Shown here: piece by piece, positions 1-35,684 of the stretch
Numbering within the stretch: position 1 is the stretch's first letter
Layout: every line of letters starts with the position of its first letter
Assembly: GCA_016183805.1 (NCBI GenBank)
Contig: JACPDX010000015.1
Location: 1 to 35,684 of the forward strand
Direction of reading: 5' to 3'
DNA: 35,684 bases
From: Bacteroidota bacterium
Lineage (GTDB): Bacteria > Bacteroidota > Bacteroidia > Flavobacteriales_E > Vicingaceae
The notes under the pieces: generated by a model
Database searches by the model: none
Told to the model about the DNA's origin: nothing
The model's input: the letters and a program-made list of their open reading frames with translations, nothing else
Translations under genes and position numbers: made by a program

Positions 1-54
1 TGGCATAAAAAACAGCGAAGCCGTTATCAGTGCAAATTGTAATTTATTTTTCAT
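1..54 (-). CDS. DUF3494-type secreted protein, N-terminus only (cut by window edge)
   Basis: Only the first 18 codons are in the window: the start of a signal peptide reading MKNKLQFALITASLFFMP. This is nearly identical to the start of the DUF3494 protein at 223-1845. The 100 bases at 1-100 align without gaps to 1792-1891 with about nine differences, covering signal peptide, leader and -7 element, so the two genes are tandem duplicates. The rest of the protein is not visible; a DUF3494 domain is inferred from the shared signal peptide and promoter. Confidence 0.7.
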   Translation of the reverse strand, partial: MKNKLQFALITASLFFMP

Positions 55-72
55 GGTATTTAGTTTTAGTTT

Positions 73-158
73 GTGAATGTATTTTCACTTTACAAAGATG
101 ATCAGCTTAACACCTTAATGTGTTATACAATTCATGCTATGACTTACGTAATTCACAC
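73..158 (-). promoter_or_regulatory. Promoter with AraC-type operator, site A
   Basis: Read towards the gene on the minus strand, this has two direct-repeat boxes (plus-strand TTACGT 144-149 and TTATAC 123-128, 21 bp apart), then 22 bp, then a -7-like element CATCTTTG (93-100). An imperfect palindrome GTGAATGTATTTTCAC (73-88) follows where the transcript should begin. The distal box is followed by ATTCACAC (151-158). The same arrangement occurs at four other promoters here. Site A has the most diverged boxes of the five. Confidence 0.65.
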
Positions 159-170
159 TTTTTTACAAAT

Positions 171-203
171 AAAAAAGCCTGCTACATTTATACTGTAGCA
201 GGC
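171..203 (-). terminator. Rho-independent terminator after the two-domain DUF3494 gene
   Basis: A perfect 10-bp stem (177-186 with 194-203, GCCTGCTACA and its complement) has a 7-base loop. On the minus strand it is followed by six T (171-176). It lies 19 bp past the stop of the gene at 223-1845. Confidence 0.85.
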
Positions 204-222
204 GTTCATCTAAAATTACTTT

Positions 223-1845
223 TTATTGTTTAATCAGCTTACCCGATTGAACATTTTTATTGTTATCAATTACTCGGTAAAAATAAACTCCGGAAGGAAG
301 ATTACTAGTATCGAACGTAGTGGTTGATTTAGTGATAACTTCATTCATCATTTCTTTTCCCAACACATCATACATTCTTAGTTCAGTCGTATTTGATTTA
401 GAAAAATCATTTAATACGATGGTTGCAGATGTACTAAAAGGGTTTGGATAAATGGTAATTGCTTCATTAGTTGCATCAAGTGCTGAAATACCTACTGTTG
501 CACAATTCCCAGGAATTACACTAGCTACTACATCAACTGCAGTAGTAGTAATTGCACCTGTTGTTGTAAGAGATCTACCATTAAGGACAACCCCTGTATT
601 TAACGCTCCCAAAGCACCATTGTTACAGATGATTGTTCCGCAAAATTCGGAATAGTTGTTAATACCTACAGCACCTTCAATTTTCCAATATACATTTTTT
701 GCTTGTGCTCCGTTTGTTAAAACAACTTGCGAATAAGTGCTAGATGTTAAAGCTCCATTTATTTGAAGAACAAACACTGCATTAGCATTGCCTTCTGCAT
801 TTAAGAAAAGTGTGTCAGTTAGGTGAGCAGCAGCATTCATTAAATAAGTGTGAGGAGTAAGCACTAAACTATTTCCTAGTTTTACAGGAAACATTAATTC
901 AATATCGTAAGGTAAAACATTAATATAATTGTAAGCAAGCAATAAATCAGAGGCACATTGTGCAGTTGAAACATCCGGAATAAGGTGAATCTTTCCTGTT
1001 ACCAATAAAGAATCAAAACCAGTTGCAGAGCCATTATTGCTACCTACATCACCTGTAACAGTAGTAATACCTGAATTAGACACAGCTCCATTAGTTGAAA
1101 AAATAGCGTAACAAGCTGCTACACCTAATGCTGGAGCCGTTGGTCCATTATGCACAGGACTTCCACAACCTACAGGTGTATATCCTAAAATACCATCAAC
1201 AGTAACTGCTCCGGCAGTTGAAAGAGCTCTACCTTCCAATGTGCTACCAGTATGGATTAAAATAGCAGCATTGTTGGCAATAACAGTTCCTTTCATGGAA
1301 GTTCCAGAGGTCATGTCAACCAATCCTTCTACTTTCCAAAAAACATTACAAGCCAACGCTCCGTTAATCAATTTTATTGCTGACCCAGCAGTGGTGGATA
1401 ATGGTCCTGCTATTTGAAAAATAAATTCAGCGTTAGCATTACCTTGTGCATTTAAGTAAAGGTTTAAATTTAATGTTGTTGCGGCAGCAATAGCATATAC
1501 TCCGGCAACAAGTGTATCACCATTTCCAAGCAACGAAGAAGGAAAAAAATCAGGAACAGTACTGTTCAACTGATTATATGCAATTAATAAATCAACAGCA
1601 CATTGAGCAGAAGTTCCATCAGCATCGTGTATTTGACCATTAATGTTTTCGAAAGTTGTTGATGTACCGTTATTGGTACCAACGTTACCTGTTAAATGAT
1701 TTATACTGGTCATATTTACCGGTCCATCGGTAGAGAAAAGAACGAAATCTGCTGCTGTTCCTAAATTAGGTGCTTGAGCAGAAATTAAGTTTGGCATAAA
1801 AAACAGAGAAGCCGTTATTAATGCAAATTGTAATTTAGTTTTCAT
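223..1845 (-). CDS. Secreted protein with two DUF3494 domains and a T9SS sorting domain
   Basis: 540 residues. An N-terminal signal peptide (about 1-23, ending ISAQ) is followed by two tandem DUF3494 domains (about 25-225 and 235-445). Each has the family pattern: FVLFSTDGPVN or YAIFSTNGAVS, then GNVGTNNG or GDVGSNNG, a LNAQGNANAEFIFQI or LNAEGNANAVFVLQI strand, and a closing LEGRALSTAGAV or LNGRSLTTTGAI. The C-terminus (about 455-540: IYPNPF, YDVLGK, LPSGVYFYRV) is a type A T9SS sorting domain, so the protein should cross the outer membrane and be surface-anchored or released. DUF3494 includes known ice-binding proteins and many adhesins of unknown ligand; ice binding is not shown here. It has its own operator-bearing promoter (1864-1949) and terminator. 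Confidence 0.92.
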   Translation of the reverse strand: MKTKLQFALITASLFFMPNLISAQAPNLGTAADFVLFSTDGPVNMTSINHLTGNVGTNNGTSTTFENINGQIHDADGTSAQCAVDLLIAYNQLNSTVPDFFPSSLLGNGDTLVAGVYAIAAATTLNLNLYLNAQGNANAEFIFQIAGPLSTTAGSAIKLINGALACNVFWKVEGLVDMTSGTSMKGTVIANNAAILIHTGSTLEGRALSTAGAVTVDGILGYTPVGCGSPVHNGPTAPALGVAACYAIFSTNGAVSNSGITTVTGDVGSNNGSATGFDSLLVTGKIHLIPDVSTAQCASDLLLAYNYINVLPYDIELMFPVKLGNSLVLTPHTYLMNAAAHLTDTLFLNAEGNANAVFVLQINGALTSSTYSQVVLTNGAQAKNVYWKIEGAVGINNYSEFCGTIICNNGALGALNTGVVLNGRSLTTTGAITTTAVDVVASVIPGNCATVGISALDATNEAITIYPNPFSTSATIVLNDFSKSNTTELRMYDVLGKEMMNEVITKSTTTFDTSNLPSGVYFYRVIDNNKNVQSGKLIKQ

Positions 1846-1863
1846 GATACTTAGTTTTAGTTT

Positions 1864-1949
1864 GTGAAAATATTTTCACTATACAAAGATGTAGCGTTAA
1901 TTAGGAAATAGTGTTACACAGTTTTTTATATAAGTTACATTATTCACAC
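1864..1949 (-). promoter_or_regulatory. Promoter with AraC-type operator, site B
   Basis: Plus-strand boxes TTACAT (1935-1940) and TTACAC (1914-1919) are 21 bp apart, with ATTCACAC at 1942-1949. Exactly 22 bp separate the proximal box from the -7-like element CATCTTTG (1884-1891). A perfect 16-bp palindrome GTGAAAATATTTTCAC (1864-1879) lies just downstream, at the expected 5' end of the transcript. The proximal box falls in the -33 region, as for a class II activator. Confidence 0.75.
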
Positions 1950-1973
1950 TTATTGTCAGAATCATACTAAAAT

Positions 1974-2005
1974 AAAAAGAGTCTAGCGTTATCTAGACTC
2001 TTTTT
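1974..2005 (-). terminator. Terminator after the DUF3494 lipoprotein gene
   Basis: A 13-bp perfect stem (1974-1986 with 1993-2005; AAAAAGAGTCTAG and complement) has a 6-base loop. It can end transcription from either side; here it follows the stop at 2028 on the minus strand. Confidence 0.85.
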
Positions 2006-2027
2006 ATCCTTCGGTTAAAATTTAACT

Positions 2028-2831
2028 CTAAGGTTGTACTACAGTGCTTCCTTTTATTGTAACTGCTGCAATTCTGGCTAACAATCTACCTTCTACAACG
2101 GCTCCTGTATTTAATGAAATGGATTGATCCGCCATAATTGTTCCTTTAAAAACTGAAGTGCTTCCTAAAGTTGCAGAAGTACCCACTTGCCAAAAAATGT
2201 TAGCAGCCAATGCTCCTCCAGCAAGAATAACTTTTCTACCTGAAGTAGTATTAAGTGTAGATGCTATTTGAATGATAAAAACAGCATTGGCATCACCTTT
2301 TGCATCTAAAGTAAGGTCGCCTGATGAAATTTGGAGTGAACCACTTGATTTATACAATCCGGGTGTAAGTGTTAATCCACCAATATTGCCTGCAAGTAAA
2401 ACAATGTCAGTTGAAGTACGACCGGCGGCATCGTTATAAGCTGTGGTTAAATCACCTTTGGCAGCTGTAAGTCCAACAGCATTTGGTACTGATCCTGCAG
2501 GACCGGAAGCATCTACCGTATAAACGATTCCTGTAATTTCACCAGCACCAAATCCGGTAATATTACTACCGGCAGCTGGGCTTAATCCAATATTTCCGGT
2601 AAGTGCAGAGGTTGGAACGTTCGAAATTAACGAACCTGCAAGTACAATGTAATCCGCTGTTGTACGAAGGTCAATTGTCGCTTGAACTACAGTTTGAACA
2701 GGTATCACACTTGGATTTGAATATGCTCCGCCCGACGAAGTTGATGGAGTAGTGGTGTTGTCTTTTGAACATCCTACCATTAATACAACTGATGCTATTG
2801 CAAAGGTTGTTATTATGTTTTTAGTTTTCAT
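2028..2831 (-). CDS. DUF3494 lipoprotein
   Basis: 267 residues. The N-terminus MKTKNIITTFAIASVVLMVGC is a lipoprotein signal with Cys21 as the predicted lipidated residue. It is followed by SKDN and a Thr/Ser-rich linker, so outer-membrane anchoring is likely. One DUF3494 domain spans about 55-265 (ADYIVLAGSLISN, GNIGLSPAAG, LDAKGDANAVFIIQI, VVEGRLLARIAAVTI). Unlike its two neighbours it has one domain and no T9SS tail, so it reaches the surface by another route. It shares the operator-bearing promoter (site C) and has its own terminator. The ligand is unknown. Confidence 0.9.
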   Translation of the reverse strand: MKTKNIITTFAIASVVLMVGCSKDNTTTPSTSSGGAYSNPSVIPVQTVVQATIDLRTTADYIVLAGSLISNVPTSALTGNIGLSPAAGSNITGFGAGEITGIVYTVDASGPAGSVPNAVGLTAAKGDLTTAYNDAAGRTSTDIVLLAGNIGGLTLTPGLYKSSGSLQISSGDLTLDAKGDANAVFIIQIASTLNTTSGRKVILAGGALAANIFWQVGTSATLGSTSVFKGTIMADQSISLNTGAVVEGRLLARIAAVTIKGSTVVQP

Positions 2832-2870
2832 TTTGTTTGATTTTAATTTTCCGAAACTGACGGAGCAGAT

Positions 2871-2956
2871 GTGAATTTACTTTCACTATACAAAGGTGTA
2901 ATGTTAATTAAGGTTTAGTGTTACACAGTTTTTTTTATAAGTTGCATTATTTACAT
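2871..2956 (-). promoter_or_regulatory. Promoter with AraC-type operator, site C
   Basis: Plus-strand boxes TTGCAT (2942-2947) and TTACAC (2921-2926) are 21 bp apart; the distal flank ATTTACAT is a weaker match to ATTCACAC. There are 22 bp to the -7-like element CACCTTTG (2891-2898). The inverted repeat GTGAATTTACTTTCAC (2871-2886) sits at the same distance from the -7 element as in sites A and B. The distal box abuts the stop codon of the Hpt gene. Confidence 0.7.
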
Positions 2957-3327
2957 GTTTTTTTAACATTCGTAAGTAAAATCCAGTCGTTTAGTTCTTG
3001 GATGGCTCTTCTAAATTTTTTTTTGGTTTTTGAAAAAAGCATACCAATTCCTAAAATATCTAATTGATTAACAGCCAATTTTTCTATTTCGAGAAGGTCT
3101 TTCTTTACAATTTTATCTAACCCAACATAATACATTATCCCTTTTATATTATGAATACGCGACTTAATTAATGTAAAATCATTTTCAATAATGCCTTTCT
3201 CTATTAGTTGTATTTCTTTAGTTATTTCGGTAATAAAAAGTTTAATCATATCAGTTATTATATGATTATTTCCGGTAGTCAACGTAGTAAGATAATTCAA
3301 ATTAATTATTTTTCTTAAATGCTTCAT
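2947..3327 (-). CDS. Stand-alone Hpt (histidine phosphotransfer) protein
   Basis: 126 residues, all helical in appearance. Residues 56-70 (SRIHNIKGIMYYVGL) match the Hpt active-site pattern HxxKGxxxxxG, with His59 as the likely phospho-acceptor. A preceding helix (LFITEITKEIQLIEKGIIEND) and a following helix (KKDLLEIEKLA) complete the four-helix-bundle pattern. Such proteins shuttle phosphate between receiver domains. It is the last gene of the operon started at site D, 11 bp after the cupin gene. It probably exchanges phosphate with the hybrid kinase at 5414-8986 and/or the receiver protein at 4962-5417, but the partner is inferred from position only. Confidence 0.8.
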   Translation of the reverse strand: MKHLRKIINLNYLTTLTTGNNHIITDMIKLFITEITKEIQLIEKGIIENDFTLIKSRIHNIKGIMYYVGLDKIVKKDLLEIEKLAVNQLDILGIGMLFSKTKKKFRRAIQELNDWILLTNVKKTCK

Positions 3328-3338
3328 ACAAGTAATGA

Positions 3339-3743
3339 TTATTCAGTTGTAACCTCATCATACTCTTCTTCGTTCTCCTTTGCTTCTGCATCTTGTTTAG
3401 TTTTACGTATAATTCCATCTTTGTGATGAGGAGGTGAATAAATGGTATAAAACTTCAACATTTTTTCATTGGAGGTATTTATTACATTATGTTCGGATCC
3501 GGCAGGTACCATAATTGCATCATCTTCAGAAACAAAGTGTTCATCACCATTAATGATACATATTCCTTGCCCACTTTCAAATCGAAAAAATTGATCGTTG
3601 TCTGGATGTGTTTCTAAGCCTATATCTTCATTTGGAAGTAAACTCATTAACACCAATTGACTATGTTTTGAGGTGTAGATAACCTTCCTGAAGTTATTAT
3701 TCTTAAAAGTTTCTTTCTCAATATTTATGTTTAATCCTCGCAT
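3339..3743 (-). CDS. Small cupin-domain protein
   Basis: 134 residues, one Cupin_2 barrel. Motif 1 is near 46-59 (HPDNDQFFRFESG) and motif 2 near 79-90 (PAGSEHNVINTS). Metal ligands would include the motif 1 His/Glu and the motif 2 His. An acidic tail (KENEEEYDEVTTE) follows. There is no signal peptide, so it is cytoplasmic. Cupins of this size bind small ligands or act as sugar isomerase/oxygenase-like enzymes; the substrate cannot be told. It starts 2 bp after the coiled-coil gene in the same operon. A sensory ligand-binding role is possible but unproven. Confidence 0.8.
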   Translation of the reverse strand: MRGLNINIEKETFKNNNFRKVIYTSKHSQLVLMSLLPNEDIGLETHPDNDQFFRFESGQGICIINGDEHFVSEDDAIMVPAGSEHNVINTSNEKMLKFYTIYSPPHHKDGIIRKTKQDAEAKENEEEYDEVTTE

Positions 3744-3745
3744 GG

Positions 3746-4156
3746 CTATTGGTTGTTTTTAGTTGAATCGTCTTCTTTTTCTTTTCTAGCATCAGCCTCT
3801 TTCTGGTTTGCTTTTTTAATTTTTTGGGCTTTTCTCTCCACTTTTTTATCGGCTCTATTTTTTTGTCTTTCTTTCCTTTCAACAATTTTGTCAGCTTTTT
3901 CAACCGCTTTTTCTCTTTTTTCTAGTTTTTTCTCTGCTTTTTCTAGATTTCCTTCTTTTTTATCAGCATTTTTCTCTGCCTTTATTAAATCTTCTGCTCT
4001 ATCTTGCTTTTTTTCTAAAGCTTTTTGCTCTTCTTTTAGTTGTTTATCTGCTTTTTCAGTTTCGTCTTTAACCGTGTTGTTTTGTGCAAATGCTGAACCA
4101 GATACTATCAGTCCGCCTAAGGCTACTGATAAAATTAATTTTGTTATTGTTTTCAT
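3746..4156 (-). CDS. Secreted Lys/Glu-rich coiled-coil protein
   Basis: 136 residues from the ATG at 4156, chosen because it opens a clear signal peptide (MKTITKLILSVALGGLIVSGSAFAQ); the frame is open 33 codons further upstream but without sensible sequence. The mature part is almost entirely Lys, Glu, Asp, Ala and Arg in heptad-like blocks (EKAEKKLEKREKAVEKADK), a single long charged helix. The function is unknown; small periplasmic charged helices can bind envelope components or act as stress proteins. It lies 16 bp after the preceding gene in the site D operon. The opposite strand also has a long open frame, an artefact of the biased composition. Confidence 0.75.
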   Translation of the reverse strand: MKTITKLILSVALGGLIVSGSAFAQNNTVKDETEKADKQLKEEQKALEKKQDRAEDLIKAEKNADKKEGNLEKAEKKLEKREKAVEKADKIVERKERQKNRADKKVERKAQKIKKANQKEADARKEKEDDSTKNNQ

Positions 4157-4172
4157 TTTATTATAGTTGTTA

Positions 4173-4703
4173 TTAGTGATTTTTTCCTTTTCCACCACCT
4201 TTATTACCACCACCACCTTTACCTTTGTTTTGTTGGTGGTTTTGTTTATTTCCATGACCAGTATTATGTTTGTTACCAGTATTTTTTGAAGGTTTATTCA
4301 TGTTTGAATTACCTTTTCCAGGATGTGGCCCATTGGTTTTTTGTGCTGCACCATGATAACCTTTTTTATATTTTACTTTATAAAAATTATGATTGTTGTA
4401 TGGTGAGTTTCCATGATAGTCGTTTAACACCACTTTGTACCCGTTATACAAATCATATCCACGGTATCTTTTAGGAAGATAAGCCCGATGGATCCAATTT
4501 CCTCCAACAAAATATATAAACATAGAAGAATGAACATCATAATATGCTTCCACATCAGGAAGATAATAGTATTGAACTTCGGAATATCCGACAGGACCCC
4601 ATTGCGGCGGACTTCCAATATTTATATTTACAGAAACTTGTGCACTTACTGTGCTTGAAAGAAATATTATTATTCCGATTGCGATTAGTTTTAAAGTTTT
4701 CAT
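4173..4703 (-). CDS. Secreted protein with Tyr-rich domain and basic Gly/Lys/His/Asn tail
   Basis: 176 residues. A signal peptide (about 1-21, STVSAQ) is followed by an aromatic domain (about 30-115, YYYLPDVEAYYDVHSSMFIYFVGGNWIH then LPKRYRGYDLYNGYKVVL). From about 118 there is a low-complexity tail rich in Gly, Lys, Asn, Gln and His, ending in poly-Gly/Lys. I recognise the aromatic part as resembling short secreted proteins common in Bacteroidota but know of no function. The basic tail could bind polyanions such as LPS, DNA or exopolysaccharide. It is the first gene of a four-gene operon behind site D, with a leader of about 115 bases holding a GAATTCG/CGAATTC inverted repeat (4738-4774). 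Confidence 0.75.
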   Translation of the reverse strand: MKTLKLIAIGIIIFLSSTVSAQVSVNINIGSPPQWGPVGYSEVQYYYLPDVEAYYDVHSSMFIYFVGGNWIHRAYLPKRYRGYDLYNGYKVVLNDYHGNSPYNNHNFYKVKYKKGYHGAAQKTNGPHPGKGNSNMNKPSKNTGNKHNTGHGNKQNHQQNKGKGGGGNKGGGKGKNH

Positions 4704-4822
4704 ATGTAGATTTTTATGGTTTTTTATTTGTCATATGGAATTCGCTAATAATCATTCGTGTTTGTATCGAATTCTCGTTAGGCTCATTTCATCTTGTTTT
4801 AATTTAGTTGTTTTTAATAAAA

Positions 4823-4888
4823 CAAAGATGAATATCTTTAATCTCGAACTTGTTACATTATTTTAGGATTGAGTTACATCATTCACAC
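4823..4888 (-). promoter_or_regulatory. Promoter with AraC-type operator, site D
   Basis: Plus-strand boxes TTACAT (4874-4879) and TTACAT (4853-4858) are 21 bp apart, with ATTCACAC at 4881-4888. There are 22 bp to the -7-like element CATCTTTG (4823-4830). The match to site B is full, but the GTGAA/TTCAC palindrome of the DUF3494 promoters is absent. It drives the operon from 4703 to 2947. Confidence 0.72.
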
Positions 4889-4904
4889 ACACATAAAAAA
4901 ACAA

Positions 4905-4934
4905 AAAAGCAATCCATTTTTATGAATTGCTTTT
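4905..4934 (-). terminator. Terminator of the AraC-kinase-regulator operon
   Basis: A 9-bp stem, AAAAGCAAT (4905-4913) with ATTGCTTTT (4926-4934), extends by CAT/ATG past one mismatch and closes on a T-rich loop. It is followed by a T-run on the minus strand and lies 28 bp past the response-regulator stop. Confidence 0.75.
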
Positions 4935-4961
4935 AAAAGTAATTAGGAGGGGCGATAACGA

Positions 4962-5417
4962 CTACATTCGATCCATGTACCAATTCAATTCCTTTTCCAT
5001 TTTTTTATATTTAAAAATGGTGGTGATGATTTTTTGCAGGCGCACAAAAGCTGTCTCGCTTTTAACTACATAATCGAAAGCTCTATGGTGCATACAGTTT
5101 ATAGCCACATCAATATTGTCTTGTGAAGAGAGCATCACTACAGGAATATCCGGATTATATGCCTTTATTTTGTCTAAGGTTTCAATTCCATTCATGGCAG
5201 TTACGTCAATTCCATCCAGCTGATAATCCAGAATAACAACATCAGGCGTATGTTTTAAACTTTTCATACAAAGTTCTCCTGTAGCAAAAGTTTCTATAAT
5301 AAAATCGGCATTTTCTAGAAATTCGATTTGTAATGTTTTTAAAAATAAAGCATCATCGTCAACTAAAAATAATTTAATTTTTTCAGGGATGTTTACTACG
5401 TGTTTCGATTTGTTCAT
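4962..5417 (-). CDS. Receiver-only response regulator
   Basis: 151 residues, a single REC domain (about 14-138). The acidic pocket is Asp20-22 (LFLVDDD), the phospho-acceptor Asp64 (VILDYQLDG), then the Ser pair in VVMLSS and the Lys in DYVVKSE. An extra short loop (IDVTAMNG) follows the phospho-Asp. No DNA-binding or enzymatic output domain is present, so it acts by protein contact or as a phosphate sink or shuttle. Its ATG overlaps the kinase stop codon (ATGA, 5414-5417), which implies translational coupling and that it serves that kinase. Confidence 0.9.
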   Translation of the reverse strand: MNKSKHVVNIPEKIKLFLVDDDALFLKTLQIEFLENADFIIETFATGELCMKSLKHTPDVVILDYQLDGIDVTAMNGIETLDKIKAYNPDIPVVMLSSQDNIDVAINCMHHRAFDYVVKSETAFVRLQKIITTIFKYKKMEKELNWYMDRM

Positions 5418-8400
5418 TCGTTGTTGTTTTTAATGGTATTAAATTCTTCTTCTAGTTCTATACAGGCTTGATTACAAATGTTTTCCAGTTGCAATACCAT
5501 GGGGTGAATTAATTCAGTTTGTTGCTGCGTACTGGCGTATTCCTGTATTTTTTTTGCTAAGTTTTCAAAATCTACATGAATTCCAACAATTGAAAAAGAA
5601 GGAATCATTTTATGCACTGCCGCTTGTAATAATGGCCAATCTTTGTCTAGATCACCTTGCTTCATTGTTTTAATTAACGGTGTAGTTTGTTCTAAATAAA
5701 GGGTTATCATTTCCATCATTAATTCCGGGTTCGATTTTGTACGTTGATTTAAATAAGTCAAATCGGTACATTTTTCTTTTTTAATTTCCGAAGTTATTAT
5801 CTCTTTTTTTTCGTTCGGTTTTATTTGTGTTGGTTTTGCAACCAAACCAATTATTTTAGTGTATAGTACTCTTTCATCAATTGGTTTGGCAATGTAATCA
5901 TCCATGCCAACCGCTTTACATTTTGCTAAATCAACGGTAGTTACATCGGCAGTTAAGGCAATTATTGGGATTTTTGAATTTAGGGTGTTTCGTATATAAT
6001 CGGTAGTTTCAAAGCCATTCATTACTGGCATTTGCAAATCCATCAAAATGATGTCGTAATCTTTGGTTTTTAATTTTTCGATGGCAACTTTTCCATTGTC
6101 TGCAATATCCCGATCAAACCCAAAATCATCCAACAAAGTTTTCATCAACAATTGATTGAGTGCAATATCTTCCACCACCAACACTTTAATGTTTTTAATT
6201 TCGTCATCTATTTCCGTAATCAGTGTTTCAGAATCCACCACCTTATCTGTTTTTCCAAAACTTAGCGTAAAACTAAAAACTGAACCGACATCAACAGTGC
6301 TTTGTACTTGAATACTGCCCCCTTGTGGTTCTATCAATTGTTTAACAATGGCAAGCCCTAAACCTGTTCCACCATATAATCTTGACGTATCGCTTGTGGC
6401 TTGTTGAAAATCGTCGAAAATAGTGGGTATTTTAGTTGCAGTTATTCCTATTCCCGTGTCGGCAACGGAAAACTCAAGTGTTACCTTTTTTTTGTCTTGT
6501 TTTAACAAACGCACACTTACCGTAATTGATCCTTTTCTCGTAAATTTTACTGCATTGCTTACTAAGTTTAAAATGATCTGGTGCAAACGCACAGGGTCGC
6601 CAACCAATACATCTGGAATCCGATCATCATACTCTCTTATCAAAAGTAAATTCTTTTCCTGAATTTTTATTTCAAACAAATGCAGCATGGACGATAAAGT
6701 GTCAGCCATTATGAAAGGGGTTTGCTCAAAAGTCATTTTTCCGGCATCCACTTTTGCTAAGTCTAAAATATCGTTGATCAAAACAATCAACGCATTTCCA
6801 CTAATCCTTATGGCGTTTAAGTATTCTTTTTGTTTATCGGTTAAATTGGTTTTTAACAACACTTTGGTAAATCCAATAATCGCATTCATTGGAGTACGAA
6901 TTTCGTGGCTCATGTTCGATAAAAATTGCTGTTTTGCTTTTACTGCATTTTCAGCAATACTTGTAGCACTTTCAGCTTTTATCTTTGCTTCCTCAGCAAT
7001 TGTTGTTGCCAATTCTGCAAATATTTTTGCTTCTGTTAATTCATTTTCAAATATGTTTTGTTCGGTTATATCTCTTGCCACCACAACGGCACCAATTACT
7101 TCGCCACTATCATTTTTATATACCGATCCATTAAACAATACATCAGTCAACTTTCCATCTTTGATGGTGAGCGGAAAATCGACCACAAATCCTTTTTTAA
7201 AAATTTGCTGATAACTTCTTTGTGCTTTTTTTGGGTTGGTAAAATAGTCGCAGAAATCCGAATTTATTAATTTATCGCGTGATACTCCTGTTACTTTTAC
7301 TGTTGCTTGATTTAAGTCGGTAATTTTTCCTTCGGTACTGATTGTAAATAGTGGGTCACGGCTTGCTTCAATTAAACTAAGAGAATATTGTGATGCTAAT
7401 TTTAAAGAAGAACTAATTGCTTCCAATTCTTTGTTCGCTATTTCTCGTTTTTCTCTTTCCTTGTTTTGAAATTCAAGTTCTTTATCTGCAATAACCAACT
7501 CAGCTGCTCTTTTTTCTTTCTCACCTGTTTGAAAAACAAGTTCTTTATTGGCTATAACTAACTCAGCTGCTCTTTTTTCTTTCTCATTGTTTTGAAAAGC
7601 AAGTTCCTTGTTGGCAATACTTAACTCAGTAGCCCTTTTTCCTTTCTCTCCATTTTGAAAAGCCAATTCTTTGTTGGCAACACTCAACTCATTGGCTCTT
7701 TTTTCTTTTTCATTGTTCTGAAAAGCCAATTCTTTATTAGCAATACCCAACTCATTGGCTCTTTTTTCTTTTTCATTATTCTGAAAAGCAAGTTCTTTGT
7801 TGGCGATAAGCAATTCGGCTGCACGCTTTTCTTTTTCATTGTTCTGGAAAGCCAATTCTTTGTTGGCAACGCTCAACTCATTGGCTCTTTTTTCTTTTTC
7901 GTTGTTCTGAAAAGCCAATTCTTTGTTTGCAACACTCAACTCATCGGCTCGTTTTTCTTTTTCTTCATTCTGAAAAGCAAGCTCTTCATTGGCGATAAGC
8001 AATTCGGCTGCACGCTTTTCTTTTTCATTGTTCTGAAAAGCCAATTCTTTGTTGGCAATACCCAATTCAATAGCTCTTTTTTCTTTCTCATTGTTCTGAA
8101 AAGCCAACTCTTTATTTGCAATACTCAACTCATTGGCTCTTTTTTCTTTTTCATTATTCTGGAAAGCAAGCTCTTTATTAGCGATACTTAATTCATTAGC
8201 CCGTTTTTCTTTCTCTTTATTTTGGAAGGCAAGCTCTTTATTTGCTATTCGTAAATCTACCGACCATTTTTGCTCGGTAACATCCCTAGCAGCAGCAAAT
8301 ACACCAAGAACATTTCCTTTATCATCTTTGTAAATTGATGCATTATACAAAACATCGATTAATTTTCCATTTTTATTTTTAATGGTTAATGGGTAATCAG

Positions 8401-8986
8401 CTACAAAACCTTTATCAAATACTTTCTTATAACCTTGCTTCGCCTTCAATGGCTCAGTAAAATAATCCGAAAAGTCTGTTCCAATCAGTTTGTTGCGTTT
8501 TATTCCTGTTACTTTTACTGAAGCTTCATTTACATCGGTTATCTTTCCCTCGGCACTTATGGTGACAAGAGGGTCTAAACTTGCTTCAATTAATCTACGT
8601 GCATATTGTGAAGATTGTTTTTGTGCAGTAATATCTCTTGCGGCAGCAAAAACACCGAGAACATTTCCTTTGTTATCCTTATAAACAGAAGCATTGTATA
8701 ATACATCTGTTAATTTACCATTTTTGTGTTTTATTGTCAATGGATAATCCGAAACAAAACCTTTATCAAAAACCTGTCTGTAACCTTTTTGAGCCATTAA
8801 AGGCTCTGTAAAATAATTTGAAAAGTCAGTCCCAATAAGGTTTTTCCTGGAAACACCGGTTACTTTAATAGAAGCCTCGTTCACATCAGTAATTTTCCCT
8901 TCAGCGTTTATGGTTACCAAAGGGTCCAAGCTGGCTTCAATTAAACTCCTCGCATATTGAGATTTCTCCGTTTGAATCTTTTCCAT
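5414..8986 (-). CDS. Soluble hybrid histidine kinase: PAS-PAS-13x21-residue coil-PAS-HisKA-HATPase-REC-Hpt
   Basis: 1190 residues with no membrane segment, so cytoplasmic. PAS 1 (about 9-122) and PAS 2 (about 127-240) are near duplicates. Residues 244-514 are thirteen copies of a 21-residue heptad repeat (IANKELAFQNNEKEKRA plus linker). PAS 3 spans about 532-645. HisKA has SHEIRTP with His694. The ATPase domain has Asn811 (N box), DTGIG from Asp843 and GGTGLGL 872-878. The receiver has Asp983 (ILMDLQMPVMNG). A C-terminal Hpt-like region has His1125 (VHKMIPSFSIVG). The full phosphorelay His694-Asp983-His1125 is therefore present, and the separate receiver encoded next is the likely final acceptor. 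The signal is unknown; PAS domains could bind a cofactor or metabolite. It starts 5 bp after the AraC gene. Confidence 0.93.
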   Translation of the reverse strand: MEKIQTEKSQYARSLIEASLDPLVTINAEGKITDVNEASIKVTGVSRKNLIGTDFSNYFTEPLMAQKGYRQVFDKGFVSDYPLTIKHKNGKLTDVLYNASVYKDNKGNVLGVFAAARDITAQKQSSQYARRLIEASLDPLVTISAEGKITDVNEASVKVTGIKRNKLIGTDFSDYFTEPLKAKQGYKKVFDKGFVADYPLTIKNKNGKLIDVLYNASIYKDDKGNVLGVFAAARDVTEQKWSVDLRIANKELAFQNKEKEKRANELSIANKELAFQNNEKEKRANELSIANKELAFQNNEKEKRAIELGIANKELAFQNNEKEKRAAELLIANEELAFQNEEKEKRADELSVANKELAFQNNEKEKRANELSVANKELAFQNNEKEKRAAELLIANKELAFQNNEKEKRANELGIANKELAFQNNEKEKRANELSVANKELAFQNGEKGKRATELSIANKELAFQNNEKEKRAAELVIANKELVFQTGEKEKRAAELVIADKELEFQNKEREKREIANKELEAISSSLKLASQYSLSLIEASRDPLFTISTEGKITDLNQATVKVTGVSRDKLINSDFCDYFTNPKKAQRSYQQIFKKGFVVDFPLTIKDGKLTDVLFNGSVYKNDSGEVIGAVVVARDITEQNIFENELTEAKIFAELATTIAEEAKIKAESATSIAENAVKAKQQFLSNMSHEIRTPMNAIIGFTKVLLKTNLTDKQKEYLNAIRISGNALIVLINDILDLAKVDAGKMTFEQTPFIMADTLSSMLHLFEIKIQEKNLLLIREYDDRIPDVLVGDPVRLHQIILNLVSNAVKFTRKGSITVSVRLLKQDKKKVTLEFSVADTGIGITATKIPTIFDDFQQATSDTSRLYGGTGLGLAIVKQLIEPQGGSIQVQSTVDVGSVFSFTLSFGKTDKVVDSETLITEIDDEIKNIKVLVVEDIALNQLLMKTLLDDFGFDRDIADNGKVAIEKLKTKDYDIILMDLQMPVMNGFETTDYIRNTLNSKIPIIALTADVTTVDLAKCKAVGMDDYIAKPIDERVLYTKIIGLVAKPTQIKPNEKKEIITSEIKKEKCTDLTYLNQRTKSNPELMMEMITLYLEQTTPLIKTMKQGDLDKDWPLLQAAVHKMIPSFSIVGIHVDFENLAKKIQEYASTQQQTELIHPMVLQLENICNQACIELEEEFNTIKNNNE
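7445..8257 (-). repeat. Tandem 63-bp coding repeat, 13 units, in the hybrid kinase
   Basis: Thirteen consecutive 63-bp units (the last 57 bp) encode the 21-residue coiled-coil repeat. Units are highly similar in DNA and protein. Variation clusters at the first residues of each unit (ELS, ELG, ELL, ELV) and the last (N, A, I, D, T). Being exactly three heptads long, the unit can change in copy number without altering frame or coiled-coil phase. Confidence 0.95.
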
Positions 8987-8991
8987 GTTTA

Positions 8992-9585
8992 TTAATTGAT
9001 GTGCGAATTTGGGTTAGTTGCATTTCCAATGTCTTCAATCGAGCTTCTTCTTTTATCTTTTAATTGTTTAAAATGTGAAGGGGATAATCCCGTCATTTTT
9101 TTAAACTGATTGGATAAATGAGCAACACTACTGTAATTCATTTTCCAGGCAATTTCGGTAATGTTTAATTCATTATAAATAATGAGTTCCTTGATGCGTT
9201 CAATTTTATGAGCAATAATAAATTGTTCAATGGTTGTGCCTTGCACTTCCGAAAACAAGTTGGATAAATAGGTGTAATCGTAATTTAATTTTTCGCTTAA
9301 ATAATCAGAGAAATTCACTTTAATTATTTCATCACTATAATGTACCATTTCAATTATTACATTTTTAATTTTTTCAATCAGCATGGCCTTTTTATCATCC
9401 ATTAACTCAAGACCGGAAAGTAGTAAACCCGCTTTTATCAATTCGCGTTGTTCCATGGTAATGTTTTCCATGATTTCTACTTCGCCCAATTCTACAGGAG
9501 TAAAATGCAAATCAAGTTTTTTCAATTCTTCTCTCACGGCAAGTTTGCAGCGGTTACTAACCATGTATTTGATAAAAAGTCTCAA
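8992..9585 (-). CDS. AraC-family transcriptional regulator
   Basis: 197 residues. The C-terminal AraC DNA-binding domain (about 85-180) has a first helix-turn-helix around NYDYTYLSNLFSEVQGTTIEQF and a second with the family signature (ITEIAWKMNYSSVAHLSNQFKKMTGLSPSHFK). The N-terminal 70-80 residues (MRLFIKYMVSNRCKLAV, then LDLHFTPVELGEVEI) resemble the small ferredoxin-like/HMA-like domain seen before AraC domains in other Bacteroidota, with one Cys where metal-binding relatives have CxxC; this comparison is from memory. It heads the operon with the kinase and receiver. Its own promoter carries the 21-bp direct repeat, so autoregulation is likely. It has no receiver domain, so how the phosphorelay reaches it is not visible. 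Confidence 0.9.
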   Translation of the reverse strand: MRLFIKYMVSNRCKLAVREELKKLDLHFTPVELGEVEIMENITMEQRELIKAGLLLSGLELMDDKKAMLIEKIKNVIIEMVHYSDEIIKVNFSDYLSEKLNYDYTYLSNLFSEVQGTTIEQFIIAHKIERIKELIIYNELNITEIAWKMNYSSVAHLSNQFKKMTGLSPSHFKQLKDKRRSSIEDIGNATNPNSHIN

Positions 9586-9613
9586 ATTAATTTATTTAAA
9601 TAATAACCCACAG

Positions 9614-9678
9614 CAAAATTGCAAAGTACTAAAAGAGAAAAGTTACATAACTTTAGTAAAAAGTTACATAATTCACTG
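9614..9678 (-). promoter_or_regulatory. Promoter with AraC-type operator, site E (autoregulatory)
   Basis: Plus-strand boxes TTACAT (9664-9669) and TTACAT (9643-9648) are 21 bp apart, followed by ATTCACTG (9671-9678). A -7-like element CAATTTTG (9614-9621) lies 21 bp from the proximal box, one base closer than at the other four promoters. It lies directly before the AraC gene and so joins regulator and targets. Confidence 0.7.
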
Positions 9679-9903
9679 AATATTGGTAACGGTAGAAATA
9701 ATATTTTACTTGTAAAATAGAAACTATATTAGAATACTAAATAGTTGTAATTTAGAAGTAGCACAATATAGGACTTAAATGATGAACAATAGTTTTAATT
9801 AGAATTTACTTAAACCCAAAATAATCATTAGGAGGATTAAAAATCAGGGCTATATGATTTAGTTTTTAAAAAATGTCAATGATTCATTGAAAAAATAATT
9901 CAT
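9679..9903 (+). other. Divergent intergenic region with a short palindrome
   Basis: AT-rich spacer between site E and the promoter of the gene at 9916. The only structure seen is ATTTTACTTGTAAAAT (9703-9718), a perfect 7+7 inverted repeat with a 2-base centre, which could be an operator. No small gene or RNA recognised. Confidence 0.4.
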
Positions 9904-9911
9904 TATTTTTG
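9904..9911 (+). promoter_or_regulatory. -7 element four bases before ATG (leaderless)
   Basis: TATTTTTG is an exact TAnnTTTG match, followed by GACG and the ATG at 9916. Transcription should start at or next to the start codon. Confidence 0.55.
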
Positions 9912-9915
9912 GACG

Positions 9916-10434
9916 ATGAAAGGAGTTGTTGTTCTAATCTTAATTCTATTTACATCGTATTTTTTAAACGCTCAAAATTTTGGGTTAGGTGCCTCTGCCA
10001 TGTATAATTTTCAAACCGAAAGCTTTGGAGTAGGAGCAAGAGCTAATTTTTTTCCGAACAGTACGATTAGTTTTGTACCTCAATTTACTTACTATCCCGG
10101 TTGGGGAGAAATTAACGAATACATGATTGGAATGGCTATTGAATACAAGATTATAAGAGGAAATCGATTCAATTATTATTTATTGGTACATGGGGCATAT
10201 AATTCGTGGTTAAATTATGATGTTTCCGCTTTAAAAGATGCCCAACCCACTAATTGGAATTTAGAAGGTGGTGTTGGTGTTGCAACCAATACCTGCTTAC
10301 GACCGTTCTTAGAATATCGTTACAACATTAAATTTATGGAAACACACCTTCGCTTAGGATTACTTTATATTTTTGGATGTAATAATTCAAAATCAGGAAG
10401 AAGTGGAGGAGGTATTTGTCCCGCTTATCAATAA
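9916..10434 (+). CDS. Outer-membrane beta-barrel-like protein
   Basis: 172 residues. A signal peptide (about 1-19, YFLNAQ) is followed by alternating amphipathic strands with aromatic girdles (ASAMYNFQTESFGVGARANFF, ISFVPQFTYYPG, MIGMAIEYKI, FLEYRYNIKF, LRLGLLYIFG). This is typical of small 8-strand barrels of the OmpW/outer-membrane-protein type. A Cys and a Ser/Gly-rich tail (GCNNSKSGRSGGGICPAYQ) end it. The specific role is unknown. It is the first gene of a three-gene operon with a lipoprotein and a DUF2237 gene. Confidence 0.7.
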   Translation: MKGVVVLILILFTSYFLNAQNFGLGASAMYNFQTESFGVGARANFFPNSTISFVPQFTYYPGWGEINEYMIGMAIEYKIIRGNRFNYYLLVHGAYNSWLNYDVSALKDAQPTNWNLEGGVGVATNTCLRPFLEYRYNIKFMETHLRLGLLYIFGCNNSKSGRSGGGICPAYQ

Positions 10435-10442
10435 AACTAAAA

Positions 10443-11357
10443 ATGATATATAAAAAAATAAACTTAGTTATTCTTGTCGTTGTTGCTGTTTCATTAGCAA
10501 TGTCTTGTAAAAAAGACAGAATCGAGAAAAAAGAAAAAAATGAATATGCTCCTGTTAGCGATTATTTAGACACTAAAAAACAGCAAGAGCAAGAATTTAT
10601 AATTACCGGTTCTTCAAATGACACGATAACAGGTAACCAAGGTACTAGGTTGTTGGCAGGAAAAGATTGCCTGATGTTTCCAAATGGTGATACTGTTGGC
10701 TATCCCTTTACTGTTAAGTTGGTGGAGTTATATACGCCAAAAGACATGATTTACTGGCAAATACCAACGGTTTCCGGTGGTAATATTTTGGAAACAGATG
10801 GAGAAATCAGAGTTAGAGCTGTAAAAGACGGTCAGGATTTGGTTTTACGACCATCTTGTTTTTACAGAGTAATGATGCCTAATTCAGCTCCTAAAAGTTA
10901 CATGAGGGAATTTTTGGGTTTTGATGCCAGTGGGTTTGTTGATTGGACTGATAATCCTGCTGCCTTGAGTGTTACAACATCAGTAAGCCCTATATTCAGT
11001 ACAGATTCATACGGATATGTTGGAGATATTCCAAGGTTAGGTTGGTTAAATTGTGGATTTTTAGCAAACAACGGCTCGGGTAGCACTATTACTTTTACTT
11101 CGGAAACGGATAATTTACAGAATGTTGGGACTTTTGTTTATTTTCCGGCAACCAAATCGGTAATGCAAGCATATAATTCAGTTACAGGATTGATTCCAAA
11201 CGGAGCATCTATAAAAATTATTTTAATAGGCATGCAATCTTCGGGAGCTTTATTTTACTATTATAAAGACACAAGCATAAGTGGATCAACAACAATTGAT
11301 GTTGAAATGACGGCTATAACTGATGCTGATTTAACTACCTTACTAAATAGTTTATAA
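10443..11357 (+). CDS. Lipoprotein of unknown function
   Basis: 304 residues from ATG 10443, preferred over an ATG nine codons upstream because it gives a proper lipoprotein signal (INLVILVVVAVSLAMSC, then KKDR) and an 8-base gap from the previous stop. The mature part looks beta-rich, with no motif I recognise. Its pairing with a small barrel suggests an outer-membrane complex or surface protein. Confidence 0.75.
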   Translation: MIYKKINLVILVVVAVSLAMSCKKDRIEKKEKNEYAPVSDYLDTKKQQEQEFIITGSSNDTITGNQGTRLLAGKDCLMFPNGDTVGYPFTVKLVELYTPKDMIYWQIPTVSGGNILETDGEIRVRAVKDGQDLVLRPSCFYRVMMPNSAPKSYMREFLGFDASGFVDWTDNPAALSVTTSVSPIFSTDSYGYVGDIPRLGWLNCGFLANNGSGSTITFTSETDNLQNVGTFVYFPATKSVMQAYNSVTGLIPNGASIKIILIGMQSSGALFYYYKDTSISGSTTIDVEMTAITDADLTTLLNSL

Positions 11358-11359
11358 CC

Positions 11360-11626
11360 ATGGAACAACAATACAATATTTTCGGAGAACCTTTAATAGC
11401 TTGTAGTAACCAACCATTAACAGGGTTTTTTAGAGACGGTTGTTGCAATACCGATGGAACAGACTTTGGTGTGCATACGGTCTGTATAGTTGCTACAGAT
11501 GAGTTTTTAGATTTTTCGTTCCAAACAGGTAATGATTTATTAACCCCGGTTCCGCAATGGGATTTTCCCGGATTAAAAGCCGGTGACAGGTGGTGCTTAT
11601 GTGCCGAAAAATGCTTTATATACTAA
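11360..11626 (+). CDS. DUF2237 family protein, C-terminally shortened
   Basis: 88 residues. The sequence follows the DUF2237 pattern closely: NIFGEPLIACS, PLTGFFRDGCCNT, FGVHTVCIVATDEFLDFS, GNDLLTP, FPGLKAGDRWCLCA. Family members usually run on for roughly 30-40 residues with a conserved ATHE-type segment; here the frame ends with EKCFIY and stop. No other frame downstream restores the missing part before the terminator at 11662. The conserved Cys cluster is present. It starts 2 bp after the lipoprotein stop. Function unknown; possibly a decaying gene. Confidence 0.85.
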   Translation: MEQQYNIFGEPLIACSNQPLTGFFRDGCCNTDGTDFGVHTVCIVATDEFLDFSFQTGNDLLTPVPQWDFPGLKAGDRWCLCAEKCFIY

Positions 11627-11661
11627 ACAAGAACAATAGTTTGTTTTGGTGTATTGAGATG

Positions 11662-11707
11662 AAAAAAGAGAGCGGCTGAAAATTAATTTTCAGCCGCTCT
11701 CTTTTTT
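11662..11707. terminator. Bidirectional terminator, 46-bp perfect palindrome
   Basis: A 23-bp arm (11662-11684) is followed at once by its exact reverse complement (11685-11707). The core is GAGAGCGGCTGAAAATT, with six A at the left end and six T at the right. It serves both the plus-strand operon ending at 11626 and the minus-strand gene ending at 11723. Confidence 0.9.
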
Positions 11708-11722
11708 GTTAAACTTAGGGAG

Positions 11723-12082
11723 TTACCTTTTCACTTTAAAAGGTTCTACATTAATTTTTTTACCTTGTTTATTTATTGCTACTATTTGTTCAATGTAAAC
11801 AACATCAGGATTATCTTCTTTTAATAAGTTAATAATAGCATCTGAAATAACATTATCGGTCATTTTACCTTCTTTGTAATCTTTACCTGATATAAATCCT
11901 AAAGCAAACGAAAACACTTTGTAATCAGGATTATCAGTAGAAATAGTTTTACATTCAATCATATTTCGAATAGTAACTTCACTCACTGTTTTATTACAAA
12001 AGTTTAATTTAACTACATCTTGCGAAAATGCCGAAAAGGAAAAAATAAATCCAACTAGAAATAATGATATTTTTCTATTCAT
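11723..12082 (-). CDS. Secreted single-domain protein resembling the GldM C-terminal domain
   Basis: 119 residues. A signal peptide (about 1-20, FSAFSQ) is followed by about 95 residues whose pattern recalls the last domain of GldM/PorM: an early TISTDNPDYKVFSFALGF strand pair, NVISDAIINLLKED, then DVVYIEQIVAINKQGKKINVEPFKVK. GldM is the T9SS motor stalk. Here the domain stands alone after a cleavable signal, so it would be a free periplasmic protein. The assignment rests on remembered pattern similarity only. Confidence 0.6.
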   Translation of the reverse strand: MNRKISLFLVGFIFSFSAFSQDVVKLNFCNKTVSEVTIRNMIECKTISTDNPDYKVFSFALGFISGKDYKEGKMTDNVISDAIINLLKEDNPDVVYIEQIVAINKQGKKINVEPFKVKR

Positions 12083-12103
12083 GGTTTTTATGATATTACC
12101 TAA

Positions 12104-12445
12104 TTAATATTGGTTCATCATTTCTGCCCATGGTAATGCTGTTAATGCAGCACCAACAATACTTATGTAGATAATTACTACAATCAGGTATAAACTAGAA
12201 AGACATAATCCAATGATGGCACAAACTTTTCCTGCTTTCATGTTTTTGTATGAACTTTCAGAATAGTTGGTCGGGTTTTCTAAATATAGCTTGTTTGCTT
12301 TATTTGCTAATACAATGGCAATAATACCTAAAACGATACCAATAACGCCATAGCAAAAACAAAATACAATTGATAAAATACCTAATACCAACACTCCCGT
12401 TGCATTAGGTAACACTTGTTGTGAATTTATTTGTTGATTTTCCAT
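12104..12445 (-). CDS. Small membrane protein, DUF4190/CCC-motif-like
   Basis: 113 residues. Two hydrophobic hairpins: 16-47 (GVLVLGILSIVFCFCYGVIG then IVLGIIAIVLANKA) and 70-100 (KAGKVCAIIGLCLSSLYLIVVII). The layout and the Cys-rich first segment (FCFCYG) resemble the Bacteroidota CCC-motif/DUF4190 membrane proteins. Function unknown. The start lies 15 bp after the terminator of the upstream gene, so it needs its own promoter; TACATTTA (12450-12457, one mismatch to TAnnTTTG) is four bases before the ATG. Confidence 0.75.
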   Translation of the reverse strand: MENQQINSQQVLPNATGVLVLGILSIVFCFCYGVIGIVLGIIAIVLANKANKLYLENPTNYSESSYKNMKAGKVCAIIGLCLSSLYLIVVIIYISIVGAALTALPWAEMMNQY

Positions 12446-12460
12446 AAAGTAAATGTATAA

Positions 12461-12489
12461 AAAAAAGTCCCGAAAATCGGGACTTTTTT
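12461..12489 (-). terminator. Terminator between two membrane-protein genes
   Basis: Stem AAAAAAGTCCCGA (12461-12473) pairs with TCGGGACTTTTTT (12477-12489) around a 3-base loop. It ends transcription of the gene at 12505-12951. Confidence 0.9.
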
Positions 12490-12504
12490 AAGATTTTTTT
12501 AATG

Positions 12505-12951
12505 TTAGCTCATGTGTTTAACATTCAAGTAGTACATTACAATAAAACCAACTGTAATTACTGCACCAACAACACTAAAACCACTGTAAACAACACCCAT
12601 AATTAAAGATACTACACTAGCACCTGCATAAATCATGAACCCTTGTTTTTTTAGTTTCCACATTTTAATTACTCCTACTAATCCAACAATAGTAGTTAAA
12701 AATCCTACAATAAGGTAGGTCCATGTCATTGCAGCACTAGGGGCAGCAGAGGTTAAAGCAGACATGCCTTCCATCCCTTCCATGCCTTCCATTGCTTCCA
12801 TACCTGAAGTGATAGCACTAGCGGCACCCATTACTGTAATTACTCCGATGTACCCAAATATTGCAAAACCAGCGGCAATAAAAGATAAAATACATAAAAC
12901 TGTTAAGAATACTGGTCTTTTGCCAGCTGATTGTGTTGTTTCTTCACTCAT
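12505..12951 (-). CDS. Four-helix membrane protein of unknown function
   Basis: 148 residues. The first membrane segment (VFLTVLCILSFIAAGFAIFGYIGVITVMG) is followed by a Met/Glu/Gly loop with a short tandem repeat (EGMEGMEGM, about 55-63) and three further hydrophobic segments (about 73-95, 105-120, 123-142). Codons of the loop repeat are similar, suggesting recent slippage. No family recognised beyond a general resemblance to small Bacteroidota membrane proteins. Confidence 0.75.
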   Translation of the reverse strand: MSEETTQSAGKRPVFLTVLCILSFIAAGFAIFGYIGVITVMGAASAITSGMEAMEGMEGMEGMSALTSAAPSAAMTWTYLIVGFLTTIVGLVGVIKMWKLKKQGFMIYAGASVVSLIMGVVYSGFSVVGAVITVGFIVMYYLNVKHMS

Positions 12952-13142
12952 AATTTTAATTTTTTTAGTTAATATTAATTTTAGTTAGATGGAACTAATT
13001 TATAACAATATTTGAATTGCACAAAAGTTTAACTAAGAAATGTTTTTAACAGTCGGATAAATTACGGGTTTAATCGAAGAAGGAAACTCAATAAACAAGG
13101 TGTGTTCTATAAATTTCCTCTGTTAATAAGTTACTAAAAATA

Positions 13143-14852
13143 TTATTTTTTCCAATGTGTACTATTTTTGTTTTTACTATCAACTATGGTTATGGAATAT
13201 GTTTTAAAACACATTTCTTTTCCTGATTTTAAAATGATAGGTTCCATTAACCCCAATTCTTTTTTTACAATTAAAAAATGTTCATCTTTATTAATGTAAT
13301 TGCTCCATTGTTCTAAATCGTTTACTATTTTGTATCCGTTTATTGCCAAAATTTCATCGTTTACTGATAGCCCTTGATATTCGGCAACTGAACCTGGATA
13401 AATAGTATCAACCAAACACTTGTTGTTTTCGTAACGAACTTTAAAACCTAAATAACTTTCGTTGAAATTTTTAGTCGGTTCAATTTTTAAACCGCAACCT
13501 ATATAATTTAAGCTTTCTTTTATAAAAGGAGTATATTCGGCAGTACCATGAATTAGTTTTTTGTAGATGTTGTCAAACGATTTACCTGCTATTTTTTCTA
13601 CAGTTGATTTGAAATCGGAATCTGAAACTCCTTTGCCCTTTTTTGCAAAATCGGTATAAAGCATTTTCATCACATCGTTTAACGATTTTTTGTTTTTGGT
13701 GCTTTTTAAAATAAACACGTCGGTAATAAAAGCAATTAAAGCACCTTCAGTATAAATAGAGGTTTTTCTTCCGGGAGTACCTTTTACATAACCGTCTAAC
13801 CAAGTATCAAATGAAGATTGAGCTACCGAATAATTTTTGATGGCTGTATTGTGATAATGTTTTAACAAAAGTTCGTCAAAAGTTTTAGCATATTGATTCC
13901 AATTAAACACACCTGCAACAAACAACATTTTATCGCCCATGTAGGTAGTAACCCCTTCGCACAAATAACCCAATTCAGAATAATTTTCCTTGGTGTAATC
14001 GTAAGGAAACATTTCAATGGGGCGAATTTGTTTTACGTTCCACGTATGATACAATTCATGAGAACTTACACCTAACAATTCGTCATACCAATCAGGATTA
14101 TTAAACACATCATAACTCGGACCAATAGTAATTACTGTTGAGTTGTAGTGTTCAACACCGTGATAGGCTTTATAAGGTAGCACTTGAATCAAGAAATGAT
14201 AATCTTTAACCGGAAAACTACCAAAAGCATCAATTTGAGCTTTACAAAATTTTCTAAAATCGGTTTCAATTTTTTTGAAATCAGGTTTACATTCGCCATT
14301 AAACCAAACATTAAAGTTAACTTTTTGCTCCGTAAAAACATGATGTTTTAAATTGCTCGAAGCAATAAATGGGCTGTCGGCTAATTCGTGAAAATCTTTA
14401 GCATTAAACTTGTTTTTACCTTTTGAAATTAAACCGGTGGCTACTTTAAAGTTTTTTGGAATAATTAATTCTATTTCACAGGGTTCATTTATTCTTTCAT
14501 GAACATATAAGAAACAATTTACAGGATTTACATACAATTGGCTTTCATCTAAATAAGAAGAACCTGCATTGAGTTCAGCAGCATAATAGTTGTATTTTAC
14601 TACAACTGTTTTTGTTCCTTTTGTTTGAACTTTCCATAAATCTTTTTTAATTTTTTCACTTTTTAACGATTTACCTTTTTCATCAAAAGCTTCCCATTTT
14701 TGCACATTTTTAGCAAAATTTCCTAATTCATATCTTCCTGGTCGCCATGCAGGTAACTGAATCAATAATTCGTTCGAAGTTACCTTGTCAATGGTATATT
14801 CAATGTTGATGTAATGATTGCTGGGTTGTTGGTGATAAACTTTATAGTTCAT
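13143..14852 (-). CDS. M61-family metallopeptidase with PDZ domain
   Basis: 569 residues. The N-terminal beta domain (about 1-170) precedes the catalytic domain with HELYH (265-269), the zinc-binding HExxH, and Glu299 (LCEGVTTY) as the probable third ligand. The VKQIRP stretch after HExxH is typical of M61 (glycyl aminopeptidase family). A C-terminal PDZ domain spans about 445-545 (LGFKVRYENNKCLVDTIYPGSVAEYQGLSVNDEILAINGYKI). No signal peptide is seen, so it is likely cytoplasmic, although many relatives are exported. A -7 element TACTTTTG lies at 14880-14887. Confidence 0.92.
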   Translation of the reverse strand: MNYKVYHQQPSNHYINIEYTIDKVTSNELLIQLPAWRPGRYELGNFAKNVQKWEAFDEKGKSLKSEKIKKDLWKVQTKGTKTVVVKYNYYAAELNAGSSYLDESQLYVNPVNCFLYVHERINEPCEIELIIPKNFKVATGLISKGKNKFNAKDFHELADSPFIASSNLKHHVFTEQKVNFNVWFNGECKPDFKKIETDFRKFCKAQIDAFGSFPVKDYHFLIQVLPYKAYHGVEHYNSTVITIGPSYDVFNNPDWYDELLGVSSHELYHTWNVKQIRPIEMFPYDYTKENYSELGYLCEGVTTYMGDKMLFVAGVFNWNQYAKTFDELLLKHYHNTAIKNYSVAQSSFDTWLDGYVKGTPGRKTSIYTEGALIAFITDVFILKSTKNKKSLNDVMKMLYTDFAKKGKGVSDSDFKSTVEKIAGKSFDNIYKKLIHGTAEYTPFIKESLNYIGCGLKIEPTKNFNESYLGFKVRYENNKCLVDTIYPGSVAEYQGLSVNDEILAINGYKIVNDLEQWSNYINKDEHFLIVKKELGLMEPIILKSGKEMCFKTYSITIVDSKNKNSTHWKK

Positions 14853-14879
14853 TTCGTTGAGTTTGAAAATTTATAAAGT

Positions 14880-14887
14880 CAAAAGTA
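14880..14887 (-). promoter_or_regulatory. -7 element of the M61 peptidase gene
   Basis: TACTTTTG on the minus strand, an exact TAnnTTTG match, 27 bases before the ATG at 14852. No clear -33 element is claimed. Confidence 0.5.
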
Positions 14888-14954
14888 ATCTATTTGTAAG
14901 ATTTAAAATAAAACTTCTTTTTAACAATATTTGGCATACTTCTGCCGTAAATCG

Positions 14955-14985
14955 TTTGTACCACTTAAAAATCTGAATACTTTAG
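14955..14985 (+). promoter_or_regulatory. Promoter of the receptor gene
   Basis: TTTG (14955-14958), then 19 bp, then TACTTTAG (14978-14985). This fits the Bacteroidota -33 TTTG / -7 TAnnTTTG pattern with one mismatch. The ATG at 15021 gives a leader of about 32 bases. Confidence 0.5.
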
Positions 14986-15020
14986 CAGTCTTATTTTATA
15001 GAAACTTTTAACCCTTTAGG

Positions 15021-17425
15021 ATGGTTTATTCAAGAATAGTTCAAACAGGAATTTTTATTCTTGTTTTGTTAAATGTTTTATTTGCACAGCAAATCGAAAA
15101 AGGTGTTGGTACAGTTACCGGAATTGTGCTTGAAAATTCTACCAACAAGCCTATTGAGTTTGCAACTCTTTCACTGTTTAAAACATCCGATTCAACATTA
15201 GTTACTGGCGGAATAACTTCAAATACCGGTGTTTTCGAAATTTCAAAAATTCCAATAGGAAATTTTTATGTTAAAGTTGAATTTATTGGGTATGAAGCTA
15301 AATTTTTGAATGATATTTCGATTACCGTAGAGCAACCTACAAAAGATTTAGGACAAGTAAGTTTAGCCTCTTTTTCGAAAAACATGGATCAATTTGAATT
15401 TGTTGATGAAAAAGAGTTGATGGAAACTAAAATTGATAAAAAGGTTTACAATGTATCAAAAGATATTAGTGTACAAGGTGGAACAGGATTAGATGTGATT
15501 AAAAACATGCCTTCGGTTGAGGTGGATGAAGAAGATAAAATCAGTTTACGTGGCGATAAAGGAGTGCAAATATTAATTGACGGACGACCAACTACCATTT
15601 CTGCTTCAGATATGTTAAAACAAATTCCTGCGAGTTCTATTGAAAAAGTGGAGGTAATTACAAATCCTTCGGCAAAATACAATCCGGAAGGCATGTCTGG
15701 TATATTGAATGTAATCTTAAAAAAAGAAAAAGCATCGGGGTTTAACGGGAGCGTTAATCTTGGCTATCGATACAATGGAAATAACGGCTACAACAGCTCT
15801 TTAAATTTTACTTATCGTAAAAACAAGATAAACATAAACTCAAATGTGGGTATATATACTGGAAATTGGAATAGCAATTCAACAGAGTCCCGTAATTTTT
15901 TTGGAGACACTACTTATACTCAACAAATGCTGACCCATTCATTTGGAGAGCATTCTAGTCTTTGAACAGTTGGAATTGGGGTGGAAAATACAACAGTAAA
16001 CGAAGGTATAATTATTTAGATGCAGAAAATGTTAATCAATCATTTTCAAATAGAATGTCGGAAAATGAGAACAAAGGGATAGGGTATGGGTTAACCACAG
16101 GTTGGCAATCACAATTTAATAGTGAAGAGCATACATTAGATGTAGAGATTAATCTAAACAAAGATATTGATGAAAGTTATGGTGTTAACGAACAAACACA
16201 TTTTTTTGTTAATAGAGATAATCAATATCAAAATACCAATCAAGATGGATTAGGTAATCAATTGGATGTAAAAATAGATTATGAATTTCCTATTACCGAT
16301 TCATTAAAATTGGAGGCAGGTGTTAAAGGAACCGTTAATAGTAATAACACTGATTTCTTTTCTGAATCATCTAATGTCGTTACTAATTTGATGCCTGACA
16401 CCAATTTAAACAACACATTTGATTATCAACAACAAGTGTATGCTGTTTATGCTATATTAGGAAAACAATTTAAAAAATTTGGAGTGAAGGTTGGTTCGCG
16501 AGTAGAGCAAACTTTGGTAAATACTGAATTAATAACTACCAAAGAAGTTAATAATCAAGACTATTTGAGTTTTTTTCCTTCAGTACATTTATCGTATAAA
16601 TTTACTGAGGAAAATGAAGTATTGCTCAGCTATAGCAGAAGAATAAACAGACCAGAAAATTGGGATGTTAATCCTTTTGCTTCATACAACAATCCTTATA
16701 GTTTGTACAAAGGTAATCCCAGTTTAAAACCAGAATATATTGATGTGTATGAGTTAAGTTATTTAAGGTTTTGGGATAAATTTAATTTTAATTCAAGTGC
16801 GTATTTCCGACAAGTAAATGATAAGCACCAATCGATAACAACTTTAACCGATAGTAATGTTTATGTTACTACTCAAGAAAACTTATCGAAATCTCAAATT
16901 ACCGGTGGGGAAATTACGTTGGGTTATAATCCGAAAAAATGGTGGAAAATGAACGGTACCTTAAATGTTTGGAGTTCTAATTTGAATAATGCATCGAGTG
17001 ACTTTAATCAAAATACCTACGGCTGGTCTACCAATTTCTCTACCAATTTTACCATGCCAAAAAAATGGTCGGCTAATGCCAGATTAAGGTATTCCGGCAA
17101 ACAGCGAACTATACAGGGAATAAATAAAGATAATTATAACGTGAGCTTATCGGTGAGCAAACAATTTATGAAAGAAAAAGCAAGGCTAACTTTACGATTC
17201 GATGATATTTTTCAAACTCAACGATGGGCTTTTGAAAGTAACAATGTAGGTAATTCTTCATATTCGTCTGAAAGCCGTTGGTCATCGACTTCAGTTAATT
17301 TAAGTTTTAGCTACAATTTTGGAAAAATGAATTACGACTCACAAAAACGCCAGTCAAAAAATAGTAGTGCCGGTGATGATTTAAAAATTGACAGTGGAAG
17401 TGGTGGCGGAGGTGAAGGGAAGTAG
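15021..17425 (+). pseudogene. TonB-receptor-like outer-membrane barrel, interrupted by a frameshift
   Basis: Two overlapping frames make one receptor of about 800 residues. The first (15021-15965) has a signal peptide (about 1-22), a carboxypeptidase-regulatory-like domain (about 28-112, GTVTGIVLENSTNKPIEFATLSL) and a plug (about 135-235, GGTGLDVIKNMPSVEVD, SLRGDKGVQILIDGRP, IEKVEVITNPSAKYNPEGMSGILNVILKK). It ends at TGA 15963. The second (15962-17425) continues the barrel to a Gly-rich end. Re-reading one base (or one lost T in the T run at 15961-15963) restores a continuous protein. The family belongs to the Bacteroidota outer-membrane beta-barrel receptors; no SusD partner is adjacent. It may be a true mutation or a single-base assembly error. 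Confidence 0.85.
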
Positions 17426-17427
17426 AA

Positions 17428-18162
17428 TTAACCATTCCAAATCTCCCAAGCTTTTTCGGCTTGTAATTGTAGCATTTGTAAACCATTTAAAATCGTTGCT
17501 CCGCGTTGTTTTCCTTCTTTTAAAAATTGAGTTTCGGCAGGATTGTAAACCAAATCGTACAATAAATGTTTTGAGGTTATTTCGTTATAGTTAATGGCCG
17601 GTTTTTCATTCATGTTCGGGAAAGTTCCAATAGGGGTGGTATTTACAATAATTTGATGGTTTCTGATAACATATTCGTTTACATCCTCATAACTAATTTC
17701 ATTATCGTTTTTTGGATTTCTGGATACAAACAAACACTTGATGTTTAACGAATTTAATGCATAAAAAACAGCTTTTGAAGCGCCACCTGTTCCTAAAATC
17801 AATGCTCGTTCTTGCGATATTTCTAAAAATGGTTTTAACGATTGTTTAAATCCAAAGTAGTCGGTGTTGTAACCAATTAGCTTATTGTTTTCAATTTTTA
17901 TGGTGTTTACAGCTCCAATTTTTTTTGCCGTTTCATCAATTTCATCCAAATATTCCATCACCACTTCTTTGTAAGGAATGGTAACACTTAACCCTTTTAG
18001 ATTCGGATTTTGCTCTAAAACATTCCTAAATTCTTTAATGTTAGGAATATCGAATAACAAAAATTCACAATCTGTAATGTTTTCTTTTACAAACTTCTCA
18101 GTAAAATACTTCTTCGAAAAAGAATGGGTGAGTGGATGTCCGATAAGTCCGAAAAGCTTCAT
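17428..18162 (-). CDS. aroE: Shikimate dehydrogenase
   Basis: 244 residues, normal for the short AroE type. It reduces 3-dehydroshikimate with NADPH in aromatic amino acid synthesis. Substrate-site features are GHPLTHSFSKKYF (8-20), VTIPYKE with its conserved Lys and NTDYFGF. The nucleotide-binding loop is ILGTGGASKAV. The family stretches VNTTPIGTFP, DLVYNPAETQFL and NGLQMLQLQAEKAWEIW follow. It is tail to tail with the receptor gene, 2 bp apart. Confidence 0.97.
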   Translation of the reverse strand: MKLFGLIGHPLTHSFSKKYFTEKFVKENITDCEFLLFDIPNIKEFRNVLEQNPNLKGLSVTIPYKEVVMEYLDEIDETAKKIGAVNTIKIENNKLIGYNTDYFGFKQSLKPFLEISQERALILGTGGASKAVFYALNSLNIKCLFVSRNPKNDNEISYEDVNEYVIRNHQIIVNTTPIGTFPNMNEKPAINYNEITSKHLLYDLVYNPAETQFLKEGKQRGATILNGLQMLQLQAEKAWEIWNG

Positions 18163-18282
18163 GAAAAAGTTAAATAATATGCTGCAAAATATGCTACAAA
18201 AGTAAAATATTAATTCGGTTTACAATAAAATCAGTTTTGTGGACGTTTATTGATTTTAGTTAACCTATCTAAACCCTTAATT

Positions 18283-19161
18283 ATGAAAACATTAAAGACC
18301 TTGTGCTTAAAAAGCACACTGCTAATCGTTTGCCTAATTTTTGCTTCGTTTAGCCCCAAATTCCAAACGTATAATCAACAAAATGCATTATCAATTGAAG
18401 ATGCTATTTTGCGAAACATGATTTCGTGCAGCATTGTAAACAAAGGCTCTCACGAAGGTAATTGTATTGATTTAACAGTAAAAAACCTCACGTCAAATCG
18501 TTTGTTGGTAAAATTGGAATCAGGCAGAAATTTGGCTTCTGTCGATACCAATAAACAAGATATTTTAGTGGTAAGGGAAGAATTGTTTGTGCTCAATCCT
18601 TCTCAAACTCAGCATAAAGAAGTGTTCGGTTTTTGTTCGCAATCGCACAAAGGGGCTCCCGAAAAGGACGAGCTTTATACAGTAGGAGCAATGAAAGACA
18701 AAAATATAGTGAAATTAACTCAACATTTAGCAGCGAATAAATATCCAATTTCTGCCATGCAAGAGGCTATCTGGACTATGACTAACGACAGACCGATTGC
18801 GTCCATTTTTCATAACAACCGGGATTCTATTGAAAATTTACAAGAGTTTGTAGCTCAGTTTACTAAAAGTATGTCGCCTTGGTACTCCATAGAATATATC
18901 GAACCCGATAGCGGTATGATATCAAATGTAGCAAAAAACATACACGGTAATATTGAAGTTCGATTAGCAAAAAATACGGTGGTGAAAATTGTGGTGTATG
19001 ATAAATTTAATATTCCCCAACTCCGAACAGAAATTCTAACCACAGAACAAGCCAACAAACATCCATTTAGCGTAAATGTTCAATCGCTACCAGGAGGCAG
19101 GTATCATATTGGTTTTTATACGTTAGGAGGACGATTGGATGAAAAGGTTTTTAGTATTTAA
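18283..19161 (+). CDS. Secreted protein of unknown function
   Basis: 292 residues from ATG 18283; an upstream TTG in frame gives a worse signal peptide. A hydrophobic export signal (about 10-28, LKSTLLIVCLIFASFSP) precedes a region with two Cys in SCSIVNKGSHEGNC, a middle domain, and a beta-rich end (VEVRLAKNTVVKIVVYDKF-like, then LPGGRYHIGFYTLGGRL). The end resembles the fold of T9SS sorting or FlgD-like domains, without the usual YPNP start. No family recognised. A probable -7 element CAGTTTTG lies upstream near 18231. Its stop overlaps that of the next gene on the other strand. Confidence 0.7.
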   Translation: MKTLKTLCLKSTLLIVCLIFASFSPKFQTYNQQNALSIEDAILRNMISCSIVNKGSHEGNCIDLTVKNLTSNRLLVKLESGRNLASVDTNKQDILVVREELFVLNPSQTQHKEVFGFCSQSHKGAPEKDELYTVGAMKDKNIVKLTQHLAANKYPISAMQEAIWTMTNDRPIASIFHNNRDSIENLQEFVAQFTKSMSPWYSIEYIEPDSGMISNVAKNIHGNIEVRLAKNTVVKIVVYDKFNIPQLRTEILTTEQANKHPFSVNVQSLPGGRYHIGFYTLGGRLDEKVFSI

Positions 19162-20108
19162 TGTACGGGTTTGTATAAATCTTTCATGACAACTCCCTTA
19201 GAATTAGGAAGATTGAATTTTAAAAGAGAAGCTATTGTTGTAGGAATATCTATCAATTCGTAACGTGTACTAATAACGGTATTTTCATAGAAATCGGGAC
19301 CATAAGCAAAAAACATCAGGTGACGACAACCTTCACAACTATCTCCATGATTTTGAAACCCTCCATTATTATTATCGTGTCTACCATGGTCGTTAGTAAT
19401 AAAAACAGTTGTTTTATCTTTGTAAAAAGGATGAGTTTCAATTAAGTTAAATAGTTGATAAATGTAATCATCAACAATACTTATTTGATTTAAATAGCCT
19501 GCCCAATCATTGGTATGACCAATAGCATCAGGTTGCTTAAAGTTAATTAAGGCTAGATTAGGATTGTTGTTGCTTAATATGTTAATAGCATTATGGAATG
19601 TAATACTATCTTCTCGGTATCCTGTCCCTAAACCATTTATTCCGCAATCTGTATTTGCTAAGAATTGATTAAAATAAATGGTGTCAGATGTATTGGTTAA
19701 TACCTCTAACTTGTCCTTACTGGTAATTAACCAGCTTTTTTTATTCGGAAAGGTTTTATTAAAGTATTGAAAGATAGTCGGAAAAGGAGGTAATTCATTA
19801 CCACCGTTGTTTAAATTATAATATTGTCCACTTACCATAGCTAAATGGCCTGGGGAAGTCCATGTAAATCCATTGTTGTAAAAGTTATCACAACTAATAC
19901 CTTTTGGTTTTATATAGCTTGCAAGTTTAGGTATGTATTGATGTGAATTATCTCCCCATGTTTCAGAATAACGAGCACCATCCATAACAATTATAATAAC
20001 ATGTTCTGTTTTTGTGGTATTATCTTCAATAACTATTGGAACATCTTTTTTACAAGAAAAAAGTATCGTTGTTATTAGTAGAAAAAGTAGTTTTTGTAGA
20101 AATGTCAT
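19158..20108 (-). CDS. Alkaline-phosphatase-superfamily lipoprotein (phosphodiesterase/sulfatase-like)
   Basis: 316 residues from ATG 20108, which gives a lipoprotein signal (LLFLLITTILFSC, then KKD); an in-frame start 30 codons upstream does not. Metal and nucleophile motifs follow the superfamily: VIIIVMDGARYSE (first Asp), TWTSPGHLAMVSG (nucleophile Thr/Ser), FKQPDAIGHTNDW (Asp, His), FITNDHGRH (Asp-His) and FQNHGDSC (His). The type I phosphodiesterase/nucleotide pyrophosphatase branch fits best; the substrate is unknown. The final four bases overlap the convergent upstream gene (TTAA, both stops). Confidence 0.85.
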   Translation of the reverse strand: MTFLQKLLFLLITTILFSCKKDVPIVIEDNTTKTEHVIIIVMDGARYSETWGDNSHQYIPKLASYIKPKGISCDNFYNNGFTWTSPGHLAMVSGQYYNLNNGGNELPPFPTIFQYFNKTFPNKKSWLITSKDKLEVLTNTSDTIYFNQFLANTDCGINGLGTGYREDSITFHNAINILSNNNPNLALINFKQPDAIGHTNDWAGYLNQISIVDDYIYQLFNLIETHPFYKDKTTVFITNDHGRHDNNNGGFQNHGDSCEGCRHLMFFAYGPDFYENTVISTRYELIDIPTTIASLLKFNLPNSKGVVMKDLYKPVH

Positions 20109-20224
20109 GTTTATATTTTTTTTATTATATTTTTGATTCGATTTAGTTTTTAAAATTAAATAAATCAAATATGGTTTTTTCAAAAAGATTATTTTCAAGT
20201 GAAATCAAATTTTCGTTATTCTTA

Positions 20225-20764
20225 TCAATTCACCTTTTTTAATACCATATATTCAACAAATAAGTTTCTTCTAACAAGCTTTTTAAACTCCTTTTCTGAA
20301 GGATTAAATAAAACACGTTTTATTTTGCCGGTTTCATCTTTTATGATGGTTTTGTCTTTAACGATTTTTAGTTTTTTTATTAATTTTTCTTCAGAGGATA
20401 TCGCATTATACACAATAATACTATGGTTTCTATTTATTTTAATTAGAGAAACTCGCCAATTGCCATTTGTTTTACTATTCAAAAAATAATTTTTTTTGTA
20501 GGATTTAAACAATAAACTATCAGAGAGTTGTTCGGTATTCTTGGCATCAATGTCTAAAATAGAATTTTTGTCTTTAGAAACTAATTTATAATAGGAGTTA
20601 CCAATTTCTATAGTATCGTTTTCATTACTGTGAAAATGACCCCTCATTTCTATTGGAAATTCGGTTAAATTAGCACACCAATTAGGTTGAGGTTGTGTAA
20701 ATTCAACCGAAATACATGAACTTAAGGATGCAATAAGTAGTAAAATGGTTAAGTTTCTAGCCAT
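20225..20764 (-). CDS. Small lipoprotein of unknown function
   Basis: 179 residues. The lipoprotein signal MARNLTILLLIASLSSC makes Cys17 the lipid site. The rest contains predicted beta strands (DTIEIGNSYYKLV, GNWRVSLIKI, HSIIVYNAI) and a basic C-terminus. No family recognised. It is divergent from queE, the starts being 51 bp apart. The 116 bp after its stop show no clear terminator. Confidence 0.7.
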   Translation of the reverse strand: MARNLTILLLIASLSSCISVEFTQPQPNWCANLTEFPIEMRGHFHSNENDTIEIGNSYYKLVSKDKNSILDIDAKNTEQLSDSLLFKSYKKNYFLNSKTNGNWRVSLIKINRNHSIIVYNAISSEEKLIKKLKIVKDKTIIKDETGKIKRVLFNPSEKEFKKLVRRNLFVEYMVLKKVN

Positions 20765-20815
20765 AATAAAATGTATTTGAAAATATAAAGGTAGGTATTC
20801 TTAATTTTACATTTT

Positions 20816-21469
20816 ATGATAGATAGCATTCAAACAGTTTCGTTACAAGATAAAGAGTTATTGGAAAAAGGTTTAAAACTTCCCATTATGGAAGAATTTT
20901 ACACCATTCAAGGCGAAGGTTATAATACAGGAAAAGCTGCCTATTTTATTCGTGTCGGAGGTTGTGATGTAGGTTGCCATTGGTGCGATGTAAAAGAAAG
21001 CTGGAACCCAAACCTTCATCCACTTACAGATATACGCGAGGTAATTGAAAACATGAAAAAATTTCCGGCAAAAAGCATAGTAGTTACTGGCGGAGAGCCA
21101 TCTATATATAATTTAACTGAACTAACACTACAACTTAAAAAAGAAGGTGTTGAATTATTTATAGAAACATCTGGTTCTCATCAACTAACAGGAACTTGGG
21201 ATTGGATTTGTTTATCGCCTAAAAAAAATACATTACCCCTTTATGATAACTACAAATTGGCACATGAACTAAAGATAATTGTATTTAATAATGATGACTT
21301 TAAATTTGCTGAAGAACAAGCAAAACACATAAATAGTGAATGTAAACTGTATTTGCAACCCGAATGGAGTAAAATGGAACAAATGTTGCCATCAATAATT
21401 GAGTATGTAAAAAATAACCCAAAATGGAACATTTCGTTACAAACACATAAATACATGAGAATTCCTTAA
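20816..21469 (+). CDS. queE: 7-carboxy-7-deazaguanine synthase
   Basis: 217 residues. This radical SAM enzyme makes the 7-deazaguanine core of queuosine from 6-carboxytetrahydropterin. The cluster ligands Cys50, Cys54 and Cys57 form CxxxCxxC (GCDVGCHWCD), preceded by the QueE-specific FYTIQGEGYNTGKAAYFIRV. VVTGGEPS is the SAM-site GGEP motif; LFIETSGS and CLSPKKN are further family blocks. No other queuosine gene is in the window. The 20-bp gap to the next gene suggests co-transcription. Confidence 0.96.
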   Translation: MIDSIQTVSLQDKELLEKGLKLPIMEEFYTIQGEGYNTGKAAYFIRVGGCDVGCHWCDVKESWNPNLHPLTDIREVIENMKKFPAKSIVVTGGEPSIYNLTELTLQLKKEGVELFIETSGSHQLTGTWDWICLSPKKNTLPLYDNYKLAHELKIIVFNNDDFKFAEEQAKHINSECKLYLQPEWSKMEQMLPSIIEYVKNNPKWNISLQTHKYMRIP

Positions 21470-21489
21470 CGGTAAAAACAAAAATTAAC

Positions 21490-23448
21490 ATGACAAAATA
21501 CACCTGTTTTCTTTCTCTGATTTTAATAATTTTCACAACATTTTCCTGTAAAGCACAGGAGAAAAAGTATGGTACAACCAACAAAAAAGCCATAAAAAAC
21601 TACGAAGAAGGTAAAAGTTATTATGATATTCGAAAAAATGATTTGGCCGAATTAAGTCTTTTGCTGGCTATTAAAAATGACCCAAACTTTGCAGAAGCTG
21701 AATTGTTGTTGGCATACGTTTATACCGAAAACAATAATCCTGAAAAAGCCATTGAACATTACCAAAAATCAATAAATATTAATCCGAATTTGTTTCCGGA
21801 AGCTCATGCTTCATTAGGGTTGTTGCAAATTGATATGGGAAAATACGCCGAAGCAAAAAAAAATTTAGAGAATTATTTAACCTACACCGATTCACCTTTA
21901 ATGATGAAACCTTATGCGGTAAAAGCCCTTAAGGATTGCGAATTTTCGATAAATGCACTAAAAAATCCGGTTCCTTTTGAACCTATTAATTTAGGAAAAG
22001 GAGTGAATACAGAACTCCCTGAATATTTTCCTGCACTTTCGGCTGACAATAAATATTTGTTGTTTACCAGAAGATTAATCGACAAAAGCACTTATTCCGG
22101 TTTTAACGAAGATTTTTTTGTGAGCAAATTCGATGGGCACAATTGGATGGAAGCTCAACCCTTAAAAGGAATTAACAGTCAAAACAACGAAGGGGCACCA
22201 ACTATTTCACCTAATGGTCAGTTTTTAATTTTCACTTCTTGTGAAGACCCGTATGAGGCTTATGGACAAGGAAGAACCGGTTATGGAAGTTGTGATTTGT
22301 TTTACGCCTATAACATTGGTGGTAAATGGACCAGTCCAAAAAATCTGAATAATCCAATAAATACGATGCATTGGGAAACTCAGCCGTCCTTTTCATCGGA
22401 TGGTAAAACTTTGTATTTTGTACGGGGTTTAAAAACTCGTGGAGGAATAAAAAACCAAGATATCTATTCATCTGAATTAAGTGAAGCAGGAACATGGTCA
22501 GTGCCTCAAAAGTTAAGTGATGTGGTAAATACCGATGGTCGTGAAGAATCTGTATTTATTCATCCTGATGGAAAAACACTTTATTTTTCATCTGACGGAC
22601 ATCCGGGAATGGGAGGTTTAGATATTTTCATGACCCAAAAAGATGAAAGTGGAAGTTGGTCAACTCCGGTTAATATGGGTTTTCCAATAAACACTTTTAA
22701 TGATGAAAATAGTTTGTTGGTAGATGCAGAAGGCAGCTTTGCTTATTTTGCAAGTGACAGGGAAGGTGGTTTTGGTAATTTGGATTTGTACAAGTTTAAA
22801 ATGCCTGAAAACTTAAAACCTAATATGGTTACGTATTTAATTGGTAAGGTTTACGATGCAGAAACCAGGGAAGTTTTACCTGCCCGTTTTGAGCTTATTG
22901 ATTTAAAAACCGGTAAAGTAGCTATTCAATCGTACGCCGATGAAGTTACAGGTTCATATTTGGTTTGTTTGCCTGTTAATCAAGATTATGCATTAAATGT
23001 TTCACACGAAGGTTATCTATTTCATTCGGAAAATTTTACGTTGACCGGTGGTACGGTTACTCAGCCTTTTGAAAAAAATGTTGGGATGAAGAAAATTAAA
23101 GTGGGAGAAAGTGTAGTGCTTAAAAATGTATTTTTTGAAACGGCAAAGTTTGATTTAAAAGATAAATCAAGAGTGGAATTGGATAAGTTGACCTCATTTT
23201 TAGAGAAAAATCCAAAAATGGCAATAGAATTAAGTGGACATACCGATAATGTGGGTGATAAAAAAATGAATCAGGTTTTATCGGAAAACAGGGCAAAAGC
23301 TGTATTCGATTACTTGGTTAATAAAGGAATAAAGGCAGAACGATTAAGTACAAAAGGATATGGCGACACTATGCCGATAGCAGATAATGGAATAGAAGAA
23401 GGAAGGGCAGAAAATCGTAGGACAGAATTTAAAGTTGTTACTAATTAA
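21490..23448 (+). CDS. PorE-like OmpA-family lipoprotein (TPR, PD40, CRD, OmpA)
   Basis: 652 residues. The lipoprotein signal ends at Cys20 (TTFSC). TPR repeats span about 28-150, a WD40-like PD40 propeller about 160-430 (FPALSADNKYLLFTRR, PTISPNGQFLIFTS, PSFSSDGKTLYFVR, VFIHPDGKTLYFSSDG), and a carboxypeptidase-regulatory-like domain about 445-535. The OmpA peptidoglycan-binding domain spans about 545-650 (LSGHTDNVGD, LSENRAKAVFDYL, GYGDTMPIADN, NRRTEF). This order matches PorE, the T9SS component linking outer-membrane parts to peptidoglycan, but Bacteroidota have several paralogues, so the exact role is uncertain. Confidence 0.85.
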   Translation: MTKYTCFLSLILIIFTTFSCKAQEKKYGTTNKKAIKNYEEGKSYYDIRKNDLAELSLLLAIKNDPNFAEAELLLAYVYTENNNPEKAIEHYQKSININPNLFPEAHASLGLLQIDMGKYAEAKKNLENYLTYTDSPLMMKPYAVKALKDCEFSINALKNPVPFEPINLGKGVNTELPEYFPALSADNKYLLFTRRLIDKSTYSGFNEDFFVSKFDGHNWMEAQPLKGINSQNNEGAPTISPNGQFLIFTSCEDPYEAYGQGRTGYGSCDLFYAYNIGGKWTSPKNLNNPINTMHWETQPSFSSDGKTLYFVRGLKTRGGIKNQDIYSSELSEAGTWSVPQKLSDVVNTDGREESVFIHPDGKTLYFSSDGHPGMGGLDIFMTQKDESGSWSTPVNMGFPINTFNDENSLLVDAEGSFAYFASDREGGFGNLDLYKFKMPENLKPNMVTYLIGKVYDAETREVLPARFELIDLKTGKVAIQSYADEVTGSYLVCLPVNQDYALNVSHEGYLFHSENFTLTGGTVTQPFEKNVGMKKIKVGESVVLKNVFFETAKFDLKDKSRVELDKLTSFLEKNPKMAIELSGHTDNVGDKKMNQVLSENRAKAVFDYLVNKGIKAERLSTKGYGDTMPIADNGIEEGRAENRRTEFKVVTN

Positions 23449-23450
23449 AC

Positions 23451-23529
23451 TATTATATTCAAGGTTTGATGTTTAAAGTTTGAGGACTGAATACTGAAAA
23501 CTGTGAATTGACAACCGACAAACTAAAAA
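23451..23529 (+). other. Short spacer with degenerate ACTGAAAACTGTGAAT-like repeats
   Basis: Holds imperfect copies of GACTGAATACTGAAAACTGTGAATTGACAACCGACA-like short words (about 23484-23520), broken here to avoid a long motif: GACTGAATACTGAAAACTG then TGAATTGACAACCGACA. Such words recur between genes in Bacteroidota genomes as I remember them. No gene or clear hairpin seen. Confidence 0.3.
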
Positions 23530-24363
23530 ATGAAAGAAATAGGACATACCGTTGAATTGGAAGCCATTAAAACTACCCCACAAGGTATTTATTTGATTAC
23601 TGACGAACAAAAAGAAATTTTATTACCTAACAAATACATTCCAAGAAACCTTGAAATTGGCGATAAAATTGAAGTATTTGTTTACACCGATTCGGAAGAC
23701 CGACCAATTGCAACTACATTAATTCCAAAGGTGAAAATAAATCAAGTGGCATTGTTAAAGGCTGTGGATGTAAACGATTTTGGGGCATTTTTCGATTGGG
23801 GAGTAGAAAAACATTTGTTGGTACCATTTGCAGAACAGTTTGTAAAAGTTGAAAAAGACAAAAACTATATCATTTACTTGTACAAAGATGAAGTAACCAA
23901 TCGAATGGTTGGTACAACAAAATACAGTAGATTTTTAAAGAATAACCCTATAGAATTGAGTATTGGTGACAAGGTGAATTTTATGGTGAGTGGGCAAACA
24001 GATATTGGTTATAAAATAATAGTAGAACAAAAATATCTTGGAATGATATATAAGAACGAGGTGTTTAAAAATGTCAGATTGGGTGATGAGTTTGTAGGTT
24101 ATGTCAGAACCATCAGGGAAGACAATAAAATTGATGTAAGTTTAAACAGTTCTTCTATTGATGAAATTGAAATACTTGCCAATAAAATTTACGAAAAACT
24201 TTTGCGTGAAAAAGGTTCCATTAATATTTCTGACAAAAGCAACCCCGATGAAATTTACCAAATGTTTCAGGTGAGTAAAAAAGCCTTTAAACGTGCAATA
24301 GGTATTTTATATAGTAATCGTAAAATAGAAATTAATCCGAATAGTATAGTTTTGGTGGTTTAA
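23530..24363 (+). CDS. CvfB-like S1-domain RNA-binding protein
   Basis: 277 residues. Tandem S1-like OB folds (about 1-60, 65-135, 140-215) include VDVNDFGAFFDWGVEKHLLVPFAEQ, the usual S1 strand pattern. A C-terminal winged-helix-like part (about 225-275, NPDEIYQMFQVSKKAFKRAIGILYSNRKIEI) completes the CvfB/YitL architecture. The family binds RNA and affects virulence or gene expression in Staphylococcus. No direct role is evident here. Confidence 0.9.
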   Translation: MKEIGHTVELEAIKTTPQGIYLITDEQKEILLPNKYIPRNLEIGDKIEVFVYTDSEDRPIATTLIPKVKINQVALLKAVDVNDFGAFFDWGVEKHLLVPFAEQFVKVEKDKNYIIYLYKDEVTNRMVGTTKYSRFLKNNPIELSIGDKVNFMVSGQTDIGYKIIVEQKYLGMIYKNEVFKNVRLGDEFVGYVRTIREDNKIDVSLNSSSIDEIEILANKIYEKLLREKGSINISDKSNPDEIYQMFQVSKKAFKRAIGILYSNRKIEINPNSIVLVV

Positions 24364-24394
24364 CTTTCTTAGAGGTTTAAACTTTAAGAAAGTT
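24362..24394 (+). terminator. Probable terminator at convergent gene ends
   Basis: AACTTTCTTA (24362-24371) pairs with TAAGAAAGTT (24385-24394) around a 13-base loop and is followed by a T-rich tract on the plus strand. The stem begins inside the stop codon of the CvfB-like gene. Confidence 0.55.
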
Positions 24395-24396
24395 TT

Positions 24397-24969
24397 CTAA
24401 ACATTTTTTTCCTTCTCTTTAAATCCTTTTACAATTTCTTCCAACGTTTTTCCTTGTAATTGTATCGATGCTTTTGCACTTTCTACCAAAGGGTGTTCTG
24501 GATATTTATCAATAAATTCTTGATAAGTAACTTTTGCAAGTTCATCATCATGTAACACATCTCCAATAATCATGGCTTTGTAAAATAGGGCAGAACCTGC
24601 AAGTTCATCTTTTGGATCTCTTTCCAATAACATGTTAAAATACTTGATGGCATCATTGGGTCTATCCAACGCTTTGCATATTTCACCAGCTTTAAACATG
24701 TATTCTTTCGAAACATTATAATAACTATCGTGGATAATGAATTTATCGTAAGCATTTAAAAGTTTTTCAGCATACTCTTTGTTAAAAACTAAACTGTCGT
24801 CGTAAATTAATTTGGTGTAAAGGGCAATTTCATTTACTCTACCTTCGTAGGTGTTTAAATCATTGCCTTCAACTTCTGTTTGGGTAATTTCAATTTTTTT
24901 AGCTTCATCGGTTGAGCCACAACTGTATAGTATAACTATAAAAACGCTTAAAAATAGATAATTTTTCAT
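24397..24969 (-). CDS. TPR lipoprotein
   Basis: 190 residues. The lipoprotein signal ends at Cys17 (VILYSC). A helical region with TPR-like repeats spans about 75-165 (YMFKAGEICKALDRPNDAIKYFNMLLERDP, SALFYKAMIIGDVLHDDELAKVTYQEFIDKYPEHPL). It probably forms a protein-interaction scaffold at the membrane. It starts 10 bp after def in one operon, a pairing I remember as common in this phylum. Confidence 0.85.
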   Translation of the reverse strand: MKNYLFLSVFIVILYSCGSTDEAKKIEITQTEVEGNDLNTYEGRVNEIALYTKLIYDDSLVFNKEYAEKLLNAYDKFIIHDSYYNVSKEYMFKAGEICKALDRPNDAIKYFNMLLERDPKDELAGSALFYKAMIIGDVLHDDELAKVTYQEFIDKYPEHPLVESAKASIQLQGKTLEEIVKGFKEKEKNV

Positions 24970-24979
24970 GTGTTGATGT

Positions 24980-25561
24980 TTAGTGTTTTCCTTTAATCAA
25001 AGGAAATTTCATTCTGTAATTTACTTTAATGTTACCTTTGGTAATATCATTAAGTTTACCCTTAAGTAACTGTTTTTTTAGCGGATTTATTTTATCGGTA
25101 AACAAAATACCCTCAATATGGTCGTATTCGTGCTGAACAACTCTTGCTGCTAAACCTGAAAGTTTTTCTTCAACCAACTCAAATTTTTCATTGTAATATT
25201 CAACAATAATATCGGGTTGTCGGCTTACGTCTTCTCTTATGCCAGGGATACTTAGACAACCTTCTTCAAATTTCCATTCCGCACCAGTTTCTTCAATAAT
25301 AATAGGGTTGATAAACACACGTTTAAAATCCCGTAACCCATCAACATCTTCTTCATCTTCATCCACAAAAGGCTCCGCATCAACTATAAACAAGCGAATG
25401 GAAAGCCCAATTTGTGGTGCAGCAAGCCCAACTCCTTGAGAATTATACATGGTTTCATGCATGTCTTCAATAATCAGATTAAGGTCAGGATAATCTTCAT
25501 CTATTTCAACGGCTTTTTTTCTTAAAACAGGGTCGCCGTAAGCTATTATTGGTCGTATCAT
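24980..25561 (-). CDS. def: Peptide deformylase
   Basis: 193 residues. It removes the formyl group from nascent N-terminal Met. All three catalytic motifs are present: GVGLAAPQ (motif 1), EGCLS (motif 2, Cys metal ligand) and QHEYDH (motif 3, the HExxH-type metal site). A short acidic insert (EPFVDEDEEDVDG) follows strand VD. The -7 element TAATTTTG sits four bases before the ATG, so the mRNA is predicted leaderless. Confidence 0.97.
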   Translation of the reverse strand: MIRPIIAYGDPVLRKKAVEIDEDYPDLNLIIEDMHETMYNSQGVGLAAPQIGLSIRLFIVDAEPFVDEDEEDVDGLRDFKRVFINPIIIEETGAEWKFEEGCLSIPGIREDVSRQPDIIVEYYNEKFELVEEKLSGLAARVVQHEYDHIEGILFTDKINPLKKQLLKGKLNDITKGNIKVNYRMKFPLIKGKH

Positions 25562-25565
25562 GCTG

Positions 25566-25573
25566 CAAAATTA
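25566..25573 (-). promoter_or_regulatory. -7 element of def, four bases before ATG
   Basis: TAATTTTG on the minus strand, exact TAnnTTTG, then CAGC and ATG at 25561. Same geometry as at mnmE and the gene at 9916. Confidence 0.6.
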
Positions 25574-25615
25574 ACATTAATTTTTGTTCCTTTGTACTTC
25601 AAAAAAAAATCAAAC

Positions 25616-26626
25616 ATGAAAAAACTTATTGCAGTATGGTTATTATTGACTTTTTTTGGGTGTTCTAACCAGCCCAAAACAGATACCATAGAGTTGAATG
25701 GTTTTGCCCAAGGAACAACTTATCATATTGTGTATATCAACAGTAAAGGAGAAAATTTTCAACGTTCCATTGATTCTTTGCTCATCGAAATTGATAATTC
25801 TTTATCTACCTATAATAAAAAATCTATTATTACCCGGTTTAACAACGCAGATTCGGTTTGTGAAGTAGATAAAATGTTTGCAGAGGTATTTAATCGTTCA
25901 AAAGAAGTTTATATTGAAACGGATGGAGCATTTAACCCTGCTGTTGCTCTTTTGGTGAATGCTTGGGGTTTTGGATTTAAAAATATAGATAATACGGATA
26001 GTATAACCATTGATAGCTTATTGCAATATGTTGACTTTGATGCCGTAACCATTAAAAATAATAAAGTAATTAAAACGAATAAAAATTTAATGCTCGATTT
26101 TAATGCCATTGCACAAGGTTATTCGGTTGATGTTATTGCTAATTTTTTAGCTGATAACGGAATTGAAAATTATATGGTGGAAATAGGAGGGGAAGTAAAG
26201 GCTCGTGGCAAAAACAGAAATAAAAAGCTGTGGCGTATCGGAATTGATAAACCTATCGAAAATCAAACAGAACGAACACTGGAAGCAGTCGTGAATCTAA
26301 ACAATAAAGCTTTAGCAACATCAGGAAATTACCGTAAGTTTTACGAAAAAGATGGAATAAAGTATTCTCACACGATTAACCCGAAAACGGGTTATCCTGT
26401 TCAACATTCGTTGTTGAGTGCAACGGTAATTACTGAAAATTGTGCTGTTGCAGATGCTTATGCTACTGTTTTTATGGTGGTTGGAATTGAAAAATCCAAA
26501 GAGATTTTAAACAAAATGAAAAATTTGCAGGCAATTTTAATATTCGAAAACGAAGATAAAAAGTTAGAAACTTTTGTTTCTGAGGAATTGAAAGAATATA
26601 TAGAGTTGAACAACAGTAATTTATAG
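25616..26626 (+). CDS. apbE: ApbE-family FAD:protein FMN transferase
   Basis: 336 residues from ATG 25616, which opens a lipoprotein signal (LIAVWLLLTFFGC). The enzyme attaches FMN to Thr or Ser of flavoproteins such as Na+-NQR/Rnf subunits, on the periplasmic side. Family blocks are FAQGTTYHIVY, DGAFNPAVALLVNAWGFG, LDFNAIAQGYSVD, YMVEIGGEVKARG, ALATSGNYRKFY, HTINPKTGYPV and CAVADAYATVFMV, covering the FAD and metal sites. No target flavoprotein is nearby. Confidence 0.95.
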   Translation: MKKLIAVWLLLTFFGCSNQPKTDTIELNGFAQGTTYHIVYINSKGENFQRSIDSLLIEIDNSLSTYNKKSIITRFNNADSVCEVDKMFAEVFNRSKEVYIETDGAFNPAVALLVNAWGFGFKNIDNTDSITIDSLLQYVDFDAVTIKNNKVIKTNKNLMLDFNAIAQGYSVDVIANFLADNGIENYMVEIGGEVKARGKNRNKKLWRIGIDKPIENQTERTLEAVVNLNNKALATSGNYRKFYEKDGIKYSHTINPKTGYPVQHSLLSATVITENCAVADAYATVFMVVGIEKSKEILNKMKNLQAILIFENEDKKLETFVSEELKEYIELNNSNL

Positions 26627-26642
26627 ATAAACGCCTTATTTT

Positions 26643-26650
26643 TACCTTTG
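26643..26650 (+). promoter_or_regulatory. Possible -7 element of the DUF3276 gene
   Basis: TACCTTTG is an exact TAnnTTTG match, 70 bases before the ATG. A second candidate, CAGATTTG near 26679, has one mismatch. Confidence 0.35.
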
Positions 26651-26720
26651 AACTTGTTTTTTTAAAAATAAAGTATCAGATTTGTATGTAATAAGTTTAT
26701 ACAACTAATAATTAAAAGAA

Positions 26721-27077
26721 ATGACGATGGAAGGAACAGAAAACCACGAAAATGACAACAGAAGAGATGAAGTATTTTCTAAAGCGGTAAGAGCAGGGAA
26801 GAGAACTTATTTTTTCGATGTTAAATCGACCAAAGGCGACGACTACTATTTAACAGTAACCGAAAGCAAAAGAAGATTTAATGCCGATAACGGCAAATTT
26901 GTTTTTGAAAAACACAAACTTTTCTTGTACAAAGAAGATTTTGGAAAGTTTACTGAAGGCTTAGAAGAAGCTATTAATAAAATAAAGGAGTTAAAATTAG
27001 CTCAAGGTGAAGAAGTAGTTGAAAAGGTGGCTTCAGATTACACCGATATTGATTTTGATGATTTAGGCGAAAAATAA
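26721..27077 (+). CDS. DUF3276 / PUR-alpha-like nucleic-acid-binding protein
   Basis: 118 residues. Residues about 15-90 form the single PUR repeat of the family (EVFSKAVRAGKRTYFFDVKSTKGDDYYLTVTESKRRF, then FEKHKLFLYKEDFGKFTEGLEEAI). An acidic tail follows. Relatives bind single-stranded nucleic acid; Bacteroidota nearly always carry one. The start could also be the ATG two codons later. A clear terminator follows. Confidence 0.93.
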   Translation: MTMEGTENHENDNRRDEVFSKAVRAGKRTYFFDVKSTKGDDYYLTVTESKRRFNADNGKFVFEKHKLFLYKEDFGKFTEGLEEAINKIKELKLAQGEEVVEKVASDYTDIDFDDLGEK

Positions 27078-27101
27078 TTAATTATTTTTGGTAAAAAGGA
27101 G

Positions 27102-27127
27102 GCCAACAATTTATTGTTGGCTTTTTT
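27102..27127 (+). terminator. Terminator of the DUF3276 gene
   Basis: GCCAACAA (27102-27109) pairs with TTGTTGGC (27114-27121) around a 4-base loop, followed by six T. Confidence 0.9.
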
Positions 27128-27150
27128 GTTGGGTTATCTAAGCTAAGTAA

Positions 27151-27293
27151 ACCACATAGAAACATAGGTTGTTTCAGTAAAAGACAACATAAGATAAACA
27201 TAGTATTCTCCGACTAGTCCGGAGAAAAAACTATTGAGCAACTATCAAATAGGTGAGCTTTGAAATAGTAAAAATGATATGTGTCTATGTGGT
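27151..27293. mobile_element. MITE/REP-like element with 16-bp inverted ends
   Basis: The left end ACCACATAGAAACATA (27151-27166) and right end TATGTGTCTATGTGGT (27278-27293) are inverted copies with one mismatch. The 143-bp unit has no coding capacity. It contains an inner hairpin CTCCG/CGGAG around ACTAGTC (27208-27224). Ends of this type (CCACATAG...CTATGTGG) recur between genes in Bacteroidota as I remember them, so this is probably a small non-autonomous repeat. No transposase is in the window and no target duplication is clear. Confidence 0.6.
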
Positions 27294-27352
27294 AAAACAA
27301 GTAGCTTTTTTATTCGAACTAATGTTATCATAAGCAATACAAATCTATTGAC

Positions 27353-27360
27353 TAAATTTG
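27353..27360 (+). promoter_or_regulatory. -7 element of mnmE, four bases before ATG
   Basis: TAAATTTG, exact TAnnTTTG, then CCAC and the ATG at 27365. A leaderless transcript is predicted. Confidence 0.6.
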
Positions 27361-27364
27361 CCAC

Positions 27365-28756
27365 ATGCAAACAAAAAACCACATCACCGATACTATTTGT
27401 GCTTTGGCAACGCCTTCCGGTATTGGTGCTATTGCGGTAATTCGTTTGTCGGGACCAGAAGCAATCACCATTTGTAACAGTTGTTTTTTTGGTAAAGATT
27501 TAACCCAAGTGGATACTCACACCATTCATTTTGGAACTGTGCGTGATGGCGACAGAATAGTGGACGAAGTACTGGTAAGTGTGTTTCGAGACAAAAAATC
27601 GTTTACGGGCGAAAATGCTGTGGAGATTTCTACCCATGGTTCGCCATACATACAGCAACAAGTGTTGCAACTGTTGTTAAAAAATGGGGCAAAATCTGCC
27701 GGGCAGGGAGAATTTACCTTACGTGCTTTTTTAAACGGAAAACTCGATTTATCACAAGCCGAAGCGGTGGCTGATGTTATTGCTTCCAACTCAGAAGCTT
27801 CCCTCCAATTGGCCATGCAACAAATGCGTGGTGGGTTTAGCAGCGAAATTCAGAAACTACGTGAAGAACTCATTCATTTTGCATCATTAATTGAATTAGA
27901 ACTCGATTTTGGCGAAGAGGATGTAGAGTTTGCCAATCGCGACGATTTAAAACAACTGGTCGTAAAACTTCAAACCAAGTTGATTCATTTAATCAATTCG
28001 TTTAACCTGGGCAATGTTATCAAAAATGGTGTTCCGGTGGCGATAGTTGGAGAACCCAACGTGGGTAAATCTACTTTGTTAAATGCTTTGCTCAACGAAG
28101 AACGAGCCATCGTTTCTGATATTGCAGGAACTACACGTGATACCATTGAAGATGAAATAGTAATTAGCGGCATTAGTTTTCGATTTATTGATACGGCTGG
28201 ACTTCGAGATACCAAAGATGCTATAGAATCGATGGGAATAAAAAAATCGTTTGAAAAAATTGATGAAGCGTCTGTTGTATTGCTTTTGGTAGATGCAAGC
28301 ACCATCTCCGAAAACCAATTGATGGCGGATGTAAAAAACATTGAAGACCGTATAGAAGGGAAGAACAAACGTTTGGTGGTAATCGCCAACAAAGTAGATA
28401 AAGCCAATCAGGCTGTTATTTCCGATAAGTTTAATAGGGTAAAGCACGTGTTGTTTGTATCAGCTAAAGACAAACTCAATATTGAGGCCATTAAAGAACA
28501 ATTGTTTAATTACGTAAATTCCGGTGCCTTAAACCAAAACGATGTGATTGTAACCAATGCCCGTCATTACGAAGCCTTAACCCAAGCCAACGAGTTTTTA
28601 ACCAAAGTATTAGATGGTTTAGACATTAACATTACCGGCGATTTCTTGGCTATGGACATTCGTCAATCGCTACACTATTTAGGCTTGATTACCGGAGATA
28701 TTTCTACTGATGATTTGCTGGATAATATTTTTAGTAAATTCTGTATCGGAAAGTAA
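27365..28756 (+). CDS. mnmE: tRNA modification GTPase MnmE
   Basis: 463 residues, full length. With MnmG it installs the carboxymethylaminomethyl group on U34 of several tRNAs. The N-terminal formyl-THF-binding domain (about 1-118; TICALATPSGIGAIAVIRLSG) precedes the helical domain. The inserted G domain (about 220-380) has GEPNVGKST (G1), DTAGLRDT (G3) and NKVD (G4). The protein ends with the catalytic CIGK motif. mnmG is not in the window. It marks the right end of the ordinary chromosomal block. Confidence 0.98.
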   Translation: MQTKNHITDTICALATPSGIGAIAVIRLSGPEAITICNSCFFGKDLTQVDTHTIHFGTVRDGDRIVDEVLVSVFRDKKSFTGENAVEISTHGSPYIQQQVLQLLLKNGAKSAGQGEFTLRAFLNGKLDLSQAEAVADVIASNSEASLQLAMQQMRGGFSSEIQKLREELIHFASLIELELDFGEEDVEFANRDDLKQLVVKLQTKLIHLINSFNLGNVIKNGVPVAIVGEPNVGKSTLLNALLNEERAIVSDIAGTTRDTIEDEIVISGISFRFIDTAGLRDTKDAIESMGIKKSFEKIDEASVVLLLVDASTISENQLMADVKNIEDRIEGKNKRLVVIANKVDKANQAVISDKFNRVKHVLFVSAKDKLNIEAIKEQLFNYVNSGALNQNDVIVTNARHYEALTQANEFLTKVLDGLDINITGDFLAMDIRQSLHYLGLITGDISTDDLLDNIFSKFCIGK

Positions 28757-28765
28757 AGTTTATTT

Positions 28766-28806
28766 AAAAACTATTCATTATTTTTCTCTTCTAAAACATA
28801 GTTTTT
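28766..28806 (+). terminator. Possible terminator after mnmE
   Basis: AAAAACTAT (28766-28774) can pair with ATAGTTTTT (28798-28806) around a 23-base loop. The stem is AT-rich, so this is a weak call. Confidence 0.3.
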
Positions 28807-28878
28807 CTCGTTAATTATTATCACTTTTAAAGTCTTAAATTATTTGTTAATAGAGATCATTTTTTCAAAGATTTAAAT

Positions 28879-29217
28879 ATGGATAAATACAAAAAAGTAA
28901 TTAAAGAATTAATAAAATTTAGGAATGATAGGGATTGGGAGCAATTTCATGATTCTAAAAATTTAGCAACTGCTATTTCAATTGAAGCAGCAGAATTGAA
29001 TGAAATATTTTTGTGGAAAACAATTAAAGAATCAGAAGATGTAAAAATTGAAAAAATTAAAGAGGAGTTAGCGGACATACTTTCTTTTTCGTTTCTTTTA
29101 GCAGAAAAACATGGATTGGATCCTTTTGATATTATATCTGAAAAAATAAAAATTAATGCTAAAAAATACCCCGTAGATAAAGCAAAAGGAACAGCGAAGA
29201 AATATAATGAGTTATGA
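28879..29217 (+). CDS. MazG-like nucleotide pyrophosphohydrolase
   Basis: 112 residues. All-alpha NTP pyrophosphohydrolase of the iMazG/MazG-like type. The metal ligands are Glu36 and Glu39 (SIEAAELNEIFLW) and Glu63 and Asp66 (EELADILSF), the family EExxE...ExxD pattern; the C-terminal KYPVDKAKGTAKKYNEL is also typical. Such enzymes split (d)NTPs to monophosphates. Its stop overlaps the start of the next gene (ATGA, 29214-29217), so the two products are made together and probably act in one system. Local DNA is richer in A than the mnmE region. Confidence 0.9.
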   Translation: MDKYKKVIKELIKFRNDRDWEQFHDSKNLATAISIEAAELNEIFLWKTIKESEDVKIEKIKEELADILSFSFLLAEKHGLDPFDIISEKIKINAKKYPVDKAKGTAKKYNEL

Positions 29218-31403
29218 TTTTAAGTAATAATTTTGAAGTTAAGCGATACGATTTTAACTCAAATTTATTTGATGAGTTCAATAGTTTGCATTCTGCAAAA
29301 GATTTATGGCCTTTAGTATATATTTTAAGTGATGGAGTTATTAAAGAAGCATATGTTGGCGAGACTACTGATGCATATGCTCGAATGAATAGTCATTTAA
29401 AAAATAATTCAAAAAATAAACTTACCGCAGTCCATCTAATTACAAGTGAAAAATTTAATAAATCTGCGACATTAGATATTGAGTCTAATTTAATAAAGTA
29501 TATCTCTGGTGATGGAGAGTATCAATTATTAAATGGAAATGTAGGTTTAGCAAACCATAATTATTATCAAAAGAAAGAAGTCTATTGGGATATTTTTAAA
29601 TCAGTTTGGAACAAATTAAGAGCTGAAGGAATAACTAAACATTCTATAGATTACATTGATAATTCAGATTTGTTTAAATACTCTCCTTATAAGACTTTAA
29701 CAGGTGAACAACGAAATGGTTTATTCGTAATAATCAATAATCTATTAGAAGATAATTTTAAAAATGTAATTATTGAAGGTGGAGCTGGAACAGGTAAAAC
29801 AATCGTAGCAATTTTTTTATTTAAACTACTTAATTCTGATAACATAGATTTCAATTTTAAAGAGTTTGGGGAAGATGAAGAAGAATTTGTTAAAAAAATA
29901 ACTCAATTAAAAAATAAATACCCAAACCCAAAAATGGCATTGGTTATACCAATGTCTTCTTTTAGAAACACATTAAAAAAAGTATTCAAAAATGTAAAAG
30001 GACTTACTGGTAATATGGTTATTGGGCCAGCAGAAATTACTAGAAATAAATATGATATTGTTATAGTTGATGAAGCACATCGATTACGTAGAAGAGTTAA
30101 TTTAGGAGCTTACTTTGGAGCATTTGATAAAGCATGTGAAAAATTAAATCTTGACAGAGACACCTGTAGTGAATTAGATTTTGTAATTAAACAATCCGAT
30201 AAAACCATCTTGTTTTATGATGAAGACCAATCTATCAAGCCTTCTGATGTTAAAAAAGAAGCTTTTGATAAACTGAAACTGAATAAACAAACAAAAATTG
30301 AGTATTTAACATCTCAACTTAGGGTAAAGGGAGGTAATAATTATGTCAAATTTATTGATAATCTTCTCAAATGTAAAGTAGATTCAAATAATACAATATA
30401 TAATTCAAAAGAGTATGAATTCTTATTGTTTGATTCAATTGAAACTTTAGTAGAAGAAATTAAATTTAGAAATAAAGAGCATGGGTTATCAAGGTTAATT
30501 GCTGGTTATGCTTGGCCGTGGATATCCAAGATTGATAAAACGCTATTTGATTTAAAGATTGAGAACATAGAACTGCAATGGAATGGAGAGAGTGTAGATT
30601 GGATAAATTCTGAAAATTCTATAAATGAGGTAGGATGTATTCACACAACACAAGGATATGATCTAAATTATTCTGGTATTATTTTCGGTGATGAAATAAC
30701 TTATGATAAAGAAAAAGGTGAGATTGTAATTATTGAGGAAAACTACTATGATAAATATGGTAAACAATCAATTAAAAATCCAGATGAATTAAAGACTTTC
30801 ATTCTAAATATATATAAAACAATAATGCTCCGAGGTATAAAAGGTACTTATGTTTATGTTTGTGATAAGAATTTAAGAGAGTATTTCGCAAAGCACATAA
30901 CAAATTTCAAACTAGAAAGCAGCATCAATTACTTGTCTAATTCTGAGGTAATACCTTTTGAAAATTCTATTCCAGTGTATGATTTAAAGGCTGCTGCTGG
31001 TAATTTTAGTGAGCCACAAAATGTAACTGATTTTGATTGGATTGAATTACCTGCTAGATATAAACCCTCAAAAGATTTATTTGCTTGCATGGTTCAAGGT
31101 GAATCAATGAATAAAGTAATCCCAAATGGATCCATTTGTTTATTCAGAAAATATAATGGAGGAACAAGGAATGGTAAAATTGTTTTAGTTGAGCACTCAA
31201 GTATTCAAGATTCAGATTTTGGTTCAGGATACACAGTAAAAGAATATCGAAGTAAAAAAAATATTCAAGAAAATAAGTGGGAGCATCAATCAATCATTTT
31301 GGCTCCTTTATCTTTTGATACAAAATACCAAGAAATTGAACTAACTGAAGATGAACTTAGCAGTTTTAAGGTTATTGGTTTTTTTGAATGCGTTTTAATA
31401 TAA
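29214..31403 (+). CDS. GIY-YIG nuclease / DUF2075 helicase / S24 (LexA-like) peptidase fusion
   Basis: 729 residues. The GIY-YIG domain (about 30-115) has VYILSDG (GIY part), AYVGET (YIG part), Arg57, His61 and Glu90 (LDIESNLIKYI). The DUF2075/Schlafen-group-3-like helicase domain (about 160-560) has Walker A GGAGTGKT (189-196), Walker B DIVIVDEAH (281-289), FYDEDQS (334-340), TSQLR (366-370), HTTQGYDLNYSGIIFGDEI (477-495) and MLRGIKGTYVY (538-548). The S24 domain (about 585-729) has Ser631 in QGESM and Lys676 in YTVKEYR as the catalytic pair, with an Ala595-Gly596 site (LKAAAGNFSE) where LexA-like proteins cut themselves. It is coupled to the MazG-like gene. Defence or DNA-damage response is inferred. 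Confidence 0.9.
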   Translation: MILSNNFEVKRYDFNSNLFDEFNSLHSAKDLWPLVYILSDGVIKEAYVGETTDAYARMNSHLKNNSKNKLTAVHLITSEKFNKSATLDIESNLIKYISGDGEYQLLNGNVGLANHNYYQKKEVYWDIFKSVWNKLRAEGITKHSIDYIDNSDLFKYSPYKTLTGEQRNGLFVIINNLLEDNFKNVIIEGGAGTGKTIVAIFLFKLLNSDNIDFNFKEFGEDEEEFVKKITQLKNKYPNPKMALVIPMSSFRNTLKKVFKNVKGLTGNMVIGPAEITRNKYDIVIVDEAHRLRRRVNLGAYFGAFDKACEKLNLDRDTCSELDFVIKQSDKTILFYDEDQSIKPSDVKKEAFDKLKLNKQTKIEYLTSQLRVKGGNNYVKFIDNLLKCKVDSNNTIYNSKEYEFLLFDSIETLVEEIKFRNKEHGLSRLIAGYAWPWISKIDKTLFDLKIENIELQWNGESVDWINSENSINEVGCIHTTQGYDLNYSGIIFGDEITYDKEKGEIVIIEENYYDKYGKQSIKNPDELKTFILNIYKTIMLRGIKGTYVYVCDKNLREYFAKHITNFKLESSINYLSNSEVIPFENSIPVYDLKAAAGNFSEPQNVTDFDWIELPARYKPSKDLFACMVQGESMNKVIPNGSICLFRKYNGGTRNGKIVLVEHSSIQDSDFGSGYTVKEYRSKKNIQENKWEHQSIILAPLSFDTKYQEIELTEDELSSFKVIGFFECVLI

Positions 31404-31418
31404 AAAGAAATAGATTAA

Positions 31419-31493
31419 ATGGTTTATGAAATTTATGGGTTTAGTGAGGAGGAAATTAAAATTGTAGAAAATTCTAATCAATATAATCTTTAA
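31419..31493 (+). pseudogene. Vestigial C-terminal tail of a type IIG/Eco57I-like restriction methylase
   Basis: A 24-codon frame begins MVYEIYGFSEEEIKIVE. The pattern (V)YELYGLTEEEIKIVE closes many Eco57I/TaqI-like restriction-modification proteins. A stop directly before the ATG shows that no longer protein is attached. This is best read as the last few per cent of a lost restriction gene at the junction between two defence-like modules. A chance match or a real micropeptide cannot be excluded. Confidence 0.5.
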
Positions 31494-31500
31494 GTACTTA

Positions 31501-32334
31501 ATGAAGTTAATTTCTCCTAAAATATTATATACTTTTTCCAATGCTTTTGAGTATAGAGAAACTCGAAATTATCCCATTATTGCTATATGCGATGACATTA
31601 ACAGCTATGTGATAAAACATAACCGATCAAAAACACCATGCAATGGATTGGCAATCGAGCTAATTGCTCATTACTTTTTAAAAATATGGAATCTCAACAC
31701 ACCCAATATTGCTGTAGTTCATGTTCACCCGGAGCATCTTAACACACTTGAAATTATCCAAATACAAGAGGCCTTTTTTAAGTTACCTTGTTTTGGCTCT
31801 GTTTTTCATAAAGATGCCAATGAATTCAATCAATTCTATACAAGCATTCAGTCTTACGAAAAAAATAAGTTTGCCAATAAAAACGATTTTTTTAAATTGG
31901 CTTTGTTCGATATTTGGTTATCAAATGAAGACCGAACCGAAAACAATCCTAATTTTTTAATACATCCATACGCTGGGCAATATCATGTAGTGGCTATTGA
32001 TAATGAAAGTTGTTTTAATAGTGGTAACCTTAATTCAAAATTATCACCATTGACGTTTGAAGATTCTATTTTATATCATAAAGGAATAAAACATATTGTG
32101 GGTAAAAGTGGTTTTAAATCAGAAAATTTGGAAAGTATCGTAGAAGAAATGTATCTTTGTATTGCAGAATGCAAAAGCAAAGCAGATGATATCCTTTCTT
32201 TTATACCCGATGAATGGCAAATAGATATCTCTACATTTAAACAAATGTTTGCTGATAACTTATTTAATGATGATTGGATATCAGCTTGTAAAAACACTTT
32301 TTTTGAACATGTAAATTCTGCTTTAAATCAATGA
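31501..32334 (+). CDS. HipA-like kinase (HipA_2 type)
   Basis: 277 residues. A compact HipA-type Ser/Thr kinase without the HipA N-terminal subdomain. Likely ATP Lys39 (SYVIKH), a helix with conserved Glu (LAIELIAHYFL), catalytic loop DIWLSNEDRTENNPNFLI (Asp137, Asn142, Asp144) and metal Asp167 (VVAIDNESCF). HipA proteins phosphorylate translation-related targets and cause growth arrest. This type is usually beside a DUF3037 gene rather than a HipB antitoxin, as here (ATGA overlap, 32331-32334). The substrate is unknown. Confidence 0.8.
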   Translation: MKLISPKILYTFSNAFEYRETRNYPIIAICDDINSYVIKHNRSKTPCNGLAIELIAHYFLKIWNLNTPNIAVVHVHPEHLNTLEIIQIQEAFFKLPCFGSVFHKDANEFNQFYTSIQSYEKNKFANKNDFFKLALFDIWLSNEDRTENNPNFLIHPYAGQYHVVAIDNESCFNSGNLNSKLSPLTFEDSILYHKGIKHIVGKSGFKSENLESIVEEMYLCIAECKSKADDILSFIPDEWQIDISTFKQMFADNLFNDDWISACKNTFFEHVNSALNQ

Positions 32335-33191
32335 ATTCATTTTATTCTATATTGTCCGTACCCATAAGACCCGAAGCAAAAGAATTGCTTTCGGTAGGGC
32401 TTCTTATGCGCGATGAAAAACAAGTTTTTTTCCATTATTCCAGTCATAAGTTAGGAGTTTTAAAAGAACTGTTATCTAAAGATGCTTATGGATTGGTAAG
32501 GCTTTCTATTCAAAGCATTAAACGTTCAATTTTTGAAGATGAAGAATACATTAATAAAATTGATAAAACATTATTTCCGCATCAAGGAATTGTTGCTAAT
32601 ATTGTTTCAGAATCGGCAGTAAATTATATGTCGAGATACAATAAAAATTTAATTGCTTTTTCAGAACCAAATTTCTTTAGGGTAAAACTAACTCAGGAGT
32701 TATTTAACAATTTATTTAAAAAGTTAGTAGATGAAAATGAGTTTATATCAAAAAGTTCAAATGAAGAGTTTGACATTGTATTAAGAACAAGAGAACGATT
32801 ATTTCCAAAAATAAAATCTAGAGTAAACACTGATTTTAATATTACTAATAAGCTATTTAAAACATTAGTGTTGCCATCTATTAAAGTGGATTTTATTGGT
32901 AAAAATGGTGAGTATGTTACCGGACAAACAATCAACTTTACTAAAAAAGAAAATTTCTTAGAATTTGATGTTAGCAAACAATTTACTTTGATTGATGCCA
33001 TTCGTTCTGAAAATGGTGGTAGTAAATGTTTTATTTTAGGGAAGGAGCCAGACAAAAAGGAATTTCCTATACAACATCAATTGTGGAAGAATGTGTTTGA
33101 TCATAAAGCACTTTCATTTGTTGATGCCGATGAATTTGAAGAAGTGGCTCAATATGTTGAAAATAAAGACGTGAAGCCACTTTTTTTGTAG
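32331..33191 (+). CDS. DUF3037-like partner of the HipA-like kinase
   Basis: 286 residues. The N-terminus (FYSILSVPIRPEAKELLSVGLLMRD) matches the start of DUF3037 proteins (YSILRYxPxxxRGExxNVGVLL pattern). The rest, including DAIRSENGGSKCFILGKEP, I do not recognise. It is longer than the usual DUF3037 protein (about 120-140 residues), so a C-terminal extension specific to this branch is likely. It is translationally coupled to the kinase and may be its inhibitor, substrate or effector. A hairpin terminator lies about 155 bp downstream. Confidence 0.65.
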   Translation: MNSFYSILSVPIRPEAKELLSVGLLMRDEKQVFFHYSSHKLGVLKELLSKDAYGLVRLSIQSIKRSIFEDEEYINKIDKTLFPHQGIVANIVSESAVNYMSRYNKNLIAFSEPNFFRVKLTQELFNNLFKKLVDENEFISKSSNEEFDIVLRTRERLFPKIKSRVNTDFNITNKLFKTLVLPSIKVDFIGKNGEYVTGQTINFTKKENFLEFDVSKQFTLIDAIRSENGGSKCFILGKEPDKKEFPIQHQLWKNVFDHKALSFVDADEFEEVAQYVENKDVKPLFL

Positions 33192-33408
33192 TAAATTAGG
33201 TTTCTTTAATTTATTAAATCATTTTTCTCTAAATTGGTAAATTACCTGATTGTATATATCCTAATCAATTTATGGATAAAAACACACACAAAGAAACCAT
33301 GGACTATCCTAATGAATTCCCCTTTTTAATTTATTTCAATTAATATTTGTCCAGTTTTTTATTAAATAAACTGGACATTTTGTTTTATTTAAAGTTGTTA
33401 TAAATACA
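33192..33408 (+). other. Spacer between the kinase module and the antitoxin fragment
   Basis: AT-rich. Holds the terminator at 33348-33385 and a 23-codon open frame from 33272 that I cannot support as a gene. Nothing else seen. Confidence 0.4.
33348..33385 (+). terminator. Terminator of the HipA-like/DUF3037-like operon
   Basis: TGTCCAGTTT (33348-33357) pairs with AAACTGGACA (33368-33377) around a 10-base loop, followed by TTTTGTTTT. Confidence 0.8.
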
Positions 33409-33528
33409 ATGAAAGATACTGATTACAAAGTAAATAGAATAGATAGGTTGCCAAAAGGGTATGTGTTCACCTATGATGATTTTATTGCTGATGTGAATAA
33501 TGTACCTATTTGTATTTTTAAGTTGTAA
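33409..33528 (+). pseudogene. N-terminal fragment of a DUF6088/AbiEi-like antitoxin
   Basis: 39 codons. VNRIDRLPKGYVFTYDDFIADVNN matches in type the opening of DUF6088/AbiEi-like proteins (I..RI..LPKGYVFTY.DF...), whose next part should be an ALNRL...GKI...KGKFYKP winged-helix wing. Here the reading ends instead with VPICIFKL and stop, and no frame downstream supplies the rest. Probably a decayed antitoxin gene. The parallel toxin gene is absent. Confidence 0.5.
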
Positions 33529-33576
33529 TCGACTAATAATAATTAATGATGATTACTTTCTGCATTGTAAAGTAAT

Positions 33577-33834
33577 TTAAATTTCTAATCCCAACGCTTT
33601 TAAATCAATACTTCTTAGGTAAGCCTCTTTTACGCTTCTTTCGGGAGCCAAATCAATGGAATAAATATTATTAAACTCAGGGGTTTTCCATACTTCTACA
33701 AAAAAATCGTTATAATAGTATAAGGATACTTCGAAACGTAAAAAATGTCGTTTAGTGATATATGTACCATGCAATAACAATTGGTTTATTTTGTTATACA
33801 AATCCATTTTTTGAAAATCGGTGGCTTCTAACAT
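33577..33834 (-). CDS. Small conserved protein, tandem copy 1
   Basis: 85 residues with no signal peptide or membrane segment. The pattern MLEATDFQKMDLYNKI, LHGTYITKRHFLRF, LYYYNDFFVEVWKT, VKEAYLRSIDLKAL is shared with the adjacent gene, about 40-45% identical by eye. The strand-rich aromatic core suggests a small beta fold. No function known to me; genes of this type recur in Bacteroidota, often in clusters. Confidence 0.75.
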   Translation of the reverse strand: MLEATDFQKMDLYNKINQLLLHGTYITKRHFLRFEVSLYYYNDFFVEVWKTPEFNNIYSIDLAPERSVKEAYLRSIDLKALGLEI

Positions 33835-33873
33835 GGTGCTAATAAAATTGACTTAAAAATTTTATGTTTTAAT

Positions 33874-34131
33874 TTATAGTTGTTGTCTGAGTTCTTTTAA
33901 ATCAATCGAGCCTAAATAAGCTTCTTTTACTTGTCGCTTCGGAGTAATGTTAATGGTAAAAACGTGCCCAAAATCGATAGTTTTCCATACTTCTACAAAG
34001 TATCCGTTATAATAAAACAAAAGAACTACGTTTCGCAGATAGAACCGCCCAGTGATGTAGGTACCATCTCTGTACAAATGCTTAATTTTGTTAATTAAAC
34101 TTATTTTTTTAAAATCTTTAGCTCTTAACAT
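33874..34131 (-). CDS. Small conserved protein, tandem copy 2
   Basis: 85 residues from ATG 34131, chosen because it aligns with the start of copy 1 (MLRAKDFKKISLINKI with MLEATDFQKMDLYNKI); the frame is open three codons further upstream. Shared blocks are DGTYITGRFYLRN, LFYYNGYFVEVWKT and VKEAYLGSIDLKEL. The two copies are 39 bp apart and presumably co-transcribed. Unknown function. Confidence 0.75.
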   Translation of the reverse strand: MLRAKDFKKISLINKIKHLYRDGTYITGRFYLRNVVLLFYYNGYFVEVWKTIDFGHVFTINITPKRQVKEAYLGSIDLKELRQQL

Positions 34132-34140
34132 AATGCACAT

Positions 34141-34628
34141 GCTCCATAGACATTAATTGGTTCAATAGCTGTATTCGTACTAAAATTAGTAAAAAATGAG
34201 CTTTTAGTTAAATTTTTTAACAAAAATTGATAGTAAATATTACGTGATTTAATTTGAATAAATAGTATTGTATTTATATCTTTTACAAGTGTTTTTATTA
34301 TATAATTCTTACTTGTTTAAATTTTTAAAATAAGTTTTTTTGTGGAGGTTTTCCTGAGGAATATTTTTACGTATTTCCAAATAAAAATACGAAAACTGAT
34401 AATATCTTGAGTAAGTTCTATATCGGCGAAAATAATTTACTCTCCTCTCCACTTAGTCTGAAGTGAGGACAAAAGCCTAAGAGACTAGGGAGCTAACCGT
34501 AATAATAGCTGATTTTATAACTTTCAACGTTTTTATATTGTTTTCGAGCAACTAGCCATAGTTTAAAAAACAAAATTTTGTATCGGAAAATAAAAGCGAA
34601 TCGTTAAAAGCAACTTTATTATTATTGT
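34141..34628. other. Long non-coding stretch, content unknown
   Basis: About 490 bp without a credible gene. Small inverted repeats are visible: CGTATTT/AAATACG near 34370-34393 and CACTT/AAGTG near 34448-34463. The part at about 34425-34500 (CTCTCCTCTCCACTTAG, AAGTGAGGACAAAAGCC) is much richer in G+C than its surroundings, as structured RNAs often are. I do not recognise a known RNA. Confidence 0.35.
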
Positions 34629-34636
34629 TAAATTTG
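34629..34636 (+). promoter_or_regulatory. -7 element of the secreted-protein gene
   Basis: TAAATTTG is an exact TAnnTTTG match, 22 bases before the ATG at 34659, a conventional leader. Confidence 0.5.
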
Positions 34637-34658
34637 ATAGAATCAAAAATATCTACAT

Positions 34659-35168
34659 ATGAAAAAACTGGCAATAATAATACTTGGATTTTTTATTACT
34701 TCAACAGCATTCTCTCAAGCTGAAGAAGGGCGAGAAGATGGTTTTAGAAGTTATTATGTAATACTAATTGCAAAAGATGGGGAAGTAGTGAATATTTTTA
34801 AAGAAGGGAAAGGGATTACCGCTAAAATAGGTGAGAAAACAGTTACCGGAACATGGTACTTTAAATCTGAACCGGACATGGTTACTATAGTGGGGAGAAA
34901 GGGCGAAATTTTAGGTGATGTAAAATTAAATGAACAAAAAACCCTAAAACTGGAAACCGACGAGCCAAAAAAGAGTGGAGGCATGAGTGTTGGTATTGGA
35001 TTTGGTCCAATAGGAATTGGTACAGGAACCGGTGGTGGTGGTCCTTATTTCATATCCTACAACATGTTAAAAAACCAAGCATCTTTTGATAAACAAAAGG
35101 AAACCAGAGAAGAGAAGATAATGAGAGAATATAGGGAGAAGCAGCAATTGAAACAACAGAAAAAATAG
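34659..35168 (+). CDS. Secreted protein with Gly-rich segment and basic helical tail
   Basis: 169 residues. Signal peptide (about 1-20, TSTAFSQ). A beta-rich domain (about 28-105; YYVILIAKDGEVVNIFKEGKG, GTWYFKSEPDMVTIVGRKGEI) resembles small lipocalin-like strands. A Gly-rich hydrophobic stretch follows (about 108-130, SVGIGFGPIGIGTGTGGGG), then a charged helix rich in Lys, Arg, Glu and Gln (about 145-169). No family recognised. It may be partly membrane-associated through the Gly-rich stretch. Confidence 0.7.
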   Translation: MKKLAIIILGFFITSTAFSQAEEGREDGFRSYYVILIAKDGEVVNIFKEGKGITAKIGEKTVTGTWYFKSEPDMVTIVGRKGEILGDVKLNEQKTLKLETDEPKKSGGMSVGIGFGPIGIGTGTGGGGPYFISYNMLKNQASFDKQKETREEKIMREYREKQQLKQQKK

Positions 35169-35365
35169 TTAGAAAATTTAGTAATCAACACCTTCTTAAG
35201 CTTGCTTTTAACAACAAGTCATTTGTAGCATTAGATGCCGGGTGTGGCGAAGGTTATTATTCTGAAAAAGTGCTGAATAAAATTGCCGGTAAAGGCAGTC
35301 AAATCTTAGGAAAAGACATTTCTAAATATGCCATCATAAAATTACTACTCTTTCGATTTAATTAA
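35168..35365 (+). pseudogene. Fragment of an RlmA-like SAM methyltransferase
   Basis: About 65 codons in a frame different from the upstream gene, with no start codon of its own: NQHLLKLAFNN, then ALDAGCGEGYYSEKV (SAM motif I) and GKDISKYAI. The GCGEGYY plus DISKxAI combination is typical of RlmA-type rRNA guanine methyltransferases. The zinc-finger N-terminus and catalytic C-terminus are missing and a stop follows at 35363, so this is an internal remnant. Its end overlaps the small minus-strand gene at 35345. Confidence 0.65.
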
Positions 35366-35479
35366 AATCTCTTTAAGCCTTAATTTACGTGAGGCTGTTG
35401 TTTCTTTTAATTTAGCTTTTTTCTGATTCATCAATTTGGTATGTTTTGCTTTGTTATTGGCGTTTTTTTCTTTGGTCAT
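35345..35479 (-). CDS. 44-residue basic protein
   Basis: Starts MTKEKNANNKAKHTKLM and ends RKLRLKEILIKSKE; about one third is Lys or Arg, with few acidic residues. The start lies 3 bp after the topoisomerase stop, so the two are likely co-transcribed. No hydrophobic segment. It could be a nucleic-acid-binding micropeptide or a translationally coupled small protein. No family recognised. Confidence 0.6.
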   Translation of the reverse strand: MTKEKNANNKAKHTKLMNQKKAKLKETTASRKLRLKEILIKSKE

Positions 35480-35482
35480 AAC

Positions 35483-35684
35483 TCAATTTTTAGCACTTAT
35501 TATTTGATAAACCAGTTCTTTGGTCAATTCAGCACCGTTGGCTTTTGCTCTAATGTCGTCAAAAAGAAACTTAAAATCACAACCGCTTTTGTAATCGCTA
35601 CAACCGTACGCTGTTTTGCCTTTTATAACATGTCCTTTTTTACATTTTGGGCAAAGTAATTCATCACTATTTTGTTTTGATTTT
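35483..35684 (-). CDS. Type IA DNA topoisomerase (topoisomerase III-like), C-terminus only
   Basis: The last 67 codons are in the window. A four-Cys zinc finger is seen (LLCPKCKKGHVIKGKTAYGCS, split here as LLCPKCKKGHVIKG and KTAYGCS, then SGCDFKFLF), followed by the closing helix GAELTKELVYQIIS. This finger and the closing helix are characteristic of TopB/TopA-like enzymes of Bacteroidota, which relax or decatenate DNA through single-strand breaks. The catalytic part is beyond the window edge. Confidence 0.8.
   Translation of the reverse strand, partial: KSKQNSDELLCPKCKKGHVIKGKTAYGCSDYKSGCDFKFLFDDIRAKANGAELTKELVYQIISAKN

Follow-up and report, generated by a model that had tools for sequence, protein, structure and literature searches.

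We identified five copies of one operator in promoters on a 35,684-nucleotide stretch of DNA from a Bacteroidota bacterium (hereafter the window), and we consider it likely that they form the local part of a wider regulon governed by the AraC-type activator encoded at 8992..9585, with stress signals reaching that activator through a kinase and a receiver. The operator, its spacing, the base preference at the -7 element, the site at the regulator's own promoter, the conservation of the operon and the co-occurrence of sites and regulator were established by computation. Binding, activation, the phosphorelay link and the role of the regulon in stress are inferred, and we have no binding or expression data. 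All features of the window described below lie on the minus strand.

The five operators precede a gene that leaves the window (S1, 122..158; E 2.1e-11), a DUF3494 gene at 223..1845 (S2, 1913..1949; E 6.9e-10), a second DUF3494 gene at 2028..2831 (S3, 2920..2956; E 7.6e-9), genes for secreted, coiled-coil, cupin and Hpt-like proteins (S4, 4852..4888; E 4.4e-12) and the AraC-kinase-receiver operon (S5, 9642..9678; E 6.7e-11), the E-values being those of a model trained on other genomes. A preliminary description had placed 36-bp operators at 123-158, 1914-1949, 2921-2956, 4853-4888 and 9643-9678, and these were confirmed with the sequence as described. In gene sense the consensus of the window sites is GTGTGAATNATGTAACT-N14-TGTAAC. 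The pair of TTACAY boxes that had been proposed holds as an overall pattern, except in site 1, whose boxes read TTATAC and TTACGT, and in one box of site 3 (TTGCAT); the full extension NATTCACAC after the distal box is missing from sites 3 and 5. Downstream lie -7-like elements, namely CATCTTTG at S1 (93..100), S2 (1884..1891) and S4 (4823..4830), CACCTTTG at S3 (2891..2898) and CAATTTTG at S5 (9614..9621, with 20 nt between it and the 37-mer). Each of the five has C as its first base, and the distance to the 36-mer is, as claimed, 22 bp in four cases and 21 bp in the fifth. S1, S2 and S3 also have flanking bases in common beyond the operator.

When each operator was held out and scored with a matrix built from the other four, it ranked among the top 5 of the 71,298 window positions on both strands. 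Allowing up to one mismatch, the distal box pattern occurs 9 times in the window against 2.2 expected, a number reached by none of 100 shuffles, and four of the nine matches fall on the five operator sites. Bare pairs of TTACAY 6-mers (at most one mismatch in total) were no more numerous at 21 bp than at 33 bp (six pairs each in the window; not significant); significance is reached only with the complete 36-mer, on which the analysis therefore relied.

Trained on other genomes alone, a model gave 17 matches at E<1e-4 in the genome of the window, followed by a gap to 0.03, when the best 150 of 5499 first-look candidates were scored; the 17 comprise all five window operators and 12 more. A scan of relatives, as the preliminary description had proposed, found 255 sites across 80 named loci that carry an AraC orthologue, compared with 0-1 for each of ten column-permuted matrices (the 80 loci may include species present among the training genomes). 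Of 223 distal boxes, 156 had their partner at exactly 21 bp, no other distance between 8 and 60 bp being seen more than 4 times, and an xAnnTTTG element lay 20 or 21 nt after the operator in 163 of 234 sites, with no more than 4 at any other offset. A genome pattern search also turned up a variant of the operator pattern with 20-bp spacing. Autoregulation, which is common but not universal among AraC/XylS regulators, is inferred from the site alone: besides the window, 50 of 79 other loci have an operator in the promoter of the AraC gene, and the remaining 29 lack it there.

The presumptive targets in the window begin with a gene of which only the first 53 bases (1..53) are present; its remainder is probably on contig C81, which belongs to the same genome. 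Two of the three DUF3494 proteins that had been proposed are supported by Pfam, and this first one is a probable third, so classed because its start is nearly identical to that of gene 223-1845. The latter encodes a DUF3494 protein with two matched stretches (PF11999, E 1.3e-73) and a Por secretion sorting tail (PF18962, E 3.4e-13), and the gene at 2028..2831 an Ice_binding-like DUF3494 protein (PF11999, E 4.4e-63). Behind S4 lie genes for a protein judged by eye to be secreted (4173..4703), homologues of which are encoded immediately after 7 of 320 operators, and for a secreted coiled-coil protein, also judged by eye (3746..4156, from an internal ATG start), neither of which matched a Pfam family at E 0.001; these are followed by a cupin protein (3339..3743; Cupin_2, E 6.5e-15) and a 126-residue Hpt-like protein (2947..3327). 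The Hpt match of this last protein (E 0.0013) falls below the curated cut-off, which a protein on C81 passes (E 9.2e-10). The first genes at the 320 operators that have a gene within 400 nt form 92 blast groups, and 50 of the 320 operators precede a protein matching the DUF3494 proteins of the window; one of the two findings that could have refuted the regulon proposal, a lack of enrichment before DUF3494 orthologues, was thus not borne out. Targets outside the window include CsbD, superoxide dismutase, ferritin, BON and PPK2 genes and DUF326, stress-type families having been named for chosen representatives only.

The regulator (8992..9585, from a TTG start) combines a predicted HMA-like N-terminus with an AraC-type DNA-binding domain (HTH_18, PF12833, E 8.1e-18, residues 96-174) and has no receiver domain detectable by Pfam. 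In Foldseek searches with its AF2 model (mean pLDDT 87, with blocks of 91-94 over residues 1-60), the DNA-binding part matched MarA, SoxS and AraC domains, as required of an AraC/XylS protein with two HTH motifs, and the PDB matches included the DNA-binding domains of YesN and AraT. The N-terminus matched the copper chaperones 2xmt, 6ff2, 2qif and 2roe over 66-69 columns (probability 1.00, E 0.04-0.09), so that on the predicted model it has the beta-alpha-beta-beta-alpha-beta order of the HMA fold. Support from sequence is weak: a Pfam search of the protein gave no HMA match, so structure prediction was needed to see the domain, and hhalign gave a probability of only 40%, with the position of the MxCxxC motif recognisable. 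That motif is not intact. The window protein reads MVSNRC, with serine for the first metal cysteine, and we predict that its N-terminus is HMA-like by fold and not a member of the HMA family by metal site. It would thus share its N-terminal fold with the chaperones CopZ and Atx1, from which it differs in the lost cysteine and in its fusion to a DNA-binding domain.

Following the regulator gene are those for a hybrid histidine kinase (5414..8986), with three PAS stretches, coiled-coil repeats, HisKA, HATPase and receiver domains, and for a CheY-like stand-alone receiver (4962..5417) whose frame overlaps that of the kinase by 4 nt; a kinase that carries a receiver is thus encoded together with a separate one. 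The C-terminal part of the kinase is Hpt-like by eye only, without a Pfam Hpt match, and PAS domains were the only sensory domains that Pfam detected (membrane segments were outside the search). No DNA-binding domain was found by Pfam in the stand-alone receiver. The kinase gene lies at most three genes after the AraC gene in 67 of the 80 named loci, and the receiver at most two genes after the kinase in 64 of those 67; in the other 13 loci, several of which stop at a contig edge, no kinase was found within three genes. In two loci the regulator and the kinase are fused in one reading frame, with different linkers and the AraC part N-terminal. The operon and these two fused frames are what the inferred link of kinase and receiver to the regulator rests on; there are no data on phosphotransfer or contact.

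Might the regulator still sense metal or thiol redox state through Cys13, with the regulon serving as a copper or oxidative response that the kinase only modulates? We regard this as unlikely, although less so than the other alternatives. Cys13 is invariant in 40 aligned members; among the 13 relatives with both cysteines (MVCxRC), eight carry a heavy-metal gene of the GMTC type no more than three genes away, and in two of these relatives (L050 and L054) a variant operator, with scores of 17.6 and 19.9, precedes that gene; some targets, such as superoxide dismutase, ferritin and DUF326, are related to metal or oxygen. However, the first metal position is Ser in 96 and Cys in 16 of 113 members (one could not be typed), the kinase operon is seen only with the Ser form, and metal genes do not make up the largest groups of targets. 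The Cys/Ser trait is clustered on a FastTree phylogeny (3 changes, compared with 15 in shuffles), which has long branches and only 15 of 110 inner branches starred and was used for trait clustering alone.

Operator sites co-occur with the AraC gene, as the data support, and do so imperfectly. Sites were present in 18 of 19 genomes with an AraC match at E<=3e-60 versus 4 of 41 others, a set that includes the window's own genome and the training genomes. Among 169 further genomes they were present in 27 of 60 with AraC (E<=1e-45) versus 14 of 109 without it (p 9e-6), and in all ten new genomes in which AraC was at least 70% identical. The Fisher tests assume independent genomes, an assumption that does not hold, and 40 of 73 genomes of the class with AraC at E<=1e-45 had no site at E<=1e-5. 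Conversely, ten operator-bearing genomes (G025, G035, G041, G079, G099, G123, G130, G159, G166 and G200) had no AraC detectable even by profile at E<=1e-15, two of them with 6 (G166) and 7 (G200) sites. Eight of the ten are rated 94-99% complete, so assembly gaps need not explain all of them; the receiver was not found at E<=1e-20 in seven, and the receivers of the other three are only 36-44% identical, so the contradiction stands. The window's own genome also encodes a distant AraC paralogue (G000:C60).

Those ten genomes and that paralogue leave room for the idea that another factor, such as an ECF sigma factor or some other AraC paralogue, binds the sites and that the linked AraC is a bystander. 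We find this improbable, since the TTTG-type -7 element, the primary-sigma type of Bacteroidota, keeps a fixed distance from the operator, the linked AraC is associated with the operator through co-occurrence and through the sites at its own promoter, the receiver of the operon shows no DNA-binding domain, and a genome of the same genus (G001) with only a distant, paralogue-like AraC has no sites.

The geometry of the promoters bears on the direction of control. The replacement of the first T of the -7 element by C, noted earlier, extends across the regulon: regulon promoters have C in 50 and T in 17 (n=92), and control promoters from the same loci C in 28 and T in 63 (n=122; p 6.6e-8). Repression from the operator is a reading to which we give little credence. 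Some AraC proteins do repress, and the proximal half-site is close to the -33 region, but the operators lie upstream of the -7 elements, and these resemble TANNTTTG less than the -7 elements of control genes do, as fits activation. That the operators are shared merely through recent duplication of promoter plus gene is largely refuted: S1-S3 do precede DUF3494-type genes and agree beyond the operator, but S4 and S5 stand before unrelated genes, the 320 operators of all loci precede 92 blast groups of genes, and the bases between the boxes and the -7 element are poorly conserved across all loci.

We therefore retain the reading of an AraC-type activator, predicted to carry an HMA fold in which serine has replaced the first metal cysteine. 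It would bind as two molecules arranged head-to-tail along the same face of the DNA, the first at the strong distal half-site GTGTGAATNATGTAAC and the second at the weaker proximal half-site, which ends in TGTAAC and adjoins the -33 region. The bound regulator would help the primary sigma factor to use a degenerate -7 element, most often CANCTTTG and not TANNTTTG, and its own operon would be among its targets, giving feedback. The PAS hybrid kinase and the CheY-like receiver would most likely pass a stress signal to the regulator by phosphorelay, the receiver perhaps docking on the HMA-like domain, and the output would be a programme of general-stress and cell-surface genes. The preliminary reading of an AraC regulon is supported, and was incomplete in that it missed the HMA-like domain, the kinase-receiver operon and the targets outside the window.

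The arrangement of tandem direct repeats, with 21-bp spacing and a fixed distance to the promoter, resembles that of AraC/XylS regulators, binding itself being inferred. AraC and its sites araI1-araI2 likewise combine an AraC-type domain, 21-bp direct repeats and an own-promoter site, whereas AraC has a cupin sugar-binding domain where the regulator has its predicted HMA-like N-terminus, and such regulons lack the Bacteroidota-type -7 element, the many targets and the linked kinase and receiver seen here. YesN-type regulators and the hybrid two-component systems of Bacteroides also couple a histidine kinase to an AraC-type output; unlike in those systems, the AraC protein here has no receiver domain, the receiver being a separate CheY-like protein, the two fused frames place it on the N-terminal side of the kinase, and PAS domains are the only sensory domains seen in the kinase by Pfam. 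The general stress responses governed by RpoS, SigB or EcfG/PhyR have similar targets (CsbD, BON-domain proteins, superoxide dismutase and ferritin) and a kinase/receiver input, but the apparent output here is an AraC activator. Its promoters have TTTG-type -7 elements, the primary-sigma type of Bacteroidota, and so, judged by that element alone, do not point to an alternative sigma factor of the RpoS, SigB or EcfG type. A literature search confined to titles and the beginnings of abstracts yielded no report recognisable as this regulon.

Bacteroidota are not known to have RpoS, SigB or EcfG, and for the open question of how they coordinate general stress protection our findings offer a single candidate regulator. 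Where a genome encodes a close orthologue, the operator is sharp enough for target prediction (ten of ten new genomes at 70% identity or more had sites), a degenerate -7 element at 20-21 nt from it is a testable promoter rule, and roles are suggested by association for uncharacterised genes (DUF3494, DUF4142, DUF5670, CsbD and small membrane proteins). A metal-chaperone fold has apparently been reused in a signalling regulator. It is quite conceivable, and for now no more than tentative, that the general stress response of many Bacteroidota relies on an AraC activator that descends from a copper-sensing ancestor, has lost a metal cysteine and is controlled by a PAS-kinase phosphorelay through a CheY-like receiver, without an alternative sigma factor. 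Many Bacteroidota appear to switch on a large set of genes for stress protection and surface proteins through one small regulator, which seems to read the same paired box before each of them, its own gene included.

The five operators of the window, all on the minus strand (122-158, 1913-1949, 2920-2956, 4852-4888 and 9642-9678), share the pattern GTGTGAATNATGTAACT-N14-TGTAAC in gene sense; each lies 5' of a minus-strand gene and has a C-A-N-N-TTTG element behind it. When any four sites were used to make a weight matrix, the one held out never ranked below fifth among 71,298 positions. The preliminary description had defined these operators by direct repeats 21 bp apart; the full motif stood, but the bare 6-mer pair proved not unusual, and the evidence is therefore the full motif. 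The same operator, with the same spacing, was found near close relatives of the AraC protein (8992-9585, minus strand). A sequence model built from 27 of those sites, window sites excluded, was used to score the best 150 of 5499 first-look candidates in the organism's own genome and recovered 17 sites at E<1e-4 (next best, 0.03): all five in the window and twelve others, of which contig C81 holds nine and C19, C15 and C66 a single one apiece. Contig C81 encodes, among other products, a receiver, a hybrid kinase, an Hpt protein, CsbD, an AI-2E-type transporter, PD40/OmpA proteins, DUF3494 and lipoproteins, and an operator immediately precedes several of these genes. Its start (locus L085) and the left end of the window (1-53) probably adjoin inside one DUF3494 gene, across a gap of ~33 nt judged by eye from a paralogue; as neighbours, the two contigs would therefore form one island with 14 operators. 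On C66 (L003 / G000:C66:30430), a 20-bp-spaced operator variant lies 5' of a receiver gene with a receiver-SpoIIE phosphatase gene behind it, a hint of some connection with partner-switching control.

From a scan of genome contigs we took the loci of the best 80 of at least 586 AraC relatives, which include Flavobacterium, Lutibacter, Aequorivita, Sunxiuqinia, Niastella, Emticicia, Paludibacter and Mucilaginibacter entries. At least one operator was present in 76 of the 80, and 255 sites of at least 16 bits were found in 1.27 Mb, whereas ten matrices with permuted columns each gave 0 or 1. The proximal box lay exactly 21 bp from the distal box in 156 of 223 cases (next commonest spacing, four). 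Among 234 sites of at least 20 bits, xAnnTTTG occurred at 21 nt in 134 and at 20 nt in 29, with at most four at any other offset. The proposal that these promoters carry C instead of the first T of the -7 element was borne out: the first base in 163 sites was C in 98, T in 32, G in 24 and A in 9, whereas control genes from these loci more often had T (T 63, C 28 of 122; C against T, p 6.6e-8). C in the fourth -7 position was also rarer among those control genes than at operator promoters. A gene start lay within 200 nt downstream of 170 of 235 sites, and a divergent one within 200 nt upstream of 23. Across all fetched loci, training loci and own genome included, a start codon followed within 400 nt for 320 of 349 distinct sites of at least 20 bits (median 71 nt, middle half 65-86), and an open frame of at least 120 amino acids contained the site in seven cases.

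The inference that the AraC protein regulates its own gene gains support from an operator in that gene's promoter in 50 of the 79 best loci with enough upstream sequence, in the absence of binding data. AraC matches at E<=0.001 occur in 46 of 60 genomes (the window's own included), many merely other AraC proteins; sites at E<=1e-3 were found in 18 of the 19 genomes with AraC at E<=3e-60 versus 4 of 41 others (p 1.4e-10). In a second draw of 198 class genomes, partly overlapping the first set, sites at E<=1e-5 occurred in 33 of 73 genomes with AraC at E<=1e-45 versus 15 of 125 without (p 3e-7), and in 14/14 with AraC of at least 69% identity. Without the 29 genomes already seen, the counts were 27/60 versus 14/109 (p 9e-6), and 10/10 with AraC at 70% or above. 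A profile search found a relative in seven of the 15 site-bearing genomes lacking AraC at E<=1e-45, and none at E<=1e-15 in the other eight or in G025 and G035. Of the ten operator-bearing genomes without detectable AraC, eight are rated 94-99% complete; the operon's receiver had no match at E<=1e-20 in seven and matches of merely 36-44% identity in three. These ten, without AraC or a close receiver, are the main contradiction to the AraC reading. Assembly gaps, recent operon loss or another binder could explain them. In genomes G166, G200, G159, G099, G123 and G041, several sites lie 5' of CsbD, DUF3494 and receiver genes and others 5' of unrelated genes or none. In Arcticibacter svalbardensis, the AraC orthologue (L197:10001-10558) is interrupted by an internal stop, and the 20 kb of that locus yielded no operator, possibly a natural loss of the system.

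If the AraC protein does act at the operators, activation by two monomers would fit the two direct repeats, two turns apart, with the proximal repeat near the -33 region and a weak -7 element behind it; both activation and binding are inferred. MarA/AraC proteins make two helix-turn-helix contacts per monomer, and an extra box, GTGTGAAT, lying a single turn 5' of the distal TGTAAC, would together with it fit such a pair. The AraC gene shares its operon with a hybrid kinase (5414-8986, minus strand) and a CheY-like receiver (4962-5417, minus strand). In 67 of the 80 best loci, AraC is fused to a PAS hybrid kinase or has one among its next three genes, and in 64 of these one of the two genes after the kinase encodes a CheY-like receiver; no kinase was seen in 12 of the remaining 13 (several where the contig ends or has only a PAS part), and the thirteenth lies at a contig end. 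The two fusions (L139, L161) are single reading frames with different linkers, an assembly slip being excluded for neither. Pfam revealed no DNA-binding domain in the window's kinase or receiver, and a signal would therefore need direct contact to reach AraC; our guess is that docking takes place on the HMA-like domain. The window's kinase gene contains a 63-base tandem repeat (12.7 copies, 7444-8242, also with a 189-base period) that by eye encodes a coiled coil, and neighbouring kinases elsewhere span about 630 to 1540 amino acids. Locus L201 has a cluster of at least three AraC copies that also includes receivers and a kinase.

An AlphaFold2 model of the regulator (40-row alignment, mean pLDDT 87) predicts a beta-alpha-beta-beta-alpha-beta N-terminus ahead of the AraC domain. 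The first non-AraC Foldseek matches (ranks 42-45 of 431) were the copper chaperones TTHA1718, Atx1, CopZ and 2qif (E 0.04-0.09, probability 1.00, TM by target 0.62-0.72), and a profile comparison aligned Ser10 and Cys13 with the two MxCxxC cysteines (E 3e-4, probability 40%, 23 columns). Pfam HMA matched only two of four Cys-type relatives tested, below cut-off (E 0.04, 0.08). At the first cysteine position, 113 members have Ser in 96 and Cys in 16, with one untyped, and the tree requires three changes versus 15 with shuffled labels. A kinase is the next gene in none of the 16 Cys-type members, and a GMTC-type heavy-metal gene lies within three genes in 8 of the 13 outside the 80-locus set; loci L012-L020 hold Ser-type members without a neighbouring kinase. 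Cys-type (MVCxRC) genes at L195:10841 and in Niastella loci L194 and L209 have no adjacent kinase, and at L195 an operator lies 5' of a gene resembling, by eye, a fatty-acid desaturase.

We found no description of this regulon in the literature within our scope, which left out most subscription journals and bioRxiv preprints, so that absence from print is not shown. The expected enrichment of the operator before DUF3494 genes was met, with 50 of the 320 first genes matching DUF3494, 53 the AraC domain, seven the receiver and seven the window's secreted protein. Single-linkage blast gave 92 groups, 55 of them singletons, the largest being AraC/kinase/receiver (64), DUF3494-type (56) and CsbD-type (20), followed by PD40/OmpA (16), lipoprotein (11) and small membrane protein (9). 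The tested CsbD representative fell below the Pfam cut-off (E 0.002; own-genome copy, 8e-13), and four of ten representatives in one batch had no Pfam family. Other representatives named by Pfam were DUF5670, OMP barrel, DUF4142, BON, superoxide dismutase, ferritin, PPK2, a sigma-70 family factor, a Crp-type regulator, a short-chain dehydrogenase and a PLP decarboxylase; since several representatives were chosen for their stress-gene look, this establishes presence, not frequency. In G028, the gene for a sigma-70 family factor (L047:3403-4260) comes directly after an operator and adjoins the AraC gene. From the mix of target genes, we infer that the operators define a general stress and surface regulon.
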